Program-made: the position numbers and the translations under genes | Shown here: positions 1 through 64,000 of the stretch, in pieces | Position numbering within the stretch: the first letter of the stretch is position 1 | How the letters are laid out: each line of letters begins with the position of its first letter | Origin: Sporosarcina sp. FSL K6-1522 | Lineage (GTDB): Bacteria > Bacillota > Bacilli > Bacillales_A > Planococcaceae | Reading direction: 5' to 3' | Length of the DNA: 64,000 nt | Assembly (NCBI RefSeq): GCF_038622445.1 | Contig: NZ_CP152019.1 | Coordinates: 62,001-126,000 of the forward strand | Notes under the pieces: model-generated | What the model was told of the DNA's origin: nothing | Database searches by the model: none | Seen by the model: only the letters and a program-made list of their open reading frames with translations

Positions 1-364
1 CTACTTTTTGCGCCATGCAGCCGGGTTGCTGAATGCAAGGCGTCCCTACTTCCCAACCGGCATACAACTCATTGGCAAGCCATGTCGTTAAGCAATCCCA
101 TAACACATAATCGTCTTGCTGAATCGACGACAATACGGCTTCTAGCTGCGTCGGCTGTTCAAGCGTTGTCCAGTTGTCATCCGCACGGTCATGCCGATGC
201 TTGTCAATACGCGCCTGCATTTCTAAATCCGTTGCTGTACCGGAAGCAATGTAGACAAGCCGACTCCCATTTTCCTGTGCCTCGCCAACAAGAATGCGTT
301 CCGCATAAGCACTTTTCCCACTGCGAACGCCGCCGCATATGAACGTTAATTTTCCGCGAACCAT
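1..364 (-). CDS. cobU: Adenosylcobinamide kinase/guanylyltransferase CobU, partial at window edge
   Basis: Phosphorylates adenosylcobinamide and then transfers GMP to it, in the nucleotide-loop branch of cobalamin synthesis. The first 121 codons are present; the C-terminus lies beyond position 1. The N-terminus has a P-loop, GGVRSGKS (about residues 11-18), and a later DCLTTWLANEL segment typical of CobU (about residues 90-100). The ATG at 364 overlaps the end of cobD by 19 bases, so the two are probably translationally coupled. It is the most distal visible gene of the riboswitch-controlled cobalamin operon. A cobS or cobC gene may follow outside the window, but that cannot be seen. Confidence 0.88.
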   Translation of the reverse strand, partial: MVRGKLTFICGGVRSGKSAYAERILVGEAQENGSRLVYIASGTATDLEMQARIDKHRHDRADDNWTTLEQPTQLEAVLSSIQQDDYVLWDCLTTWLANELYAGWEVGTPCIQQPGCMAQKV

Positions 365-1425
365 CGTGTCAACTCTTCCCTTAGTGCAATCATTTCATCT
401 TCACTTTTCATACCAACTCGTAACCAACGCCCATCCATACCACGGAAATTTTCAGAATGACGAAGGACAATACCGCGTGCCAATAAATCCCGGTATAACT
501 GCCCAGTCGCTTGCACTGTCCCAAGCTTAAATGTGAGGAAGTTCGCAACCGAATCCGTTACCGTACAGCCGTGTTCCTGAAGAAATGCCGTCATCTTGCC
601 CCTTTCAACCGTTGCATGCTGAATCGCCTGTTGGCGGAATGCCTCTTGCTGCAAACAAACCGCCCCTACTCGAGCCGCCATCCCGTTAACATTCCAATGA
701 GGTGCGAGCGCTTTAACCCCCGCAATGATGGTCGGATGTGCCACCACATAACCCAAGCGGATGCCTGGAATAGCGTACATTTTCGTCATCGAACGAACGA
801 TGATGACATGAGGAAATTCTTTTATTTCTGCAATAAACGATCGCGACTCGTCAACAAAATCGATAAATGCTTCATCCAACACGACCTCGCAGCCCACTTG
901 CGCACCATGACGAATAATCGTCCGGAGTACTTCCCGTTCCGGTAGCATGCCCGTTGGATTATTTGGCGTACATAAGTACAACACGGCCGACGACTCCATC
1001 GCTTGATAAATGTCCGCAAGTGGCAACGTAAAGCCCTCCGCTTCCGAAGCCACTACCCGCACAATCTCCACCTGCTTTGCCAGCAAGGTCGCCTCATATT
1101 CGGAAAACGTAGGGTGAACAACCACAGCCCGTTTCCCACGATAGCGCTCCGCTACAAGCGCCAACAATTCGGCTGCCCCGTTTCCGGCAACAATAAACGA
1201 AGACGGCACACTATGAAAATCTGCCACAGCAGATAAAAACGGTTCGCCATCAGGATCGGGATAAGACGCTAATTCCGCCACTAAACGAGGCCACATCTCC
1301 AACACAGCCTGCGGTGGACCCGCTGGATTGACATTCTCACTGACATCCAATATACGTTCCGGCACATCCATACCCAGTTTTGCATAGACCTGATGCGGAT
1401 TCGCACCGTGCTCAGGCAATTGCAT
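346..1425 (-). CDS. cobD: Threonine-phosphate decarboxylase (CobD), PLP aminotransferase fold
   Basis: Predicted to make aminopropanol phosphate from threonine phosphate, the linker that joins the corrin ring to the lower ligand. It is a fold-type I PLP enzyme of about 359 residues. It shows NPTG, the aspartate in LDEAFIDF, and an SMTKMYAIPG segment carrying the PLP lysine at about residue 215. Histidinol-phosphate aminotransferases share these motifs, but the place between cbiB and cobU decides for CobD. I chose the ATG at 1425 because a GGAG lies 9 bases upstream; an upstream TTG at 1440 overlaps that site. The start overlaps the end of cbiB by 14 bases. Confidence 0.88.
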   Translation of the reverse strand: MQLPEHGANPHQVYAKLGMDVPERILDVSENVNPAGPPQAVLEMWPRLVAELASYPDPDGEPFLSAVADFHSVPSSFIVAGNGAAELLALVAERYRGKRAVVVHPTFSEYEATLLAKQVEIVRVVASEAEGFTLPLADIYQAMESSAVLYLCTPNNPTGMLPEREVLRTIIRHGAQVGCEVVLDEAFIDFVDESRSFIAEIKEFPHVIIVRSMTKMYAIPGIRLGYVVAHPTIIAGVKALAPHWNVNGMAARVGAVCLQQEAFRQQAIQHATVERGKMTAFLQEHGCTVTDSVANFLTFKLGTVQATGQLYRDLLARGIVLRHSENFRGMDGRWLRVGMKSEDEMIALREELTRWFAEN

Positions 1426-2371
1426 AGACAAACACTCCAATCACGGTCATCGTCAACCAAAACACCAATGCGACCGTATGCATTTGCGTCAATGTCGATT
1501 TAATATGTAAGGCAGTCAATGGAACAATGGCCGGACCAATTTCAGGTCGTTTCGACACAACACCTCGATACGTGCTCTGTCCCCCTAATTTCACACCCAA
1601 TTGCCAAGCCGTCGCCGCCTCCAAAAAGCCACTGTTCGGACTGGCATGGCGTCTAGCATCTCTACTCCAACCCGAAAATCGTTTCCAGAAGCTCAGCTGG
1701 CCTTCATTTGGCGTATAAAAAATCATCAGCAACCCCGTAATACGCGCGGGAATGAAATTCAATACATCATCCGTACGTGCGGAAAACTTGCCAAACTGCT
1801 CGTAGCGCTCATCTTTATAGCCAATCATCGAATCGAGTGTGTTTACCGCTTTATACATCCATAAGCCAGGTGCCCCGAAAAGAAACGCCCAAAACAACGG
1901 TGATGTAATGCCATCTGCCGTATTTTCCGATACCGTTTCAATCGCCCCACGCGCAATGTCACCTTCCTGTAACTTATCAGTATCACGCCCAACAATCCAT
2001 GACAGCTTCGTACGCGCTTCCTGTAAATCCCCCATCGCGAGTGGCTCGTAAACCGCGAGCGCCGCATCTCGTAAACTTTTTTGCGCTAGCCCAATCGCAA
2101 TGAGCATCGCCTCGACGAGCACGCCGACAAAAAGATGGAGCTGATAGGCCAATGCGACAAGTGTAAATACAATGCTAAACACAATGCCCACAACGCCGAT
2201 AAGCATCAACGCCCCTTTTCCGGTGCGGAACCGGCCTTTATTCAACACTGCAGTACCTTTCGTAATGAGCGTCCCTATCCAACGAATCGGATGCGGCCAT
2301 GTCGGCGGATCACCAACAATCCGATCGAGCATAAAACCAATCGCAATGGCGATAAAATGTGCAGGGATCAT
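1412..2371 (-). CDS. cbiB: Adenosylcobinamide-phosphate synthase CbiB
   Basis: Integral membrane enzyme that attaches aminopropanol phosphate (the CobD product) to adenosylcobyric acid. About 319 residues with several hydrophobic helices. Recognisable CbiB segments include LDRIVGDPPTWPHPIRWIG near the N-terminus, GRDTDKLQEGDIARG and ETVSENTADGITSPLFW mid-protein. The ATG at 2371 overlaps the stop of the upstream btuD-cbiZ gene in an ATGA arrangement, with an AAAGG 9 bases upstream. This favours it over an earlier ATG at 2380. Tight coupling places it in the riboswitch operon. Confidence 0.92.
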   Translation of the reverse strand: MIPAHFIAIAIGFMLDRIVGDPPTWPHPIRWIGTLITKGTAVLNKGRFRTGKGALMLIGVVGIVFSIVFTLVALAYQLHLFVGVLVEAMLIAIGLAQKSLRDAALAVYEPLAMGDLQEARTKLSWIVGRDTDKLQEGDIARGAIETVSENTADGITSPLFWAFLFGAPGLWMYKAVNTLDSMIGYKDERYEQFGKFSARTDDVLNFIPARITGLLMIFYTPNEGQLSFWKRFSGWSRDARRHASPNSGFLEAATAWQLGVKLGGQSTYRGVVSKRPEIGPAIVPLTALHIKSTLTQMHTVALVFWLTMTVIGVFVYAIA

Positions 2372-3840
2372 GTCGTCCATCCTTTCACTTTTTTATACGC
2401 TTGAATCGCCCGAACTGTACATTCATAGACCCCATGCCCAATCAATTTACCAAGCGGCGTAATCGGCCCTGCATAAGGTAAAAATTCGCCTTGCTGTGTA
2501 GCGGCTACGAGCAAACTATCCGTTGAAGTACCCGTTGCAATCGTGCCTGTGAGCGGATCCGTAATCGACTCCGCCTGCAATGCTTTCGCTTTCGCTTCCG
2601 TCGCTGTTATCATCGCTTGCACAAACGCGGCATCCGGCAAAGTACCGTTGACGATGACCCATGTATTAATCGTGCCAATACGTTGCTCACGATCACGCGT
2701 AAGCGCTTGTGACACATCCACCGCATTGCCAATTCCCGCAGTGACCGCAATGATGATGGTACCAAAATCACCTTGGTATGTTTCAATCTCCACATATTCC
2801 GTCCAAACGGCCGTCATCATACCTACTGTATCGTTCGCATGAAACCCTTGCGCTTCCAAATAAGTCACCAGTTCCGCCTCGACATCATCGACATTGTAGT
2901 CTGCATCCACATGGCGATTGACAAACATACGGTACCACCCCATCCCCGCATTATGGACAGCTGATGACATCGTTTTCAATGGGTTTTGTGTGCGCAAAGC
3001 CACATAGTCCTTCGACACACTGAAATCGCTACTTGTCACTTCAAACGCTTCGATTTCTCCCTTTGTATCTGGAAGAAGCGTCAGTTGTGGCTTCGGTAAT
3101 TCAGGATGCGCTTGCGTCTTGACCCGTGCCGCGTATACTTTTTGAACGATGGCTTCTTTCACCACATCCTGCGGCTCGCCAATTGCGGCAATCTGCCCTT
3201 GATCCATCAGCAATAGTCGGTCGCAATACAATGACGCTAAGTTAATATCATGGAAAACCGACACAACCGTTAATCCCTTCTCCACTGCCTGTTTGCGAAT
3301 CGTATCGAGCAACTGTTGCTGATGCGCGATGTCCAAGTGATTCGTCGGTTCATCTAACAATAAAATCGGGGCTTCCTGCGCCAAGGCTTGTGCCACGAAA
3401 ACGCGTTGTTGCTCGCCTCCCGACAACAATTCAATCGGCGTATCCTTGTAACGCGTAATCGCTGTATGCGCCATTGCTTCCGTCACCGCGCGTTCATCTT
3501 CAGCCGACCAAGATGAAAAAAGACCGGATTGATGCGGATACCTACCAAGTGACACCGTTTCATAGACGGAGTGGGAAAAGGCATGTGCATGTAGCTGAGG
3601 CAATACCGCTACTTTTCGCGCAAAAGCTTTTTGGCTATAGGCAGACGCATCTTGTCCGTCAATGACAACGGAACCGGCTTGCCTTGGTAAAATTCCCGAA
3701 ATTAATTTCAACAACGTGGATTTCCCACTGCCATTCGGCCCGAGAATACCAAGCACTTCGCCTTTATGGACTTTGAATGTGACAGCTTTAACGATCGGTT
3801 CCTTACCGTATCCGCCCGTTATCTGTTCAACTTGTAGCAC
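2368..3840 (-). CDS. Cobalamin ABC transporter ATPase fused to adenosylcobinamide amidohydrolase (BtuD-CbiZ)
   Basis: A 490-residue two-domain protein. Residues 1 to about 250 form an ABC ATPase of the iron-siderophore/B12 class: Walker A GPNGSGKSTLL (about 34-44), signature LLSGGEQQR (about 138-146), Walker B ILLLDEPTNHLD. The rest, from about residue 270, resembles CbiZ, which removes the nucleotide loop of incoming corrinoids so they can be rebuilt with the cell's own lower ligand. Import and remodelling are thus joined in one chain. Such fusions (YvrA-type) are known in Bacillales. GTG start at 3840 after an AAGGGG site, with one base between it and the btuC stop. Confidence 0.85.
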   Translation of the reverse strand: MLQVEQITGGYGKEPIVKAVTFKVHKGEVLGILGPNGSGKSTLLKLISGILPRQAGSVVIDGQDASAYSQKAFARKVAVLPQLHAHAFSHSVYETVSLGRYPHQSGLFSSWSAEDERAVTEAMAHTAITRYKDTPIELLSGGEQQRVFVAQALAQEAPILLLDEPTNHLDIAHQQQLLDTIRKQAVEKGLTVVSVFHDINLASLYCDRLLLMDQGQIAAIGEPQDVVKEAIVQKVYAARVKTQAHPELPKPQLTLLPDTKGEIEAFEVTSSDFSVSKDYVALRTQNPLKTMSSAVHNAGMGWYRMFVNRHVDADYNVDDVEAELVTYLEAQGFHANDTVGMMTAVWTEYVEIETYQGDFGTIIIAVTAGIGNAVDVSQALTRDREQRIGTINTWVIVNGTLPDAAFVQAMITATEAKAKALQAESITDPLTGTIATGTSTDSLLVAATQQGEFLPYAGPITPLGKLIGHGVYECTVRAIQAYKKVKGWTT

Positions 3841-3841
3841 A

Positions 3842-4837
3842 TCACATCGCCCCTTTCCTTCGTTGTTTATAGAAAATCAATGCAAAGACCGGCGCACCGA
3901 TAAACGCCGTAATGACACCAACCGGCAGCTCCGTTGGCGCAATAATCGTCCGTGCGATCAAATCACAAATAATGAGCAATGATGCACCATTTAAAAAGGA
4001 TAATGTCAGTAAATGACGGTGATCCGCCCCCCATAGAAGGCGTGTCATATGAGGCACAACAAGACCAACAAAACCAATCGTACCTGACACCGCAACCGCT
4101 GAGCCTGTCAAAATCGACCCACCGATTAAAATCATCCATTTTCGCCTTTTTACGTTGACACCTAAATGATGTGCACGCTCTTCGCCAAACAGCATCGCAT
4201 TTAACTCACGACGGCTCAGCCACAACATTATGGAGCCGATGACAACAAACGGTAAAATCATCGTAATATAATTCCAACCACGCATCGACACACTGCCAAG
4301 CAGCCAGCCGATGATTTGTCGTAATTCCTCACCTGTTAAGGCAATCATCAACGACAACACCGAACCTAAAAACGAACCGAAAATAATCCCCGTCAAAATA
4401 ATCGTTTCCATTTTTAACGCACGGTCAACAAGGCGGGCAAAACCGAGCACGAGAAACATCGTCAATGCCGCGCCGATCATACTAAATAGAGGAAGCGTAT
4501 AAATACCAAACATCGGAATGGAAATACTAAAAAAGAGCGTCATCACAGCACCAACTGAGGCGCCGGATGACACTCCGAGGGTGTATGGATCAGCCAGCGG
4601 ATTTTTGAGCAGTCCTTGAAAAGCTGCTCCCGCAATCGCCAGCGACGCACCGACAAGGCCGGCAAGGATAACACGCGGCATTCGAATCTTCCATAGAATA
4701 TTCGTCGCCGTCGCATCCGTTCCTGCATTCCATAACGTACTAATCGGTATTTGCACAGACCCGATGGATACACCGAGCCATACCGCTACAACGAGCGTAG
4801 TGGCAGACACGATGTAGGCAACGCTTGTTTTACTCAC
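3842..4837 (-). CDS. btuC: Cobalamin ABC transporter permease BtuC (FecCD family)
   Basis: Membrane channel subunit that would pair with BtuF and the BtuD-CbiZ ATPase. It has 331 residues with about ten hydrophobic helices. FecCD-family segments are clear: RMPRVILAGLVGASLAIAGA near residue 55, GVSSGASVGAV, and SGTIGFVGLVVPHMTR near residue 255. The GTG start at 4837 overlaps the end of btuF by 8 bases. FecCD permeases also serve siderophores; the B12 assignment rests on the cobalamin riboswitch and the downstream cob genes. Confidence 0.88.
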   Translation of the reverse strand: MSKTSVAYIVSATTLVVAVWLGVSIGSVQIPISTLWNAGTDATATNILWKIRMPRVILAGLVGASLAIAGAAFQGLLKNPLADPYTLGVSSGASVGAVMTLFFSISIPMFGIYTLPLFSMIGAALTMFLVLGFARLVDRALKMETIILTGIIFGSFLGSVLSLMIALTGEELRQIIGWLLGSVSMRGWNYITMILPFVVIGSIMLWLSRRELNAMLFGEERAHHLGVNVKRRKWMILIGGSILTGSAVAVSGTIGFVGLVVPHMTRLLWGADHRHLLTLSFLNGASLLIICDLIARTIIAPTELPVGVITAFIGAPVFALIFYKQRRKGAM

Positions 4838-5810
4838 TAAAAACCTCTGGGTACACCGCTTTTGCGATAGCTTCCAATCCTTCTGCTAAGCGTGGACCTG
4901 TACGGCTTGTGATATCCTCTTGCACTTGGACAACATTTTTGTCTTTAATCGCTGTGATGGAGTCGAAACCATCGCGCGCATATACGTCTTCCACTGCTGT
5001 TTCGATATAGTCATACATGACCACAATGACATCTGGATTGCGTTTCACAATTTCTTCTGAAGCCATGACAAACCAGTTTTCTTGGTCAGCGGAAATGTTT
5101 TCTGCACCTATCATCCCAAGCATTTGATCCATAAATGTGTTTTTACCTGGCGTATAAATATCTGGCGCTGGCGATGTTTCCACGAAAACCGTCTTTGGGT
5201 TTTCAACAGCTGCCGTCTTTTGTAGTACTTCTTCAACTTTAGCTTTCATGTCTGCGACAATCTTATCTGCTTCTTCCTTTTTACCTGTCGCTTGACCCAT
5301 TGTTTCAATCGTTGTGTATGTTTCGTCAAAATCCGTTGCATTTTTCACAACGAACACAGGAATACCTGCATCACGAATTTGCTGAAGTCCCGCTTCGCCT
5401 ACACCTAGTCCTGATTCATGTGCGAAGACCATTTCTGGGTTCATCGACACAATTTTTTCAACGTCGAACTCCTGACCACCGATTTTTTCTTTTTCAAGTG
5501 CTTCTGCAGGATAGTTATCGTAATCATTCACACCGACAATTTCCGAATTCAATCCAAGTGCAAACAATATTTCTGTGTTACTTGGTGTCATCGATACAAT
5601 CGTCTCTGGTGCTTTTTCGATGGTAATATCATTGCCAACTGCATCTGTTAATGTCAGTGGGAATGCTGCTTGTTCAACCTCTTTCGGCGTTACGTCTTCT
5701 TTCGGTGTTGCATCTGCTTGTGGCTTTTCGTCTGTTGAAGTCGTTCCACATGCAGCAAGTAAAAACACCGCAAGAATAGACATGAGCCCTAGTTGCCATA
5801 TCTTCTTCAT
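4830..5810 (-). CDS. btuF: Corrinoid-binding lipoprotein BtuF
   Basis: Extracellular substrate-binding lipoprotein of the B12 importer, 326 residues. The N-terminal signal peptide ends in a lipobox, LLAACGTT, with the lipidated Cys near residue 21. It is followed by a low-complexity Asp/Pro/Thr/Lys linker and a class III binding-protein fold (DAVGNDITIEKAPETIVSMTP; VGVNDYDNYP). It is the first gene behind the cobalamin riboswitch. A GGAGGG ribosome binding site lies about 8 bases upstream of the ATG, just past the riboswitch terminator hairpin, so the regulatory decision is made immediately before this gene. Confidence 0.9.
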   Translation of the reverse strand: MKKIWQLGLMSILAVFLLAACGTTSTDEKPQADATPKEDVTPKEVEQAAFPLTLTDAVGNDITIEKAPETIVSMTPSNTEILFALGLNSEIVGVNDYDNYPAEALEKEKIGGQEFDVEKIVSMNPEMVFAHESGLGVGEAGLQQIRDAGIPVFVVKNATDFDETYTTIETMGQATGKKEEADKIVADMKAKVEEVLQKTAAVENPKTVFVETSPAPDIYTPGKNTFMDQMLGMIGAENISADQENWFVMASEEIVKRNPDVIVVMYDYIETAVEDVYARDGFDSITAIKDKNVVQVQEDITSRTGPRLAEGLEAIAKAVYPEVFSE

Positions 5811-5835
5811 GTTATTTCCCTCCTATTTGATTCCA

Positions 5836-5866
5836 AATAAAAATCCCCCGTATGGCTAACGGAGGA
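5836..5866 (-). terminator. Intrinsic terminator in the btu leader (riboswitch expression platform)
   Basis: On the minus strand an 8-bp stem (5859-5866 with 5844-5851) with a 7-base loop is followed by a U-rich run, and sits between the cobalamin riboswitch and the btuF ribosome binding site. Its position indicates premature termination when the aptamer binds cobalamin. Confidence 0.8.
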
Positions 5867-5937
5867 GGATGTTCAGTCAAAATAGACGCCATGTAGCGCA
5901 TATTTTACCAACCCAGTCCTCGCAGGTTAACGGATGA

Positions 5938-6115
5938 TTCATAAAGGCAGGTCTCCTGGCTCGTGTTCATAGCTGATCGCGTCTTCCCAGAATGTTTTCC
6001 AGTGACGGATTGCGACTTGCTCACACTTACAGTGGCGGGACCGCGTTGGATTTGAACCGACTTCCCTTTTAACCTCACCTTTGATGGTGAGGTACCTTTA
6101 CGTTTGGCTATGTAA
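5938..6115 (-). promoter_or_regulatory. Cobalamin riboswitch
   Basis: Read on the minus strand, the region carries the conserved B12 box (AGCCAGGAGACCTGCC, at 5946-5961) and the upstream core with GGTTCAAATCC and GCCACTGTAAGT. These are the signature elements of the cobalamin aptamer. It lies in the leader of btuF and is followed by an intrinsic terminator, so it most likely shuts down uptake and salvage genes when cobalamin is plentiful. Confidence 0.93.
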
Positions 6116-6131
6116 TTTGTTCACATCTTTC

Positions 6132-6159
6132 AGTATACTATAATTATTTTTTCTGTCGA
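6132..6159 (-). promoter_or_regulatory. Predicted promoter of the cobalamin operon
   Basis: On the minus strand TCGACA (6154-6159) and TATACT (6132-6137) are separated by 16 bases, giving a housekeeping-type promoter. Transcription would start near 6125, just upstream of the aptamer. Confidence 0.6.
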
Positions 6160-6258
6160 GGGGTGGCGAATAATACAAATTCTCATATGTTTTGGGCTAC
6201 GACCAATGTCGATGTCATTCTAAGTTTCATATAAATCGAACTAAATAATCTTATCAAT

Positions 6259-6337
6259 AACACTCGGCGCTTACGGCTTCGGCTACCGCTTGTAAGGCGC
6301 CTTCGCTGGAGATTAGATGATAATCATAAGTTCAACT
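6259..6337. repeat. Dispersed palindromic repeat, family 2, short copy
   Basis: An imperfect inverted repeat whose outer arms read GCGCTTACGG and CCGCTTGTAAGGCGC. It is followed by TTCGCTGGA and a conserved AATCATAAGTT tail. The same ends occur at 33242-33371 around a much longer hairpin. No coding capacity is seen. Confidence 0.65.
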
Positions 6338-6349
6338 TATATAGACAAA

Positions 6350-6388
6350 GAGAAAACCACCCAACGCCGTAGGAAGCAAAAGGGTGGT
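6350..6388 (-). terminator. Possible terminator region downstream of argS
   Basis: ACCACCC (6356-6362) and GGGTGGT (6382-6388) form a 7-bp stem. On the minus strand a short U-run follows. It is the only terminator-like element oriented to stop argS transcription, but it lies about 450 bases past the gene, beyond a repeat. Confidence 0.4.
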
Positions 6389-6440
6389 CCGCACAAAAAA
6401 TAAATTTTTGACAACCACCATTCTTACGGTAATGGTTGGA

Positions 6441-6473
6441 AAGAGAGAGGCGTGACAGCGCTTCTCTCTTTTT
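6441..6473 (+). terminator. Strong hairpin followed by a T run
   Basis: A stem of about 12 bp with a GA-rich left arm and a CT-rich right arm is followed by TTTTT on the plus strand. No plus-strand gene precedes it, so its role is unclear. It may be a relic or belong to the neighbouring repeats. Confidence 0.45.
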
Positions 6474-6490
6474 AATATATAACCATTATC

Positions 6491-6790
6491 AATTACGTCT
6501 AGGCGTAATTGCGTCCAGATTTTTTTCAAGATCGGGGCCTACAGGAAGTAGGTCATGCAGGCGTTGCCAATCGAACTGCAAAGGGTTTGATTGGCCGTGT
6601 TTCTGCGCTTTTTGCAGAAATTAAGGCACCTGTCTTTGGACGTAGCGACCTTAGCCTTCGTACCTCTATCGTTTAGCGGGCATTTGAACACCCACTGGAC
6701 AGAAAAACAAAACCGCATTCATCTCGCCACCTATCGAGATAGGAGTTTTCTGTAGCCGACGCTTCGCTTTCAGTACAAAAAGATTTGCTG
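6491..6790. repeat. Dispersed composite repeat, family 1, diverged copy
   Basis: Starts with the family-1 signature (GGCGTAATTGCGTCCAGATTT) and continues into a variable interior. It then has a second module containing GGCATTTGAACACCC and a third module near 6753-6778 that reappears inverted near 50847. The 708-base gap between the cobalamin promoter and argS (6130-6837) holds only this repeat, the family-2 copy and the two hairpins; I see no gene in it. Confidence 0.7.
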
Positions 6791-6837
6791 AGTGAAGATA
6801 AATGAATTTATACATTAATTGAATATATAGGAGTCAA

Positions 6838-8505
6838 TTACATTCTTTCCGGGGCCGAAACGCCGACGAGTTTCAAGGCGTTGGCAATGGTCGTGCGTGT
6901 TGCCGTAATAAGCGCTAAGCGAGCTTCCGACAATTCGCGGTTTGTTGGATCCAATACTTTTTCTGCGTTGTAGAAGCTGTGGAACGTTGCAGCTAACTCT
7001 TGGATATAGTTGGTGATACGGTGTGGTGCGCGCAAACGTGCCGCATCGCTAACCAATTTCGGGAAGTCCCCAATTTTCTTCAACAGTTCCAATTCTTTTT
7101 CTGCTTGTAGTAAAGAAACGTTATCCACAGACGCAGCAAGTCCTGACTCGTCAGCCTGGCGCAAAATCGAAGAAATTCGTGCGTGTGCATATTGCGCATA
7201 ATACACGGGGTTTTCATTGGACTGGGAAATCGCAAGGTCCAGGTCGAAGTCCATTTGCGAGTCGCCTGAACGCATCGCGAAGAAGTAACGCACTGCATCA
7301 AGACCCACATCTTCCACCAGTTCACGCAACGTGACAGCTTTCCCCGTACGCTTACTCATTTTAAATTTCTCGCCGTCTTTGTACAATTGCACCATTTGCG
7401 CCACATGTACTTCAAGTGTATCGCGGTCATTACCAAGTGCTTCAATTGCAGCTTTCATACGCGGAATATAGCCGTGGTGATCCGCTCCCCAAATATTAAT
7501 AAGCTTATCAAAGCCACGGAATAATTTGTCTTCATGGTAAGCAATATCCGGTGTTAAATACGTATATGATCCGTCGTTTTTAATGAGCACGCGGTCTTTA
7601 TCGTCCCCGAATGTTGTCGAACGGAACCATGTTGCGCCATCTTCTTCAAAAACGTGGCCGTTTGCACGTAGTTTGTCGAGTGCAACGTCGATTTTACCGT
7701 TTTTATAAAGAGACGTTTCTGAGAACCACACATCAAATGCTACACGGAAATCCGCAAGGTCTTTCTTCAGTTTTGCCAATTCGTATTCAAGGCCATACTC
7801 GCGGAAAAAGTCAAAACGCTCTTCTTCCGAAACATGCACATATTTATCTCCATATTCGTCCACAAGGCCTTGTGCAAGCGTGATAATGTCTTGTCCACGG
7901 TATCCGTCCTCTGGCATTTCTTTGTCCAACCCAAGCGCTTCAAAATAACGTGCTTCGATGGAGTACGCGAGGTTATTAATTTGGTTACCTGCGTCGTTAA
8001 TGTAATATTCACGTGCAACGTCATAGCCTGCAAAATCCAGCACATTGCAGAGGGAATCGCCTAGTGACGCACCGCGCGCATGCCCTAAGTGCAAATCACC
8101 AGTTGGATTCGCAGAGACGAATTCGACTTGAATTTTCTCATTAGCACCCGCATTCGAACGTCCGTAGTCTACGCCTTGTTCAAGCACCGTCTTGACGACG
8201 TCGCCTAAATAATCGTTTTTCAATTTAATGTTCATAAATCCTGGACCTGCAATGTCAATCGCTTCAATCGCTGTCGATGATGTGTCCAATTTCTCAAGTA
8301 TCGCTTCTGCAATTGCACGCGGTGGCTTTTTCGCCAATTTCGTTAACTGCATTGCGATGTTCGTTGCATAGTCACCATTGTCTTTGTTTTTCGGTGTTTC
8401 AAGTAAAATATCTGGGATGGCTGTTTCTTCTACAAGACCTGTTTCAATCACTGCTTGACGCAATGCCGATTTTACTTCATGTTGAATTTTCTCTACCGCG
8501 TTCAT
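6838..8505 (-). CDS. argS: Arginyl-tRNA synthetase
   Basis: Class I aminoacyl-tRNA synthetase charging tRNA-Arg, 555 residues, the usual length for Bacillus ArgS. It shows the HIGH-type motif HLGHARGA at about residue 138 and [10 protein letters not shown] at about residue 378. An N-terminal ArgS-specific domain comes first, and the C-terminal anticodon-binding domain ends in [13 protein letters not shown]. Its ATG overlaps the stop of the ywiB-like gene (ATGA), so the two are translationally coupled, the same pairing as in B. subtilis. No T-box leader is visible immediately upstream. Confidence 0.97.
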
Positions 8506-8945
8506 TGTGTTCCCTCCGTATATGTAATCGTCAGTTTGTACATGCCCAGGAGTGCCCCTTCTGCATGTAAATCGTAGTTCACTGTAAATTGTCCAGCAGC
8601 GCCTTCCTTTTCTTCCGAAAACGCTAGTGCATTTGTTTTCACCAGTAAATTGAAAGAGGCTGGGCCGTTGCCGTATGTGCCTGCTCGCTCCCCATTCTCC
8701 CTAAAAGGTAGACGCATATTCACTGCGCCCCGCCGCATAATAAATCCATCTGTAGCGTCCAATTTAACGGTCGTTTGGATACGTTGCCCATTTTGCTGTT
8801 CTTCGTATTTCAAATAAGACTTGCCCGCTTTGTTGATCAGCAATCCTGTCGCCATCAACTCATGCGTCTCCTCATCTTGCTCCGGATGCCGGATTGACGA
8901 ATGGAGCCGGATCTTCACAGCGCGCTCGCTATCCCGTGTTTCCAT
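8502..8945 (-). CDS. ywiB: DUF1934 family protein (YwiB-like)
   Basis: A 147-residue beta-rich cytoplasmic protein of the DUF1934 family. Its function is not established; the fold is calycin-like in known structures. Features include [10 protein letters not shown] near the N-terminus and NYDLHAEG near the C-terminus. I use the ATG at 8945, which has AAGGCGGTG about 7 bases upstream, rather than the ATG at 8972. It sits directly upstream of argS with a 4-base overlap, matching the ywiB-argS order in B. subtilis. Confidence 0.8.
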
Positions 8946-9156
8946 ACGTTCACCGCCTTTTTCCATGTTCAACAGGATCAGTAACCCGACTCTGCGTATA
9001 TCTTCTCATTATATCCTGTTTTCCTTGTCAATTTCAATCTATCTGTGGATTCTACTGGACACTAGATAGCCATTTACATGTTTTTATGCGTTGCCCGTTT
9101 AATCTGTTTCCATGCGTCGCATACTACTTGTAACGATATGGACAGGACGGGATCGT

Positions 9157-11214
9157 ATGCAACGAACAGTATATGTAAAAAAGAAAAAAAGACGCTCGGC
9201 AATCCGGCGTGTCATATTGCTTGTTGTCACACTGTTAACCGCAGCGTTGACGATGTTTGGAGCGCTCCGCCTGTACGCTCAAGTGACAGGTGCGCCGTCT
9301 TTAAGCGTGCCGAAAGCTTCCGTTTTTCTCGATAAAAATGGTAAGCAGATTGGTGATCGCTTTTCAGCGGAGCGACGATATTGGGTGGACCTCGACGACA
9401 TGTCTCCATTTCTAAAAGATGCAGTCGTCGCAACGGAAGACAAAAACTTTTATAGCCATAACGGTTTTGATTATAGGCGAATTGCTGGTGCCCTATTAAA
9501 AGATATAAAATCAGGGCGCAAAGTAGAGGGTGCTAGTACGATTACGATGCAATATGCGAAAAATTTATATTTAACGTTTGAAAAAACGTGGACACGAAAA
9601 ATCACTGAAGCCTTGTACGCGTATCGAATGGAAATTTTTTACGACAAAGATACTATTTTGGAAGGCTATATGAATACCGTCTACTTTGGGCATGGCATGT
9701 ATGGGGTTGAAGCAGCAAGCAAATTTTATTTCGGCAAATCGGCGAAAGATCTAACGTTGGAGGAATCTGCTGTCATCGTGGCAATTGCAAAAGGGCCTTC
9801 GATTTATTCGCCCGTTGATAATCCCGAGAATTCAAAAGAACGGAAACAGCTTGTCCTCTCCTTGATGGAAGCGCAAGGCTATATTACTGCACGCCAAGAG
9901 GAACGCGCGAACAATGAACAAATCGTATTAAAAGCACGCGAATGGGCCGATTCAAAACGTGTCGCTCCTTATTTTTTGGATGAAGTATGGCGCGAAGCCG
10001 AAACAATCCTTGCCAAAAAAGGACGCTACCCAGCTGAAGGTGGTTGGACAATTCGAACGACGTTGGACCCACATCACCAGCAAACAGCGGAGGAGCTCGT
10101 TGCGAAATGGATCCCTAAAAGCGGGTTACAAGTCGGTTTTATGTCTATGGAGCCCGAAACAGGCGCCATTACCTCGCTCATCGGCGGGACCAACTATAAC
10201 GAAAGCACGTTCAATCGGGCGACGCAGGCGAAACGCCAACCCGGCTCTGCCATCAAACCGATTTTGTACGCCGCCGCGCTGGAAGATGGATTCAATCCAT
10301 TAACGTTCCTATCGACCGAAAAAACCATTTTCACCTATGATGAAGGACGTTCAACGTATGAACCAAGTAACGTCAACGGCAAATTTGCGGGGCATCCGAT
10401 TTCGCTCGCCCAAGCCATCGCCATTTCCGACAACATCTTCGCAGTGAAGACACTAGAAGATGTTGGCTATCAAAAATTCAACAAAATGGCACAACGTCTC
10501 GGCATCGACGTTACATTCAAAGAATCCCCCGCCGTTGCACTCGGCACGTCAGATGTGACGCTGTCGGATATGACGGGTGCCTATAACCGAGTCGCATCAG
10601 GTGGTAAAGATATTCAACCGATGACCATCTTGTCAATCAGCGATGCAGAAGGGAAAACGGTGTATGAACATCCAAAACAAAGCAAAAAGCACCTGCTAAC
10701 AGAACAGGATGCATTTGTACTGACACATTTGATGACGGGCATGTTTGATCCCGTATTCAACGATTACACAAACGCCACAGGATTGTCGATGCGTCCAAAA
10801 CAAACAAGACCGTATGCCGCCAAATCAGGCACGACGATTTCAGACCAATACCTCATCGGCTTCAGCCCCTCACTGACAGCAGGCATTTGGACTGGATTCG
10901 ATGTCGGCGAGAAGCTGACTGATGAACAAGACAAAGCCGCTTCAAAGAAAATATGGATTGAATTTATGGAACAGGTACACCAAGGTAAAACAGCTGAAGC
11001 CTTTATTCCCCCTAAAGGCGTCAATGGCGTCATCATCGACGTCGAAACCGGCGGCATCGCTGTCAACGAATGTGGCAAGCAACGACTCGTCTATGTAAAG
11101 GAGAAGGATATGCCGCAAAAGCTCTGTACAGATAAGACTTTGCGAGAAGAGCGAACGTCCGACAAGGACAATGGCGATGGTTTTGAATTATTCCCGTTTT
11201 CGTTTTTTGAATGA
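9157..11214 (+). CDS. Class A penicillin-binding protein (glycosyltransferase plus transpeptidase)
   Basis: Bifunctional cell-wall synthase of about 685 residues, comparable to PbpF/PbpG. A basic N-terminal tail (KKKKRR) precedes one membrane anchor (about 13-40). The GT51 domain shows EDKNFYSHNGFD (catalytic Glu near 93) and GASTITMQYAKNLY. The transpeptidase domain has PGSAIKP (Ser near 363), SDN (near 424) and KSGTT (near 555). The C-terminus is short. I start at the ATG at 9157, just before the basic tail; the frame is open from 9112 but that part looks like leader. Divergent from ywiB. Some relatives act in sporulation, but nothing here proves it. Confidence 0.9.
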   Translation: MQRTVYVKKKKRRSAIRRVILLVVTLLTAALTMFGALRLYAQVTGAPSLSVPKASVFLDKNGKQIGDRFSAERRYWVDLDDMSPFLKDAVVATEDKNFYSHNGFDYRRIAGALLKDIKSGRKVEGASTITMQYAKNLYLTFEKTWTRKITEALYAYRMEIFYDKDTILEGYMNTVYFGHGMYGVEAASKFYFGKSAKDLTLEESAVIVAIAKGPSIYSPVDNPENSKERKQLVLSLMEAQGYITARQEERANNEQIVLKAREWADSKRVAPYFLDEVWREAETILAKKGRYPAEGGWTIRTTLDPHHQQTAEELVAKWIPKSGLQVGFMSMEPETGAITSLIGGTNYNESTFNRATQAKRQPGSAIKPILYAAALEDGFNPLTFLSTEKTIFTYDEGRSTYEPSNVNGKFAGHPISLAQAIAISDNIFAVKTLEDVGYQKFNKMAQRLGIDVTFKESPAVALGTSDVTLSDMTGAYNRVASGGKDIQPMTILSISDAEGKTVYEHPKQSKKHLLTEQDAFVLTHLMTGMFDPVFNDYTNATGLSMRPKQTRPYAAKSGTTISDQYLIGFSPSLTAGIWTGFDVGEKLTDEQDKAASKKIWIEFMEQVHQGKTAEAFIPPKGVNGVIIDVETGGIAVNECGKQRLVYVKEKDMPQKLCTDKTLREERTSDKDNGDGFELFPFSFFE

Positions 11215-11305
11215 TGATGTAGTTGTGGAGATGGGTGTTCTGATTATGCGCGGTTCGACACTAGTTATGCGCGCTTCATTGAACGCCTCCTATCCCCCTT
11301 AAATC

Positions 11306-11353
11306 AAAAAAGCTTTCCACTCTCGAATGACTTCGGGAGTGGAAAGCTTTTTT
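11306..11353. terminator. Bidirectional intrinsic terminator
   Basis: A near-perfect stem of about 22 bp with a 3-base loop, flanked by A6 on the left and T6 on the right. It ends the penicillin-binding protein transcript and could also act on the opposite strand. The rest of the 11215-11542 gap holds short GCGCGCTTC-type repeats (11240-11285) and a small hairpin at 11495-11516, but no gene. Confidence 0.85.
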
Positions 11354-11542
11354 ACCGTTCAAGGCGTCCTATCGGATCATGTATCATGCTTGGGTTTGTC
11401 TGATACACGACTTTTCAAGGCCGCGCGATTCCGGTTGTCCTAGCTTACAATTAGCAAGCTGTATTTTTAGTGTACTTCCTTTTATGCCGACATTCAACCT
11501 TGTAATCGCAAGGTTGCTGAAAATGTCACATATTGTTCATAT

Positions 11543-12067
11543 TTAGAGCGAACCCACTTGTAAATCCTCGTGTAATTTGGATTCACTTCGATCCCACATT
11601 TCCTGATTATGACTCGAAAGGAAATCAGTGAGAATTTGTTTTGATTTATCATCCATATCCGTTACCATAATATGACGTTTCATCGACTTATCCATACGGT
11701 TGACATGGTCAGCTAACACTTTATAACCTCGACGTTTTTCACGATTAACGACCATTTCACAAGCCGTCACACCCGCATAATAAGGGCCATCTTCTTTGAA
11801 ATCAATCGTTACCCACACAAGCCAGTACGGTTTGCCGCCTTCGGAATCTTCACGATTAAGCGTAAATTTAATGCCCCGCTCTGTAGCGCTTCGTGCATGC
11901 ATCGCCCCAATTTCAATCGCTGCCGTTCCTTCTTCGATATCGATAATGACCGGCGATACGTTTTCTAATGATAAGGATCCGATGCCAAACCCTTTATGGC
12001 CATCTGTCGGATCGTTTTTTATAATGGTAAAGCCCATTTTCTTCTTCGGTTTTTGCTCATTTTCCAT
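11543..12067 (-). CDS. ywhD: YwhD family protein
   Basis: A 174-residue cytoplasmic protein matching the Bacillales YwhD family by length and sequence. Examples are MGFTIIKNDPTDGHKGFGIG at the start and ERGIKFTLNREDSEGG in the middle. No catalytic motif is recognised and the family has no firm function. It is divergent from the tautomerase gene ywhB; ywhB and ywhD are also near each other in B. subtilis. Confidence 0.82.
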   Translation of the reverse strand: MENEQKPKKKMGFTIIKNDPTDGHKGFGIGSLSLENVSPVIIDIEEGTAAIEIGAMHARSATERGIKFTLNREDSEGGKPYWLVWVTIDFKEDGPYYAGVTACEMVVNREKRRGYKVLADHVNRMDKSMKRHIMVTDMDDKSKQILTDFLSSHNQEMWDRSESKLHEDLQVGSL

Positions 12068-12134
12068 TCGTTTACCCCTCCAACTCTGGTAGTATATACA
12101 CTATACCGAATAATCATCGAAAGGGGGAAATGGA

Positions 12135-12320
12135 ATGCCTTATGTAACTGTAAAAATGTTGGAAGGTCGTACCGAGGAACAAAAGCGTGCACTCTGCGAA
12201 AAAGTAACAGAAGCTGTCGCGGAAACAACAGGTGCACCTACTGAAAACATCGTTGTCTTCATCGAAGAAATGTCAAAAGGTCACTATGCTGTCGCTGGTA
12301 AACGTTTTAGTGATCAATAA
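12135..12320 (+). CDS. ywhB: 4-oxalocrotonate tautomerase-like protein (YwhB)
   Basis: A 61-residue protein of the 4-OT family, small beta-alpha-beta subunits that assemble into hexamers. After removal of Met the N-terminus is Pro, the catalytic general base, followed by YVTVKMLEGRT. The GGTGAPTENIVVFIEEM-type segment later in the chain is also typical. The physiological substrate in Bacillus is unknown. It is monocistronic, with a GGGGG-type ribosome binding site and a strong terminator downstream. Confidence 0.9.
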   Translation: MPYVTVKMLEGRTEEQKRALCEKVTEAVAETTGAPTENIVVFIEEMSKGHYAVAGKRFSDQ

Positions 12321-12321
12321 G

Positions 12322-12460
12322 AAAAGCGCTAGAGTCTGGACAATAATTAACTAGCAAAAAAGGTTGTCCCATGAAGGAACTTCTCCTTCTAATGGGACAA
12401 CCTTTTCTTATTGTCTAGGCTCCGGGCACATCTAAACAAGCGCCCTACGCTTTTCTTATT
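12322..12460. repeat. Family-3 palindromic repeat arms around a terminator
   Basis: The left arm (AAAAGCGCTAGAGTCTGGAC, from 12322) and an inverted right arm (GTCTAGGCTCC to CGCTTTTC, ending near 12456) flank a terminator. Related arms recur at 15082, 16918, 28474, 51642 and 54722. The element fills the convergent gap between ywhB and ywgA. Confidence 0.6.
12356..12406. terminator. Bidirectional intrinsic terminator
   Basis: A 15-bp stem (AAGGTTGTCCCAT with its complement) is bounded by A6 and T4 runs, between the convergent ywhB and ywgA genes. The loop contains a further small inverted repeat. Confidence 0.85.
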
Positions 12461-12971
12461 GAACAGAAATTCGTTGCAATTCAGCGATAAAATCAAACGC
12501 GTTCGTCATTTCCTCTTCGGTGAAATTAAGTTTATTTTTCACAATACGGACTTTAGCAATTTGCGCTTCCTTGTCGAGCTCATCAAAATATAGCAAGGTC
12601 GAAACAAGTTCGAGAAATCTTGAGCTTTTGTCGTTCATCAACTCAATGCACACTGCAAGATTGTCGTGAGGGCTGTCCGCCATTTCAAGAAAGCTTGTCC
12701 CTTCTTCCGTCACATTGTAGCGATATTGAACGTATGAGCCTTTATCTACGCACTGTTCCGCGAGAAAACCCATCTCACACAACTCTTCCACGCGCAACGT
12801 CAATTCCTCCGAATATGGACCGTACATATGGAGCTCGTACTTTTCCGCAAACGGGAAATGAATCTTCTTCGCGATATAAACCATTTTCTGCAACTTTTTT
12901 CTACCCTTCACCTCATCAGCCAGTGCGATGAATTGAACGATTTTGGCATGCTCCTGCAACAAGCGGGCCAC
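12456..12971 (-). CDS. ywgA: YwgA family protein
   Basis: A 171-residue protein of the YwgA family. It is mostly alpha-helical, with a winged-helix-like stretch (KGRKKLQKMVYIAKKI; YGPYSEELTLRVEELCE). These motifs are shared with a broader group of proteins found with phage and toxin-antitoxin genes, but here it is a conserved chromosomal gene. GTG start at 12971, six bases after the ywfO stop, so it is probably the second gene of a ywfO-ywgA operon. No function is established. Confidence 0.8.
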   Translation of the reverse strand: MARLLQEHAKIVQFIALADEVKGRKKLQKMVYIAKKIHFPFAEKYELHMYGPYSEELTLRVEELCEMGFLAEQCVDKGSYVQYRYNVTEEGTSFLEMADSPHDNLAVCIELMNDKSSRFLELVSTLLYFDELDKEAQIAKVRIVKNKLNFTEEEMTNAFDFIAELQRISVQ

Positions 12972-12977
12972 CCCTTC

Positions 12978-14276
12978 CTACCCTTTCAATATATGTAAAA
13001 TCCGTGCATACAGCGGATTTTGCGTTTTACCTTTCTCCAACAAGTCTTCCGGAAAATAGATTTTATGATCTGTTCGTCTTTTCCCCGAAATCGCATCCAC
13101 AATATCCGACGAACGCGACAACTCACTCAATTCGCCATTCGGCATTTGTAAATAGATGGGCAGACGTTCATTTTCCTCACCTGGCCTATAAAAATCATAA
13201 GGCAAGTCCGAAGACGAATCCGTGACCAAGTAATAATGGGGATCAATTCCCGCATCCTTAAACAATTGTTCCAACTCACCGATCTTGCGATACTCCATTG
13301 CCGGGTCGAATTCTGCATACTGGAACAATTTCCGGTTAATAAACCGATAACAAAGGTCCGACAAAATCGCGTCGTCTTCCTTCATCCAAACCTGAAAGTA
13401 CGTCAATAAAATACTTTCATCCAACGCTATATAATCCTCTAAAACGAACGTCCTGTCAAAGAATGAGCGAAAATGAGATGGCTCTTGTTTAAAAATATAA
13501 CCCGTTTCATGCAAGTGTTTAGCACGGTGCAAAATCTTCATCAAAATCACTTCCGCACTGCGCGAAACCGGGTGGAAATAGACTTGCCAATACATTTGGT
13601 AGCGACTCATAATATAGTCTTCTACCGCATGCATACCGCTCGATTTAATGACGGCCTGCTCCTCAGTCGGGCGCATGACACGCAAAATGCGTTCCATATC
13701 GAAATGGCCATATGACACCCCTGTAAAATAGGCGTCACGCTGTAAATAATCCATGCGATCCGCGTCAATTTGACTGGAAATCAGGCTGACCACTAATTTA
13801 TCGGGGTACGTTTTTTCAATGACATCCGCCACTTTTTGCGGAAAATCTGGCGACACCCGCTGCAAGACCTCATGCACTTCTGTATCCCCTAGCAAAATAC
13901 TTTGCGTAAACTGTTCATGATCAAGATTAAAAACCTTTTCAAACGCATGCGAAAAAGGACCGTGCCCTAAATCATGTAAAAGTGCTGCGCACAGCGTCAC
14001 GAGCCGTTCATCGTTGTTCCATTCCGGCATGTCACTAAAACCATCGTCAATAATGCGACGAACGATTTCATAGACACCAAGGGAATGATGGAACCGGCTA
14101 TGCTCCGCTCCATGAAAAACGAGATACGTTGTGCCGAGCTGTTTAATACGGCGAAGACGCTGAAATTCACGCGTGCCAATAACATCCCAAATCACTTTAT
14201 CACGCACGTGGATATAGCGGTGCACCGGGTCTTTAAACACTTTTTCTTCAACGAGTTTTTCATCTTTATATTCCAT
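12978..14276 (-). CDS. ywfO: HD-domain phosphohydrolase YwfO (dNTPase-like)
   Basis: A 432-residue HD-domain metal-dependent phosphohydrolase. The HD signature is seen as FHHSLGVYEI, then LLHDLGHGPFSHAFE (the HD pair near residues 98-99), then ISSQIDADRMDYLQRDAYF. These match the dGTPase/SAMHD1-like class, so nucleotide triphosphate hydrolysis is likely but the exact substrate is not certain. The ATG at 14276 has GGAGGTG 7 bases upstream. Divergent from rsfA, as in the B. subtilis ywf region. Confidence 0.87.
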   Translation of the reverse strand: MEYKDEKLVEEKVFKDPVHRYIHVRDKVIWDVIGTREFQRLRRIKQLGTTYLVFHGAEHSRFHHSLGVYEIVRRIIDDGFSDMPEWNNDERLVTLCAALLHDLGHGPFSHAFEKVFNLDHEQFTQSILLGDTEVHEVLQRVSPDFPQKVADVIEKTYPDKLVVSLISSQIDADRMDYLQRDAYFTGVSYGHFDMERILRVMRPTEEQAVIKSSGMHAVEDYIMSRYQMYWQVYFHPVSRSAEVILMKILHRAKHLHETGYIFKQEPSHFRSFFDRTFVLEDYIALDESILLTYFQVWMKEDDAILSDLCYRFINRKLFQYAEFDPAMEYRKIGELEQLFKDAGIDPHYYLVTDSSSDLPYDFYRPGEENERLPIYLQMPNGELSELSRSSDIVDAISGKRRTDHKIYFPEDLLEKGKTQNPLYARILHILKG

Positions 14277-14431
14277 ACGTGCACCTCCGTTTCCTTAGTA
14301 TAATCAATCTGTCGAACCGTATAAAGATGTAAAAGAACTAGAATCCTTAATAAGCAGTTGAATAAATTAATAACTTGCTGTCCATACTGACCGTAGAAAG
14401 AGACTATGAACATATGGCAGGAGGTACGGAA

Positions 14432-15067
14432 ATGGTGAAAGTTAGACAGGATGCTTGGATTGAAGAAAACGATATTTTATTGGCAGAGACGGTGTTGCGA
14501 CATGTCCGTGAAGGGAGCACGCAGTTAAGTGCTTTTGAGGAAGTGGGTGACGCGCTCAACCGAACGGCCGCCGCTTGTGGCTTTAGGTGGAACGCTGTTG
14601 TAAGACGCGAATACGAACAAGAACTAACCGATGCAAAAAAAGAGCGGAAGCAAGCAATCCGTGTCCTTGGAAAAGATTTTAAACGCCGTGGACAACAGTT
14701 ATACACCCCTTCACAGGGAGATGAGGAAGATCAAAAGATATCCGTTCCACTATCGGCACTTTCTCTCGACACAGTCATTGCGTATCTTGTCCGCATGCAT
14801 CACACCGGACTAGGAGATAACGAGTCTCTCCGCTGGCGTCAAACCGCCAAAGTAGCCAATGAAAAGGCCGAGATGCTTGAAAAGGAAATTCAAAAGCTCC
14901 AGCAGGAAAATAATACACTGCGTGCCGACTACGAACAATTCGTTCAAATTATGAATCGCGCACGTCGTCTTGTCACATTAGAAGATGAAACCGATCGCAC
15001 AGCACCGGTTTTCAAAATGGAGCAAAACGGCAATCTCGTGTCCAAAGAACCACCGATGAGTCATTAA
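14432..15067 (+). CDS. rsfA: Prespore-type transcriptional regulator RsfA
   Basis: A 211-residue regulator of the RsfA/YlbO/GerR group, which in B. subtilis adjusts forespore sigma-F genes. The N-terminus starts [20 protein letters not shown], a Myb/SANT-like tri-helical DNA-binding region including [14 protein letters not shown]. The C-terminal part has a coiled coil (about residues 155-195, [18 protein letters not shown]). The start at 14432 has a full AGGAGGT upstream; the frame is open to 14375 without such a site. The terminator overlaps the last codons. Confidence 0.88.
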
Positions 15068-15080
15068 TCGGTGGTTTTTC
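15048..15080 (+). terminator. Terminator overlapping the end of rsfA
   Basis: A 10-bp perfect stem (AACCACCGAT with ATCGGTGGTT) followed by TTTC runs. The stop codon lies in the loop. Confidence 0.75.
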
Positions 15081-15081
15081 T

Positions 15082-15128
15082 TTGTGTCTGGGCTCCTAGA
15101 ATCCAAACGGCGCCTTGCGCTTTTTTAC
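15082..15128. repeat. Family-3 repeat arm
   Basis: GTGTCTGGGCTCCTAGAATCC followed by GGCGCCTTGCGCTTTTTT, the same right arm seen at 12408-12456. It lies between convergent rsfA and lipL, and its T run could also help terminate plus-strand transcription. Confidence 0.5.
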
Positions 15129-15130
15129 AT

Positions 15131-15973
15131 TCATCCACGTGCCAACATTTTTGCATTCCGCTCCACAACACGCTCCAAATAAAACGCATACAACTCCATC
15201 TCTTCTGGCTCCAAGCCGCCCATTAGCACATTCTCCGCTAATGCTCGTAACAACAATTGAATGCGAATCACAACATCACTAACAGTCAGCTTCATATCCA
15301 ACAGCTCAGAAAGAGAAGCCATCACTTCCGGCTGAATAACCGGATAGGCGAATTTCGTCTCTTCTCCTTGTAAACCAATGTCATACAGATCGCGAATCAA
15401 TTCCGCACGTTCTGATCCACTGCCTTCTACGCAAAGATAGACTTGCACCGCGATGCCTTGGCGCAGTCTCCGTTGTGAAATGCCCGCAAATTTCCGACCA
15501 TCGATACTTAAATCATAGGATCCTGGACAATACGAACCGACAATTTCATAAGCTTCAATGCGATTACCCGCTTCTGGAAATAGCATGCGAACAAATGCCA
15601 ACATCACTTCATAGCCTGTCGGAATATCAATTGCGGTATCCTGTTCCGATAGAACGATGGAAACATTCAAGACACCCTCATCTAATACCACCGCAAGACC
15701 GCCCGAGTTACGAACAATTGCCTTATATCCTGCTTGCTCCAACATCGGTATAGCCTGCTCAATATGGGGCAAGCGATGATCTTGAATACCGAGCACTACG
15801 GTTTGCTCATGCACCCATGTGCGAATGGCCGGCACGCTCATCTGTTGGCCTACAAGGTGGCAGAGTGTATCATCCGCAGCAAATGATTCCAGCGCAGAGC
15901 GTGTACGTGTCGTCATCGATTCATCGACGAATCGCCATTCGGGATTTTGTAAAAATGCTTCATAATTTATCAT
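15131..15973 (-). CDS. lipL: Octanoyl-[GcvH]:protein N-octanoyltransferase LipL
   Basis: Moves octanoyl groups from GcvH to the E2 subunits of 2-oxoacid dehydrogenases in Bacillus lipoate synthesis. It has 280 residues, matching B. subtilis LipL (YwfL). The biotin/lipoate ligase fold is seen in RNSGGLAVVLDEGVLN, and GSYCPGSYDLSIDGRKFAG carries the catalytic Cys at residue 149 and the conserved Lys. I use the ATG at 15973, with CAGGAGAAG 6 bases upstream, rather than the frame opening at 16027. Divergent from hemQ, the arrangement found in B. subtilis. Confidence 0.9.
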   Translation of the reverse strand: MINYEAFLQNPEWRFVDESMTTRTRSALESFAADDTLCHLVGQQMSVPAIRTWVHEQTVVLGIQDHRLPHIEQAIPMLEQAGYKAIVRNSGGLAVVLDEGVLNVSIVLSEQDTAIDIPTGYEVMLAFVRMLFPEAGNRIEAYEIVGSYCPGSYDLSIDGRKFAGISQRRLRQGIAVQVYLCVEGSGSERAELIRDLYDIGLQGEETKFAYPVIQPEVMASLSELLDMKLTVSDVVIRIQLLLRALAENVLMGGLEPEEMELYAFYLERVVERNAKMLARG

Positions 15974-16164
15974 AATTAACTTCTCCTGATCGTAGACTTT
16001 TGACCTGCAATTCTCTCCCCCTAGCATACACGACTTGCGGCGACGATAACAGCGCTATACTTCATGGCAAATTCGTGACAACAACGCTTGTGAATGACCT
16101 TTCCATATGGGATATGCTACACTGAATGAAGAAGTAAATTCAGCGTAAAGGGGTTTGAATTCAT

Positions 16165-16914
16165 TTGAACGAAGCAGCAATGACACTCGATGGTTGGTAC
16201 GTACTACACGATTTACGCTCGATGGACTGGGCATCTTGGAAATTGATTTCAAAAGAAGAACGCCAAGCAGCAGTAGATGAATTTCTTGTCTATCTTGAAA
16301 AACTCCAAAAAGCAGATGACGCTAAAACAGGCGCACATGCTTTTTATACAGTAATTGGTCAAAAAGCGGATTTCATGCTTATGACTTTACGTCCAACAAT
16401 GGACGAAATTCAAGAGCTCGAAACCGAATTTAACAAACTTGCGATTGCAGATTTCACAGTTCCCGCATACTCTTACGTTTCGGTCGTCGAACTGTCGAAC
16501 TATCTAGCAGGTGAATCAACAGAAGATCCTTACCAAAATCCATTCGTTCGCGGACGTCTGTATCCAGAATTGCAACGCAGCCAGTATATCTGTTTCTACC
16601 CAATGGACAAAAAGCGCGATGGCGACGACAACTGGTACATGCTCGACATGGACACACGCAAAGCAATGATGCGCAGCCACAGTATGATTGGCCGCAGTTA
16701 CGCTGGCAAAGTGAAACAAATCATTTCCGGTTCTGTCGGCTTTGACGATTACGAATGGGCAGTGACACTATTCGCAGATGACGTACTTCAGTTCAAAAAA
16801 CTCGTCTACGAAATGCGTTTTGACGAAGTAAGTGCACGCTACGGCGAATTCGGTTCATTCTTCGTCGGTACGATTTTAGATGGCGATAAAAAAGCAGCGT
16901 TTTTTGAGATTTAA
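16165..16914 (+). CDS. hemQ: Coproheme decarboxylase HemQ
   Basis: Last enzyme of the coproporphyrin-dependent haem pathway of Firmicutes, converting Fe-coproporphyrin III to haem b. Member of the chlorite dismutase-like family, 249 residues. Family segments seen are [44 protein letters not shown] (region of the catalytic Tyr) and [16 protein letters not shown] at the end. TTG start at 16165 with AAAGGGG 11 bases upstream; the predicted N-terminus matches that of B. subtilis HemQ. Followed by its own terminator. Confidence 0.95.
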
Positions 16915-16917
16915 CTT

Positions 16918-16944
16918 AGAAAGCGCTGGAACCTAGACAAGAAT
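16918..16944. repeat. Family-3 repeat arm
   Basis: AAAGCGCTGGAACCTAGACAA is a left-arm copy of the family seen at 12322. It is placed between the hemQ stop and its terminator. Confidence 0.45.
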
Positions 16945-16982
16945 AAAAGGGAGCCGCATATCACATGCAGCTCCCTTTTTTC
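16945..16982 (+). terminator. Terminator of hemQ
   Basis: Stem AAAAGGGAGC/GCTCCCTTTTTT with a 15-base loop and T run. The reverse strand also has a U run, so it could serve the convergent gene as well. Confidence 0.85.
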
Positions 16983-16984
16983 TA

Positions 16985-18034
16985 CTAGTAAGAACCTGTT
17001 CGCCGTTTTTTATCCAATAAATACACGGCGAAAAGAAGCAATGCCGTTATTACAATCGTCAAGTAATAAATAATCATTGTGGATGACCCTAGTAGATCAG
17101 CTATCTCCGAAGAGGTTAGTTCTTGTGCATAAACATCATAAGGATTATCCTTCTTATACTTTATGAAAACCTCACGCGAATTGGCTTTATAGGCACTTCG
17201 TGTAACTTCTTTTGTCACATGGATGGACTCTCCCGAATTCCCCTTGAAAGCAAGAGCCACATAAAACGTATCCTCCGCATACGTGCCGCTTCCATGTTGC
17301 ATCGATTTGTGACGCACTTCTGCAGATGTCTCTATAAAATCCGGACTCGTCTTCCAGTCATACGCATATTTTATCGTGCCTGCAAGTGAATAATACGAAA
17401 ATAACAGCCCCACCGTCAGTCCACCAAAAACTACTGTGTTGACAACAAACGACAGTGAACGATCAAAACGTATCGTAAAACGTTCAAATAATGCATCGAC
17501 CTTTTTAAATTTGAATGCCTGATAAATGATGTACCCCATCGGATAAACGCAAATCATCAATAAGACAAATGGGAACCCTTCAAATTCATTTTCAAGATCA
17601 CGTTCCGTATAAAACTGCTGATTTACAATGAATCCATCGAGCGAATCACCAGGGGACAATGTATCGAATTGCGCTTTTGTAAGGGCAGCTTTTTGATTGT
17701 CTTTCAAAGATCTCGGCACTTTATCAATAAGACCTGGTTCAAGAAGCGCTACGTGATTAATGCCGCCAAAAAGATATTTGGTAGCTGTTTTATCATATAC
17801 AGTTACCACCGCTGGCTCTACGGCATAATTTTGTTTCATCTCTATATGTTCTTGCACATTGATAACGATTGTATAGATGAGGAATAAAAATAAAGCAAAG
17901 GCAAGAATCTCATAAAGCAGCCGTTTACCCTCTATATTCTTTTTTCGCTTCTTCGTTGGAACTCTCCACCACTCTCTTTGTTTCTGCTTCTTCGTTGGCC
18001 CCTTCCACACCCCAAATTTTCCCTCCTCTTTCAT
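16985..18034 (-). CDS. Unrecognised membrane protein
   Basis: A 349-residue protein I do not recognise. A strongly basic N-terminal 40 residues (repeated Lys/Arg) precedes a membrane helix near 45-60. An extracytoplasmic-looking stretch follows (about 70-155), then two helices near 155-170 and 200-220, another soluble stretch with YAEDTFYVALAFKGNSG, and a final helix near 320-340 followed by KKRRTGSY. The layout resembles DUF3592-type exposed-domain proteins, but I cannot assign a family. It lies alone between hemQ and cwlJ. Start codon and a GAGGAGGG-type site at about 18041 support the given start. Confidence 0.65.
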   Translation of the reverse strand: MKEEGKFGVWKGPTKKQKQREWWRVPTKKRKKNIEGKRLLYEILAFALFLFLIYTIVINVQEHIEMKQNYAVEPAVVTVYDKTATKYLFGGINHVALLEPGLIDKVPRSLKDNQKAALTKAQFDTLSPGDSLDGFIVNQQFYTERDLENEFEGFPFVLLMICVYPMGYIIYQAFKFKKVDALFERFTIRFDRSLSFVVNTVVFGGLTVGLLFSYYSLAGTIKYAYDWKTSPDFIETSAEVRHKSMQHGSGTYAEDTFYVALAFKGNSGESIHVTKEVTRSAYKANSREVFIKYKKDNPYDVYAQELTSSEIADLLGSSTMIIYYLTIVITALLLFAVYLLDKKRRTGSY

Positions 18035-18170
18035 TGCCTGTACATCATTAAAACATATATTGGTTTAAAGTGGAATGAAGAGTTAGCGAAGCAATACGTT
18101 CTAATCCATTTCAATTTCGCAGTCATTTTCTCTACATCCTCTTCATATGATTCCCCAAGGGGGTTGTGCT

Positions 18171-18590
18171 GTGGCAGTGATAAAATATAACGAAGCTCAA
18201 TTGGATATGCTTGCACGGCTCATGCGGGCTGAAGCGGAGGGGGATGGGGAATTAGGAATGCTTCTGGTCGGCAATGTCGGGGTAAATCGTGTACTTGCAG
18301 ACTGCCTGGATTTTAAAGACATCCGTTCGCTGGAAGATATGGTCTTCCAACGGCCTGGCGGCTTCGAAGCGACAACAAAAAGTTATTTTTATCAGCGTGC
18401 GCGTGAGCAAGACAGAAGACTTGCAAGACGCGTCGTCAATGGCGAACGCTTCAATCCAGGCGAACGATCCTTATGGTTTTTCATGCCGACAGGTGATTGT
18501 CCGGCACAATGGTATGGTCAATGGAACACAGGCAGATTCAAATCGCATTGTTTCTTTTCACCGACAGCTGCAGACTGCCCTACCGTCTAA
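18171..18590 (+). CDS. cwlJ: Spore cortex hydrolase CwlJ
   Basis: A 139-residue cell wall hydrolase of the CwlJ/SleB catalytic family, which degrades spore cortex during germination. The typical segments are LARLMRAEAEGDGELGMLLV (catalytic Glu), GNVGVNRV and the ERSLWFFMPTGDCPAQWYGQ C-terminal part. There is no signal peptide, as in CwlJ and unlike SleB. I use the GTG at 18171 with AAGGGGG 7 bases upstream; the earlier ATG at 18147 lacks a site. It is followed by gerQ, whose product is needed for CwlJ localisation in B. subtilis. Confidence 0.92.
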   Translation: MAVIKYNEAQLDMLARLMRAEAEGDGELGMLLVGNVGVNRVLADCLDFKDIRSLEDMVFQRPGGFEATTKSYFYQRAREQDRRLARRVVNGERFNPGERSLWFFMPTGDCPAQWYGQWNTGRFKSHCFFSPTAADCPTV

Positions 18591-18609
18591 CTTTGTTCAG
18601 CAAAAAGTG

Positions 18610-18657
18610 AATGCCTCCGGCGGATGTCACAAACTTGGACACAATTACGCCGAGACA
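18610..18657. repeat. Minimal inverted copy of family-1 repeat between cwlJ and gerQ
   Basis: In reverse orientation it contains the right arm (GCCTCCGGCGGATGTCACA) and left arm (GGACACAATTACGCCGAG) of the family-1 element, with only 5 bases between them. It lies within the cwlJ-gerQ operon, just upstream of the gerQ ribosome binding site. Confidence 0.75.
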
Positions 18658-18689
18658 TAATGACTATCAAAATTCGAGAGGATGAAGAA

Positions 18690-19067
18690 ATGGTCCAATA
18701 TTATTGGAACCCTACCTATCAAAATCAGCATATCACACCGCCACAAGTCACAATTCCGAGCGGAAGGCCTCCTAGTCCTGGAGTGCCCATTGGACCACTC
18801 CCCGGACCACCAGCCCGTGAACAATCCTATATTGAAAATATTTTGCGTTTAAATATCGGTCAACCCGGTACTTTCCATTTTTCGTTCGAACATGCACTCG
18901 AATCAGGCAAGAACACAAAAGCCATCGTTGGAACCGTCGTAGCTGCCGGCCGCGACCATGTCATTTTGGATGAAACCGGAACAGGCCATGAATTCTTATT
19001 CCCCATGATTTACTTCGACTATGCGGAGTTTGATGGAAAGATTAACTACTTTCCACAACAGCCTTAA
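18690..19067 (+). CDS. gerQ: Spore coat protein GerQ
   Basis: Coat protein needed for CwlJ-dependent germination and a transglutaminase substrate in B. subtilis. It has 125 residues. A variable Gln/Pro-rich N-terminus (VQYYWNPTYQNQ; PSGRPPSPGVPIGPLPGPPA) is followed by the conserved C-terminal domain beginning SYIENILRLNIGQPGTFHFS and ending FPMIYFDYAEFDGKINYF. The ATG at 18690 has AGAGGA about 8 bases upstream. The frame is open back to 18624, but that segment is translated repeat DNA and probably not coding. It is shorter than B. subtilis GerQ because the N-terminal region is reduced. Confidence 0.9.
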   Translation: MVQYYWNPTYQNQHITPPQVTIPSGRPPSPGVPIGPLPGPPAREQSYIENILRLNIGQPGTFHFSFEHALESGKNTKAIVGTVVAAGRDHVILDETGTGHEFLFPMIYFDYAEFDGKINYFPQQP

Positions 19068-19087
19068 TAAGTAAAGCTTAAACCTTT

Positions 19088-19140
19088 GTACAAAAAATCT
19101 TCCACAGGCCATACCAAGCCGATGGAAGATTTTTTTGTAC
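19088..19140. terminator. Bidirectional terminator after gerQ
   Basis: A 17-bp stem whose arms run from GTACAAAAAATCTTCCA to its complement, with T7 on the plus strand and a U-run on the minus strand. It separates convergent gerQ and the next leftward gene. Confidence 0.85.
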
Positions 19141-19149
19141 TATATGCCC

Positions 19150-20196
19150 TTAATGACCTTCTAAACGATTCCGAAAACCAACTGGATCATCTACTCGCAG
19201 CGCGGCTTTCGTAAACTCTTTTTCAAAGCCTAAAAAGAGTGTTGCCTTCAGCGGTCGCTTGAACGTAATCACACACTGCGGAGTTACTGCTTCCAAATCT
19301 CGTACTATGAAGTCCACGATGCCTTTTGCCTTTAGATTTTCATTGGCAGCTTCATCGCCCCACGCAATATGCGCAATCTCATCCAACGGAATGGTCATTC
19401 GCTTCCCTAACCCCAACGATATGCGGATTTTTTTATCATCTACAATGAGCGGATTGAGGCGAAGCGCTTGAATGTCTCCAATAAAGAAAATCACCGAGTA
19501 GACGTTCAAAACGAGTAACACAATGGATAGTATTAGTGATTTACCATGGAGCCACCAGTGAATACCGAACGTTTCCACAACAATAGCATGGATGATCATG
19601 ACTTGAAAGGCGATATAACTTGTTTTCGTATGCATCGTAAACCGGTTTCCTCCGACGAACGGACGCTTTTTCCAAGAAGCAAATGCATAGTAAAACATAA
19701 GTATTTCTGCACTAATAATTTTTATAAGTAGGTGAGATCCTACCCGCTTTTCGACTAATGCTGCAAAGGAAAATAACGGCCCTTCTTCACTCGACTTGAT
19801 GTCTCTTATAATTCGAGGCATATGTTTCAACAACAGGAAAATGAGTCCTAGTTCAGCAAGAACAATGATTCCTTCCATTCCAATCGCTACATATGGTACA
19901 AATTTGAATGGTTCAAAATAAGCAGCCGGAATTATAAATCGAGCAGCAACTATGCCTAGCACCATAAAAGTAATGAATCGTTTCACAGTGAATCCTTTTT
20001 TACGTGTCATGGCCAGTAGAAGGAGTGGAGCGACAATCGAAAAGTCGAAAAGTGAACCTAGAATCACCCCCGTTGCATCTGCCGGGGCTGGTAAAATGGG
20101 AAGCGGTAGCCGATAGAGCGCTAGATTTGTGGATAGAACGAGTAGAAGTAATACTAAAAGAAATGGTGACTTGGAATGCTGTTTACTCGAAACCAT
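19150..20196 (-). CDS. Polytopic membrane protein of unknown function
   Basis: A 348-residue protein with about eight predicted membrane helices in the first 250 residues, starting LLVLLLLVLSTNLALY. A soluble C-terminal domain of about 100 residues (VDDKKIRISLGLGKRMTIPL onward) looks beta-rich. Relatives in Bacillales are often mislabelled as carotene monooxygenase; nothing here supports such chemistry. I start at the ATG at 20196, which has AGAGGTG 8 bases upstream. Located between convergent gerQ and ywdK in a conserved chromosomal block. Confidence 0.65.
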   Translation of the reverse strand: MVSSKQHSKSPFLLVLLLLVLSTNLALYRLPLPILPAPADATGVILGSLFDFSIVAPLLLLAMTRKKGFTVKRFITFMVLGIVAARFIIPAAYFEPFKFVPYVAIGMEGIIVLAELGLIFLLLKHMPRIIRDIKSSEEGPLFSFAALVEKRVGSHLLIKIISAEILMFYYAFASWKKRPFVGGNRFTMHTKTSYIAFQVMIIHAIVVETFGIHWWLHGKSLILSIVLLVLNVYSVIFFIGDIQALRLNPLIVDDKKIRISLGLGKRMTIPLDEIAHIAWGDEAANENLKAKGIVDFIVRDLEAVTPQCVITFKRPLKATLFLGFEKEFTKAALRVDDPVGFRNRLEGH

Positions 20197-20300
20197 AGAA
20201 GCACCTCTTTTTCTTTTTAGTATAACATTGTATTTACGCATAAATTGTGTAAATTCTTCAACAATTCAGGCCGTAAAAAAACAGGAGGAATCCCCCTGTT

Positions 20301-20681
20301 TTAGTTTGCATATTTAATCGCAGCGATAATTAACATGATCCAGCCTGCAATAAACGCCACGCCACCGATCGGCGTAATTGCACCCAAAATACCAATTCCA
20401 GACAAGCTTAATACATACAAGCTACCTGAGAAAATAATAATACCTGCGAGCAGCAAATACCCGGCCCATGTTAACTGTGTCGATGCACCAAAGAGTGATG
20501 AACTCATCAAAATTCCGATGGCGAGCAATCCAATAGCATGAAACATTTGGTACTGCACAGCCGTTTCCCAAATCCCTAATTGATATTCGGACAACTTTTC
20601 CTTTAATGCGTGCGCACCGAATGCACCAAACGCAACGGCAATTGCCGCATTAATAGCACCTGCGATAATAAAAAATGGCAT
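20301..20681 (-). CDS. ywdK: DUF423 family membrane protein (YwdK)
   Basis: A 126-residue protein with four predicted membrane helices. The DUF423 hallmark sits near the N-terminus (AVAFGAFGAHALKEKL) with GIWETAVQYQMFHAIGLL after it. Function unknown. The ATG has GGGGGAAG just upstream. It is probably co-transcribed with the two small genes upstream and ung, as in the ywd region of B. subtilis. Confidence 0.88.
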   Translation of the reverse strand: MPFFIIAGAINAAIAVAFGAFGAHALKEKLSEYQLGIWETAVQYQMFHAIGLLAIGILMSSSLFGASTQLTWAGYLLLAGIIIFSGSLYVLSLSGIGILGAITPIGGVAFIAGWIMLIIAAIKYAN

Positions 20682-20733
20682 TACTTCCCCCTACTTTCTT
20701 CTTTTTGACGGGTACCAAGCACCCCAGATTTAA

Positions 20734-21018
20734 TCAAAAATCAAATAACGAACCGCCATTTGCATCTTCTTCCTCGAGCGGCTTGGCTTCTAACGAAGAA
20801 ATGGACTGCACTGAAGAAATCGATTGCACTTCAGGAGCCGCCATCAGCATTTTCGGGGCACTCTTCTCTTCTTGCCTAGCACCATTCCCACCAAGCGCCA
20901 CTTCGCAAAGCGATCTAACAGCTGCTAACGCCTCGCGCATGCCACGCTCGTCATCCGAGCGCTTCGCTACACTCAATTGTCGTTCCATTTCCGAGATGAT
21001 GCGGTCATATGAAATCAC
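20734..21018 (-). CDS. ywdI: YwdI family protein
   Basis: A 94-residue protein. The helical N-terminal half (SYDRIISEMERQLSVAKRS; REALAAVRSLCEVALG) matches YwdI of B. subtilis, and the C-terminal half is a Ser/Glu-rich low-complexity tail. I use the GTG at 21018, preceded by AAGGGGA at 9 bases, over the ATG at 21057, which would overlap the neighbouring gene more deeply. It overlaps the upstream small gene by 4 bases, so the two are coupled. Function unknown. Confidence 0.75.
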   Translation of the reverse strand: MISYDRIISEMERQLSVAKRSDDERGMREALAAVRSLCEVALGGNGARQEEKSAPKMLMAAPEVQSISSVQSISSLEAKPLEEEDANGGSLFDF

Positions 21019-21191
21019 CGTCTTACATCCCCTTTCTTCTGCGTAAACTTCAAACACTCCATACCGGACGTTCGCTTCACTACAACCGATGGCAATTCAC
21101 GCGTTTTGAACTCGTATGCTCTACATCCCCGCGGATTGCGCTGATCCCACGTCACAAAAAAATGTTGGCATTGAAAACAATTCACAGCCAT
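21015..21191 (-). CDS. Small cysteine-containing protein, unknown function
   Basis: A 58-residue protein starting MAVNCFQCQHFFVTWDQ, with a CxxC pair and two further Cys (GCRAYEF; GMECLKF). This pattern could bind a metal such as zinc. I have no firm family name for it; similar short proteins accompany ung/ywdI in Bacillales. The ATG at 21191 has AGAGGTGA 6 bases upstream. It overlaps ywdI by 4 bases. Confidence 0.7.
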   Translation of the reverse strand: MAVNCFQCQHFFVTWDQRNPRGCRAYEFKTRELPSVVVKRTSGMECLKFTQKKGDVRR

Positions 21192-21251
21192 TTCGGTCAC
21201 CTCTATTCCTCTCCACTTTATCATATTTACTGGATTTAAAGCATCTTACTC

Positions 21252-21267
21252 GTTTACAAAAGTAAAC
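21252..21267. promoter_or_regulatory. Perfect 16-base palindrome upstream of the ywdI operon
   Basis: GTTTACAAAAGTAAAC is an inverted repeat (6-base arms, 4-base spacer) in the short intergenic gap before the small CxxC gene. It could be a repressor operator; no regulator is evident nearby. Confidence 0.3.
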
Positions 21268-21352
21268 AAAATCCCTTACAAGCCATATACATAGGGATGT
21301 ATACTGTAGATAGATTTAGCGTAATATAAAAGAGCGCCCATGGAATGGACAC

Positions 21353-21568
21353 TCAGTAGTTACAAATTGATTTGGACGTCAAGGCGTGGCTACAGTTAAC
21401 GTTTACTTCTTTTTTGTGCTTGCCACCCTTTTTTCCGTGTCGGCGGAGGGTGGTTTTTTTGCGCCTTTTTCCTCTTCGCTTCACGTATTTAACAAGTTCG
21501 GAAGATAAATAACTTCCAAACCATGTTGCAACGCTAACAAAGAAAGCGGTCAAAATAACATTCACCAT
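21353..21568 (-). CDS. Small basic membrane-anchored protein
   Basis: About 71 residues. One N-terminal membrane helix (VNVILTAFFVSVATWFGSYL) is followed by a very Lys/Arg-rich stretch (KRRGKRRKKTTLRRHGKKGG) and an unremarkable tail. A GGAGGAGGTG site lies 7 bases upstream of the ATG at 21568, which is the main evidence that it is translated. No family recognised. A basic tail next to a membrane anchor would bind acidic lipids or nucleic acid, but this is only a guess. Confidence 0.5.
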   Translation of the reverse strand: MVNVILTAFFVSVATWFGSYLSSELVKYVKRRGKRRKKTTLRRHGKKGGKHKKEVNVNCSHALTSKSICNY

Positions 21569-21692
21569 ATGCTTCACCTCCTCCCCACTCTGAATTCAGG
21601 GAGTATTACAGGTTCCGCAGCCTCCACCTTGGCTCAATTTATACTACTGGTAGCATAGCAAACTCAATATATACTTCAAAGCCTAACTTCTC

Positions 21693-22370
21693 TCATACTG
21701 TCTTCTCCCAGTCAATCGGCTTTTCATTCCACGCCTCTAACACCTGGTTCGTTGCCGAATAAGGACGACTGCCGAGAAATCCACGACTTGCGCTTAGCGG
21801 ACTTGGGTGAACCGACTCAATCACCGCATGTCGCGATAGATCAATCAGCTTTTTCTTTTCCTGTGCCGGTCGCCCCCATAATATGAATACAATGGGTTTT
21901 TCACGTGCTGACAACTGTCGAATGACTTCGTCCGTGAATGTTTCCCAGCCTTGTTTGCGATGTGAGTTAGCTTCAGCTTGCCTGACCGTCAACACTGTGT
22001 TCAACATCAGTACACCTTGCTGCGCCCAGCCCGTCAACGTGCCTTGTTCGGGAATCGCACAGCCAATATCTGACGACAACTCTTTGAACATATTGCGTAG
22101 GCTTGGTGGAATCTTCACACCTGGTTGCACAGAAAAACTTAAGCCATGCGCTTGCCCCGGGCCGTGATAAGGATCTTGTCCCAATATGACGACCTTCACT
22201 TCATCGAAAGGCGTCAGCTTAAATGCTGTCCACAAATCATTCGTCTGTGGATAGATGATTTGTCCCGCATATTCCATCTTGAGAAATTCACGTAACTTCA
22301 AATAATAAGGTTTCTTAAACTCGTCTCCTAAAACAGCATCCCAATCATTGCCGAAAATTTGTTTACTCAT
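21693..22370 (-). CDS. ung: Uracil-DNA glycosylase
   Basis: Family 1 UDG that removes uracil from DNA, 225 residues. Catalytic motif [18 protein letters not shown] (about 62-79, general base Asp in QDPYH), uracil-binding LMLNTVLTV near 120, and the minor-groove loop [11 protein letters not shown] near 187. Its start overlaps the DUF4230 gene by 8 bases. Placement beside ywdI/ywdK and pdxK matches B. subtilis. Confidence 0.97.
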
Positions 22371-23130
22371 CAGCCATCAATTCCTTAAATTCAATTTTCA
22401 CATCATAACCCGCAAACGAAAACATTTCTCGTAGCGTCTTCTCTGCATTTTGTTGCGCCATCTGTAGCACCCCTTGTCCAGCCGTTTCTTCTAGTATAAG
22501 CCTTTTCGCTTCTTCAGCGAGCTCATAAGCCTCTTCAATATTCGCCTTCTCACGGAAAATTCCCTCGTACGAATACACTTCGACTTGATCAAAATAAATT
22601 TCCGCGCCTCCTAAAAATGTAGCCGCTGGGAGTGTAAGTTTGGCCGTCTTATTCGCTTCATCCACGACAATATCCTTTTCCGCCAGCTTCGACATATCGA
22701 CACCCGCCTTCACAGACCCCGGAATGACGACAAGCAACTGCCGCTTCGTTCCTGGTAAATTGAGCCCGATACTTTGGCCAAACAACGTATTATCTTGACG
22801 TTCAATAATGACTTTCGTATACGCCTCCGCCGTCGCCAACTCGTTCAAGTCTTGGATTTGCTCTAGAAATACGCCCTTTTGCTCTGTGAATGTACTGCCT
22901 TGTTTGAGCACGAAAAATGTCACAAACGGCAAAGCTACCATTAACAGTAGAATCAACAAAGCGATGACGAGAAATGGTTTGCGCCATACTGAAAAAAATA
23001 ATTTCCCCGTACGCCAAAAGCCGAATGAGCGCCCTTTCACTGTATCTACAGTCACAGCCGATTCCTTTTTCGCCTGCTTCAACTCTTGCAATAAGCGTTC
23101 CATTTCATCTATTTTCTTTCGATCTTTCAT
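22363..23130 (-). CDS. DUF4230 domain membrane-anchored protein
   Basis: A 255-residue protein. A cytoplasmic N-terminal segment has a coiled-coil flavour ([19 protein letters not shown]), a single membrane helix lies near residues 48-72, and an outside DUF4230 domain follows ([20 protein letters not shown] to the end). The family's role is unknown. It overlaps ung by 8 bases, so they share a transcript. GAGGGATGAG precedes the ATG. Confidence 0.78.
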
Positions 23131-23241
23131 CTCATCCCTCTTTCCTTCTTTTTCGACATTCTCTTATACGTTTAGACTATCGAAAAGTTGCAGTTCAAAC
23201 AACTAGAAAGACATGGTACGATGATGTTGGAGGGATGGACT

Positions 23242-23502
23242 ATGGCTAATATGCAACTACGTGAAAAAATGAAAACCATTACAGAAGCCGCAAAACATGG
23301 CGACCGCGTACCCGAACGCTCAAAAAACGCCGGACTCATCATCCTTTTGCTCCTCTTTGGTTGCGGAATCATCGTCCTATTTGCACTTGCCATCGGACTT
23401 GTCATAAATGGACATCTTATTAGCGCAGGCGTTACATTTTTACTGGCGGCGCTCCTTACCTTTTCCGTTATCAAAATGATAAAAGCGGACGATATTCAAT
23501 AA
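23242..23502 (+). CDS. Small two-helix membrane protein
   Basis: About 86 residues. A short basic cytoplasmic N-terminus (MQLREKMKTITEAAKHGDRV) is followed by two adjacent hydrophobic helices (about 33-55 and 58-78) and a charged tail. The start at 23242 is supported by TTGGAGGGA 7 bases upstream; an upstream ATG at 23188 lacks a site. No family recognised. It is transcribed divergently from the DUF4230/ung operon and precedes pdxK by 73 bases. Confidence 0.6.
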   Translation: MANMQLREKMKTITEAAKHGDRVPERSKNAGLIILLLLFGCGIIVLFALAIGLVINGHLISAGVTFLLAALLTFSVIKMIKADDIQ

Positions 23503-23575
23503 TAATTGTAGTTTTTGATTAATTTGATAAAATAAATACAGAGTTCATTCCAACACAGAAGGAGACGTTCACATT

Positions 23576-24409
23576 ATGGCGTTGAAAAAGACTTTAACAA
23601 TTGCAGGATCCGATACATCAGGCGGCGCGGGCATCCAAGCTGACTTGAAAACATTTCAAGAGCACGGCACATATGGCATGACAGCCGTTACAGTTGTCGT
23701 GACAATGGACCCAGACAACCATTGGGCACACGGCGTTTACTCGTTGCCGGTCGATGTCTTACAAGCACAAATTAAAACAGCCCTTTCAACGGGCGTTGAC
23801 GCCATCAAAACCGGCATGCTGAGCACAGAGGAAATCATTCAAATTGCAGGCAATGCCATCGCGGAATCAGGCCTTGACCATGTTGTCATCGATCCAGTTA
23901 TGGTGTGTAAAGGTGAAGATGAGGTACTCAACCCCGGAACAGTGGACGCAATGGTCGAATTCCTTCTACCAAAAGCGGAGATTGTGACACCAAACTTGTT
24001 TGAAGCCGGACAGCTTGCTGGCACAAAAACGCCAAAAACGATTGAAGATATGAAAGCTGTCGCTGAAAAAATCCATTCACTTGGCGCACGTAATGTGGTC
24101 ATCAAAGGCGGCAAACAACTTAATCATGCGAAAGCAGTGGACCTGTTCTATGATGGGACAACCTTCACATTGCTAGAAGCAGAAAAAACAGCCACACATT
24201 ATAATCACGGTGCAGGCTGTACGTTTGCAGCAGCCATCACAGCAAACCTTGCCAATGGACATCCTGTTAGAGATGCTGTGTTGGAAGCGAAAACATTCGT
24301 CACAGCTGCAATTGCTAATGGTTGGAAACTGAACGACTATGTTGGACCTGTCATGCATGGTGCGAAAAATCGTGTAGGTGCGCCTAAAATTACGACTACT
24401 GAAGTATAA
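23576..24409 (+). CDS. pdxK: Pyridoxine/hydroxymethylpyrimidine kinase (PdxK/ThiD-like)
   Basis: A 277-residue ribokinase-fold kinase. N-terminal GSDTSGGAGIQADLKTFQEHGTYGMTAVTV is the ThiD/PdxK signature; KTGML and the DPVMVCKG segment follow, and the C-terminal HYNHGAGCTFAAAI carries the anion hole and catalytic residue (Cys in GAGC, where many kinases have Asp). The Gly-Cys form is typical of the Bacillus PdxK, which phosphorylates pyridoxine, pyridoxal and HMP. AAGGAGA upstream of the ATG. Location near ung also matches B. subtilis pdxK. Confidence 0.9.
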   Translation: MALKKTLTIAGSDTSGGAGIQADLKTFQEHGTYGMTAVTVVVTMDPDNHWAHGVYSLPVDVLQAQIKTALSTGVDAIKTGMLSTEEIIQIAGNAIAESGLDHVVIDPVMVCKGEDEVLNPGTVDAMVEFLLPKAEIVTPNLFEAGQLAGTKTPKTIEDMKAVAEKIHSLGARNVVIKGGKQLNHAKAVDLFYDGTTFTLLEAEKTATHYNHGAGCTFAAAITANLANGHPVRDAVLEAKTFVTAAIANGWKLNDYVGPVMHGAKNRVGAPKITTTEV

Positions 24410-24420
24410 GGAAGACATGC

Positions 24421-24453
24421 GACGATCGGGAATGAGTTCCCGGTCGTTTTTTT
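24421..24453 (+). terminator. Terminator of pdxK
   Basis: Stem CGATCGGGAA/TTCCCGGTCG with a 4-base loop, then T7. Confidence 0.88.
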
Positions 24454-24459
24454 GCTTGG

Positions 24460-24600
24460 TGTGGGGACTCTATTGACGTGTCCTAGGGCACTCCTAATTT
24501 TGCGTGGTTCCACAAGATGTTTGATCGCTTTGAACTCCACTTTGCGCGGTTACACAAGATGTAGCCCACACACTCCCAAGCCGCGTGAATCGCATTCACC
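24460..24600. repeat. Degenerate direct repeat region between pdxK and yojF
   Basis: Two imperfect copies of GCGTGGTTCCACAAGATGT and GCGCGGTTACACAAGATGT lie about 60 bases apart, with related GATCGCTTTGAACTCCAC between. They resemble the GCGC(G/C)(G/C)TTC units at 11240 and 47113. No open frame with a ribosome binding site is seen. Confidence 0.45.
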
Positions 24601-24657
24601 ATCGATTATCGATATACTAGACAGAAGCACTGTTAGCGTGTCAAAGGAGGATTTTTC

Positions 24658-25008
24658 ATGGAAAAAGTACAACCCGAGCATTTACAGGAACTCATTACTT
24701 CCTTCGCGAATAAAGACGTCTACATTCACCTTGAAACGACAAATGGCTCGTATGCCTCTCATTTCAAAGAAGGATTTTTCAATGCAGGCGCATTTATCCG
24801 CAATATTGTTGTGAAATTTGAACTCGGAAAAGTCGCAGGTGATTCGCCACATCGTGTCGGATTGAAACTACCATCCGGTTGGATTTACGCACAAGGCATC
24901 ACACATTATAAAATCGACGAACACGGGCGTCTGCTCATGGCAGGCCTCGATCCAGAAGGTAAACTTGCGGTCGCGCTTGAAATTAGCGAGACACCGTTCA
25001 CATATTAA
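24658..25008 (+). CDS. yojF: YojF family protein
   Basis: A 116-residue DUF1806/YojF protein. Begins EKVQPEHLQELITSFANKDVY and has HLETTNGSYASHFKEGFFNAG and YAQGITHYKID. It lies directly upstream of bshB2 with an 11-base gap, the same pair as yojF-yojG in B. subtilis, so a supporting role in bacillithiol metabolism is inferred from context. AAAGGAGG precedes the ATG. Confidence 0.88.
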   Translation: MEKVQPEHLQELITSFANKDVYIHLETTNGSYASHFKEGFFNAGAFIRNIVVKFELGKVAGDSPHRVGLKLPSGWIYAQGITHYKIDEHGRLLMAGLDPEGKLAVALEISETPFTY

Positions 25009-25019
25009 GGAGGATTTGA

Positions 25020-25703
25020 ATGATTAAAAAAGAACGCCACGTACTGGTCATATTCCCCCATCCGGACGACGAAGCATTCGGCGTATCCGGCACAATTGCA
25101 ACATATCGTGAAATGGGTGTTCCCGTCACATATGCATGCTTAACACTCGGTGAAATGGGACGCAATCTTGGTAATCCCCCATTCGCAAATCGGGAAACAT
25201 TGCCACAAATCCGTAAAGCCGAGCTTCAAAAAGCCTGTGAAGCAATGGGTCTCGATGATTTGCGGATGATGGGTCTGCGTGATAAAACAATCGAATTCGA
25301 AGACGATGAAAAAATGGTTCAGCTCGTTACCGATTTAATCGACGAAACGAATCCTTCTCTCATCATTTCATTCTACCCTGGTCTATCTGTCCATCCTGAC
25401 CACGATGCGACAGCGCGTGCAGTTGTCCGAGCTGTAAGACGTATTACAGAAACAGAACGTCCAACTCTCTATACAATTGCCTTCGCCAACAACACAGTCG
25501 AAGTGCTTGGCGAACCCGATATCATTCACGATATTACTGCTATGAATGAGAAAAAAATCGCTACATTAAATGCTCATGCCTCACAAACGGTTTGGATGAT
25601 GCAAGATATGGAAAAGAAATTAGCAGCACAAGATCCTGAAGCTTTACAATGGTTCAACACCGAACGTTTTTACACGTATAATTGGGATCAGGATTTCGAA
25701 TAA
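25020..25703 (+). CDS. bshB2: Bacillithiol biosynthesis deacetylase BshB2
   Basis: Removes the acetyl group from GlcNAc-malate in bacillithiol synthesis, or hydrolyses bacillithiol conjugates. PIG-L/LmbE family, 227 residues. The metal and catalytic motif HPDDEAFG is near residues 14-21 and the second His motif HPDHDAT near residue 122. CLTLGEMGRNLGNPP is characteristic of the BshB2 group. GGAGGA lies 7 bases upstream of the ATG. Confidence 0.92.
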   Translation: MIKKERHVLVIFPHPDDEAFGVSGTIATYREMGVPVTYACLTLGEMGRNLGNPPFANRETLPQIRKAELQKACEAMGLDDLRMMGLRDKTIEFEDDEKMVQLVTDLIDETNPSLIISFYPGLSVHPDHDATARAVVRAVRRITETERPTLYTIAFANNTVEVLGEPDIIHDITAMNEKKIATLNAHASQTVWMMQDMEKKLAAQDPEALQWFNTERFYTYNWDQDFE

Positions 25704-25709
25704 TCATGC

Positions 25710-25739
25710 GCCGCAGTCTACCCGACTGCGGCTTTTTTT
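25710..25739 (+). terminator. Terminator of yojF-bshB2
   Basis: Perfect 9-bp stem GCCGCAGTC/GACTGCGGC with a 5-base loop and T7. Confidence 0.92.
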
Positions 25740-25856
25740 CTACTTAATAGATTGAAAAATTGAAATAGGGCGCACGCTATTTACAAGGGGCTCAAAAACG
25801 TATAGTATGTATATTTATACGTAATATACGTATCTACTTTGGAGGAGAGACATAAA

Positions 25857-27209
25857 GTGAAAAAGTTTAGTATTTCTACCTGGTTCTATTTCTTAATCCC
25901 ATCTATCCTAGGCATTGTCCTATTCATGATTCCATTGAAATTTGGCAATGAATGGAAAGTGCCTATCGCCAAATTCGCAGACATTCTATCTGTTGCACTT
26001 GAACCACTTATGCCAATGACGGCGATGATTATCATTGTGATTGCCGCGCTCGGCTCGGTGTTGTATTTATTCGTGAGGGCAGATCATGCGAAGCCTTCAT
26101 TCGCCATGACATTATTCAAAGTGTCGCCGTTCTGGACGATTACGCGTGTTATCGGAGCGGTATTCGCTGTAATGGTGACGTTCCAAATCGGGCCTGAAGC
26201 CATTGTGAATGAAAATACAGGTGGTCTTCTACTCGCACCAGATGGATTGGTGTCATTCTTATTCACGATTTTCTTATTCGCAGGGCTGTTTTTACCGCTT
26301 TTATTGAATTTCGGTCTACTCGAATTTTTCGGGACAATGATGGTAAAAGTGATGCGTCCTTTGTTTAAACTACCGGGGCGTTCCTCCATCGATGCACTGA
26401 CATCATGGATTGGTGATGGAACTATCGGTGTGTTATTGACAAGTAAACAGTATGAGGATGGCTATTATACGAAAAAAGAAGCGGCGATTATCGGAACGAC
26501 ATTTTCCGTCGTGTCCATTACATTCTCGCTCGTTATTATCGATACTGTTGGTATGTCTGCTTACTTCCTACCGTTTTATGGAACTGTACTGTTAACAGGC
26601 TTAATTCTCGCTTTTGTCATGCCACGGATTTATCCACTTGCTGGAAAACAAGAAGAGTACATTGATGGACGACCGTTCACGGGCGACGATGAAAAACTAC
26701 CTGAAGGCTATAACGTTTTTAGTCATGGTCTTGAAAAGGCACTTGAAACCGCCAACAAAAATCGTTCCCTCGGCAAAGTTGTGAGCGAAGGTATGAAAAA
26801 TGTTTTCGACATGTGGATTGGTGTTGCCCCCGTCGTCATGGCATTCGGTACAGTTGCCCTCGTTCTTGCAGAGTATACAAGCCTCTTCACGATTTTAGGG
26901 AAACCATTTGAACCGATTTTATCCGTTCTTGGCATTCCAGAAGCACAAGCAGCTGCACAAACAATGGTTGTTGGATTTGCGGACATGTTCTTGCCTGTTA
27001 TCTTGGCAGACGGCGCAATCACATCCGAATTAACACTCTTTGTTATTGCGACGATTTCTGTTGTTCAACTCATTTACATGTCGGAAGTCGGTGGACTGTT
27101 ACTCGGCTCCAAGATTCCGATCAACATCCTCGACCTGCTCATCATCTTCCTATTGCGCACGCTCATCGCGTTGCCAATCGTTGCAGGTGTGGCACATTTA
27201 TTGTTTTAA
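25857..27209 (+). CDS. YjiH family membrane protein (nucleoside-recognition Gate domain)
   Basis: A 450-residue polytopic protein with about ten hydrophobic helices and two Gate-type regions. Examples are SIDALTSWIGDGTIGVLLTS near residue 170 and MVVGFADMFLPVILADGAI near residue 370. It matches the YjiH family; substrate unknown, with transport of a nucleoside or other small molecule likely. I start at the GTG at 25857 because the GGAGGAG just upstream is the ribosome binding site; the frame extends through that site to a TTG at 25839. Monocistronic between two terminators. Confidence 0.82.
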   Translation: MKKFSISTWFYFLIPSILGIVLFMIPLKFGNEWKVPIAKFADILSVALEPLMPMTAMIIIVIAALGSVLYLFVRADHAKPSFAMTLFKVSPFWTITRVIGAVFAVMVTFQIGPEAIVNENTGGLLLAPDGLVSFLFTIFLFAGLFLPLLLNFGLLEFFGTMMVKVMRPLFKLPGRSSIDALTSWIGDGTIGVLLTSKQYEDGYYTKKEAAIIGTTFSVVSITFSLVIIDTVGMSAYFLPFYGTVLLTGLILAFVMPRIYPLAGKQEEYIDGRPFTGDDEKLPEGYNVFSHGLEKALETANKNRSLGKVVSEGMKNVFDMWIGVAPVVMAFGTVALVLAEYTSLFTILGKPFEPILSVLGIPEAQAAAQTMVVGFADMFLPVILADGAITSELTLFVIATISVVQLIYMSEVGGLLLGSKIPINILDLLIIFLLRTLIALPIVAGVAHLLF

Positions 27210-27217
27210 TGAAGAAG

Positions 27218-27250
27218 AAAAGCCCTCGCAGATTTTGCGGGGGCTTTCCT
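27218..27250. terminator. Bidirectional terminator
   Basis: Stem AAAGCCCTCGCA/TTGCGGGGGCTTT with a 4-base loop, pyrimidine-rich on the right and purine-rich on the left, between convergent yjiH-like and tdh genes. Confidence 0.82.
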
Positions 27251-27291
27251 TCTTTATAGTGTGTTCAATCTCAATGGCTTCGGGTGCTAGG

Positions 27292-28242
27292 TTAGTATGA
27301 TGCTTGCGGTTTCATTCCCAACTTCACTAGCATATCCTCCGTCATTGCAGCCAAATCATAGCAGGCTTTGAATCCCCATTCCGAGATAGCTGCTGATGGA
27401 TCAATGGAATCGGGCCAGCTGTCTGCAATCGCCTGACGTACTGGATCGATGTCATAATCGATTTTGAATGAAGGGATGTGTTTCTGAATCGCCGCCGCAA
27501 TTTGAGATGGTTCGAAACTCATCGCTGTCACATTGAAGGCATTTCGGTGAATCAATTTTGCAGGATCTGCCTCCATCACATCGACAATCGCCTGCAAAGC
27601 ATCCGGCATATACATCATATCCATATACGTGTCTTCTGCAATATATGAGGTATATTTCCCCTTCTGAATCGCTTTGTAATAAATATCAACTGCGTAGTCC
27701 GTTGTGCCGCCACCTGGTTTAGCTACATAGGAAATCAACCCAGGAAATCGCACGCCACGTGTATCGAGTCCAAATTTATGAAAATAATAATCGCATAGCA
27801 ATTCCCCTGCAACTTTACTGACACCATACATCGTCGTTGGACGTTGCAAGGTTTCTTGCGGCGTCGCTTTTTTGGGTGTCGAGGGACCAAATGCGCCGAT
27901 AGAGCTTGGCGTAAAAAATTGCATACCCAATTCATGCGACACTTCTAATCCATTCGTCAAGCCACCCATATTGAGATTCCAAGCAAGCAATGGCTCCTTT
28001 TCCGCCTTAGCAGACAACAATGCCGCCATATGCATCAGTGTATCCGCGCCAAAATCTTTCGCAAGTGTATGCATCTTCCTACCATCAGTTACATCAAGTA
28101 CCTCAAACGGACCGTCCGTCATTGCGCCTATACTTCGAATATCCGTCGCCAATACATTATCCACACCATATTCTGAACGAAGCTTTTCAATCAATTCCGA
28201 GCCAATTTGTCCAAGTGCCCCTGTGACCATGATTTTCTTCAT
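27292..28242 (-). CDS. tdh: L-threonine 3-dehydrogenase, short-chain (epimerase-like) type
   Basis: Oxidises L-threonine to 2-amino-3-ketobutyrate, the substrate of Kbl encoded upstream on the same strand. A 316-residue extended SDR protein: the NAD site is [15 protein letters not shown] at the N-terminus, the catalytic YGVSKVAGE is near residue 140, and [12 protein letters not shown] gives the active-site Ser/Thr region. This is the SDR type, not the zinc-dependent Tdh of B. subtilis. GAGGAGCGATGAAC precedes the start. A terminator separates it from the AlkD-like gene, so it may have its own promoter (AT-rich TATATA region near 28300). Confidence 0.88.
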
Positions 28243-28390
28243 TGTTCATCGCTCCTCTTCGCCAAAATGTGTTTACAGAGAGAACACTATTGTTTTATAT
28301 AGTATATAGTATGCTGATTTAATCATCTAAACCCATTATAAAATGTTCTCCTAGAAAAAACAATTTTATTTACTCTATTTTCAGATATAT

Positions 28391-28420
28391 AAAAAAGCCC
28401 GCTCATTTGCGGACTTTTTG
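28391..28420 (-). terminator. Terminator downstream of the AlkD-like gene
   Basis: AAAAAGCCCGC/GCGGACTTTTT stem with one mismatch and U run on the minus strand, between a family-3 repeat and the tdh promoter. The 375-base gap 28243-28617 otherwise holds the repeat and an AT-rich promoter-like stretch, and no gene. Confidence 0.65.
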
Positions 28421-28473
28421 TTGTTTATAGCAGTATATGTTGATTTCGGATAGTTACTCTTTTTCATTAGACC

Positions 28474-28617
28474 GATACTTACGCTTTTCTTGGTGTCCAG
28501 GCTCCAGTGCCTAGGAGCTCGGGTCATTTCGGTCTTGCCGATAAAGGCAAAAAGTGCCTTTATCTTCAAGCCCACCAACGCCTGTCGCTCCTGAACAAGC
28601 ACTTACGCTTTTCTGTA
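28474..28617. repeat. Long family-3 palindromic repeat
   Basis: Contains both arms of the family (ACTTACGCTTTTCTTGGTGTCC, GGCTCCAGTGCCTAGGAG and a right part with CGCCTGTCGCTCCTGAACAAGC then CTTACGCTTTTCT). An internal inverted repeat, AAAGGCAAAAAGTGCCTTT, lies between them. It lies between the AlkD-like gene and its terminator. Confidence 0.6.
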
Positions 28618-29322
28618 TTAACAACGCAATGTTTTCTTTTTCTTCGGCTCGCCACGTGCCAAGACTTTGTCGATATAATCTGTTGCAAGCGGCACTTTAC
28701 ATGCGGTATTGCCCATGTTAACTTGTACTTTTCCAATCGTTGCAGCCACAGTTTTTGCGACGTCGCGTAGTTCTAGTATATACGATCCGACACAAATAAC
28801 GAATTGGTTCATCACGTAACGAACTCGATTCGGTGCTTGGTGGATTGTCTGTTCGACCGTCTGCAACAGTGCGCGAATTTCATCGAAATCAAATTCTTCT
28901 GCTCCTGCATACATCACATAATTGGCATACGTGCTCCAACCTGCAACCGCCGTCATCTCACGGTCAGACGCTATCCATTCTCGTGCCAGTTTTAGCGCAT
29001 ATGGGCTCTCACCAGCTACCCAGCCAATCGTGTATTCCGCGACAGCGTGCCACTTCGCGGCCTCCACCCATCGTCTCAACTCTTCCTCAGATAGCAATTT
29101 CGGATTGACCGCAAGCCCGGCAAGATACATCGCATCATAATTGCCCGTGTCATAGAGACGTAGCGCCAATTCCTGATCCTTCTTAATATGCTTCAAAATT
29201 TTCTTCAAATCGCCGACCCGTACACCAAAAAGCGGTTCCGTCGCGCCGTGATTCAAAAACGTTTTCTTCGTTTGTTCATTGCCATAGGCCTCAAGTTCTG
29301 CCATTACCTCTTCAAATGTCAT
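28618..29322 (-). CDS. DNA alkylation repair protein (AlkD-like HEAT-repeat glycosylase)
   Basis: A 234-residue all-helical protein of the AlkD family, which removes cationic alkylated bases such as 7-methylguanine. Family segments are FGVRVGDLKKILKHIKKDQ, YDAMYLAGLAVNPKLLSEEEL and a helix-rich centre. The C-terminal tail is basic (GEPKKKKTLRC). It lies between kbl and tdh on the same strand, an odd position for a repair gene. AAAGGTGG precedes the ATG. Confidence 0.82.
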   Translation of the reverse strand: MTFEEVMAELEAYGNEQTKKTFLNHGATEPLFGVRVGDLKKILKHIKKDQELALRLYDTGNYDAMYLAGLAVNPKLLSEEELRRWVEAAKWHAVAEYTIGWVAGESPYALKLAREWIASDREMTAVAGWSTYANYVMYAGAEEFDFDEIRALLQTVEQTIHQAPNRVRYVMNQFVICVGSYILELRDVAKTVAATIGKVQVNMGNTACKVPLATDYIDKVLARGEPKKKKTLRC

Positions 29323-29342
29323 CTATATGACCACCTTTTCCA

Positions 29343-29386
29343 ACGACAAAACCTAGAAGGCTTATACGCCATCCAGGTTTTGTCGT
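29343..29386. other. 12-bp stem-loop between kbl and the AlkD-like gene
   Basis: ACGACAAAACCT and AGGTTTTGTCGT form a perfect stem around a 20-base loop. There is no good U run on the minus strand, so it may be an RNA-stability or partial-termination element rather than a full terminator. Confidence 0.5.
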
Positions 29387-29389
29387 TTC

Positions 29390-30580
29390 TTATGAAATCA
29401 CACCAAGCTCTTTTCCAACTTTTTCATAAATCATAAGAGCTTCATCTAGCATTTCTTTCGTATGCGCTGCAGTTGGCATGTTACGAACGCGCCCTTTCCC
29501 TTTCGCAACCGTTGGGAAAGTAATCGATTTGGCATAGACACCTTCTTCTGCTAGCCGTTGTGAAAATTGCTGTGTCAGCTTTTCTTCACCGATGATACAC
29601 GGCGTAATTGGCGTTTCAGAAGCACCAATGTCAAAGCCTAGCTTCGCAAGTCCCGCTTTCAAATAGTTACCATTTTCCCACAGCTGATCATGTAGCTCTG
29701 TCGAGGCTGTGATTTTGTCAAGCGCTCCCATGATTGCCGCTATATCCCCCGCGGGCAATGCCGTGGAGAATAAAAATGGACGCGAACGCACCTTTAGCCA
29801 ATCAATCAAATCCTTCGAGCCTGCCACATAGCCCCCGACAATGCCAATCGCTTTCGACAGTGTCCCAATTTGAAAATCAATGTCCTTCTCAAGACCAAAC
29901 TGTTTCACTGTCCCTTTGCCCTGGCCCGTCACACCCGAACCATGCGCATCATCCACATAAGTAATCAAATCAAATTCCTTAGCAATCTTCACGACTTCAG
30001 GCAAATTCGCAATATTGCCGTCCATCGAAAATACGCCATCCGTAATGTACATCACTTTTTCATACAAGCCAGATTCCGTTGCTTCCTTCGCTTTCGCACG
30101 CAAGTCATCCATATCTTGATGATTCACACGAATGATTTTCGCACCCGATAGACGACAACCGTCGATAATCGATGCATGATTCAATTCGTCTGAAAGAATG
30201 GCATCTTTTTTCGTCATAACCGCAGAAATCGCCGCCATATTGCAGTTAAAACCGGACTGATAAGCAATCGCTGCTTCCGTCCCTTTAAAGATGGCCAGCT
30301 TTTCTTCCAGTGCCACATGAATATCGAGCGTCCCATTAATGGTACGCACCGCACCTGCACCGACGCCATATTTATTCGTTGCTGCAATTGCTAACTGCTT
30401 CAAATCTGAATCTGTCGCAAGCCCGAGATAATTATTAGAAGACAAATTAATCAAACTTTCACCTTTAATCGTAATGATAGGGCCATTTGGACCTTCAACC
30501 GGATCGATTTCATTGTATAACCCTTGCTCACGAAGCTCCGCTAAATTTTCCTGTAGAAACGTATCGAGTACTTTGGACAA
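29390..30580 (-). CDS. kbl: Glycine C-acetyltransferase (2-amino-3-ketobutyrate CoA ligase)
   Basis: PLP enzyme that splits 2-amino-3-ketobutyrate with CoA to glycine and acetyl-CoA, the second step of threonine degradation after Tdh. It has 396 residues, the usual length. Alpha-oxoamine synthase motifs are [11 protein letters not shown] (about 47-57), [24 protein letters not shown] and [16 protein letters not shown], with the PLP lysine near 243. Paralogous oxoamine synthases (BioF) look similar; the nearby tdh makes Kbl the best call. Confidence 0.9.
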
Positions 30581-30656
30581 AGCAATCTTCCTTTCAAACA
30601 GATGATGCTTTTATTTTAGCACACGATCAGCCTTATCGCAGAATGAACTACATCCG

Positions 30657-31724
30657 TTAAGGTAGCTCCAATAGTACTTGCGACTTCTTATCAAAAACCG
30701 ATTGCTGAATCGCCCCATCCATTGCGATTTTCACACTATTTTCAGCCTGTGCATACGTCTGCATATAGCCCGTTGCATCAAGCATTTTTTCTGCATACAC
30801 GTCGCGAATGCGCTCGATTTCCTTCTCCGCCTCCGCATCCTTCACACACATCTGCACAAGGTCGAGCACTTCATCCCCCGGCAATTCCGGATCATAGACA
30901 TGCGGCTGCGTGGCATCCAATATACAGAGCGATAGCTCCGGAAACTGTACAAGATCCACACCTGCTGGATCTAAACCACACCATCCATATAGCACATCAA
31001 AACCACGCTTCTCCGCCTCAGCTCCAAGCGCCTTCATCAGCGTCGATTTTCCTGTACCCGGCAATCCTTTAATAAGAATCCGTCGTTCCAAGCCCTTCGT
31101 AATCGAGGGGATAAAATCTTGCGCCCCCCGAGATGTCAACGAACCGATGAGGCGATGTGAAATAGCCGTCTGCTTATTCAACCTTATCGTGCCAAACAGT
31201 TCCTCCTTCAAGGATTGAATCAGATTTTCATGTTGCTCCCACATCATGCGTCGAATGTTTACCGCTTCCCAATCATCATGAATGCGTTTCGCATCAGCAA
31301 GTGCTTGCAACGCCTTGCCAAGTGCCACTTCTGCTTCCGCTAACTTGTCTACAATCAAAGCGTTCTGCCCGCGTAATTTCACTTCATCGTAGATATCATA
31401 AAAGCTAATCACACGATGCCTACCACCAATATCTGCTGGCTCTAGCGCAACCGGATGTGATGCTTGAATGAAAAAAAGATTGGCCCCCTTCACAAAAACT
31501 GCATCCGTCTTCTCCGGCTGAATGGGGTCCATAAACCGATCCACATCATAGCCCCGTCTAACAAAGAGCGTAGCTGTTTCATTCAATACATCGGAAATTG
31601 CATTTGTCGGCGGACACTTCAAAAAGTACGTTGTCGTAGCCGTCGCAATCAGTTTGTCGTACTTGTGAGAGATGCCCCGACCTGTATAGGCTGTCCCCAT
31701 ATATTGGGTTATCGTTCCATTCAT
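30657..31724 (-). CDS. P-loop ATPase-like protein of the PRK06851 type
   Basis: A 355-residue protein with a Walker A motif in the second half (ILIKGLPGTGKSTLMKAL, near residue 220). The N-terminal half looks like a degenerate copy of the same fold. It is followed by GWCGLDPAGVDLVQFPELSLCILDAT. It resembles Bacillales hypothetical ATPases grouped as PRK06851; the function is unknown. I start at the ATG at 31724 with AAAGGA upstream; the frame extends to 31772 without a better site. Confidence 0.72.
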   Translation of the reverse strand: MNGTITQYMGTAYTGRGISHKYDKLIATATTTYFLKCPPTNAISDVLNETATLFVRRGYDVDRFMDPIQPEKTDAVFVKGANLFFIQASHPVALEPADIGGRHRVISFYDIYDEVKLRGQNALIVDKLAEAEVALGKALQALADAKRIHDDWEAVNIRRMMWEQHENLIQSLKEELFGTIRLNKQTAISHRLIGSLTSRGAQDFIPSITKGLERRILIKGLPGTGKSTLMKALGAEAEKRGFDVLYGWCGLDPAGVDLVQFPELSLCILDATQPHVYDPELPGDEVLDLVQMCVKDAEAEKEIERIRDVYAEKMLDATGYMQTYAQAENSVKIAMDGAIQQSVFDKKSQVLLELP

Positions 31725-31769
31725 CCTGACCATCCTTTCTATCCATACGACTAGCCTATGCTCGGCGCA

Positions 31770-31801
31770 CAAAAAAAAGCACGGCTAACGAGCCCGTGCT
31801 T
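31770..31801 (-). terminator. Terminator between the YczE-like and ATPase genes
   Basis: Stem AAGCACGG/CCGTGCTT with a 9-base loop; U8 follows on the minus strand. It would end transcripts coming from the YczE-like gene and the repeat. Confidence 0.8.
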
Positions 31802-31807
31802 ACAATA

Positions 31808-31972
31808 AATTACGCCTCGGCGTAATTGCGTCCAGATTTTGAATCGAGCTTGTGCCCACAGGACGTGGGTACGCAGTCGTCGCGACAGGACGTCGCGCAC
31901 TTAGACTGCCTTCATTAACTCCTTTCAAAATCTGTGACATCCGCCGGAGGCTTTATCTGATTTCAGATAAAA
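31808..31972. repeat. Dispersed repeat, family 1, well-preserved copy
   Basis: The left arm GCCTCGGCGTAATTGCGTC with CAGATTTT, and the right arm AAAATCTG with GACATCCGCCGGAGGC, form a long imperfect inverted repeat around a variable interior containing nested palindromes (CCCACAGGACGTGGG; GCGACAGGACGTCGC). The element runs into the last codons of the YczE-like gene. Confidence 0.78.
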
Positions 31973-32594
31973 CTTTTTCATCCTGTTCCCCAATAACCTT
32001 CAACAATATACTGCGACATTGTGGCAAAGTATAATGAACGATTTGCCCCAAAAATAGAGCGATCAATACAGTCCCCACTCCGATCGGTCCGCCAAATAAC
32101 CAACCTATTACCGCAATGAGCACTTCAAGCGTTGTACGGATTTTTTTAATACTAGCCCCTGTTTTTTCAACAAGCAACAGCATCAATCCATCACGTGGAC
32201 CCGCGCCGATATTAGGTGAAATATAAATTCCCGCACCGTACCCCATCACAACAATGCCCGCTATGAAAATAAGCATTTGTGTACCTAGCGCAGTAAAATC
32301 AGGCAGCAACAAGTTGAATAAGTCGATAAAAATCCCAAGGAGCAACATATTCAACCATGTCCCGATTTTCGGCCATTCCCGCAACACCAAGGCGGTCAAG
32401 ATGATTATGATAAGTCCTGTAATAATACTCCAAGTCCCAATTGACAGTCCAAAATTTTGATGCAAGCCAACATGCAAGACGTCCCAAGGTCCAACGCCAA
32501 GCTTCTGCCCTTTGATGGTCATCGAAATGCCTAGTGACAACACTAACAGCCCGATAAAATAAAATACCCATCTCCATAGTAAAACCTTTCGCAT
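31953..32594 (-). CDS. YczE/YitT-type integral membrane protein
   Basis: A 213-residue protein with five to six hydrophobic helices. It shows LSLGISMTIKGQKLGVGPWD near the N-terminus and GAGIYISPNIGAGPRDGLML in the centre, both typical of the YczE/YyaS group. Function unknown; YczE affects lipopeptide production in some bacilli. ATG at 32594 with AGAAGGAAG upstream. The last few codons (SEIR) and stop lie inside a family-1 repeat, suggesting the repeat replaced the original end of the gene. Confidence 0.78.
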   Translation of the reverse strand: MRKVLLWRWVFYFIGLLVLSLGISMTIKGQKLGVGPWDVLHVGLHQNFGLSIGTWSIITGLIIIILTALVLREWPKIGTWLNMLLLGIFIDLFNLLLPDFTALGTQMLIFIAGIVVMGYGAGIYISPNIGAGPRDGLMLLLVEKTGASIKKIRTTLEVLIAVIGWLFGGPIGVGTVLIALFLGQIVHYTLPQCRSILLKVIGEQDEKVLSEIR

Positions 32595-32693
32595 ATACTT
32601 CCTTCTCTCTACAACCAAAACACCCATGTCTTACATGAATACGATACACCCAAGCTTTCTATTGTATCACGTAAATATCTCCTAAACACCCAA

Positions 32694-33185
32694 TCAGCCT
32701 TTTACAAGATCATAAAAAGCTGCACCGGCTACACGTGCCAAATCGTCAGGTGCGAGTTTCATCTGTAAACCTGGCTTGCCCGCGCTGACAATGATTTGCT
32801 CAAGCAATTCCGCCGTCTGATCCATAAACGTTGGATAACGCTTTTTCATCCCAACCGCTGAACATCCCCCACGAACATAACCAGTTTCTTTCGTTAAGTC
32901 TTTCAATGGTAACATCTCTAGCTTTTTCACCCCGGCTGCCCTTGCTGCTTTTTTCAAATCCAATTCTTGCGCAACTGGCACTAAGAAAACGATGAGCACT
33001 CGCGGTCCTGCAATCGTCACTAATGTTTTAAACACTGCATCGACAGCTTGCCCCGTCTTTTCTGCGACAGAAACCCCATCTAATAAGCCGTCATTTACAT
33101 CATATGTCATCAGTTCATAACTGACCCCTTCACCATCCAGTATCCGGACCGCGTTGGTCTTCGCGTTTCGACTCTGTTTCGCCAT
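32694..33185 (-). CDS. ybaK: Cys-tRNA(Pro)/Cys-tRNA(Cys) deacylase YbaK (EbsC)
   Basis: Trans-editing factor that hydrolyses mischarged Cys-tRNA(Pro). It has 163 residues, the usual size. The family motifs are present: VFKTLVTIAGPR with the key Lys, and KETGYVRGGCSAVGMKKRYPTFMD, which holds the GG-CSP-like loop. GGGGGAAATGG upstream of the ATG. Probably monocistronic, with a large repeat hairpin on its 5' side. Confidence 0.9.
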   Translation of the reverse strand: MAKQSRNAKTNAVRILDGEGVSYELMTYDVNDGLLDGVSVAEKTGQAVDAVFKTLVTIAGPRVLIVFLVPVAQELDLKKAARAAGVKKLEMLPLKDLTKETGYVRGGCSAVGMKKRYPTFMDQTAELLEQIIVSAGKPGLQMKLAPDDLARVAGAAFYDLVKG

Positions 33186-33241
33186 TCCATTTCCCCCTCT
33201 TACTAACAGCTGAATGAAGATAAACTGAACTAAAGCATTCC

Positions 33242-33371
33242 ACTAACAACGCTCAGCGCTTGCGGATGCCTCCCACCATAAGCCAGGCAGAAAATCACTG
33301 CCAGTCTTATGGTGGGAGGCATCCGCTTGTAAGGCGCATTCGCTGGATAGTAACTGAAAATCATAAGTTTA
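33242..33371. repeat. Dispersed palindromic repeat, family 2, long hairpin copy
   Basis: Perfect 21-bp arms (33262-33282 and 33306-33326) enclose a further GGCAG/CTGCC hairpin. The outer ends (CTCAGCGCTTGCGG; CCGCTTGTAAGGCGCATTCGCTGGA) and the tail AATCATAAGTT match the family-2 copy at 6259. No coding frame. Confidence 0.8.
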
Positions 33372-33396
33372 GCCTATACACTTAAAATCTAAACAC

Positions 33397-33427
33397 CAAA
33401 AAGGTCACCTACTAACAGGCGACCTTT
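33397..33427 (-). terminator. Terminator of the downstream helical-protein gene
   Basis: Stem AAAAAGGTC/GACCTTTT with a 14-base loop; located 9 bases past the stop at 33436, with a U run on the minus strand. Confidence 0.78.
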
Positions 33428-33435
33428 TCATCGTA

Positions 33436-34038
33436 TTATGCAACCTTAGAAAAATTCGGTTCATCCATTTTAAAGCCATTCAGCCTTGCATCGACTTGAA
33501 ATGAGTACGTCGAAATCGCCCGCTCATAGCGCTTTTGCATAAGAAGCGCTTGGCGATCAGCGGCTGACGGTAGATCCATCGATGCAACTTGTGCCGCCTC
33601 AGCCTGTTCTCGCGCAACCGCAATCTCAGCTTCAGATTGTGCAAGCTTACGCAAAGCAATTTGCGTTTCCGTCTGCATGATCTTCGCTGATGCTGTCGCT
33701 GCTAGCTGATAATCTGCTGTCGTCGGTTCCGGCACAGAAATGGCTTCCGTACGCACACCCCGCCAAAGATCGATTGTTTCTTCAAGCGTCTTACCAATCG
33801 GTAACGCGACTTGCTTCATTTGCCCTGCGCCCAGCTCTCGCAATTCCTGACCTTTCGCCTGAACAACTTCTGGTTCGTCTTTGCCTGTCAATAAAGCTTC
33901 CAGTTTCTCTAGCATTTTCTGGTTTTGCCCATTATATTGGACATTGCGATTATAAGCACTTTCGGCATTTCTACGCCGAATGGTATCGTAGCGTTGCAAC
34001 TGATCATTTGCGGTAGCATATGTCAAAACTGCATTCAT
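33436..34038 (-). CDS. Helical hypothetical protein with SprA-related-like C-terminal region
   Basis: A 200-residue protein, mostly alpha-helical with many Gln, Ala and Glu residues and no signal peptide. By eye, the stretch TIDLWRGVRTEAISVPEPTT followed by ADYQLAATASAKIMQTETQI recalls the region after the HExxH part of SprA-related putative metalloproteases (an arginine-rich helix, a Pro-containing turn, then an Ala/Gln helix). The HExxH part itself is absent, so no protease activity is expected. The N-terminal part has QNQKMLEKLEALLTG. A GGAGGTG precedes the ATG. Monocistronic. The family link is tentative. Confidence 0.6.
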   Translation of the reverse strand: MNAVLTYATANDQLQRYDTIRRRNAESAYNRNVQYNGQNQKMLEKLEALLTGKDEPEVVQAKGQELRELGAGQMKQVALPIGKTLEETIDLWRGVRTEAISVPEPTTADYQLAATASAKIMQTETQIALRKLAQSEAEIAVAREQAEAAQVASMDLPSAADRQALLMQKRYERAISTYSFQVDARLNGFKMDEPNFSKVA

Positions 34039-34135
34039 GCGCCTTCACCTCCAAATTGTTATTTTCACGAGATACTAGTTACACCATTATACCCGAATCA
34101 CCATTCCCTACAAATCCAACCAAAGCGCTAAAATC

Positions 34136-36301
34136 TTATTTTTCAAATAGTTTCTTTAGCGCATCTGCCATCGCTGTATTCTCTGGTTCTTCTTGCCTAT
34201 TCATATATTTCTGCACATCTCTTTTATCAGCCTTCTTGCCACCCGAATTTGCGCGACGTTTTTCAAATGCTGATAGTTTTTCACGATGCCCACATTTACA
34301 AACAAAAATCCGACCATCGCCTTCACCGCGTAGTTCCAATTTCTTTTTACATACCGGACATCTTGCATTAGTTAGTGTCGAAACATTTTTACGATGGCCA
34401 CACTCTCGATCCTGACAGACGAGCATCTTGCCACGCTTACCGTTCACTTCCAATAATAACTTGCCGCAATCTGGACAAGTTTTCCCCGTGACATTGTCAT
34501 GCTTGAACTTTTTGTCATCTGTTTTAATTTCCGTAACCGTACGCTTCGAGAATGCAATCATATCTTTCATAAACGCTGCTTTTTTCATTTTCCCATTGGC
34601 GATTTTCGTTAGTCCTTGTTCCCACTCCGCCGTTAGTGCCGGCGACTTCAAGTCCTCTGGAACGAGTTCAAGTAACTGGCGCCCTTTCGATGTCGTGTAA
34701 ATATCGTTGCCCTTTTTCTCCATAACGAAGGAGTTGAATAATCGTTCGATAACATCCGCACGTGTCGCAACCGTTCCAAGTCCACCCGTTTCACCAATTG
34801 TTTTAATCAAATCCTTAGACTCGCCTTGCATGAACTGTGCAGGATTTTCCATTGCCGCCAATAGCGTTCCTTCATTAAAACGTGCAGGTGGCTTCGTTTT
34901 CCCATCCGTCATCACAATGGCACGAATGCTTACTTCATCTCCTTTTTTAAATGCAGGAAGCATATCCGTATCCACTTCGTCCTCATCTGTTGAATAAACC
35001 TTTTTCCAACCTTCATCCGTAATCGTACGGCCTTTCGCCTTAAACATTTCTCCACCTACCGCAAGCTCCGCTGTCACTTGATCGTAACGGAACGAACCGA
35101 AGAATACCGCAAGGAAGCGCTTAACGATTAAATCATATAAACGTTGCTCTTTATCAGAAAGGTTTTGTAAAATCGGCGTTTCCTCTGTCGGAATAATCGC
35201 ATGGTGATCGGATACACGCTTGTCATCAATCACGCCTTTTTGCGGTTTAATCGTCCCGGAACGAAGAAGTGTGTTCACCGATTTACGGTACGGCCCAAGA
35301 TCCACCGCTTTAATACGCTCTTTCAGTGTATTGGCCATATCCGACGTCAAATGCTTCGAATCGGTACGTGGATAAGTAACCGCTTTGTGACGTTCATACA
35401 AGTTTTGCAATGTGGATAATGTTTCTTTTGCAGACCATGACCAACGACGATGTGCTTCTTTTTGCAGCTCCGTCAAATCAAATAAATGCGGTGCTGGCTG
35501 CGACTTCGGTGTCGTTTTGACGTCTGTGATTTTGCCAGCTTGAATTTTATCTAATTTCCCCATCAGTTGCTCAATCACTTCTTTATCGAAGACTTGAGTT
35601 TGCCCTGCCTTGTCATGCCAAGTAAATTTCGCTGTTTCCGTCAAAGCTTGTATGCCGTAAAACGACTTCGGCTTGAAATCACGAATCTGCTTTTCACGTT
35701 CTGCGATCATTGCCAGTGTTGGCGTTTGCACACGACCTGTGGATAATTGCGCATTGTATTTTACCGTCAACGCACGTGTCGCATTAATACCCACGACCCA
35801 GTCCGCTTCTGCACGTGCAACCGCCGCTTCGTACAAGTTGTCATAAGCACGGCCATCTTTCAAATTGTTAAAGCCGTCTTTTATCGCCTTATCTGTCACA
35901 GATGAAATCCATAACCGTTTGATCGGTTTACGAACTTTCGCCTGTTCCAAAATCCAGCGCGCTACTAGCTCTCCTTCACGCCCTGCATCCGTTGCGATAA
36001 TGACGTCCTTCACATCATTACGCTTCAGTTGTGCTTTCACCGCATTGAATTGCTTGGACGTTTGACGAATCGGTACGAGCTTAAATGGCTCTGGAATAAT
36101 CGGCAAATGTTCGAGCTTCCACTCTTTAAATTCATTGCCATAGCCCTCTGGATCAGCATGCGTCACCAAATGACCAAGTGCCCATGTAACGATATAATTC
36201 GTTCCTTCAAGAAAACCATTACCTTTTTTATTGCAACCGAGCACCCGCGCAATATCGCGTGCCACGGACGGCTTTTCAGCTAATACAAGTGATTTGGACA
36301 T
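34136..36301 (-). CDS. topB: DNA topoisomerase III
   Basis: Type IA topoisomerase that decatenates DNA, 721 residues. Toprim region at the N-terminus (LVLAEKPSVARDIARVLG; ATDAGREGELVARWI), the active-site Tyr region YPRTDSKHLTSDM near residue 320, and ARADVIERLF. Then two C-terminal zinc-ribbon units (CPDCGKLL near 590; CPVCKKKLELRG). The Lys/Arg-rich tail ends in a short acidic helix. The ATG at 36301 has AAGGGGAT upstream; the longer frame to 36466 is out of line with the family. A terminator-like hairpin precedes it. Confidence 0.93.
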   Translation of the reverse strand: MSKSLVLAEKPSVARDIARVLGCNKKGNGFLEGTNYIVTWALGHLVTHADPEGYGNEFKEWKLEHLPIIPEPFKLVPIRQTSKQFNAVKAQLKRNDVKDVIIATDAGREGELVARWILEQAKVRKPIKRLWISSVTDKAIKDGFNNLKDGRAYDNLYEAAVARAEADWVVGINATRALTVKYNAQLSTGRVQTPTLAMIAEREKQIRDFKPKSFYGIQALTETAKFTWHDKAGQTQVFDKEVIEQLMGKLDKIQAGKITDVKTTPKSQPAPHLFDLTELQKEAHRRWSWSAKETLSTLQNLYERHKAVTYPRTDSKHLTSDMANTLKERIKAVDLGPYRKSVNTLLRSGTIKPQKGVIDDKRVSDHHAIIPTEETPILQNLSDKEQRLYDLIVKRFLAVFFGSFRYDQVTAELAVGGEMFKAKGRTITDEGWKKVYSTDEDEVDTDMLPAFKKGDEVSIRAIVMTDGKTKPPARFNEGTLLAAMENPAQFMQGESKDLIKTIGETGGLGTVATRADVIERLFNSFVMEKKGNDIYTTSKGRQLLELVPEDLKSPALTAEWEQGLTKIANGKMKKAAFMKDMIAFSKRTVTEIKTDDKKFKHDNVTGKTCPDCGKLLLEVNGKRGKMLVCQDRECGHRKNVSTLTNARCPVCKKKLELRGEGDGRIFVCKCGHREKLSAFEKRRANSGGKKADKRDVQKYMNRQEEPENTAMADALKKLFEK

Positions 36302-36387
36302 AAAAAAATCCCCTTTCTTCATACATCGATTATAAAGGAGATTGGTGTTTGGTGCATGTCGGGCGAATGGACTTGATGTGAAACGAC

Positions 36388-36418
36388 AAAAACCCCGACC
36401 AATCTGCTTGGTTAGGGG
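36388..36418 (-). terminator. Terminator-like hairpin in the topB leader
   Basis: On the minus strand CCCCTAACCAA/TTGGTCGGGG form a stem with a 5-base loop followed by TTTTTG, about 90 bases before the topB start. No convincing minus-strand gene lies upstream, so it may be an attenuator of topB or end a non-coding transcript. Confidence 0.65.
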
Positions 36419-36580
36419 AAGCTTTATCAAATCGTCCGCGGACACGTATGTAAAACCCATACTCATTCATGAGTATAAGCTTCACTTACGTTATTGTTAA
36501 CAAAACAATGGTTGCACAGATTTTTCTTGAGGGGTATTCTGCATACTTTACCATTATTTTTCTCACAAAGATTGTATTTC

Positions 36581-36604
36581 TGTTGCGCAACATCTATACT
36601 ATAG
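36581..36604. promoter_or_regulatory. Two adjacent palindromes in the regulator's upstream region
   Basis: TGTTGCGCAACA (36581-36592) is a perfect 12-base palindrome, and CTATACTATAG (36594-36604) is an odd palindrome right beside it. They lie upstream of the HTH-TPR regulator and are candidate operators. The 36302-36787 gap carries these, the hairpins and promoter elements, and no convincing gene. Confidence 0.4.
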
Positions 36605-36642
36605 CATGTACAGAGTACAATGAAAATTACAAAATAACACTG

Positions 36643-36648
36643 TATAAT
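36643..36648 (+). promoter_or_regulatory. Candidate -10 element for the regulator-peptide operon
   Basis: A perfect TATAAT, with a poor -35 (ATGAAA at 36620-36625) at 17 bases. The weak -35 could mean that an activator is needed. Start site near 36655. Confidence 0.35.
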
Positions 36649-36686
36649 AGGTCTTTCTACTTCATTCAACATCACAAAAAGACCTG

Positions 36687-36714
36687 AACCTTTGCCATAC
36701 GACAAAGGTTTTAT
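36687..36714 (+). other. Stem-loop in the regulator leader
   Basis: AACCTTTG (36687-36694) pairs with CAAAGGTT (36703-36710), followed by TTAT. A second 8-bp pair, AGGTCTTT (36649-36656) with AAAGACCT (36678-36685), lies just upstream. Possible attenuation or RNA structure; the T run is short. Confidence 0.4.
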
Positions 36715-36787
36715 GCAAATCAATCAGTTACACTCATTTCTTCCACACTTGACGCGCGCATTATAACAACGAAGAAGGTCGATTCCT

Positions 36788-38062
36788 TTGCATATTGGAA
36801 AAAGATTGAGAGAAATACGAACGATTCGCGGAATGACGCAAGCAAAAGTAAGCAAAGACATCATTTCCGCCCCTCATTACAGCAATATCGAAGCGGGTAT
36901 TTTCACCCCGTCACAAGATACATTAACGTTACTTGCCAAACGCTTAGCTGTTCCAGCCACATACTTCACACATAGCTACGCGGAAGATAAATTCATGGCC
37001 GAATTATTGCAGCAATATGAGGGTATTTTAGAAAAAGAAGATGTAGCTCTAGCAAACGCTTTTCTTAAAGAACATGAAAAAAGCTTCGACTATATTCAAT
37101 CATTACATCAGGAGTTATGTTTTAAGTTATTGCGCTGTCTGGCACTTTTTAAAGAAAAAGAATTTATAGCTTTCCAGCAGCTATATGAGGAGAAGATTCT
37201 CTCCTATGTAGACTTTGACATCTTGCATACTTTAAACATTCGCCTCCAAGAAAAATATGATTATATTACCGGTCTATATCACTATATAATTGGTAATCAC
37301 AATGATAGTATAGAACTTTTTTCAAAAGTATTAAAAATCAGTGAAGACCCTTTGCTTCATGCAAGGCTCACGTTCAATATTGCATTAGCTCACTATCGCC
37401 TTTTTCACTATACTGAGGCATTGCATTATAGCAAAAAGGCTAGGGACTGTTATTTGCATTTGCATAACTGGGATAAGACAGCTGAATGCTATAATTTGAT
37501 GGCTGTACTTTATAAAGATACTAATCGTTTAAGTACTGCAGAGTTATATATTCATAAAGGGATACAGATTTTGAATGATAAGACCATAAGAATATATACA
37601 ATGCTTTTACATAATCTTGCGCTCGTTTATCAAGAACAAGAGCAACATAAAAAGGCATTAGAAACTATTGAGAACTGTATCGCTATAAAAAAAGAATACC
37701 ATTCAGGTACTCTCTTTAGTAGCTATCGGGAGAAATTGAATATCTTATTAAGTCTGAAAGATGAGACTGAAATTACACGTACCCTTGAATATGCTCGTCT
37801 CGTTTGCAAGTCTTCATTAGAAGAATGTCATTTGCGAGTCATTGAAGGCAAACAGCACTTTCAGCACCAGCGATATGATGCATACGAAAAATGTCTCCTA
37901 CAGAGTATCGACTATTATCTCAAACACGAACAGTGGGAATATCTAAAGTGTTTACCAGAAGAGTTAGCTACTTATTACGCCAAGAAAAAACATTATAAAA
38001 AAGCTTATGAACTAAATTTAACGGGTTTACTCGCATTTAAAAAAATATATAGGGAGTTGTAA
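36788..38062 (+). CDS. HTH-TPR quorum-sensing regulator (NprR/PlcR-like, RRNPP family)
   Basis: A 424-residue intracellular peptide-responsive regulator, by architecture. Residues 4-60 are an XRE-type helix-turn-helix (GKRLREIRTIRGMTQAKVSK; SAPHYSNIEAG). The rest is alpha-helical with TPR-like units, for example FNIALAHYRLFHYTEALHYS, CYNLMAVLYKDTNRLSTAEL and LLHNLALVYQEQEQHKKALE. This is the layout and length of NprR and close to PlcR and AimR. TTG start at 36788 with AAGAAGG upstream. The stop is 5 bases before a gene encoding a repeated peptide, so they form one operon. The coding sequence looks more AT-rich than its neighbours. The bound ligand is inferred, not shown. Confidence 0.85.
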   Translation: MHIGKRLREIRTIRGMTQAKVSKDIISAPHYSNIEAGIFTPSQDTLTLLAKRLAVPATYFTHSYAEDKFMAELLQQYEGILEKEDVALANAFLKEHEKSFDYIQSLHQELCFKLLRCLALFKEKEFIAFQQLYEEKILSYVDFDILHTLNIRLQEKYDYITGLYHYIIGNHNDSIELFSKVLKISEDPLLHARLTFNIALAHYRLFHYTEALHYSKKARDCYLHLHNWDKTAECYNLMAVLYKDTNRLSTAELYIHKGIQILNDKTIRIYTMLLHNLALVYQEQEQHKKALETIENCIAIKKEYHSGTLFSSYREKLNILLSLKDETEITRTLEYARLVCKSSLEECHLRVIEGKQHFQHQRYDAYEKCLLQSIDYYLKHEQWEYLKCLPEELATYYAKKKHYKKAYELNLTGLLAFKKIYREL

Positions 38063-38067
38063 TACAC

Positions 38068-38286
38068 ATGAAAAGCTTTTTAGTTACACTTATGCTGGGG
38101 GCAACTATCTCAACCATTAATCCCAATAGTGAAGTCGGCGACCCACATAGCGTCTTTAATCCTAATAGTGAAGTTGGCGACCCACATAGCGTCATTAATC
38201 CTAATAGTGAAGTTGGCGACCCGCATAGCGTCATTAATCCTAATAGTGAAGTTGGCGACCCGCATAGCGTCAAAGACGAAGCTTAA
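38068..38286 (+). CDS. Putative multi-copy pheromone precursor
   Basis: A 72-codon gene. Residues 1-17 form a short hydrophobic leader (MKSFLVTLMLGATIST) resembling an export signal. Residues 18-68 are four direct copies of NPNSEVGDPHSV, separated by one variable residue (F, I, I), and the protein ends KDEA. The repeat period is 39 bases. Every base difference between copies within the 12-residue core is synonymous. AGGGAG lies 12 bases upstream, inside the end of the regulator gene. The location and layout match cognate peptide genes of RRNPP receptors (papR, nprX, phr, aimP), but with four copies instead of one. Proteolytic processing to a short active peptide is inferred. Confidence 0.82.
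   Translation: MKSFLVTLMLGATISTINPNSEVGDPHSVFNPNSEVGDPHSVINPNSEVGDPHSVINPNSEVGDPHSVKDEA
38119..38271 (+). repeat. Four tandem 39-base units within the peptide gene
   Basis: Units at 38119-38157, 38158-38196, 38197-38235 and 38236-38271 (the last counted without its variable codon). Differences: CCC/CCT and GTC/GTT distinguish unit 1, CCA/CCG separates units 1-2 from 3-4, and the 13th codon varies. The repeats are contiguous, with no spacers. Confidence 0.95.
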
Positions 38287-38298
38287 AAACCCAAAACA

Positions 38299-38337
38299 CC
38301 CTCACACCAACAATTCATCTGGTGTGAGGGCATTTTT
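38299..38337 (+). terminator. Terminator of the regulator-peptide operon
   Basis: Perfect 11-bp stem CCCTCACACCA/TGGTGTGAGGG with a 10-base loop and a T5 run, 13 bases after the peptide stop codon. Confidence 0.92.
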
Positions 38338-38899
38338 AATTTTCATCCAAAGCGTCTTTAGACAAATCTTGACTCATTTCCGCATACTTTACGAAGACCC
38401 TTGCGAGCTCGCGTAGGCGATTGTGTACGTCGTCGTCGATAATCGTGTTATCTTTATCGAAATGACTCATATGTGTATAGACATAGTTCGGTGTCACGAG
38501 ACAGCGGAAGTAGTCCAAAATGGGTTTCAGCTGGTTTTCGATGACTAGGTGATGCTGGTATGTACCGCCATTTGCAACGATCGATACCGGTTTGTAACGC
38601 ATCGTGTGCGGGTGTAACATATCAAATGCGTTTTTCAACACACCTGGGATGGACCCTTGGAAGATGGGCGACGCTATAATATAACCGTCTGCCTCTTCAA
38701 ATTTTTTGACAAGCTGCTGCATATCATCATTGTATTCACCTAACGGGCGACCATCAACAATCTGATGTGTGTAATCTGCGAAATTCAACAATTCCAGTTC
38801 AAATCCGCAACCGGTTTCTTCGATATATTGCTGCACTACTTCAAGAACCACGCCTGTTTTGCTGCCGATAATGGTCCCGTCCACAAACAAAACTTTCAA
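38336..38899 (-). CDS. NADPH-dependent FMN reductase-like flavoprotein
   Basis: A 187-residue flavodoxin-fold oxidoreductase. KVLFVDGTIIGSKTG at the N-terminus is the FMN phosphate loop, and ADGYIIASPIFQGSIPGVLK near residue 75 and VANGGTYQHHL follow the SsuE/azoreductase pattern. The substrate is unknown. I use the TTG at 38899 with GAGGGGG 8 bases upstream; the frame extends back to 38983 through a hairpin and is not family-like there. Convergent to the regulator-peptide operon and sharing its terminator region. Confidence 0.8.
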   Translation of the reverse strand: MKVLFVDGTIIGSKTGVVLEVVQQYIEETGCGFELELLNFADYTHQIVDGRPLGEYNDDMQQLVKKFEEADGYIIASPIFQGSIPGVLKNAFDMLHPHTMRYKPVSIVANGGTYQHHLVIENQLKPILDYFRCLVTPNYVYTHMSHFDKDNTIIDDDVHNRLRELARVFVKYAEMSQDLSKDALDEN

Positions 38900-38940
38900 T
38901 GCAAATCCCCCTCGTCCCTCATAATCTAATCCATCGTACC

Positions 38941-38988
38941 AAAAAAAATGGTTGCCGGCTCGAAACCTGGCTCGGACAACCATTTTTT
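38941..38988. terminator. Hairpin with T runs on both strands, upstream of the flavoprotein gene
   Basis: AAAAAATGGTTG and CAACCATTTTTT form a 12-bp stem, with further pairing in the loop. It lies between the divergent flavoprotein and SpsG-like genes, so it may attenuate the former. The remaining stretch to 39184 shows nothing else clear. Confidence 0.55.
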
Positions 38989-39184
38989 CTTATTTTATTC
39001 AAATTTGAGATGTCTTCAAACCTACCGCTAGGCCTCCGAATGCCTATGCGCATCACTCTTCTATCTAAATCATTTTGCCGACAGAGGGGCTTCACCTGGA
39101 ATCATCGGTTTTGCCTGCTGTTCATACTCTATGTTTTTTTCACATACGGTGTAAAGAGAGTTTATCTATACGGTACATGAAAGG

Positions 39185-40252
39185 GTGATTCCAATAGACG
39201 GACAAGAAAAGAAAACAATTGCGATTCATGTTTCTCGGTCGGACGGAAAAGGGACATACCCCGCACGTCGAGCGGCTATGATTGCCAATACGCTGAAAGA
39301 AGAGGCCAATATTGTATTTTTATGCGGAGATGATTCACCTACTGCGCCCGACGGATTCAACACCCAAGCAATCGGTAGCGGCAGTTCGTCACTGTCCAAA
39401 GCTCTGTTAACACTCAAACCCGACTTGTTGTTACGTGATAGTGGCTCTACTTCGCAGGAGGAGGTCGAAAAAATTCGTCAACTCGTCCCCTCTATTGTTC
39501 ATTTCGATGATTTTGGCGACGGCGGAAAAGGGGCCGATTTGGTATTTCAAACATTGTATGCCGAGTCCAATGACAAAGTGCCAGATCACTATGTCGTTGG
39601 ACCAGAAAGTTTTTTCGCAGATGAGGAAGTTGCTTCCCTCAAACAAATTGGGTTACGTCGGGATCGGCTCTCCCCCCTTCCCCATCTCGTTATTTCTTTC
39701 GGAGATGACGATGCCGGGAACCTAACGTACCGTGCGTTGCGACATGTCATGCAACTGCAAATACCGCTGAAAGTGACGGTCCTCGTGGGCGAACGCTATC
39801 GTCACGATACAGGTACACTCCGTATGATGGCGCTTGGCAGACGCAATACAACCGTATTGGAACATCCGCATAATCTTGCGGAACTCTATGCATCCGCAGA
39901 CGTTATTTTATGTGCATCCGGCTATATGCCATACGAGGTGGCTGTGATGGGCATTCCTTGCGTCGTACTTGCACAAAACGATTTTGAGCTCGGGCTCGCC
40001 TTTCCAAAAGAACATCACGGCTTCATCCATCTCGGACTCGGTCGGAAAATAAAACAGTCGAGTCTACTCAATGCTGTTATGGAACCCCTATTGCACGAGC
40101 CTCTGCGCAAAAAAGCCATTGCTAGACAAACTGCCCTCGGGCTTGGCGACGGAAAAGATGCGGTATGTGAAGCCATTCGATACTGTTTGGAATACCCGAA
40201 ACGCAAACTAGGTAAACAGGCAGGAAAAGAACCATCTGATGTGCTACACTAA
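39185..40252 (+). CDS. SpsG/PseG-like nucleotide-sugar hydrolase (GT-B fold)
   Basis: A 355-residue GT-B protein resembling PseG (UDP-diacetamido-trideoxyaltrose hydrolase) and SpsG of spore coat polysaccharide synthesis. Segments: GTYPARRAAMIANTLKEEA (a GHVMR-like N-terminal position), VHFDDFGDGGKGADLVFQ, and the C-terminal nucleotide-binding ADVILCASGYMPYEVAVMG followed by IPCVVLAQN. No other pse or sps gene is in the window, so its substrate is uncertain. Start: only the GTG at 39185 is available in frame, and its ribosome binding site is very close, so the N-terminus is uncertain. Confidence 0.72.
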   Translation: MIPIDGQEKKTIAIHVSRSDGKGTYPARRAAMIANTLKEEANIVFLCGDDSPTAPDGFNTQAIGSGSSSLSKALLTLKPDLLLRDSGSTSQEEVEKIRQLVPSIVHFDDFGDGGKGADLVFQTLYAESNDKVPDHYVVGPESFFADEEVASLKQIGLRRDRLSPLPHLVISFGDDDAGNLTYRALRHVMQLQIPLKVTVLVGERYRHDTGTLRMMALGRRNTTVLEHPHNLAELYASADVILCASGYMPYEVAVMGIPCVVLAQNDFELGLAFPKEHHGFIHLGLGRKIKQSSLLNAVMEPLLHEPLRKKAIARQTALGLGDGKDAVCEAIRYCLEYPKRKLGKQAGKEPSDVLH

Positions 40253-40276
40253 GGGAAAATGCGAGGTGTTTCCCCT

Positions 40277-40462
40277 ATGAATAAACGTCAAGTAGAGTCA
40301 GCAATCGCTGAACTGAAAATGGATTATGTCAATTTGCAAGGTGATATTGAGAAACTAGAATCGACAGGCAATGCCAGCTTCGTCAAAAAGGCCGAACTGC
40401 GCCTAGCGACGATGGAAGAAAAACTAGCAGAACTCAATCAACAATTGGCAACATTTGAATGA
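40277..40462 (+). CDS. SE1832 family small protein
   Basis: About 61 residues, predicted helical hairpin (KRQVESAIAELKMDYVNLQG; VKKAELRLATMEEKLAEL). Matches a small conserved Bacillales/Staphylococcaceae family of unknown function. The ATG at 40277 has GAGGTG 9 bases upstream. It follows the SpsG-like gene by 24 bases and is ended by a strong terminator, so the two are probably one operon. Confidence 0.75.
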   Translation: MNKRQVESAIAELKMDYVNLQGDIEKLESTGNASFVKKAELRLATMEEKLAELNQQLATFE

Positions 40463-40466
40463 TTGA

Positions 40467-40500
40467 AAAGGCTATCCCAATGAGTGGGATAGCCTTTTTT
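40467..40500 (+). terminator. Terminator of the SpsG-like/SE1832 operon
   Basis: 13-bp stem AAAGGCTATCCCA/TGGGATAGCCTTT with a short loop and T6. Confidence 0.92.
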
Positions 40501-40706
40501 ATTACTAGATTCGAGCACGAGGTACCCACCTAGCCAACATAAATATTCAGGGTATTTTTCTCAATTAAATCTCATATTTACCCCCTTTTCTCAAATAAAA
40601 CGGCGTTATGGAAGTGTGTATACATTTACGATAGTTTACTTTTATTTGGAAACCCCATAAAGTTGAGCTAACAGGAAAACAAGTACAATAGGGGTGTTGA
40701 ATACGT

Positions 40707-41693
40707 ATGGTGACGGCATTAGTATGGGAGAAACCAGCCGAGTATAAGATTGAACCAGTAGATCAGGATGGTTTATGGAAAAAGGTCATCAGGGAATTGT
40801 TTGAAGATTTTTTGCTGTTTTTCTCACCAGAGTTGCATGCACAAGTCGACTTTTCAATCGAGACGGAATTTTTACAGCAGGAACTTTTTCAAGAAATTAT
40901 CAAGGACAAAACAGGACGACGATCAACCGATCAATTAGTGAAAGTACACCTCAAAGGTGGCGAGGAAAAGTGGATTTTAGTCCACATAGAAGTTCAAAGT
41001 GATAATGGGAAAGACTTCGCCAAGCGCATGTTTCAGTACTTTTACCGCATTTATGATCAATATGATAAAGAACTTGTTGCGTTAGCCTTGATGACATCAC
41101 CATATCGCAGTAAGTTCCCAACCGAATTCCGCTACAATTATTTTGGCACGGAGCTTCATTATGCGTATACTACTAGTAAGCTAGTGGATTATAATTATGC
41201 AGAATTAGAGCAGTCAGACAAGCTATTTAGTAAAGTCATCCTCGCTGCGAAATATATGCATGACACGAAGAATGATATGGACAAACGTTATGTGTTTAAG
41301 ATGAAATTGATGCGGGAAATGATTAGAAATAAACCATATCCTGGGGCAGAAATTCAAGCGATTTTCTATTTTATTGATTATTTATTACGACTACCAGAAG
41401 ATTTATCTCGAAAGTTAAATAACACACTTATTCCGATTATACAAAAGGAGGTTAATGACGTGGTACAATTTGATAATGGGGAATGGTCTCCAACGATGGA
41501 AGCGGTTTTCGCAAGGATAAAGGAAGATTGGGTTGAAGAAGGAAAAGCTAAGGGATTAGAACAAGGGATTGAGCAGGGCGTAACAAAAGTCGTACTAGAG
41601 ATGCTGAAAAAAGAATTGCCAGTTGACGTAATTGCGGAAGTAACACATTTGAAACAAGAAAAGATTGAACAACTGAGAGAAACACTTCAATAA
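40707..41693 (+). CDS. Rpn family recombination-promoting nuclease / PD-(D/E)XK transposase-like protein
   Basis: A 328-residue protein of the Rpn/YhgA-like group. The nuclease core is in the first 130 residues: DQLVKVHLKGGEEKWILVHIEVQ carries the E-x-Q form of the PD-(D/E)XK active site, then FAKRMFQYFYRIYDQYDKE. The C-terminal part has the typical EGKAKGLEQGIEQGVTK and a helical end. These proteins cut DNA and can promote RecA-independent transfer; they are often mobile or defence-linked. It stands alone between terminators, with no terminal repeats found. GGGGTG upstream of the ATG. Confidence 0.82.
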   Translation: MVTALVWEKPAEYKIEPVDQDGLWKKVIRELFEDFLLFFSPELHAQVDFSIETEFLQQELFQEIIKDKTGRRSTDQLVKVHLKGGEEKWILVHIEVQSDNGKDFAKRMFQYFYRIYDQYDKELVALALMTSPYRSKFPTEFRYNYFGTELHYAYTTSKLVDYNYAELEQSDKLFSKVILAAKYMHDTKNDMDKRYVFKMKLMREMIRNKPYPGAEIQAIFYFIDYLLRLPEDLSRKLNNTLIPIIQKEVNDVVQFDNGEWSPTMEAVFARIKEDWVEEGKAKGLEQGIEQGVTKVVLEMLKKELPVDVIAEVTHLKQEKIEQLRETLQ

Positions 41694-41720
41694 CAGATCC
41701 ATTTGTAAAAAGTTGTAAAA

Positions 41721-41772
41721 AGAGCTGTTCTTCCAGTTGGATACCTACCAGCTAAAAGAACAACCCTTTTTA
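41721..41772 (+). terminator. Terminator after the Rpn-like gene
   Basis: TGTTCTT/AAGAACA outer stem with an inner AGTTGG/CCAGCT stem, then CCCTTTTTATTAT. Probably also serves the convergent sigma factor gene. Confidence 0.75.
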
Positions 41773-41812
41773 TTATAATCACTATCTTGTACGTAGTGAT
41801 CTCCATTTCACC

Positions 41813-42358
41813 TTAGGCGATAACATACTCACGCACTGCATTGTCGTCCATCATTAGTTCCTTCAAATATTTTTTCGCACGGAACAAGCGAGACTTTACA
41901 GTTCCTATCGATACTTTCATAACTTCCGAGATTTCAATAAGCGAATATTGATGTACATAGAAATACTCAATCGTTTTTCGGTAGATGCCGTCTAATTCGC
42001 TAATTTTTTGTTGTACAAGCGATTGAATATCATTTTGCTCTAGCAATTCCGCTGGCGTTAAATTATCACTTGGTACGAGATCGAGAATCGGTACATCGAG
42101 CGTATCCGGTTGATTCATCACATGCTTGCTTCTTCTAACGTCTTTGCGGTAACGATCGCGGAATGTATTCATACAAATCGTTGTTAACCATGCTTTCATA
42201 TGGTCAACGCTGTCCATGCGTCCACTGTAGCGTACAACTTTCAACCACACATCTTGCATAAGATCCTCTGCTTCTTCTTTGTTGCGTGTCAATTTAAGAC
42301 ATAGATGATATATGTAACGGTCATACTCTTCGTATAACCCATTTAGATTCATTTTCAT
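41813..42358 (-). CDS. ECF-type RNA polymerase sigma factor, no adjacent anti-sigma
   Basis: A 181-residue sigma-70 family ECF factor. Region 2: YHLCLKLTRNKEEAEDLMQDVWLKV and WLTTICMNTFRDRYRK. Region 4: YFYVHQYSLIEISEVMKVSI followed by GTVKSRLFRAKKYLKEL, a helix-turn-helix. No anti-sigma gene is next to it; the neighbours are a CNNM-type transporter (leftward, upstream) and the Rpn-like gene. GGAGGCG lies about 9 bases before the ATG. Confidence 0.85.
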   Translation of the reverse strand: MKMNLNGLYEEYDRYIYHLCLKLTRNKEEAEDLMQDVWLKVVRYSGRMDSVDHMKAWLTTICMNTFRDRYRKDVRRSKHVMNQPDTLDVPILDLVPSDNLTPAELLEQNDIQSLVQQKISELDGIYRKTIEYFYVHQYSLIEISEVMKVSIGTVKSRLFRAKKYLKELMMDDNAVREYVIA

Positions 42359-42535
42359 ATGTAACGCCTCCGTCTGCTATCTGTTGACTCTATTATCTGC
42401 AATTCCTACCTTTCAAACCATCGTATTCTCTTTCAAGTTACTTACAAACGTGTAAGGCATCGTGAACTTTCTGTGAATGAATCCATAAAAATATCCCCAA
42501 AGCTCCTATTCTAGGCTTCGGGGACAAACTTATTT

Positions 42536-43774
42536 CTATAGACTCTCTTCTTCTCGAACCGTAATCGCCATACGAATAATGCGATTGCGCTCCATCTCTT
42601 TAATGATAAAACGTAGATTTTCATATGTAAATCGTTCACCCGGCTCAGGCACATGACCCAGCTCTTGCAAGACGAATCCACCAAGTGTATCGTGGTCAGT
42701 TGGCAATTCAATGCCAAGTAGCCCCATCGCCTCCACAATTTCAAGTCGACCATGACAGACCAAACGATTATCGGTGTGCGCATAGACGAGCGTTTCTTCG
42801 TCAATATCCGTCTCATCCTCGATGTCTTGCCCAATCATCTCTTCAATAATATCCTCATGCGTGATAACACCAAGCGTTCCACCATATTCATCCAAAACAA
42901 TGGCCATATGTTTCTTCTGCGCCAGCATCATCTTGAATACTTTTTCCACGCTCGCAGACTGCACAACATATAACGGTTCGCGGTCAATTAGCTCACCCAG
43001 GGTTTTCTCTGGATGCATCGACCATTCGATAAACATTTTCGAATAAAACATGCCAACAATCGTATCCATGCTATCCTCATACACGGGATAACGTGTATAA
43101 TAATACTCTAAAATGGTGTCTCGCACCTCTTCATATGTCGCTTCAATCGGCAAGCCAACAACATCCGTCCGATGTGTCTCAAGGACATCCGATACGTCTT
43201 TCTCTGGAAAATCGATGACCTCTTTCAAACGGTTCGATTCCTCCTGCTCAAACGTCCCTTCTATAGAAGCAATGTCCACCAATGATCGTAAATCATCCTT
43301 CGTCAACTTCGCTTCCTTCACCGTTCCTTTTGAAATAATGCGAATAAAAATATTCGTGAACGTCGCCAGCACAGCTGTAAGCGGTGTCAATACTTTTACA
43401 AAAAGGGTAATCGTTGGTGCCACAGCATACGCGACTCGATCTGAAAATGTCGCCGCAATGGTTTTCGGCAATACTTCACCAAAAACAATAATAACGATTG
43501 TTAATATTCCAGTCCAAATCCCTACGCTGAGGCCTTTGTCAATCGCAATCATTGTCACAAGTGTTGGCATCATTATATTCGCGATATTATTGCCGATTAA
43601 AATCGCGGTAATCATACGGTCCGGTTTCGATATCAAGTGCTGCAGTCGAATGGCCTGCTTATCTCCCTGATCTGCTCGAAACTGGACCTTCATCCTATTT
43701 ACTGCCGTTAGTGCCGTTTCACTTCCCGAAAGGAAAAATGACACAAATAAAAAGAAGCCAAGTGCGATAAACAA
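42536..43774 (-). CDS. HlyC/CorC (CNNM-type) transporter with CBS domains
   Basis: A 412-residue membrane protein. The N-terminal DUF21/CNNM domain has about four helices (residues 1-150, starting FIALGFFLFVSFFLSGSETA). A CBS pair follows (DVLETHRTDVVGLPIEATYE; VLDEYGGTLGVITHEDIIEEMIG), then a C-terminal CorC/HlyC domain (GGFVLQELGHVPEPGERFTY). Bacterial relatives act in magnesium efflux. TTG start at 43774, with GGGAGGA 8 bases upstream. Probably monocistronic. Confidence 0.87.
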   Translation of the reverse strand: MFIALGFFLFVSFFLSGSETALTAVNRMKVQFRADQGDKQAIRLQHLISKPDRMITAILIGNNIANIMMPTLVTMIAIDKGLSVGIWTGILTIVIIVFGEVLPKTIAATFSDRVAYAVAPTITLFVKVLTPLTAVLATFTNIFIRIISKGTVKEAKLTKDDLRSLVDIASIEGTFEQEESNRLKEVIDFPEKDVSDVLETHRTDVVGLPIEATYEEVRDTILEYYYTRYPVYEDSMDTIVGMFYSKMFIEWSMHPEKTLGELIDREPLYVVQSASVEKVFKMMLAQKKHMAIVLDEYGGTLGVITHEDIIEEMIGQDIEDETDIDEETLVYAHTDNRLVCHGRLEIVEAMGLLGIELPTDHDTLGGFVLQELGHVPEPGERFTYENLRFIIKEMERNRIIRMAITVREEESL

Positions 43775-43943
43775 AGGCGGTTCCTCCCAAAATCAAATTC
43801 GTGCAACAATAAAATTCATGCAATTACCAACTTTCACTCATTATAGCATATCCTCCCGCTTTCCGTCCGTCTCGCTTACTTCACTCCCTCGTCATCTGTT
43901 ATACTATTTCCATTGACGAAATTATTTGAAACGAGGGATTGTA

Positions 43944-45341
43944 TTGACTCAATTACTAGCACTTGACGAGTATTTTCAGCAACACCGAGAAACACATCTT
44001 GAACAATTAAAAACATTTCTTCGTATTCCAAGCATCAGCTCTTTATCCGAACATAAAGAGGATATGCAAAAAGCGGCGGAGTGGTTAGTCGAAGCTTTTA
44101 AAACAGCAGGTCTTGAAAATCTATCGATTGATGAAACGGCAGGGTATCCCGTTGTTTACGGCGACTGGCTCCATGCGGAAGGACAGCCAACAATTCTCGT
44201 TTACGGGCATTATGATGTCCAACCTATAGATCCTTTGCATCTATGGGAAAGCGCTCCTTTCGAGCCTGAAATACGTGACAATAAATTGTTTGCCCGTGGC
44301 GCCAGTGATGATAAAGGACAAGTATTTATGCATATAAAAGCCGTTGAAGCACTTATGCAGAAAACAGGTACACTGCCTGTTAACGTCAAGTTCATAATTG
44401 AGGGCGAAGAGGAAATCGGTAGCCCGAATATGGAGAGTTATATCGAAGCCAACAAAGAAAAACTTGCAGCTGATGTAATCGTTATTTCCGATACAGGTAT
44501 GCAAGGACCTGGACAGCCAGCCGTGTGCTATGGTTTACGCGGATTATGTGGCGTACAAATCGATGTGCAAGGTGCAAAAGGTGACCTGCATTCCGGCTTA
44601 TACGGCGGCGGAGTACAAAATCCGATTCATGCACTGGCAGAAGTGCTGGCTTCTTTCCGTGATCAGGAAGGGACCATTGCTATCGAGGGCTTTTACGACA
44701 ATGTCCGCCAACTAACGGACGAAGAACGTGGAGCGTACCAAGCTCTTGGCTTTGACGAGGAAGCGTTAAAAGAAGAAGTCGGCGTTACCGAGCTATTCGG
44801 TGAAAAAGGTTTCACGCATCTTGAACGTACATGGGCTCGTCCAACACTTGAGGTGAATGGCATCTTCGGCGGCTTTTCAGGCGAAGGCATTAAAACCGTA
44901 TTACCTGCAGAAGCCGGTGCGAAAATTACATGCCGCCTCGTCCCCGACCAAGATCCAGATGAAATCGTCGGGAAGTTGAAAGCCCATATTGCTAAACACC
45001 AACCAGCAGGTGTCACGGTAACCGTTACGGAATTCGACAAAGGAAAACCATTCATCACCCCATTTGATCACCCTGCTATTCAAGCAGCAGGACGTTCCTA
45101 CGAAAAAGTGTATCACGTGCCAACTGCCTACACACGTGGCGGCGGCTCAATTCCTATCGTCGCTGCGTTTGATGAAATACTTGAGCTTCCTGTCGTTCTA
45201 ATGGGCTTCGGGTTGTCATCCGAAAACTTCCACGCACCGAACGAACACTTTCACTTGGAAAATTTTGACCAAGGATTGCGTGTCATTGGAGATTACTATT
45301 ATGAAATCGCAGGATTTACGAAGGATGAATTGAGGAAATGA
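43944..45341 (+). CDS. M20 family dipeptidase
   Basis: A 465-residue zinc-dependent M20 metallopeptidase of the dipeptidase branch. Metal and catalytic motifs: VYGHYDVQP (near residue 88, His and Asp ligand), ARGASDDKGQVFMH (near 118, bridging Asp), IEGEEEIGSPNM (near 150, catalytic Glu-Glu), and FHAPNEHFHLENF near the C-terminus. Dimerisation domain in the centre. TTG start at 43944 with GAGGG 7 bases upstream; the open frame extends to 43926 but over that site. Likely acts on small peptides in the cytoplasm. Confidence 0.88.
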   Translation: MTQLLALDEYFQQHRETHLEQLKTFLRIPSISSLSEHKEDMQKAAEWLVEAFKTAGLENLSIDETAGYPVVYGDWLHAEGQPTILVYGHYDVQPIDPLHLWESAPFEPEIRDNKLFARGASDDKGQVFMHIKAVEALMQKTGTLPVNVKFIIEGEEEIGSPNMESYIEANKEKLAADVIVISDTGMQGPGQPAVCYGLRGLCGVQIDVQGAKGDLHSGLYGGGVQNPIHALAEVLASFRDQEGTIAIEGFYDNVRQLTDEERGAYQALGFDEEALKEEVGVTELFGEKGFTHLERTWARPTLEVNGIFGGFSGEGIKTVLPAEAGAKITCRLVPDQDPDEIVGKLKAHIAKHQPAGVTVTVTEFDKGKPFITPFDHPAIQAAGRSYEKVYHVPTAYTRGGGSIPIVAAFDEILELPVVLMGFGLSSENFHAPNEHFHLENFDQGLRVIGDYYYEIAGFTKDELRK

Positions 45342-45350
45342 TTGCGTTGC

Positions 45351-45381
45351 CGGACTCTCTTTGCGAGGGTCCGTTTTTTTA
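45351..45381 (+). terminator. Terminator of the M20 dipeptidase gene
   Basis: CGGACTCTC/GAGGGTCCG stem with a 5-base loop and T7. Confidence 0.88.
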
Positions 45382-45392
45382 TACGCCTATTG

Positions 45393-45438
45393 AAAAAAAG
45401 CACCAAGACGCATGGTTCTATGCAATCTTGGCGCTTTA
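45393..45438 (-). terminator. Terminator of the nitroreductase gene
   Basis: AAAGCaCCAAGA/TCTTGGcGCTTT with an inner GCAT/ATGC stem; U7 follows on the minus strand. Confidence 0.85.
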
Positions 45439-45442
45439 ATCA

Positions 45443-46024
45443 TCACTCTTCTTCTCTACCGTAATACGTCACGATTTCATCCAATGGTTTCCGTGGACGA
45501 GCTTTCGGAATTTCATCGAAATAACCGAATTGCAACATGCTGATGATACGCTCGCCTTGTTGAATACCAAGCGCGTCTCGGAATTTCGGATTGTCGAGGA
45601 AACCAGGCGTTTTCCAGCATGAGCCAATGCCTTTGTCCCACGCAAGAAGGTGAATGTTTTGGATAAACATACTCGCAGCTGCATAGTCTTCCAGACGCTC
45701 TTTTTGACGTGCATCCTCTGGAACGATAACAAATGCAACCGCCCCTGGTCCCGTGAATTTTTTCATCTGTTTCGCTAATTCTTCTTCGTCTAACTCTTTC
45801 CATTTTGGCACACCATACTCGCGCAACACCTCAAGAAACTTTACATATTCCTTATCCGCTGCGACAACGAAGCGCCATGGATTACGGTTGCCATGGTTTG
45901 GTGCCCATGCAGCATCCTCAAGAATTTCTGCAATATTTTCCGGATCAACCGGCTGACCATTAAAGTTTTTTATCGAACGACGCGAAACAATCGCATCTCT
46001 TACGGACAAAGCTTGTGCCTTCAT
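45443..46024 (-). CDS. Nitroreductase family FMN oxidoreductase
   Basis: A 193-residue nitroreductase-fold protein. FMN-contact motif SRRSIKNFNGQPVD near residue 13, WAPNHGNRNPWRFVV near 40, and the C-terminal GYFDEIPKARPRKPLDEIV. The usual role is NAD(P)H-dependent reduction of nitroaromatics or quinones; the natural substrate is unknown. I start at the ATG at 46024, with AAAGGGG 8 bases upstream, since the earlier ATG at 46030 is too close to it. Confidence 0.88.
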   Translation of the reverse strand: MKAQALSVRDAIVSRRSIKNFNGQPVDPENIAEILEDAAWAPNHGNRNPWRFVVAADKEYVKFLEVLREYGVPKWKELDEEELAKQMKKFTGPGAVAFVIVPEDARQKERLEDYAAASMFIQNIHLLAWDKGIGSCWKTPGFLDNPKFRDALGIQQGERIISMLQFGYFDEIPKARPRKPLDEIVTYYGREEE

Positions 46025-46191
46025 CTTCATATCCCCTTTACGCCATACTACAACCATTATACCTCAATTGTAGATCTGTTGATACTTCCCCACTAAACTA
46101 CCACATTTCTACTAATCTTCTGAATACACCTCAATTACTTTTCGTGGTATAGTAATACTAGAGAAAAAAACATGGATAAGGATTGATCAAT

Positions 46192-47040
46192 TTGACGAGT
46201 AAAAAGCCTATTGCGTGGATTGTAGACAGTACTGCCTATATTTCTGAAGAACTCAAACAACATCCAGACTTCTTCTCCGTCCCCCTAAATATACATTTCG
46301 GTGAAAAACAATTTGTCGATGGCGTGGATCTCACATACGAACAACTATACGCTAAAATAAAAAAAAGCGAGGAATTCCCTAAAACATCACAGCCTTCTGC
46401 AGGGGAATTTGCAGAACACTTCAAGGTTATTGCAGAACAATATGAACAAGCGATTGCTGTTCATTTGTCCAATAATTTAAGCGGAACGCTTGCTTCTTCT
46501 ACGGCAGGTGCTGAACTTGCGGGATTCCCTGTCACATTTATCGACTCGTTGTCCCTCTCCTATGGGGCGACTGGTTTAATCGAAAAAGGGATGGAGATGT
46601 ATGACAATGGCGCAAGTGTGCCAGAAATTAAAACCCAGCTTGAAAAAATGGCAGGCACGGTACATAACTTCATTTTAATCGGTCAGCTTGACCAACTATA
46701 TAAGGGTGGCAGAATGAGCGGCGTCCAATTTTTCCTTGGTAGTCTGTTGAAAGTAAAGCCCATTGTGCAAATTTCGAAAGAGGGTACGTTAGAAGCAATT
46801 GATAAAGTACGCTCCGAGAAAAAGGCGTTGCAATACTTGGTGGATAAAGTTGCAGAAGGACACCATGCAGGCCGACGGAAAATCTATCTAATGCATGGCA
46901 ATGTTCTAGATCAAGCAGTGCATTTAAAAAATTTGATTGTCGAGCAAGTACCTGGTCTCGAAGTAGAAATCGGAGATATTAGCTCCGTTCTCGCTGTCCA
47001 TGCGGGAGAAGGAACGCTCGCTGTGTTGTGGTTTGATTGA
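46192..47040 (+). CDS. DegV family fatty acid-binding protein
   Basis: A 282-residue DegV protein. It shows the VDSTAYISEELKQ start, the SQPSAGEFAEHFK motif that contacts the fatty acid carboxylate, HLSNNLSGTLASSTAGAEL, and LYKGGRMSGVQFFLGSLLKV. DegV proteins (FakB-like) deliver fatty acids to kinase FakA. TTG start at 46192 with AAGGA 8 bases upstream; an alternative TTG at 46183 would place the site inside the gene. Followed by a terminator. Confidence 0.9.
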   Translation: MTSKKPIAWIVDSTAYISEELKQHPDFFSVPLNIHFGEKQFVDGVDLTYEQLYAKIKKSEEFPKTSQPSAGEFAEHFKVIAEQYEQAIAVHLSNNLSGTLASSTAGAELAGFPVTFIDSLSLSYGATGLIEKGMEMYDNGASVPEIKTQLEKMAGTVHNFILIGQLDQLYKGGRMSGVQFFLGSLLKVKPIVQISKEGTLEAIDKVRSEKKALQYLVDKVAEGHHAGRRKIYLMHGNVLDQAVHLKNLIVEQVPGLEVEIGDISSVLAVHAGEGTLAVLWFD

Positions 47041-47057
47041 CACGATGAATAGGTGTG

Positions 47058-47098
47058 AAAAAGCAGTCCCTCTTTGATAGAAGAAGGACTGCTTTTTT
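47058..47098 (+). terminator. Terminator of degV
   Basis: AAGCAGTCC/GGACTGCTT stem with an inner TCTT/AAGA pair and T6. Confidence 0.88.
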
Positions 47099-47112
47099 GT
47101 GGATATGACGCT

Positions 47113-47291
47113 ATTATGCGCGCTTCGACATCGGCTTTGATCGGTTCGCGCTCGGCATTGCCCGCTTCGACGACGGCTTTGATCGGTTCGTGCTCGGCAT
47201 TGCGTGCTTCAACGGCGACTTTGATCGGTTCGCGCCCGGCATTGCGCGCTTCGACGACAACTTTGATCGGTTCACACTCGCCTTTGCGCGA
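47113..47291. repeat. Tandem array of 42-base units
   Basis: Four units (47113-47156, 47157-47198, 47199-47240, 47241-47282) and a partial fifth, with core GCGCGCTTCGACGACGGC followed by TTTGATCGGTTCGCG. The period is divisible by three, so both strands stay open: ALIGSRSA-type repeats on plus, EPIKVVVEARNAE-type on minus. Neither frame has a ribosome binding site at a sensible start. Same core as the short copies at 11240 and 24500. Confidence 0.85.
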
Positions 47292-47304
47292 ATCCCTCAT
47301 GTAG

Positions 47305-47790
47305 TCATGAAATTTCATCATTAATCTTAAAAAAGACATACTTAGCATTGGGCGAGAACATGTATGAATCTTTGTAATCCCACAGTCGATGTTGCGCGTC
47401 GAATGTATGCGCGTTGACATAGGGTACTCCCTCTACCTTTGCAGTAACGATTGTCGAATGATCAAAGCGACCGTCGCCTTCGAAGTCATAGAAGATCACA
47501 TCCCCTAATCCTAACTGTTCGGCTGATGACACTTGTGTCGCCGTCAATCCCTTCTTTGAACCCGCGAAATACCAACGTAGTGAATGAGAAACAGACCAGC
47601 TAAAACTCCAAGTCCCCCCTTGCAACCACCATCCGCGTTCACGATTTGGATAGCCATGCATCGGTGCTCCGCCTGCCAACAAACATTGCGAAACAAAGTT
47701 CGTACAATCCACATCGAACGATGGAAATGCCGGATTGCGGCTGTTCCACCACGTATTCGCATAGCGAACAGCCGCTTCCCTGTTGTACAT
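47305..47790 (-). CDS. Amidase-domain protein (Amidase_6)
   Basis: A 161-residue protein of the putative amidase domain family, resembling papain-like cell-wall amidases. It shows YNREAAVRYANTWWNSRNPA, DCTNFVSQCLLAGGAPM with the presumed catalytic Cys near residue 29, a mid-protein FDHSTIV with His, and a C-terminal KDSYMFSPNAKYVFFK. There is no signal peptide, as often in this spore-former family. GGAGGAGGGG upstream of the ATG. It lies downstream of the sigma/DUF4179 operon by 58 bases on the same strand. Confidence 0.82.
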   Translation of the reverse strand: MYNREAAVRYANTWWNSRNPAFPSFDVDCTNFVSQCLLAGGAPMHGYPNRERGWWLQGGTWSFSWSVSHSLRWYFAGSKKGLTATQVSSAEQLGLGDVIFYDFEGDGRFDHSTIVTAKVEGVPYVNAHTFDAQHRLWDYKDSYMFSPNAKYVFFKINDEIS

Positions 47791-47848
47791 AATCAGACCC
47801 CTCCTCCCTACATTTTATGAATGGGAAGAGGAAGGCATACATCGACGA

Positions 47849-49156
47849 TTACTTAAGCTCAATGGAAATATCTCCATTGATATAATTTGGATAGGCAGAG
47901 AAATTGATACGTATCGGGTTTTTGTATGGCTGTTTTTCAAATTTGATATTATAATTCTCATACCCTTCGTAGTTCCAATTGCCTTGCGAGGCATAGCCAA
48001 CATCATTCCCATCGGCGTCTTCTGCTGCGGAAAATATGAAATATCCGCGCTCTGACTCAATCACTTCCTCTCGAATCCGCCCTTCCAGCATACTCGACGT
48101 CATGGTCGTCACTTCGAACTTTCCATCGCTTGGCTGTTTGAGAACCTCCTTTTTCTGAAGATCCACAAGCAGATACGACTCATCTTTCAGTATCGCCTGT
48201 ATTTTATTCAATTTAAGATATAGCTTTTCAGGTCGTTTAAAGTAATTGCTTTCCAAATAAAAAGCACTGCCGCCTTGCCCAATAACCCCATTTCGAGTAC
48301 TACTCCACACCTCTCCCCTGTCATCTTCTATGCGTAAATCTTCAAGATATAGGATTTCCATTGTGTTTGATTCATCAAAAGCCACTTTCACTTCCACGCG
48401 CAGTGGATATATGGTCACTTCTTGAATCGTCATTTTTTGATTTTCCACTTCTATCTCTTTATCGAGTACAAAAACCTTACCTTTCTTCACTTCTTTCGGC
48501 AATGTGAAAGGAAGAGAGAAAACCGTTTCTTTCGCCCCCTTTAATTGAAGCTCTAATACAAAGTCTTGCCCCTTCAAGGAAGGCTTCTCTCCGAATACAA
48601 TTTGGATCAAGTCTTCTCTTCGATTGGGATGCTTTTGATCGGGATTATTATAGGACATCATGCCAGGTGGCATTTCTTCACCATTATGATAAAGTTTGAT
48701 GTCCTTATAATCCAAATCCTCAATAGAATAAGGCGCTTCCAATGTATAGGCTATGACAATTCCACTTTCATCCAGAATGACACCATCTATCGTCAACGTC
48801 ATATCATCCTTCGTCTGACTCGCATGAATCGACTGGTAATACTCGTTGTCCATAACCCCCTGTAACCCTTTGTCAAATTGAATATATTCCACCAGTTTCC
48901 CCATTCCCGGAATCGAAGCGACTGCGTTGGCAAAAGCAGGTGACACGCGAATGGACGTGACAAATGCAAGTAACAAAACAGCTGCCGCCACAGTCATCCA
49001 TAATGATTTCCGGCGTTTTCGGCGCTTGGTTCGCCACTTTGCATCAGCGACCAGCACGCCTTGCTGAATCGCGTCGTTCAACTGCTCTGTCGGAATCGGC
49101 AATTTGTCCAGTTCCGACTTCATTTCACGTAATTGCTTTTCTTCATTGTCAAACAT
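47849..49156 (-). CDS. DUF4179 protein, predicted anti-sigma factor
   Basis: A 435-residue single-span membrane protein. The cytoplasmic N-terminus (about 1-50, FDNEEKQLREMKSELDKLPI) is followed by a basic stretch KWRTKRRKRRKSLW, one helix (about 54-72), and a long outside domain with DUF4179 features (FANAVASIPGMGKLVEYIQF). It overlaps the ECF sigma gene by 8 bases, the usual sigma/anti-sigma arrangement, so it likely holds that sigma factor inactive. ATG at 49156 with AGGGGA upstream; the frame extends to 49258 within the sigma gene. Confidence 0.85.
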   Translation of the reverse strand: MFDNEEKQLREMKSELDKLPIPTEQLNDAIQQGVLVADAKWRTKRRKRRKSLWMTVAAAVLLLAFVTSIRVSPAFANAVASIPGMGKLVEYIQFDKGLQGVMDNEYYQSIHASQTKDDMTLTIDGVILDESGIVIAYTLEAPYSIEDLDYKDIKLYHNGEEMPPGMMSYNNPDQKHPNRREDLIQIVFGEKPSLKGQDFVLELQLKGAKETVFSLPFTLPKEVKKGKVFVLDKEIEVENQKMTIQEVTIYPLRVEVKVAFDESNTMEILYLEDLRIEDDRGEVWSSTRNGVIGQGGSAFYLESNYFKRPEKLYLKLNKIQAILKDESYLLVDLQKKEVLKQPSDGKFEVTTMTSSMLEGRIREEVIESERGYFIFSAAEDADGNDVGYASQGNWNYEGYENYNIKFEKQPYKNPIRINFSAYPNYINGDISIELK

Positions 49157-49667
49157 GGTCCACATCCCCTTTCTCTGAGAGAAAATTTCGTAAGGTCCGC
49201 AATGTTTTATGAAGCCTGGACTTAACTGTGCCTTCAGGAATATTTTCGATGACGGCAATGTCTTTGATTTTGGTATCTTGAAAATACATCAGATGAATTA
49301 AGCGCTGTTCCGTCTCCGGCAATATTGCCAGCGCTTCTTCGATTTCAAGATGTGTAAAATTCGGATGCGTGCCAAGCTCCTGAAGCCCCTCACTCGACGT
49401 ATAACGCTTATTCTTTCGTAATTGATCCTGACAGTAATTCATCATAATGCGGACGAGCCATGTTTTTAAATAGTCCGGTTCTTTGACAGTATGAATTTTA
49501 TTATAGGCCCGTACCGTCACCTCTTGCACCGCTTCAATGGCATCATGCTCATTTTTCAAAAAGGCAAATGCCGTTCGATAAAGTGTTTCTTTATACAGCT
49601 GGATAATCTCTAAAAAGGCTTGCGTATCACGTTGAACTGCCCGTTTTGCAAGCTCATGCTCATTCAC
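49149..49667 (-). CDS. ECF RNA polymerase sigma factor
   Basis: A 172-residue ECF sigma factor. Region 2: YRTAFAFLKNEHDAIEAVQE and WLVRIMMNYCQDQLRKNKR. Region 4: LIHLMYFQDTKIKDIAVIEN then IPEGTVKSRLHKTLRTLRNF. GTG start at 49667 with GGGGTGA 5 bases upstream. It is coupled to the DUF4179 gene by an 8-base overlap. The targets are unknown; the amidase-domain gene just downstream could be one. Confidence 0.88.
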   Translation of the reverse strand: MNEHELAKRAVQRDTQAFLEIIQLYKETLYRTAFAFLKNEHDAIEAVQEVTVRAYNKIHTVKEPDYLKTWLVRIMMNYCQDQLRKNKRYTSSEGLQELGTHPNFTHLEIEEALAILPETEQRLIHLMYFQDTKIKDIAVIENIPEGTVKSRLHKTLRTLRNFLSEKGDVDHV

Positions 49668-49734
49668 AACGTCACCCCATTTCAACCCTAGTTATTCATT
49701 AGACACACGAGAACGGAAAAAGTTCATTTAAATC

Positions 49735-49918
49735 AATTACGCCTTGGCGTAATTGTGTCCAGATTTTGAATCGAGTTCGCTCGATTAACTCCCCTAAAAA
49801 ATCTGCGACATCCGCCGGAGGCTTTATTTTTATTCAGCTGGCATTTGAACACCCCTTAAACAGTAAAAAAACCGAATTCATCCCACTACCTATAAGGGTT
49901 GGAGTCGTCTGCTAGATA
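49735..49918. repeat. Dispersed composite repeat, family 1
   Basis: Left arm GCCTTGGCGTAATTGTGTCCAGATTTT, short interior (GAATCGAGTTCGCTCGATT, itself palindromic), right arm AAAATCTGCGACATCCGCCGGAGGC, then the second module with GGCATTTGAACACCCC. It fills the 307-base gap 49668-49974 together with a terminator; no gene is seen. Confidence 0.78.
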
Positions 49919-49925
49919 AAAATAA

Positions 49926-49962
49926 AAAAAGTGCCAGCCTCTACACGAGGACTAGCACTTCT
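49926..49962 (-). terminator. Terminator of the amino acid ABC transporter operon
   Basis: AAGTGCcAGcCTC/GAGgaCTaGCACTT stem with a 5-base loop; U7 on the minus strand. Confidence 0.8.
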
Positions 49963-49974
49963 TTCCATTCAATC

Positions 49975-50703
49975 TCAATGATGCAACACTTTCGATAAAA
50001 AGTTCTTCGCGCGCTCGGAATCCGGGTTAGTAAAGAATTTCGATGGCGGCGCAATCTCGACGATTTTACCTTCCGCCATAAAAACAATTTCATCACAAAT
50101 TTCTTTCGCAAAGCCCATTTCATGCGTGACGACGACCATTGTCATCCCTTCATGCGCCAGCTTACGAATCGCATCAAGCACTTCCGTTACCATTTCTGGA
50201 TCGAGTGCCGATGTAGGTTCATCAAACAGCATGATTTGCGGGTCCATGGCAAGCGCTCGCGCAATGGCTACACGCTGCTGTTGTCCACCCGAAAGTCGGC
50301 CAGGATAGGCATCGAATTTATCGCCCAATCCGAGAGACTCCAATAATTCTTTGCCTCGCTTCTCCGCTGCTTCCTTGCTCATCCCTTTGACTTTAATCGG
50401 TGCCAACGTGACATTTTGTAGTGCTGTCAAAAACGGGTACAAGTTAAAGTTTTGAAACACAAAACCAATATTCATACGCGCTTTATTAATATCCGTCTTC
50501 TTATCGTGAATCGAAATGCCATCCACTATAATTTCACCGTTATCGATCGGTTCCAAAGCATTGATCGTTCGAATCAATGTCGATTTCCCCGCGCCACTCG
50601 GTCCAATGACTGCGATGACATTGGATTTAGGTACTTCAAGCGAGACATCTGTCAATACATGATGATCGCCAAATGATTTATTGACCTGTTTAATGGTAAT
50701 CAT
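49975..50703 (-). CDS. Polar amino acid ABC transporter ATPase (GlnQ-like)
   Basis: ATP-binding subunit of a polar amino acid importer, 242 residues. Walker [13 protein letters not shown] (about 33-44), Q-loop FQNFNLYPF, signature [15 protein letters not shown], Walker [16 protein letters not shown] and His-switch THEMGFA. ATG at 50703 with AAGGAG 11 bases upstream. The permease gene lies 252 bases upstream on the same strand, with a family-1 repeat in between; normally these genes are adjacent. Confidence 0.93.
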
Positions 50704-50732
50704 AAAAAACAACACTCCTTCACAACAACATC

Positions 50733-50945
50733 AAATACGCCTCGGCGTATTTGCGCCCAGATTTTAATCGAGCCTGCTCGACTAATCCCCCTAAAAAATC
50801 TGTGGCATCCGCCAGAGGCTTAACTTGATTCAGCAAATGTATTTGTACTGAAAGCGAAGCGTCAGCTACAGGGAGTTTGAACCCCATTAAATGGCGACTT
50901 TGTATCCATTCCATCACTTATAAAAATGACGAATTTCTGCTGAAG
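50733..50945. repeat. Dispersed composite repeat, family 1, inside the ABC operon
   Basis: Left arm GCCTCGGCGTATTTGCGCCCAGATTTT, palindromic interior CGAGCCTGCTCG, right arm AAAATCTGTGGCATCCGCCAGAGGC. A further module follows, TACTGAAAGCGAAGCGTCAG, the inverse of one at 6753-6778. It separates the permease from the ATPase gene. Confidence 0.78.
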
Positions 50946-50955
50946 CAAGTTTAAC

Positions 50956-51621
50956 TCATTTCTCACTCGCCAACAACCGCTTTTCGAAATAGCGAATAAT
51001 GAGCGACAGGCTGAATGTCATAACTAAGTAGACCACAGCGACAAACGTCCATATTTCGAGCGGCTTAAACGTTGAGGAGACGAGATTTTTTGCGTTAAGC
51101 GTAAGATCCGTCGCCGCAATGACCGAGACGAGTGACGAATCTTTAATCAGGATGATAAATTGCGATGCCAACGGTGGTAAAACGCGTCGGAACGCTTGTG
51201 GCAAGACAATATAGCGCATTGCCTGTACATGAGACATACCCGATGACCGCGCTGCTTCCATCTGCCCCGCTGCAACCCCTTGTATACCTGCACGTACAAT
51301 TTCCGCAATGAATGCAGCTGAGAACGTAGCAAGACCGACAATTGATCCCCAATACGAACCCAGTTTGATAAATTGACCGAGAACGAAAAGTATCCAAAAT
51401 AGCAAGACAAGTAATGGAACACCACGCATGACTTCTACATATGCAGAAGATATAAATCGGATCAATTTATTTCTTGAAATGCGACCCAAGCCGATAATTA
51501 CACCGAGCGGGATTGCAAGAAGAAGCGCGATTGCCGAAATTTCCAGCGTTTTCAGCGCACCGTAAATAAACACATCTATATTCTCAGGGATGACACTCCA
51601 GTCATATTGATAACCGCCCAT
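50956..51621 (-). CDS. Polar amino acid ABC transporter permease (GlnP-like)
   Basis: A 221-residue permease of the His/Glu/Gln class with about five hydrophobic helices. It shows ISAIALLLAIPLGVIIGLGR at the N-terminal side, YVEVMRGVPLLVLLFW (near residue 80) and the EAA loop region EAARSSGMSHVQAMRYIVLP (about 145-165). Works with the binding protein upstream and ATPase downstream. The start has GAGGAAT upstream. Confidence 0.92.
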   Translation of the reverse strand: MGGYQYDWSVIPENIDVFIYGALKTLEISAIALLLAIPLGVIIGLGRISRNKLIRFISSAYVEVMRGVPLLVLLFWILFVLGQFIKLGSYWGSIVGLATFSAAFIAEIVRAGIQGVAAGQMEAARSSGMSHVQAMRYIVLPQAFRRVLPPLASQFIILIKDSSLVSVIAATDLTLNAKNLVSSTFKPLEIWTFVAVVYLVMTFSLSLIIRYFEKRLLASEK

Positions 51622-51641
51622 CCGAATTCCTCCTCACCATA

Positions 51642-51709
51642 TGAAAAGCACAAGCGCCTGGTAGGGGCTTATGACCCGAGCCCCTAGGCGCTATAGCTAG
51701 ACAACAAAA
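51642..51709. repeat. Family-3 palindromic repeat in the ABC operon
   Basis: AAAAGCACAAGCGCCTGGTAGGGG and the complementary CCCCTAGGCGCTATAGCTAGAC form the family-3 palindrome. It lies between the binding-protein and permease genes. Confidence 0.65.
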
Positions 51710-51713
51710 GCCG

Positions 51714-52532
51714 TTAGTCTTCTACGACTTTATTCAACCAATCACCTGTTTCAAACCACTCCGCACGTGAAGCCAATTCTTGCGGGCTATCAATATAGCT
51801 ATCTAAAAATGAGTTAATCCACTGAAGTGTTTCAAAATCATTTTTCTTCACAACAATTCCTAAGTTCTCGACTGAAATTAAGCCCTCAACCTGTCGAACT
51901 TGACCTTCATTTTGCAAATTCCAAACAGCGATAGCCGGCTCATCATAAACAACCGCATCTGCATGTCCTTGTACTACTGCTGTTGCTGCAAGCGGGAAAT
52001 CATCGAAGTCCAACACTTCTGCATTTTTAAAGATGTCCTTCGCTAACAACGATCCTGTCGTTCCAATACCTACCGCAATTTTCTTCCCTTTAACATCAAG
52101 GTCTTCCCATGACTTTGTCGATGTATCTCCTGCTGGAACCATCATCGCTTGACCTGTTTTAAAATAAGGGTCCGACAAACTAACAGCTAACGCACGGCTC
52201 CCCGTAATCGTTACGCCCGCAACAACTACATCGACTTCTCCTGTTTGCACTGCCGAAATAAGGCCATCAAATACGAATTGTTTAAACTCGACATCTACCC
52301 CTAACTCTTCTCCCATTTTCTTCATAATATCGATGTCATAACCGATAAATTCACCTTTACCAGCGCTCATTTGGAACGGGAAGTATCCCGGTGCAACACC
52401 AAATACGATTTTTTTCTTTTTCAAGACATTTTGTAATGTCGAGTCGTCCGTCGAAGGACCCGCAGCATCATTACTACAACCTGCAATGACAAGTACCATT
52501 ACTAGCAACATAGCCAATAGCGATTTCTTCAT
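51714..52532 (-). CDS. Polar amino acid-binding lipoprotein (GlnH-like)
   Basis: A 272-residue periplasmic-type binding protein anchored as a lipoprotein: signal LLAMLLVMVLVIAGCSNDA with lipidated Cys near residue 19. SBP family 3 features include GVAPGYFPFQMSAGKGEFIG, YDIDIMKKMGEELGVDVEF and VDVVVAGVTIT. The ligand cannot be named. First gene of the binding protein-permease-ATPase operon. GGAGATGG upstream of the ATG. Confidence 0.92.
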   Translation of the reverse strand: MKKSLLAMLLVMVLVIAGCSNDAAGPSTDDSTLQNVLKKKKIVFGVAPGYFPFQMSAGKGEFIGYDIDIMKKMGEELGVDVEFKQFVFDGLISAVQTGEVDVVVAGVTITGSRALAVSLSDPYFKTGQAMMVPAGDTSTKSWEDLDVKGKKIAVGIGTTGSLLAKDIFKNAEVLDFDDFPLAATAVVQGHADAVVYDEPAIAVWNLQNEGQVRQVEGLISVENLGIVVKKNDFETLQWINSFLDSYIDSPQELASRAEWFETGDWLNKVVED

Positions 52533-52587
52533 CTCTCTCCATCTCCTTTTTCTAAATTAACTAAACATTCATACACCAGTACCATTT

Positions 52588-52616
52588 AGTATAAAGTAAT
52601 CCGTTTCATCTGTCTA
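52588..52616 (-). promoter_or_regulatory. Predicted promoter of the amino acid ABC operon
   Basis: TAGACA (52611-52616) and TATACT (52588-52593) separated by 17 bases on the minus strand, about 50 bases before the binding-protein start. The rest of the 52533-52872 gap holds AT-rich DNA and two terminators, with no gene. Confidence 0.6.
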
Positions 52617-52768
52617 TATGAGTTGAAAGACTATTCATACTGCTGTACTTCTGGATAGACCGCTGTTGTGTAAACATCATTTCTATCATTTAAATATAAG
52701 GATAAGTAGTACTATAGCAGTTATAAGTATTCGTGTAAATGCATATTTATACTTTTGGTTAAAATAAA

Positions 52769-52797
52769 AAAAGCATCCGCATCAATTGGATACTTTC
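52769..52797 (-). terminator. Second terminator downstream of tRNA-Ala
   Basis: AAAGTATCC/GGATGCTTT stem with one mismatch and an 8-base loop; U7 follows on the minus strand. Confidence 0.65.
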
Positions 52798-52834
52798 AAA
52801 ACTACGATGGCCTAGCTCCCACCTTTGAAAAACA

Positions 52835-52867
52835 GAAAAAGTGCTTCGAAATAAATCGAAGCACTTT
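52835..52867 (-). terminator. Terminator of tRNA-Ala
   Basis: Perfect 12-bp stem AAAGTGCTTCGA/TCGAAGCACTTT with a 6-base loop and a U run on the minus strand, 6 bases after the tRNA 3' end. Confidence 0.9.
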
Positions 52868-52872
52868 CCGTA

Positions 52873-52945
52873 TGGAGAATACCGGGTTCGAACCGGCGAC
52901 CTCTTGCGTGCCACGCAAGCACTCTCCCAGCTGAGCTAATTCCCC
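52873..52945 (-). tRNA. tRNA-Ala (GGC)
   Basis: A 73-nucleotide cloverleaf on the minus strand. Acceptor stem GGGGAAT pairs with ATTCTCC, with discriminator A. The D-arm is AGCTCAGCTGGGAGAGT, the anticodon stem CTTGC/GCAAG holds loop GTGGCAC (anticodon GGC, alanine), and the T-arm is GCCGGTTCGAACCCGGT. The 3' CCA is not encoded. Loop position 32 is G, which is unusual. Confidence 0.9.
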
Positions 52946-52996
52946 GTATATCATGCATAGAGCATGACGTTTTCTATTTGAGCCGTGCATTCAGCT

Positions 52997-53026
52997 CGCT
53001 TATCCTTCCAGCTGAGCCAATGCCCC
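52997..53026 (-). pseudogene. Possible tRNA 5'-part relic
   Basis: On the minus strand GGGGCATTGGCTCAGCTGGA has the look of an acceptor 5' strand and D-arm, about 50 bases upstream of and in the same orientation as tRNA-Ala. No matching anticodon arm or 3' half follows. It could be a remnant of a duplicated tRNA. Confidence 0.35.
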
Positions 53027-53094
53027 AAATATTTGGTACAATGAAAAGTATAACAATAAGTTTCAAAAAAGACAATAGGCGGGGGGACGATTCG

Positions 53095-54114
53095 ATGCAG
53101 CATGCAGAAAGAGAAATTATCGGACCCGTTGCGCTTTGTGACAGCAAAGGGCTATTGAATCCGGAAGCAATCGGCTTTGCACGGCAGCCTTTCATCCAGA
53201 GCAACTTGACGGGCCATTTCATGCGAAAGAAGAAGTGGAATTATTGGTGTGTGTATGGAGAAGACCTTCTATTTTCAGCAACAATCAGCCATCTCGACTA
53301 TGCGGCTGTTTGTTTTGTCTATATTTTGGATTACGAAACGCAACGATTTTATGAGAAACAAATTACGATTCCAATTGGACGCAATGTCAAAATGCCTGAG
53401 GGCGTTCTCGACAGCGTCAAATTTATCAATGATAGCTTGACTGTTCAGCTTGTACATATACAAGGCGAAACACATCTATCTGTGACCATACAAGACTTTG
53501 ACAATGAAGTGCTCCATGCGGATTTGCATATTGTGCACCCGCCACATGACGAATCCTTAAACGTCGTCATTCCAAAAAGCCGCGAAATCTTTCAATTTAC
53601 GGCGAAGCATCATTCATTGCCCACGTCTGGCTTTGTTAAGATTGGCAACAAGCGCTATGATTTCAATCCCGATTATAGTTTCGCCGTACTCGATTACGGA
53701 CGGGGCGTGTGGCCGCGCAAAGCCGAGTGGAACTGGGCGATGGCATCCCAGCGTCTAGGTGGGCGACGAATTGGTCTAAACTTTGGAGGCAAATGGACGG
53801 ATGGTACAGGAATGACTGAAAATGCGGTCTTTATCGATGGAGTTATGACGAAAATTCATGAAGATGTACTTTTTACCTACGATCCAAAAAACTTTATGAA
53901 GCCTTGGAAAATCCGCACGAAATTCTCGGATACGATTGATATCACCTTTACCCCCTTCTTTAAGCGTGTCTCGCTCACAAACGTCAAAATTGTTCGCACT
54001 GAGGTCCATCAGCTTGTCGGTTATTTTAATGGAAGGGTTCAACTTCATGACGGCTCGATTTTGTACATCCGACAAATGCTCGGTTGCACAGAAGAACATC
54101 TTGCAAAATGGTAA
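53095..54114 (+). CDS. DUF2804 domain protein
   Basis: A 339-residue soluble protein of the DUF2804 family. It starts QHAEREIIGPVALCDSKGLL, and has FMRKKKWNYWCVYGEDLLFS, FAVLDYGRGVWPRKAEWNWA and LNFGGKWTDGTGMTENAVFI. The family is beta-rich, lipocalin-like and of unknown function. The ATG at 53095 follows a GGCGGGGGGA site; the frame extends to 52978 through the tRNA-relic region, which is unlikely to be coding. Monocistronic. Confidence 0.85.
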   Translation: MQHAEREIIGPVALCDSKGLLNPEAIGFARQPFIQSNLTGHFMRKKKWNYWCVYGEDLLFSATISHLDYAAVCFVYILDYETQRFYEKQITIPIGRNVKMPEGVLDSVKFINDSLTVQLVHIQGETHLSVTIQDFDNEVLHADLHIVHPPHDESLNVVIPKSREIFQFTAKHHSLPTSGFVKIGNKRYDFNPDYSFAVLDYGRGVWPRKAEWNWAMASQRLGGRRIGLNFGGKWTDGTGMTENAVFIDGVMTKIHEDVLFTYDPKNFMKPWKIRTKFSDTIDITFTPFFKRVSLTNVKIVRTEVHQLVGYFNGRVQLHDGSILYIRQMLGCTEEHLAKW

Positions 54115-54245
54115 GGGAACGGATTGATATTGCACATTATAGGTGATTTTTCCGCACGGTATTTTATTCCACTACAACTTTTTGTTTAATGTACGGATTT
54201 TTAGGCAAAATAATGATAAAGGCTACTATGAAAGGTTGTGTTTCT

Positions 54246-54716
54246 TTGAAGAAAATAACGCTAGCAGGATTTCTCGTCTTAATTGGCATTTTAGCACTGA
54301 GCGGATGTGGTAACTTCGGAAAAAATGCCGATAAGCCGAGTCGAGAGGATGCAACAATTATTCATGAAGATGAAAAAGCTGGGGGCTCCATCGAAACGGG
54401 AGATGGCTATGGCTTCACGGAATTTAGTCTTGAAATCGATGTCGACCAAAAAGATGCCATCGAAGCGGATTATGATGTGACAAAACTTGCAGATGCCGAA
54501 TACGAAAATAAATTAACCAATGTCCAGTTGAAAAACACTCAAGCAATCACCGAACTGGACAAGCTTTTCAAAAAAATTCTACTGACAAAAGATACACCCC
54601 AACAGGAAGTAATCGATAAAATCTTGGGATGGTATCAGCTAGATACGTACTCCAAGTTCGATCTTGAAGTCCATTTTGACGATGGTACCCTTCTCGATAT
54701 CGAAGACACCCAATAA
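54246..54716 (+). CDS. YusW-like lipoprotein
   Basis: A 156-residue predicted lipoprotein. Signal KKITLAGFLVLIGILALSGC with Cys as lipidation site, an acidic linker, and a YusW-type domain (YGFTEFSLEIDVDQKDAIEA onward) of about 110 residues. Function unknown. I start at the TTG at 54246, with GAAAGG 9 bases upstream. The frame is open from 54189. Confidence 0.78.
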   Translation: MKKITLAGFLVLIGILALSGCGNFGKNADKPSREDATIIHEDEKAGGSIETGDGYGFTEFSLEIDVDQKDAIEADYDVTKLADAEYENKLTNVQLKNTQAITELDKLFKKILLTKDTPQQEVIDKILGWYQLDTYSKFDLEVHFDDGTLLDIEDTQ

Positions 54717-54721
54717 CTGAA

Positions 54722-54772
54722 CAAAAGCGCAAACGCCTGTTTAGGGGCGACAGGCGCTGGAGTCCGGACGTC
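54722..54772. repeat. Family-3 palindromic repeat
   Basis: AAAAGCGCAAACGCCTGTTT and ACAGGCGCTGGAGTCCGGAC, the family-3 palindrome, between the YusW-like gene and a terminator. Confidence 0.65.
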
Positions 54773-54776
54773 AATA

Positions 54777-54824
54777 CGAAAGAGGCTACAGGTGGACGAT
54801 TCCCCCATGTAGCCTCTTTTTATT
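54777..54824. terminator. Bidirectional terminator
   Basis: AAAGAGGCTACA/TGTAGCCTCTTT with further pairing in the loop and T5; between the convergent YusW-like and ABC exporter genes. Confidence 0.85.
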
Positions 54825-54832
54825 GAGTATAA

Positions 54833-56662
54833 CTAAACCTTCGACTCCGCCAACATCGTGTAATAAACCCCTCGCTGCGCAATCAAGTCCTCTTGGCTTC
54901 CCGACTCAATGAGCTCACCATGTGCCATTACATAAACGGTATCCGCTTTCCGCACAGTATTTAGCCTATGCGCAATGACAAAGCTCGTTCTATCCGCCAT
55001 CAAACGATCAAGCGCTTCCTGGATTTGCAGTTCCGTAACCGTATCAATGCTACTCGTAGCTTCATCGAGAAGTAAAAGGACTGGATCTGCCACAAGCGCC
55101 CTCGCAATGGACAGCAACTGTTTTTGTCCCTGTGAAATTTCGCCGCCATCTGCTGTTAGCACCGTATCATAACCATTTTCCAAACGACTAATGAAGCTAT
55201 GCGCATTGGCTTTCTTCGCAGCTTCCACCACTTCTTCATCCGTCGCATCGAGTTTGCCGTAACGGATATTCTCACGAACGGTCGCTTCAAAGAGAAACGG
55301 ATCTTGTAAAACGAAGGCTGTCTGACTACGCAATGTTTTTCGCGGTAGTTCATGAATCGGAATACCATCTATCAAAATTTGCCCTTGATCTGCTTCGTAA
55401 AATCGCGCGAGCAACTGCATAATCGTCGTTTTCCCTGCACCTGTCGCCCCCACAAAGGCCGCCGTCTGCCCTGCTTTCACATGAAATGACACACCGTCAA
55501 TCGTGTAGCCATCCGTTTCGACTGTATAACCGAATGATACATTCCGAAACTCCACATCGCCTCGTAATCTTTTATCAATATGTTCATTTGCCGCGTCTTC
55601 CTCAACCGGCTCGTCCATAATGTTAAATACTCGCTCTGCACCTGCAATTGCTGACAGCACCGTGTTGAACTGATTCGCAAGATCATTCAATGGCCGCGTG
55701 AACTGCCGCGCAAATTCCGAGAATATGACAATCGTTCCAATCGTCACGGCGCCATCCCCTTTTAACGCTAGCAAACCTCCCACACCAGCCACAATCGCAA
55801 AGCTTGCGTTGTTCAACATATTCATCACTTTCGGGATAAAGCCTGAATACGTCAACGCCCAAAAGCCTGATTTCCGAAGCCTTTCGCTTTTCTCCGCAAA
55901 CTCTTCCAATACACGCGCTTCTTGCGAAAAGGCTTTGACAACACGCTGACCGGAAATTGTCTCTTCAATCATACCGTTCAATGCACCAATCGCTCGCTGT
56001 TGCTCTTTAAATAGTGGCGCCGTCCGACGTGTAATCCAGCGCATCGCGATAAACATCACCGGAACAATCATCATCGTGAGCAGCGTCAACAACGGACTTA
56101 AATATAGCATGACCGCCAGTGTACCCGTTAGTGTCAACACGCTTGAAAAAACTTGAATAAAGGAAGAATTCAACGTCTGACTGACGTTTTCAATATCATT
56201 CGTCACCCGACTCATCAGTTCTCCATGCTGTCGTTTATCGAAAAAGGATACCGGTAATTTTTGAAGATGGGCAAACAAGCTTGTCCGCAATCGGTAAATC
56301 GTTTGCTGGGCAATGCCGACCATCCAAAAACTTTGAAAATACGTCGCGGATGATAACCCGATGTAAATCGCGATTAGCAAGCCAATTTGCTGACCAAGCC
56401 CAGCAAACTGCATAGGAATAATATAATCGTCAATGATTTTCCCAATCAATAAGGGACCGAGCAATGCGAGTGCAGAGCTAACCAATACCAGTGCTAGCAC
56501 CGTAATAAGTAATCCACGCTGTTCATCGACTAGTTTCCAAATTCGGTACAGCACCGATTTCCAGTCGCTCGCACGTGCCCCCTTCTTCTTCTTTGCCCCT
56601 TTCAAATCTTCTTTCGTAATAATCGGCTCATAACCAAACGGTTTACGGATTCTGTGTAGCAT
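54833..56662 (-). CDS. ABC exporter, transmembrane-ATPase half (second subunit)
   Basis: A 609-residue type IV ABC exporter half. Six helices (about 45-330) are followed by an ATPase domain: Walker A VGATGAGKTTIMQLL (about 400-414), signature EISQGQKQLLSIARA, Walker B LLLLDEATSSIDTVTE and His switch AHRL. SQGQ replaces the usual SGGQ in the signature, common in one half of heterodimers. It overlaps the companion gene by 20 bases. Partners of this type (for example YfiB/YfiC, BmrC/BmrD, YknU/YknV) export drugs or lipids. Confidence 0.92.
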   Translation of the reverse strand: MLHRIRKPFGYEPIITKEDLKGAKKKKGARASDWKSVLYRIWKLVDEQRGLLITVLALVLVSSALALLGPLLIGKIIDDYIIPMQFAGLGQQIGLLIAIYIGLSSATYFQSFWMVGIAQQTIYRLRTSLFAHLQKLPVSFFDKRQHGELMSRVTNDIENVSQTLNSSFIQVFSSVLTLTGTLAVMLYLSPLLTLLTMMIVPVMFIAMRWITRRTAPLFKEQQRAIGALNGMIEETISGQRVVKAFSQEARVLEEFAEKSERLRKSGFWALTYSGFIPKVMNMLNNASFAIVAGVGGLLALKGDGAVTIGTIVIFSEFARQFTRPLNDLANQFNTVLSAIAGAERVFNIMDEPVEEDAANEHIDKRLRGDVEFRNVSFGYTVETDGYTIDGVSFHVKAGQTAAFVGATGAGKTTIMQLLARFYEADQGQILIDGIPIHELPRKTLRSQTAFVLQDPFLFEATVRENIRYGKLDATDEEVVEAAKKANAHSFISRLENGYDTVLTADGGEISQGQKQLLSIARALVADPVLLLLDEATSSIDTVTELQIQEALDRLMADRTSFVIAHRLNTVRKADTVYVMAHGELIESGSQEDLIAQRGVYYTMLAESKV

Positions 56663-58385
56663 CAGCTATCCCCTCCTCTTCCGATTGGGATTCCGCAATT
56701 TTCCGATAGAGTGCGGACTGCTCCATCAACTCATCATGTGTTCCATAACCGACGACTTTTCCTTCATCTAATAGAAGGATTTTGTCCGCCCCTTGTGCCG
56801 TCCGAATTTTTTGCGTCACAACGAGCATCGTCGCAGCTTCACCTTCAAGTGCATCCCATAAAGCCGTTTCCGTTTTCACATCGAGCGCACTCGTACTATC
56901 ATCGAGAATAAGAAAGGACGGCTTGCGTACAAGTGCACGTGCAATGGACAGACGCTGTTTCTGCCCGCCCGATAAGTTGACGCCTTTCTGTCCTACCCGT
57001 GTTTCATACTTTTGTGGGAATAAATCGATGGATTCGTGAATTTGTGCCTTTTTCGCCGCCAGTTCCAAATCATCGACATGTGCCTCTATATCGCCCCACG
57101 CTAAGTTTTCCATAATCGATCCTGTGAATAACATCGACTGTTGCGGCACAAGGCCAATCGTGTCACGCAACTCTTTTAACGTCCATTCCTTCACTTCCGT
57201 ACCGCTAACATAAATGTCGCCAGCAGTCGCTTCAAACATCCGTGGAATTAAATTCAATAGCGTCGACTTCCCAGATCCCGTCGCCCCCATTATGGCAAGC
57301 TTCTCTCCCGCTACCACATGAAACGACACGTCATCGAGAATCGGTACAGGCTTTCCAGGATAGCTGAACGATACATGCTCAAACCGCAAATCCCCTGCTA
57401 GCTGGTCAAGCCCTGAACTTTCGATCGTATGGACTTCCAAGTTTTCATTCGCCAGCAATACTTCCTCCATCCGTTCCGCAGAGGCTTTTGCACGGGAAAA
57501 TACCACGATGATAAAGGAAAACATCGAAAACGCCCCAGTCATACGCATGGCATAGTTGACGATAGCCACAAGTTCTCCAACTTGCGCACCGTCACCGCGC
57601 ACCTCAACAGCGCCAAACCACAAAACAGCCATGAGACTACCATTCATCACGAGTAACAATACCGGTAAAATCAACTCCATCATACGCATCGCCTTCACCG
57701 TATCTTTTCGCAATAAATCGGATACGTTCGAGAAACGACTCGCTTCATATGTCCCCCGTAAATACGCCTTAATGAGCCGAACAGCTTGCAAATTCTCCTG
57801 AATAACCCGGTTCACGCGATCCAATCGCTGCTGAACACGCGCAAAATAGTGGACCCCTTTCCTCGTCATAAAATAAAGGAAGAAAAATAGCAACGGTGCG
57901 CCAATTACTAGCCATAATGCCAGTTTGACATTGACGAAGAACGCCATGATTAAGCTACCAATGACGAGCAATGGTGCACGCATCATGATGCGCAATCCCA
58001 TGAAGAGAATGTTTTGCACCATCGTCACATCACTCGTTAAACGCGTAATCAGACCTGATGTCGGAAAGCGTAGAAATGTTGACATCGAAAATGCCTGCAC
58101 TTGCCGAAAAAGCGCCTGCCGCAAATCAAACGAGAAGCTTTGTGCAACATGCGCAGCAAAATAAGAATTCGTCACGCCCGAAAAGAGTGCAACGAATGCC
58201 AACGCCATCATAACGCCACCCCATGTCCAAATCACCCCCTCATCCCCGGCCAGAATACCATCATCGATAATTTTTTTGATGAGCAATGGCTGAATGAGCT
58301 CCACCGCCAATTCCAACAACATCAAACTTAACGCAACGACAATCGGCCATTTATAGGGCTTCGCATAAGATAAAATTGTTTTCAT
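56643..58385 (-). CDS. ABC exporter, transmembrane-ATPase half (first subunit)
   Basis: A 580-residue companion half. Six helices in the first 310 residues (starting KTILSYAKPYKWPIVVALSL), then ATPase: Walker A MGATGSGKSTLLNLI, signature NLSGGQKQRLSIARA, Walker B FLILDDSTSALDVKTE. The catalytic Glu after Walker B is replaced by Asp (LDDS), as seen in the inactive site of heterodimeric exporters. H-loop position reads VTQK instead of THxx. ATG at 58385 with GGAGGG upstream. Divergent from the Ytr-like operon. Confidence 0.92.
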   Translation of the reverse strand: MKTILSYAKPYKWPIVVALSLMLLELAVELIQPLLIKKIIDDGILAGDEGVIWTWGGVMMALAFVALFSGVTNSYFAAHVAQSFSFDLRQALFRQVQAFSMSTFLRFPTSGLITRLTSDVTMVQNILFMGLRIMMRAPLLVIGSLIMAFFVNVKLALWLVIGAPLLFFFLYFMTRKGVHYFARVQQRLDRVNRVIQENLQAVRLIKAYLRGTYEASRFSNVSDLLRKDTVKAMRMMELILPVLLLVMNGSLMAVLWFGAVEVRGDGAQVGELVAIVNYAMRMTGAFSMFSFIIVVFSRAKASAERMEEVLLANENLEVHTIESSGLDQLAGDLRFEHVSFSYPGKPVPILDDVSFHVVAGEKLAIMGATGSGKSTLLNLIPRMFEATAGDIYVSGTEVKEWTLKELRDTIGLVPQQSMLFTGSIMENLAWGDIEAHVDDLELAAKKAQIHESIDLFPQKYETRVGQKGVNLSGGQKQRLSIARALVRKPSFLILDDSTSALDVKTETALWDALEGEAATMLVVTQKIRTAQGADKILLLDEGKVVGYGTHDELMEQSALYRKIAESQSEEEGIADATQNP

Positions 58386-58515
58386 TGTTTGACCCTCCAA
58401 AACCCCTTCGTTATACGAATTAATCACTAATAGTCCCCATTATGCCATAGCGCTCGGGGGCATGTATAGGCAACCAGACTGAATTATAGGATATTTCGGA
58501 TTGAGGAGGATTCAG

Positions 58516-58530
58516 CATTACAACAGTTGC
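58516..58530. promoter_or_regulatory. Half-site of the predicted GntR operator
   Basis: CATTACAACAGTTGC repeats the left part of the full operator at 58557 and overlaps the -35 box of the Ytr-like operon. Confidence 0.5.
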
Positions 58531-58555
58531 ATTTTATAACTAAATGACATATAGT
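58527..58555 (+). promoter_or_regulatory. Predicted promoter of the Ytr-like operon
   Basis: TTGCAT (58527-58532) and TATAGT (58550-58555) with a 17-base spacer, about 40 bases before the GntR gene. Confidence 0.65.
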
Positions 58556-58556
58556 A

Positions 58557-58572
58557 CATTACAACAGTAATG
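58557..58572. promoter_or_regulatory. Predicted GntR (YtrA-type) operator
   Basis: CATTACAACAGTAATG is a perfect inverted repeat (6-base arms, 4-base spacer) placed just downstream of the -10, where a bound repressor would block initiation. The flanking gene encodes the likely binder. Confidence 0.6.
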
Positions 58573-58597
58573 CACTAATATTTAGGAGGTGACGCGA

Positions 58598-58981
58598 ATG
58601 CTCGACATAGACGGTTCGAAACCGATTTACGTACAAATTGCAGAGTGGATTGAAACAGAAATTATCGATGGAACCCTTCTGCCCGACGAAAAAGTTTATT
58701 CACAATACCAGTTGGCGGAGCTGTTCAATATTAATCCCGCAACTGCTGGAAAGGGGCTGACATTATTGCTTGAAGCTGAAATGGTGTATAAGCGGCGCGG
58801 CCTCGGGATGTTTGTCGCACCAGATGCACGTGACAAATTATTGGCAAAACGCAAGGAAGAAACGTTACGAAGGCTGATTCAAGAATTGCTAAATGAAGCT
58901 ACACTGCTTGGCGTCGATGAACAGCATTTACTAGCAATGATTGCAACAGAGCGCGCACGAAAAAGGGGGAAGGAATCGTGA
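58598..58981 (+). CDS. GntR family repressor, YtrA-like
   Basis: A 127-residue short GntR protein of the YtrA subfamily. The winged helix is at residues 10-75 (PIYVQIAEWIETEIIDGTLL; YSQYQLAELFNINPATAGKG; LEAEMVYKRRGLGMFVA). A C-terminal helical dimerisation part has no ligand domain. The ATG at 58598 follows a full AGGAGGTG at 6 bases. It overlaps the ATPase gene by 4 bases. Likely represses its own operon through the palindrome at 58557; relatives respond to cell-wall antibiotics. Confidence 0.88.
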   Translation: MLDIDGSKPIYVQIAEWIETEIIDGTLLPDEKVYSQYQLAELFNINPATAGKGLTLLLEAEMVYKRRGLGMFVAPDARDKLLAKRKEETLRRLIQELLNEATLLGVDEQHLLAMIATERARKRGKES

Positions 58982-59886
58982 CGGTGATTGAATTTAATCA
59001 TGTGACAAAAACATACGGGGCTCGCCGAGTGTTAAATGATATGAACTTTTCAATTGAAGAAGGCGTGTTAACGGGTATTATTGGTAGGAATGGGGTTGGC
59101 AAGACAACACTGTTGAAAATGATTGCGGGTTTTCTAAGAGAATCTTCCGGGTCTGTGCAAGTTTTCGGAGAAAAGCCCTTTAATAACTTGAAAGTATCAG
59201 CCAATATGATTTTCATCGACGATGCGATGAACTTTCCTGATGCCATGACTTTGCAAGATATTTTACATGAATGTCAACGCTTCTATGCAAATTGGGACGC
59301 AGAACTCGCTGATCGCCTCATCAGTTATTTTGGATTTCACAAAGATGCAAGGCATCGTTTTTTATCGAAAGGGAAAAAGAGTACTTTCAACGCGGTGGTC
59401 GGAATTGCTGCGCATTGTCCACTGACGATTTTTGACGAGCCGACAACCGGCATGGACGCCGCGGTACGTAAAGACTTTTACCGTGCATTATTAAAAGATT
59501 ATTTGAATCACCCAAGAACGATTTTATTATCCAGTCATCATATTGAGGAAATCGAGGATCTACTAGAGGATATACTGCTTGTTCATAATGGAGCTGTCCG
59601 ATTCCACGGCCCTATCACTGATCTTCAGGAAATGTTCGTTTCATTACAAGGAACTACTGAGTTGCTGGCTCTCCATGTGCAAAAGAAAAATATCATCAGC
59701 CAACAGACACTTGGCCCTTATCCTGAATGGCTAGTGGAAAATACATTTACTGAAGATGAAATCAGCCGCATAAAAGCAGATGGCATAATCATTTCACCCG
59801 TTTCAGCGAATGCCGCTTATATCGCTTTAACCAACAAATCGAAAGGAGCGATTGATGATGTATTTGACCGAACCGAAATTCTTTGA
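58978..59886 (+). CDS. ABC transporter ATPase, YtrB-like
   Basis: A 302-residue ATP-binding subunit. Walker A IGRNGVGKTTLLKMI (about 36-50), Walker B LTIFDEPTTGMD, H-loop LSSHHIEE. The signature reads FLSKGKKS in place of LSGGQ, as in YtrB relatives. A C-terminal part of about 85 residues follows the ATPase core. GTG start at 58978 overlapping the GntR stop. Probably pairs with the membrane proteins that follow, in an export or envelope-stress role. Confidence 0.87.
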   Translation: MTVIEFNHVTKTYGARRVLNDMNFSIEEGVLTGIIGRNGVGKTTLLKMIAGFLRESSGSVQVFGEKPFNNLKVSANMIFIDDAMNFPDAMTLQDILHECQRFYANWDAELADRLISYFGFHKDARHRFLSKGKKSTFNAVVGIAAHCPLTIFDEPTTGMDAAVRKDFYRALLKDYLNHPRTILLSSHHIEEIEDLLEDILLVHNGAVRFHGPITDLQEMFVSLQGTTELLALHVQKKNIISQQTLGPYPEWLVENTFTEDEISRIKADGIIISPVSANAAYIALTNKSKGAIDDVFDRTEIL

Positions 59887-60601
59887 CATAGTCATCCGAC
59901 AATTCCGTTTTAAGATGAATGCCAACGCTGCGGCGTTTACGACACTGATTATTTTACAAGTTGTCCTCCTGTTCACAAATATCAGTGGAGGATTTTCACA
60001 CGGTTATGATGCGCTTCAACTTTATGAACAAAGTTTGTCGAACGATGCTGTTGTTGCCGCTACCTTGTTTTGGGCGTGTATTCTAGGTTTTTTATTAACG
60101 TCTGAAGCACAACGCAACGAATCCTTTACGTTTGTGTCAAATCGATTGAGCTATCATGTAACCAATTTCTTATTTATGCTAACAGCTTCCATCATTGGCG
60201 GAGTAACTGCTGTTTTAACGGGCTCTGTTGTAAAATTATATGCCATTCTACAATTTGAAGACATCATCGTTACTACACCTGGGCTACTTGTAGCTCCATC
60301 TGATTTTTTCATACGACTTGCGACAGCCATTGCCTATACGCTACTGTTCTTTATGGTGAGCTATACCATCGGCATGTTTATCCAACTGAATAAGATTTTC
60401 CTTTTGCTATTCGTGATAGGGTGGATTGCCCTTACGATCATAGAAAATACGTGGGCAACCTTTTCTTTCATGCAATCTATTTTCGCATTTTTTTGGCATG
60501 AGCATTCCATGACGGTCTTTTTATTGAAGGTGAGCAGTACGATTCTTGGATTGTTTGCGACTTCTATTCTTATTACAAATCGCTTGGAGGTGAGAAGATG
60601 A
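59855..60601 (+). CDS. ABC-2-like membrane subunit
   Basis: A 248-residue protein with six hydrophobic helices and a short N-terminal cytoplasmic segment (EPKFFDIVIRQFRFKMNANA). No family motif is firmly recognised; the position behind the ATPase gene and a 32-base overlap with it identify it as the permease. AAAGGAG precedes the ATG at 59855. Confidence 0.78.
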   Translation: MMYLTEPKFFDIVIRQFRFKMNANAAAFTTLIILQVVLLFTNISGGFSHGYDALQLYEQSLSNDAVVAATLFWACILGFLLTSEAQRNESFTFVSNRLSYHVTNFLFMLTASIIGGVTAVLTGSVVKLYAILQFEDIIVTTPGLLVAPSDFFIRLATAIAYTLLFFMVSYTIGMFIQLNKIFLLLFVIGWIALTIIENTWATFSFMQSIFAFFWHEHSMTVFLLKVSSTILGLFATSILITNRLEVRR

Positions 60602-61293
60602 TCTCTTTCTTACTTCTTTTCCTTATCATCGTTGGTACGTTCTACTTCCTTCTTTGGCGGAATAAACCGACTGTCCGGAAAACAACAATCCGCTTTAGTA
60701 GAAGAAACCATTTCGCCGTCATTGTTGGTTATGTTGTCTTTCTACTTGCTGTGCTCATTATTTCAGAATTTGTTGAACGGCAATATCAATCATTTTCTCC
60801 CGTAAGCGAATTAACGGAATCGGATTATACCAAACTAGATAACGCCCTTAGTACTGGGATAATTAGCGAAACTTACAATTCGCAGCTGATTGACAAACGA
60901 ACGCATCCTGTAGGAAACACGCTCAAAATCCGGAATGATTATGATGGCGCTTATATCTATATACAGCGTAAAAATGAGCAAGATGGCATCATTGAGGAAT
61001 TGATTTATAAGCCTATGTTCTTTGTCAACGATCTCGATTTCTCTGATAAAGTGACGATTGCAAAACCTATTTGGCAGGATGACACACTCATCATTCCCCA
61101 ACAACCTTTGACAGAAGTTCAATATATCACGTTCCATGAAGCTATACTCCTTAACCAAATGACAAAAACAAGTATCCAAAATTCCTCATTCGGCAGTTCT
61201 GCATTCAGATCGACTATCGTTTATTTAGTCGTTCCAGAAGGTGTCGATATTGAAACGTCATCTGAGAATCTCATCGAATACGTTAGACATTGA
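60598..61293 (+). CDS. Membrane-anchored protein of the Ytr-like operon
   Basis: A 231-residue protein with two N-terminal hydrophobic helices (about 2-18 and 38-58), joined by a basic loop (RKTTIRFSRRNHF), and an outside domain of about 170 residues. No family recognised. It overlaps the permease gene by 4 bases, so it belongs to the operon; it may be an accessory or sensing subunit. Confidence 0.7.
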   Translation: MISFLLLFLIIVGTFYFLLWRNKPTVRKTTIRFSRRNHFAVIVGYVVFLLAVLIISEFVERQYQSFSPVSELTESDYTKLDNALSTGIISETYNSQLIDKRTHPVGNTLKIRNDYDGAYIYIQRKNEQDGIIEELIYKPMFFVNDLDFSDKVTIAKPIWQDDTLIIPQQPLTEVQYITFHEAILLNQMTKTSIQNSSFGSSAFRSTIVYLVVPEGVDIETSSENLIEYVRH

Positions 61294-61295
61294 CA

Positions 61296-61327
61296 AAAGG
61301 ACCGATTCCCAGTAGGAGTCGGTCCTT
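61296..61327 (+). terminator. Terminator of the Ytr-like operon
   Basis: AAGGACCGAtTCC/GGAgTCGGTCCTT stem with a 5-base loop, between convergent genes. Confidence 0.8.
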
Positions 61328-61335
61328 CTCTATTT

Positions 61336-62235
61336 TTACGTTTCCACCCTACTCCCCGCAACCGATAGCCACGTCACGCCAATGAGCATAACAATTCCAC
61401 CGGCCAACTGCCACATGCCGAGCACCTGCCCGAACCAAATGACCGAAATTACCATGGCTGTTAACGGCTCAAAACTCGATAAAATACTTGTTTCTACTGG
61501 AGATATGTATGTCATACTGCTGAGGAATAATACAAATGCAAGCGTCCCTACAATAATCACTAGAACAAGCATAAGGGCAATTTCCCACTCTAATAAATAA
61601 TGGATTTCCTTTATAATAATTAACGGATTCATAAGCATAAGCGCAAAACCGCCGATAAGCATACCCCAGCCGACTACTAACAGCACACCCCATTCCTGCA
61701 TCAACCGCACGGGGTATAGCGTATAAAATGCAAAGGTGAAACCGACCAATACACCCCAAAGAACCGCCACCGGACTCAAGGCGAAGCCGGACAATGAGCC
61801 ATTCGTGAGAAGAAAAAATAGCCCGACAATCGTCACAGCCATACCAAGTACTTGCGCCGTCGGTGGATATGCTTTTTGTTTCCATGAGACGAATATGATA
61901 ATATAAATCGGTGCTAGAAACTGAAATAACGTCGCAATAACAGCATTACTCGTTTGAATCGAAGAGACAAATGTATATTGAACACCTAACATTCCCAAAA
62001 TACCAAATATGACAATTGGACGCACCCATATCTTTTGGCGTATAGGTGCTGTGATTTTTTGACCTTTTACTTTCAGAAATACAAGCAAAAACGTCCCCGC
62101 AATCAATAGACGAATGATGAGCATAAATGGAACTGATATCGCACTATTTGCAAGCATCCACTCCATCATCGGTCCCGTTGCTCCCCATAACATCGCCCCT
62201 ACGACAATCATAGTAATCCCTTTTATTCTCTCCAT
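61336..62235 (-). CDS. EamA/DMT family transporter
   Basis: A 299-residue protein with ten predicted membrane helices in two EamA repeats. The first starts GITMIVVGAMLWGATGPMME, the second ALSPVAVLWGVLVGFTFAFY, with SPVETSILSSFEPLTAMVIS at the C-terminal side. Likely a metabolite or amino acid exporter; substrate unknown. I use the ATG at 62235 with TGGGGGAG about 5 bases upstream rather than the frame opening at 62289. Confidence 0.87.
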   Translation of the reverse strand: MERIKGITMIVVGAMLWGATGPMMEWMLANSAISVPFMLIIRLLIAGTFLLVFLKVKGQKITAPIRQKIWVRPIVIFGILGMLGVQYTFVSSIQTSNAVIATLFQFLAPIYIIIFVSWKQKAYPPTAQVLGMAVTIVGLFFLLTNGSLSGFALSPVAVLWGVLVGFTFAFYTLYPVRLMQEWGVLLVVGWGMLIGGFALMLMNPLIIIKEIHYLLEWEIALMLVLVIIVGTLAFVLFLSSMTYISPVETSILSSFEPLTAMVISVIWFGQVLGMWQLAGGIVMLIGVTWLSVAGSRVET

Positions 62236-62368
62236 TTTTCTCCCCCATTTATAGCCATTTATCCCCAAGCAGGAGGAAACAGTATCCATATGTCGTTTTC
62301 TTGATGTATACTAAGTATAACTTCCCTATAATGATAATAGCATAGTACATTTTGAAGGAGACGTTAAA

Positions 62369-64000
62369 ATGAAATCAAAACATAGGCAATTCCTACCAGA
62401 ACTGCCGGACGTCATGCAAAGTCTCGAACAATTTTATATGGTTACCCGTACAGATCGTGAAGGTTTAATCACCTACACGAATAAGATTTTCTTGGACACT
62501 AGCAAATGGACACCGAAGCGGATACTCGGAAAAACATTTTGGCAAATGTTCCCCGATACGCCTGAGGGTCAAGCACAAGCACATCTTATTTGGAATCGCA
62601 CTTCTAGCGGAAAAACATGGTTCGGCACTGTTGAAAAAATGACACGTCTTGGTCAGCCTTATTTCGTTAAGATGATCGCCATTCCATTCATCAAAGACGA
62701 TAGCGACTTCGTTTCGCTAACACTTCTCGAGTTGGACGTCACAGACGATGTTCAATTACGCGAACAACTACAACAAATTGCATTCATCGATTTTGAAACA
62801 GATCTGATGAGCCGCCACAAACTAGAACTAACTGTAGATGAAGCCATTGCGGAAGGGCGGCACTTCTCCTTCGTCTACATAACGATTGATCATTACTACA
62901 CGCTGAAGGATCTGCAATCCTCAGAATCGGAAAAAGAACTCGTTCGCTCGTTCACAAATCGTTTGAAAAGATTTTTCCAAGACAATCCCATTGCTCGGAT
63001 TGGTGTCAATGAATTTGTTGTACTTACCCCTTTCGGTGATTGGTATGTACAAGGATTCCTACAATTCTTGGAACAACAACCGATTTATATCGACAATAAC
63101 GCTTTACCTTTATCCGTTAGCGGTGGAATCGTTCGTTATCCTGAGGACCAACAGACCTATAATCATCTGATGAAAGCCGCTTTAGCCGCTGCCAAAGATG
63201 TGATGGACAATGGCGGTGGGAAAATTGCTTCGCTGTCTGCCGAGTCACATAAAGGGCTCAATCGACGAGCAATCATTGATCGCAAACTGCTATCTGCGTT
63301 GAATCAAGACACATTGCAAGTTGTCTATCAACCTCAATTCGACCTTGCGACGGGAAAAATCAATATGTATGAAGCGTTTGTCAGATGGGAAGATGACGAA
63401 CTCGGACATATTTCACCCGACGAACTCATCCCGGTAGCAGAAGAAAATGGACTCATCCATGAAATCGGTGCATTCGTCCTTGAAAACGCAGCAACTCTCG
63501 CAACTACTTTGTATACACAAGGACACGCCGTCAGTATTGCGGTGAACTCTTCCGTGCGCGAGTTTAGCAATTCACGCATGAAAGAAAAAATCACTGAAAT
63601 CCTTCATCAAACAGGATGTCCTGCAAGTTGTCTTCAGCTTGAAATCACGGAAAAATTCGCGTTCCAAGCCGAAGTTGAGCAGTCTATTATCTCGCAAATG
63701 AAAGAGTTGCAAGATCAAGGCATCCGATTTGCACTCGATGATTTTGGTACAGGCTATGCCTCGTTCCGTTATATGCAACATTTGCCCGTTTCAAAGATTA
63801 AGATTGACCGGCTCTTCACACAGTCATTATTGACGCATCCAAAGACCCAGCAACTTGTCGAAGGGATGATTCGTTTCGGTAAATCGATGGGCCTCTATGT
63901 TGTCGCTGAAGGCGTTGAAACTGAGGAACAATTTAACCTGCTTAAAACACTAGGTGTAGATGGGGTTCAAGGCTATTACATTAGCGCACCTGTTAATGCA
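62369..64000 (+). CDS. PAS - degenerate GGDEF - EAL protein, truncated by window end
   Basis: The first 544 codons of a c-di-GMP signalling protein; it continues past 64000. Residues 1-130 form a PAS domain (FYMVTRTDREGLITYTNKIF). A degenerate GGDEF domain follows (about 140-285), where the catalytic motif reads IGVNEF, so it should not make c-di-GMP. An EAL domain starts at about 305: YEAFVRW (EAL position), VNSS, EITE, DDFGTGYASFRY, KIDRLF, EGVE and QGYYI are all present, so phosphodiesterase activity is plausible. No N-terminal membrane helix. GAAGGAGA lies 7 bases upstream of the ATG. Confidence 0.9.
   Translation, partial: MKSKHRQFLPELPDVMQSLEQFYMVTRTDREGLITYTNKIFLDTSKWTPKRILGKTFWQMFPDTPEGQAQAHLIWNRTSSGKTWFGTVEKMTRLGQPYFVKMIAIPFIKDDSDFVSLTLLELDVTDDVQLREQLQQIAFIDFETDLMSRHKLELTVDEAIAEGRHFSFVYITIDHYYTLKDLQSSESEKELVRSFTNRLKRFFQDNPIARIGVNEFVVLTPFGDWYVQGFLQFLEQQPIYIDNNALPLSVSGGIVRYPEDQQTYNHLMKAALAAAKDVMDNGGGKIASLSAESHKGLNRRAIIDRKLLSALNQDTLQVVYQPQFDLATGKINMYEAFVRWEDDELGHISPDELIPVAEENGLIHEIGAFVLENAATLATTLYTQGHAVSIAVNSSVREFSNSRMKEKITEILHQTGCPASCLQLEITEKFAFQAEVEQSIISQMKELQDQGIRFALDDFGTGYASFRYMQHLPVSKIKIDRLFTQSLLTHPKTQQLVEGMIRFGKSMGLYVVAEGVETEEQFNLLKTLGVDGVQGYYISAPVNA

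Follow-up and report, generated by a model that had tools for sequence, protein, structure and literature searches.

The locus raises the question of whether a 72-codon gene with an internal tandem array, lying directly behind an HTH-TPR regulator, encodes a repeated pheromone, and how one signal segment came to be present four times. In Sporosarcina sp. FSL K6-1522 it is best explained as an RRNPP-type cassette of two genes for signalling between cells. Tandem amplification would have taken its pheromone segment from one copy to four, and the precursor would be secreted and cut, and the pieces imported and bound by the receptor; we regard this reading as very probable. Within the window (the whole analysed stretch of 64,000 nucleotides), the locus comprises the following features.

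36620..36648, plus strand: promoter-like site ATGAAA-17-TATAAT, a weak match to consensus only
36687..36710: operator-like palindrome AACCTTTGCCATACGACAAAGGTT (TTTG-N8-CAAA) 5' of the receptor gene, putative function
36788..38062, plus strand: receptor/regulator gene, TTG start, 424 aa, XRE-HTH at about residues 1-65, then a TPR superhelix
38063-38067: intergenic gap of 5 bases between the receptor and peptide genes
38068..38286, plus strand: predicted pheromone precursor gene, ATG start, 72 aa, homologous in position and core to genes of relatives
38068..38115, plus strand: hydrophobic leader MKSFLVTLMLGATIST, assigned by our own simple rules
38116..38154, plus strand: unit 1, INPNSEVGDPHSV
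38155..38193, plus strand: unit 2, FNPNSEVGDPHSV
38194..38232, plus strand: unit 3, INPNSEVGDPHSV
38233..38271, plus strand: unit 4, INPNSEVGDPHSV
38272..38286, plus strand: tail KDEA and stop codon
38286..38343: inverted repeat (arms 38286-38309 and 38320-38343) directly 3' of the precursor stop, probable terminator of the two-gene unit

This layout agreed with the original prediction of a 424-residue XRE-HTH and TPR regulator followed after 5 bases by a 72-codon gene with four tandem copies. The cassette is flanked by a topB-like topoisomerase-like gene upstream and an FMN-reductase-like gene downstream, both on the minus strand and named by inspection. The host genome, a single 4.39-Mb contig, contains one receptor match at E 0.001 and one precursor match. 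A database protein from a 1,958-base contig (P0001) is near-identical to the window receptor, from which it differs at one position or more (E for K in SKKARD); this hints at a sequenced near strain. The region has 11 promoter-like sites, where shuffles gave an expectation of 8.0. The predicted terminator stood in part: the inverted repeat directly follows the stop codon, and CATTTTTAA follows the stem on the plus strand, but the terminator scan called the stem on the minus strand, with 2 sites in the region against a shuffle mean of 1.5.

Profile searches supported the assignment of the regulator. Pfam matched HTH_3 (E 1.2e-9, residues 7-60) and TPR_12 (E 8.6e-13), NCBIfam gave no match above cut-off, and PHROGs returned generic regulators and phrog_5208 (function unknown). 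A profile of 23 homologues searched against solved chains reached PlcR (6e-12), RapF (4.8e-11), Rap105 (4.9e-9) and NprR (5.2e-7), all four outscored by three engineered or consensus TPR proteins. The AlphaFold model was confident (pLDDT 92.6, pTM 0.86), and in a second look with VIA-align, ranks 1-11 were occupied by RRNPP receptors throughout: RapI scored 30.1, apo NprR 29.5, a Rap bound to the competence and sporulation factor 28.8 (RapJ according to the accessible text of PMC3601965), Rap3T 27.8, NprR-NprX 27.4, RapF 27.3, Rap105 26.6 and RapH 25.0. The best non-RRNPP TPR protein, LGN, scored 24.5, tied with RapH; on the predicted model, the structural lead of RRNPP receptors over other TPR proteins is real, not large. 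The available part of PMC10075063 places RRNPPA receptors at 250-500 aa with peptide-binding-type TPRs. The window protein has 424 aa, TPR_12, an N-terminal HTH and RapI, NprR and RapJ as top PDB folds, and its neighbour, 5 bases downstream, has 72 aa, within the 10-100 aa set for the adjacent small gene. The HTH separates it from the Rap-Phr systems of Bacillus, in which Rap lacks this domain.

The original prediction had also ascribed to the regulator the architecture of NprR, which held for the layout and not for close kinship. The receptor has the order of the NprR subfamily (HTH, Rap-like helical region and TPR array, ~423 aa), and model residues 65-418 are near-collinear with NprR 67-418 at 14% identity in the structural alignment. 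Functional positions were taken from the accessible text of PMC4970707, with the NprR fragment numbered off two published residues; the remaining 14 of the 16 looked-up residues carried the published letters. In a sequence alignment of remote homologues, where column errors are possible, the Spo0F contacts D107, Y118, E188 and Y223 correspond to S105, R116, H191 and H226 (0 of 4 kept), and the NprX contact or lock residues R126, Y165, W167, H201, N306, D309 and R343 to K124, G169, H171, R204, G307, F310 and V351, with R126 to K124 as the sole conservative change of the seven. Lacking both the Spo0F and the NprX residue signature, the receptor thus has the NprR layout without the known signature of NprR. 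NprR orthology and NprR-like bifunctionality were rejected on the 0/4 Spo0F contacts and the remote sequence link. Receptor N276 aligns, by sequence alignment only, with NprR 275 and RapF 227, and is N in 21 of the 23 homologues. In RapJ, the backbone of the peptide is held by a conserved Asn, N225 (PMC3601965, accessible part), and we infer that RapF 227 is its equivalent.

Carriage of the cassette by phages or plasmids was likewise not supported. No relatives were found in 50,697 phage records, and viral contigs, searched with two short peptide patterns only, yielded none. Seven of 72,556 plasmid records matched; the best was 28% identical and was accompanied by a repeat-free peptide ending in DITPPH.

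The precursor holds four exact copies of NPNSEVGDPHSV, and the true repeat unit is 13 residues or 39 bp, (I/F)NPNSEVGDPHSV. TRF reported a period of 39, 4.1 copies, 95% matches and a score of 281, the highest of five tandem-repeat rows across the 64 kb. Another row, a 42-bp repeat of 4.1 copies at 47117-47290, has frames reading EPIKVVVEA; a like-looking repeat, PRKVVAEAS, lies elsewhere in the genome between argH and an enoyl-reductase-like gene (L087, ~1900-2300), and the two perhaps form a dispersed repeat family.

The frame of the precursor is open through all four units, free of stops and frameshifts, and no basic residue occurs at the unit junctions (V↓I/F-N). It is possible, though we consider it doubtful, that the four copies are not four pheromones, the last (or first) unit alone being released and the others reflecting neutral slippage of a 39-bp repeat that stays in frame. 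Since 39 bp is a multiple of 3, copy change carries no frame cost, and the near-identity of the units in DNA is what recent slippage would produce; according to the accessible text of PMC11343458, RRNPP systems typically have their active peptide at the C-terminus. However, the same text describes the duplicated Phr pheromones Phr105 and Phr3T as produced and active, and only 4 of the 13 codons vary between units, three synonymously and one by an I/F change outside the core. This pattern hints, weakly given so few changes, that all units have been kept.

The leader is the weak point of the mechanism. By our own simple rules it carries one positive charge, an 11-residue mean Kyte-Doolittle hydropathy of 2.25 and a single weak SPase I-type site (TIS↓TI), with no A-x-A site, whereas leaders of seven relatives have charges of +2 or +3 and hydropathy means of 2.05-3.35; the A-x-A site is likewise missing from some relatives. 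The precursor ATG lies 5 nt past the receptor stop, where many relatives instead overlap by 4. These properties would suit a decaying or non-exported ORF whose leader lost export after amplification, beside a regulator that works without a peptide. The intact frame over four units with I/F as the sole amino-acid change, the retained terminator-like repeat and a ribosome-binding-like GGGAG stretch upstream of the gene speak against such decay, which we judge improbable.

Related loci were then compared for the peptide behind the receptor. At E 1e-40 or better the receptor was found in 19 of the 68 genus genomes (own included), giving 21 loci: that of the window and 20 others. A leader peptide was found directly downstream at 19 of these 20; none was visible at L046. 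Near-identical loci were kept separate (L039 and L040 represent one peptide), and an internal ATG was taken as the peptide start for L032, L033 and L078. None of the 19 genus peptides (18 distinct) contained an internal exact repeat at the tested lengths of 3 to 5, against four copies of the core in the window. The motif [DE]VGxPH, chosen like its looser version after the peptides had been seen, occurs once in 15 of the 19 (as EVGLPH, DVGLPH, DVGDPH, DVGRPH, DVGPPH or EVGPPH); three others have looser forms (EVSPPH, KVTEPH, NVPDPQ) and one has no core. Shuffling the window unit 200,000 times produced the [DE]VGxPH motif in only 137 cases. Repeat-free peptides were found at 7 of 10 loci of Evansella, Litchfieldia, Salipaludibacillus and Bacillus, and all 6 tested peptides from outside the genus matched the looser post hoc pattern, e.g. 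DVPRPH and NIPDPH. Nine further loci of the family have peptides without a repeat, both core motifs being absent in 5 of 5 tested.

A small secreted tandem-repeat protein is, taken alone, compatible with several roles, and the only Pfam trace in the precursor is a Hexapep match below threshold (E 0.0019; 18.2 bits, cut-off 27). However, 15 of the 20 other receptors of the genus are followed, at the equivalent place, by a single copy of a matching core, which makes it highly improbable that the gene encodes a repeat protein or antimicrobial peptide standing behind a regulator by chance. Together with the receptor fold, the core in single-copy relatives supports the original reading of an RRNPP-type receptor beside a multi-copy precursor that is probably its cognate.

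Two records in this comparison are irregular. NZ_JADHDX010000021.1 (L063) is titled Arthrobacter beigongshangensis, and its receptor and flanks match Sporosarcina, which indicates a naming problem. In the predicted protein P0021, the first part of a homologue of window gene 33436-34038 seems to be joined to the TPR region of a receptor; the locus is possibly rearranged or misassembled.

The FMN-reductase gene 3' of the cassette is shared by the five nearest relatives (L032, L033, L034, L064 and L036) at 83-94% identity, and their receptors are 41-54% identical to that of the window (four of the five measured at full length). By blocks, for all five, identity was 58-66% in the HTH and 29-61% in three later blocks. 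Such divergence beyond that of the flanks would be expected of a receptor and pheromone that evolve together and outpace the neighbouring sequence; replacement of the receptor by transfer may be an alternative cause. Within the five, the core is exact only in L033 and L034, reads NVPDPQ in L032 and KVTEPH in L064, and is absent from L036. In the receptor tree, whose midpoint root serves only for drawing, L032, L033, L034 and three proteins of unseen context form the sister group of the window (support 96/88 for the clade and 94/89 for the six), and the clade is nested inside L064 and L036. By parsimony, a single copy-number expansion took place on the branch of the window. A word-limited search of 5.8 billion proteins yielded no precursor homologue at E 0.01 or better; hence copy-number variation between strains is not visible.

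The palindrome upstream of the receptor gene has the arms AACCTTTG-N8-CAAAGGTT. Of 39 chosen receptor loci, 21 have TTTG-N8-CAAA in the upstream 300 nt; since the loci are related, the count overstates their independence. In 200 dinucleotide shuffles the mean was 0.77 and the maximum 4. The spacer of 8 dominates, other spacers of 3 to 14 giving 0-2 loci. Both arms are altered together in L032 (AATCTTTG/CAAAGATT) and one arm only in L034; many loci match just the inner four bases per arm, and the palindrome also occurs at L070 of Litchfieldia and L074 and L079 of Evansella. TTTG-N8-CAAA is a candidate operator of this receptor clade, with putative autoregulation by the receptor as the likely reading. 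No regulon emerged from the palindrome: CTTTG-N8-CAAAG has 9 sites genome-wide, that of the window included, against 7 in a reversed control. Two of the eight other sites were inspected; one lies inside argH, and the second falls shortly after the first possible start of a frame, so that it might precede the coding region if a later start is used.

The original prediction implied novelty of the four copies by noting that the well-known precursors carry one, an implication that does not stand against the literature. The accessible text of PMC9765709 reports up to 6 identical pheromone copies per propeptide, the NprR subfamily included, and repeats in 17 of 17 atypically large NprR-type propeptides (its Table 3); that of PMC11343458 cites up to 8. 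Multi-copy RRNPPA propeptides of the AimR, NprR, PlcR and Rap subfamilies (PMC9765709), and Phr105 and Phr3T (PMC11343458), likewise have tandem identical segments in a secreted precursor beside a TPR receptor. At least two predicted mature peptides per precursor define the multi-copy class; the window has four units. Compared with the available descriptions of single systems, the peptide core differs from that of NprR-NprX of the Bacillus cereus group (4GPK, 5DBK; PMC4970707). AloR-AloP of Paenibacillus polymyxa likewise pairs an HTH-TPR receptor with a downstream gene for a small secreted peptide, but its downstream ORFs have 32-50 aa and, in the accessible part of PMC7425212, no described precursor repeat. 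The name Sporosarcina is absent from the RRNPP papers PMC9765709 and PMC11343458 and from PMC10075063 and PMC12700828, which in their available parts are large RRNPP surveys; literature on Sporosarcina quorum sensing or RRNPP included no paper on this receptor clade among the matches listed.

A class-level survey, scoring at most 4 candidates per genome, returned 106 places; after 3 already known and 16 partial matches were left out, 87 loci were surveyed, among which L090, L094, L095 and L098 repeat earlier loci. A candidate leader peptide was found by our own rules at 47 of the 87, with exact internal repeats in 8 of the 47; a poly-Thr ORF (L126) was left out of the multi-copy count. In genome G612, a 143-aa peptide behind an XRE-TPR receptor (L101, 1051-1482, minus strand) contains nine copies of SDNSPGIKSL, exceeding the 6 and 8 copies given in the accessible texts of PMC9765709 and PMC11343458; no homologue of this precursor was found by protein search, and it is arguably more striking than the window locus. 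Three copies of SEPDHPKIV occur in L114, L131 and L133, from one genus, with units identical across the three genomes, and two copies in L093, L130 and L136, with a shorter pair in L140. Separately, GLSHDFPD is repeated four times in the L021 precursor (genome G047), which lies 115 nt downstream of a receptor ~23% identical to that of the window; a family search around L021 (one genome) led no further. The 8 repeated precursors among 47, together with L021, mean that repeats are recurrent. The pitch is 13 residues in the four window copies, in all three spacings of L021 and in all eight of L101, whose cores are unrelated, and 9 in L114, 12 in L136, 17 in L093 and 22 in L130; its occurrence in three of seven may be chance.

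In the proposed mechanism, the pheromone core would be EVGDPH within the 13-residue unit INPNSEVGDPHSV. The predicted leader would export the precursor, and extracellular proteases would cut between units, a neutral metalloprotease of the thermolysin type acting at V↓I/F-N, before I/F. Cutting before I/F suits the preference of thermolysin-type neutral proteases. Tandem pheromone copies in one secreted precursor are also known from the unrelated yeast alpha-factor, whose spacers carry dedicated protease sites; the window units, in contrast, have no basic residue between them. A part of NprE in pheromone maturation is described in the accessible text of PMC11343458. The pieces would be re-imported by an oligopeptide permease, for which 14 SBP_bac_5 matches were found, and are predicted to bind the TPR groove of the adjoining receptor. 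Peptide binding would change how the receptor engages DNA, minimally at the promoter of its own gene, and four units would give more signal per transcript.

Why a pheromone is repeated within one precursor is posed as an open question in the available part of PMC11343458. In this receptor clade, copy number may serve as a gain control that can evolve, 39-bp in-frame slippage altering the dose per transcript and the common 13-residue pitch serving as a processing ruler; we offer this as a speculative and rather unlikely extension. If true, the signal dose would change without touching the receptor or promoter. Multi-copy signal genes are already known, and the locus offers a clear case from nature of an increase in copy number at a single site. 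What it contributes is a comparison of one copy with four at a fixed site, and the pheromone core, [DE]VGxPH, that this comparison defines for a receptor clade of Sporosarcina. Syntenic relatives without the repeat show the expansion to four units directly, at one conserved chromosomal site, and with an identifiable core this makes the dose per transcript directly testable.
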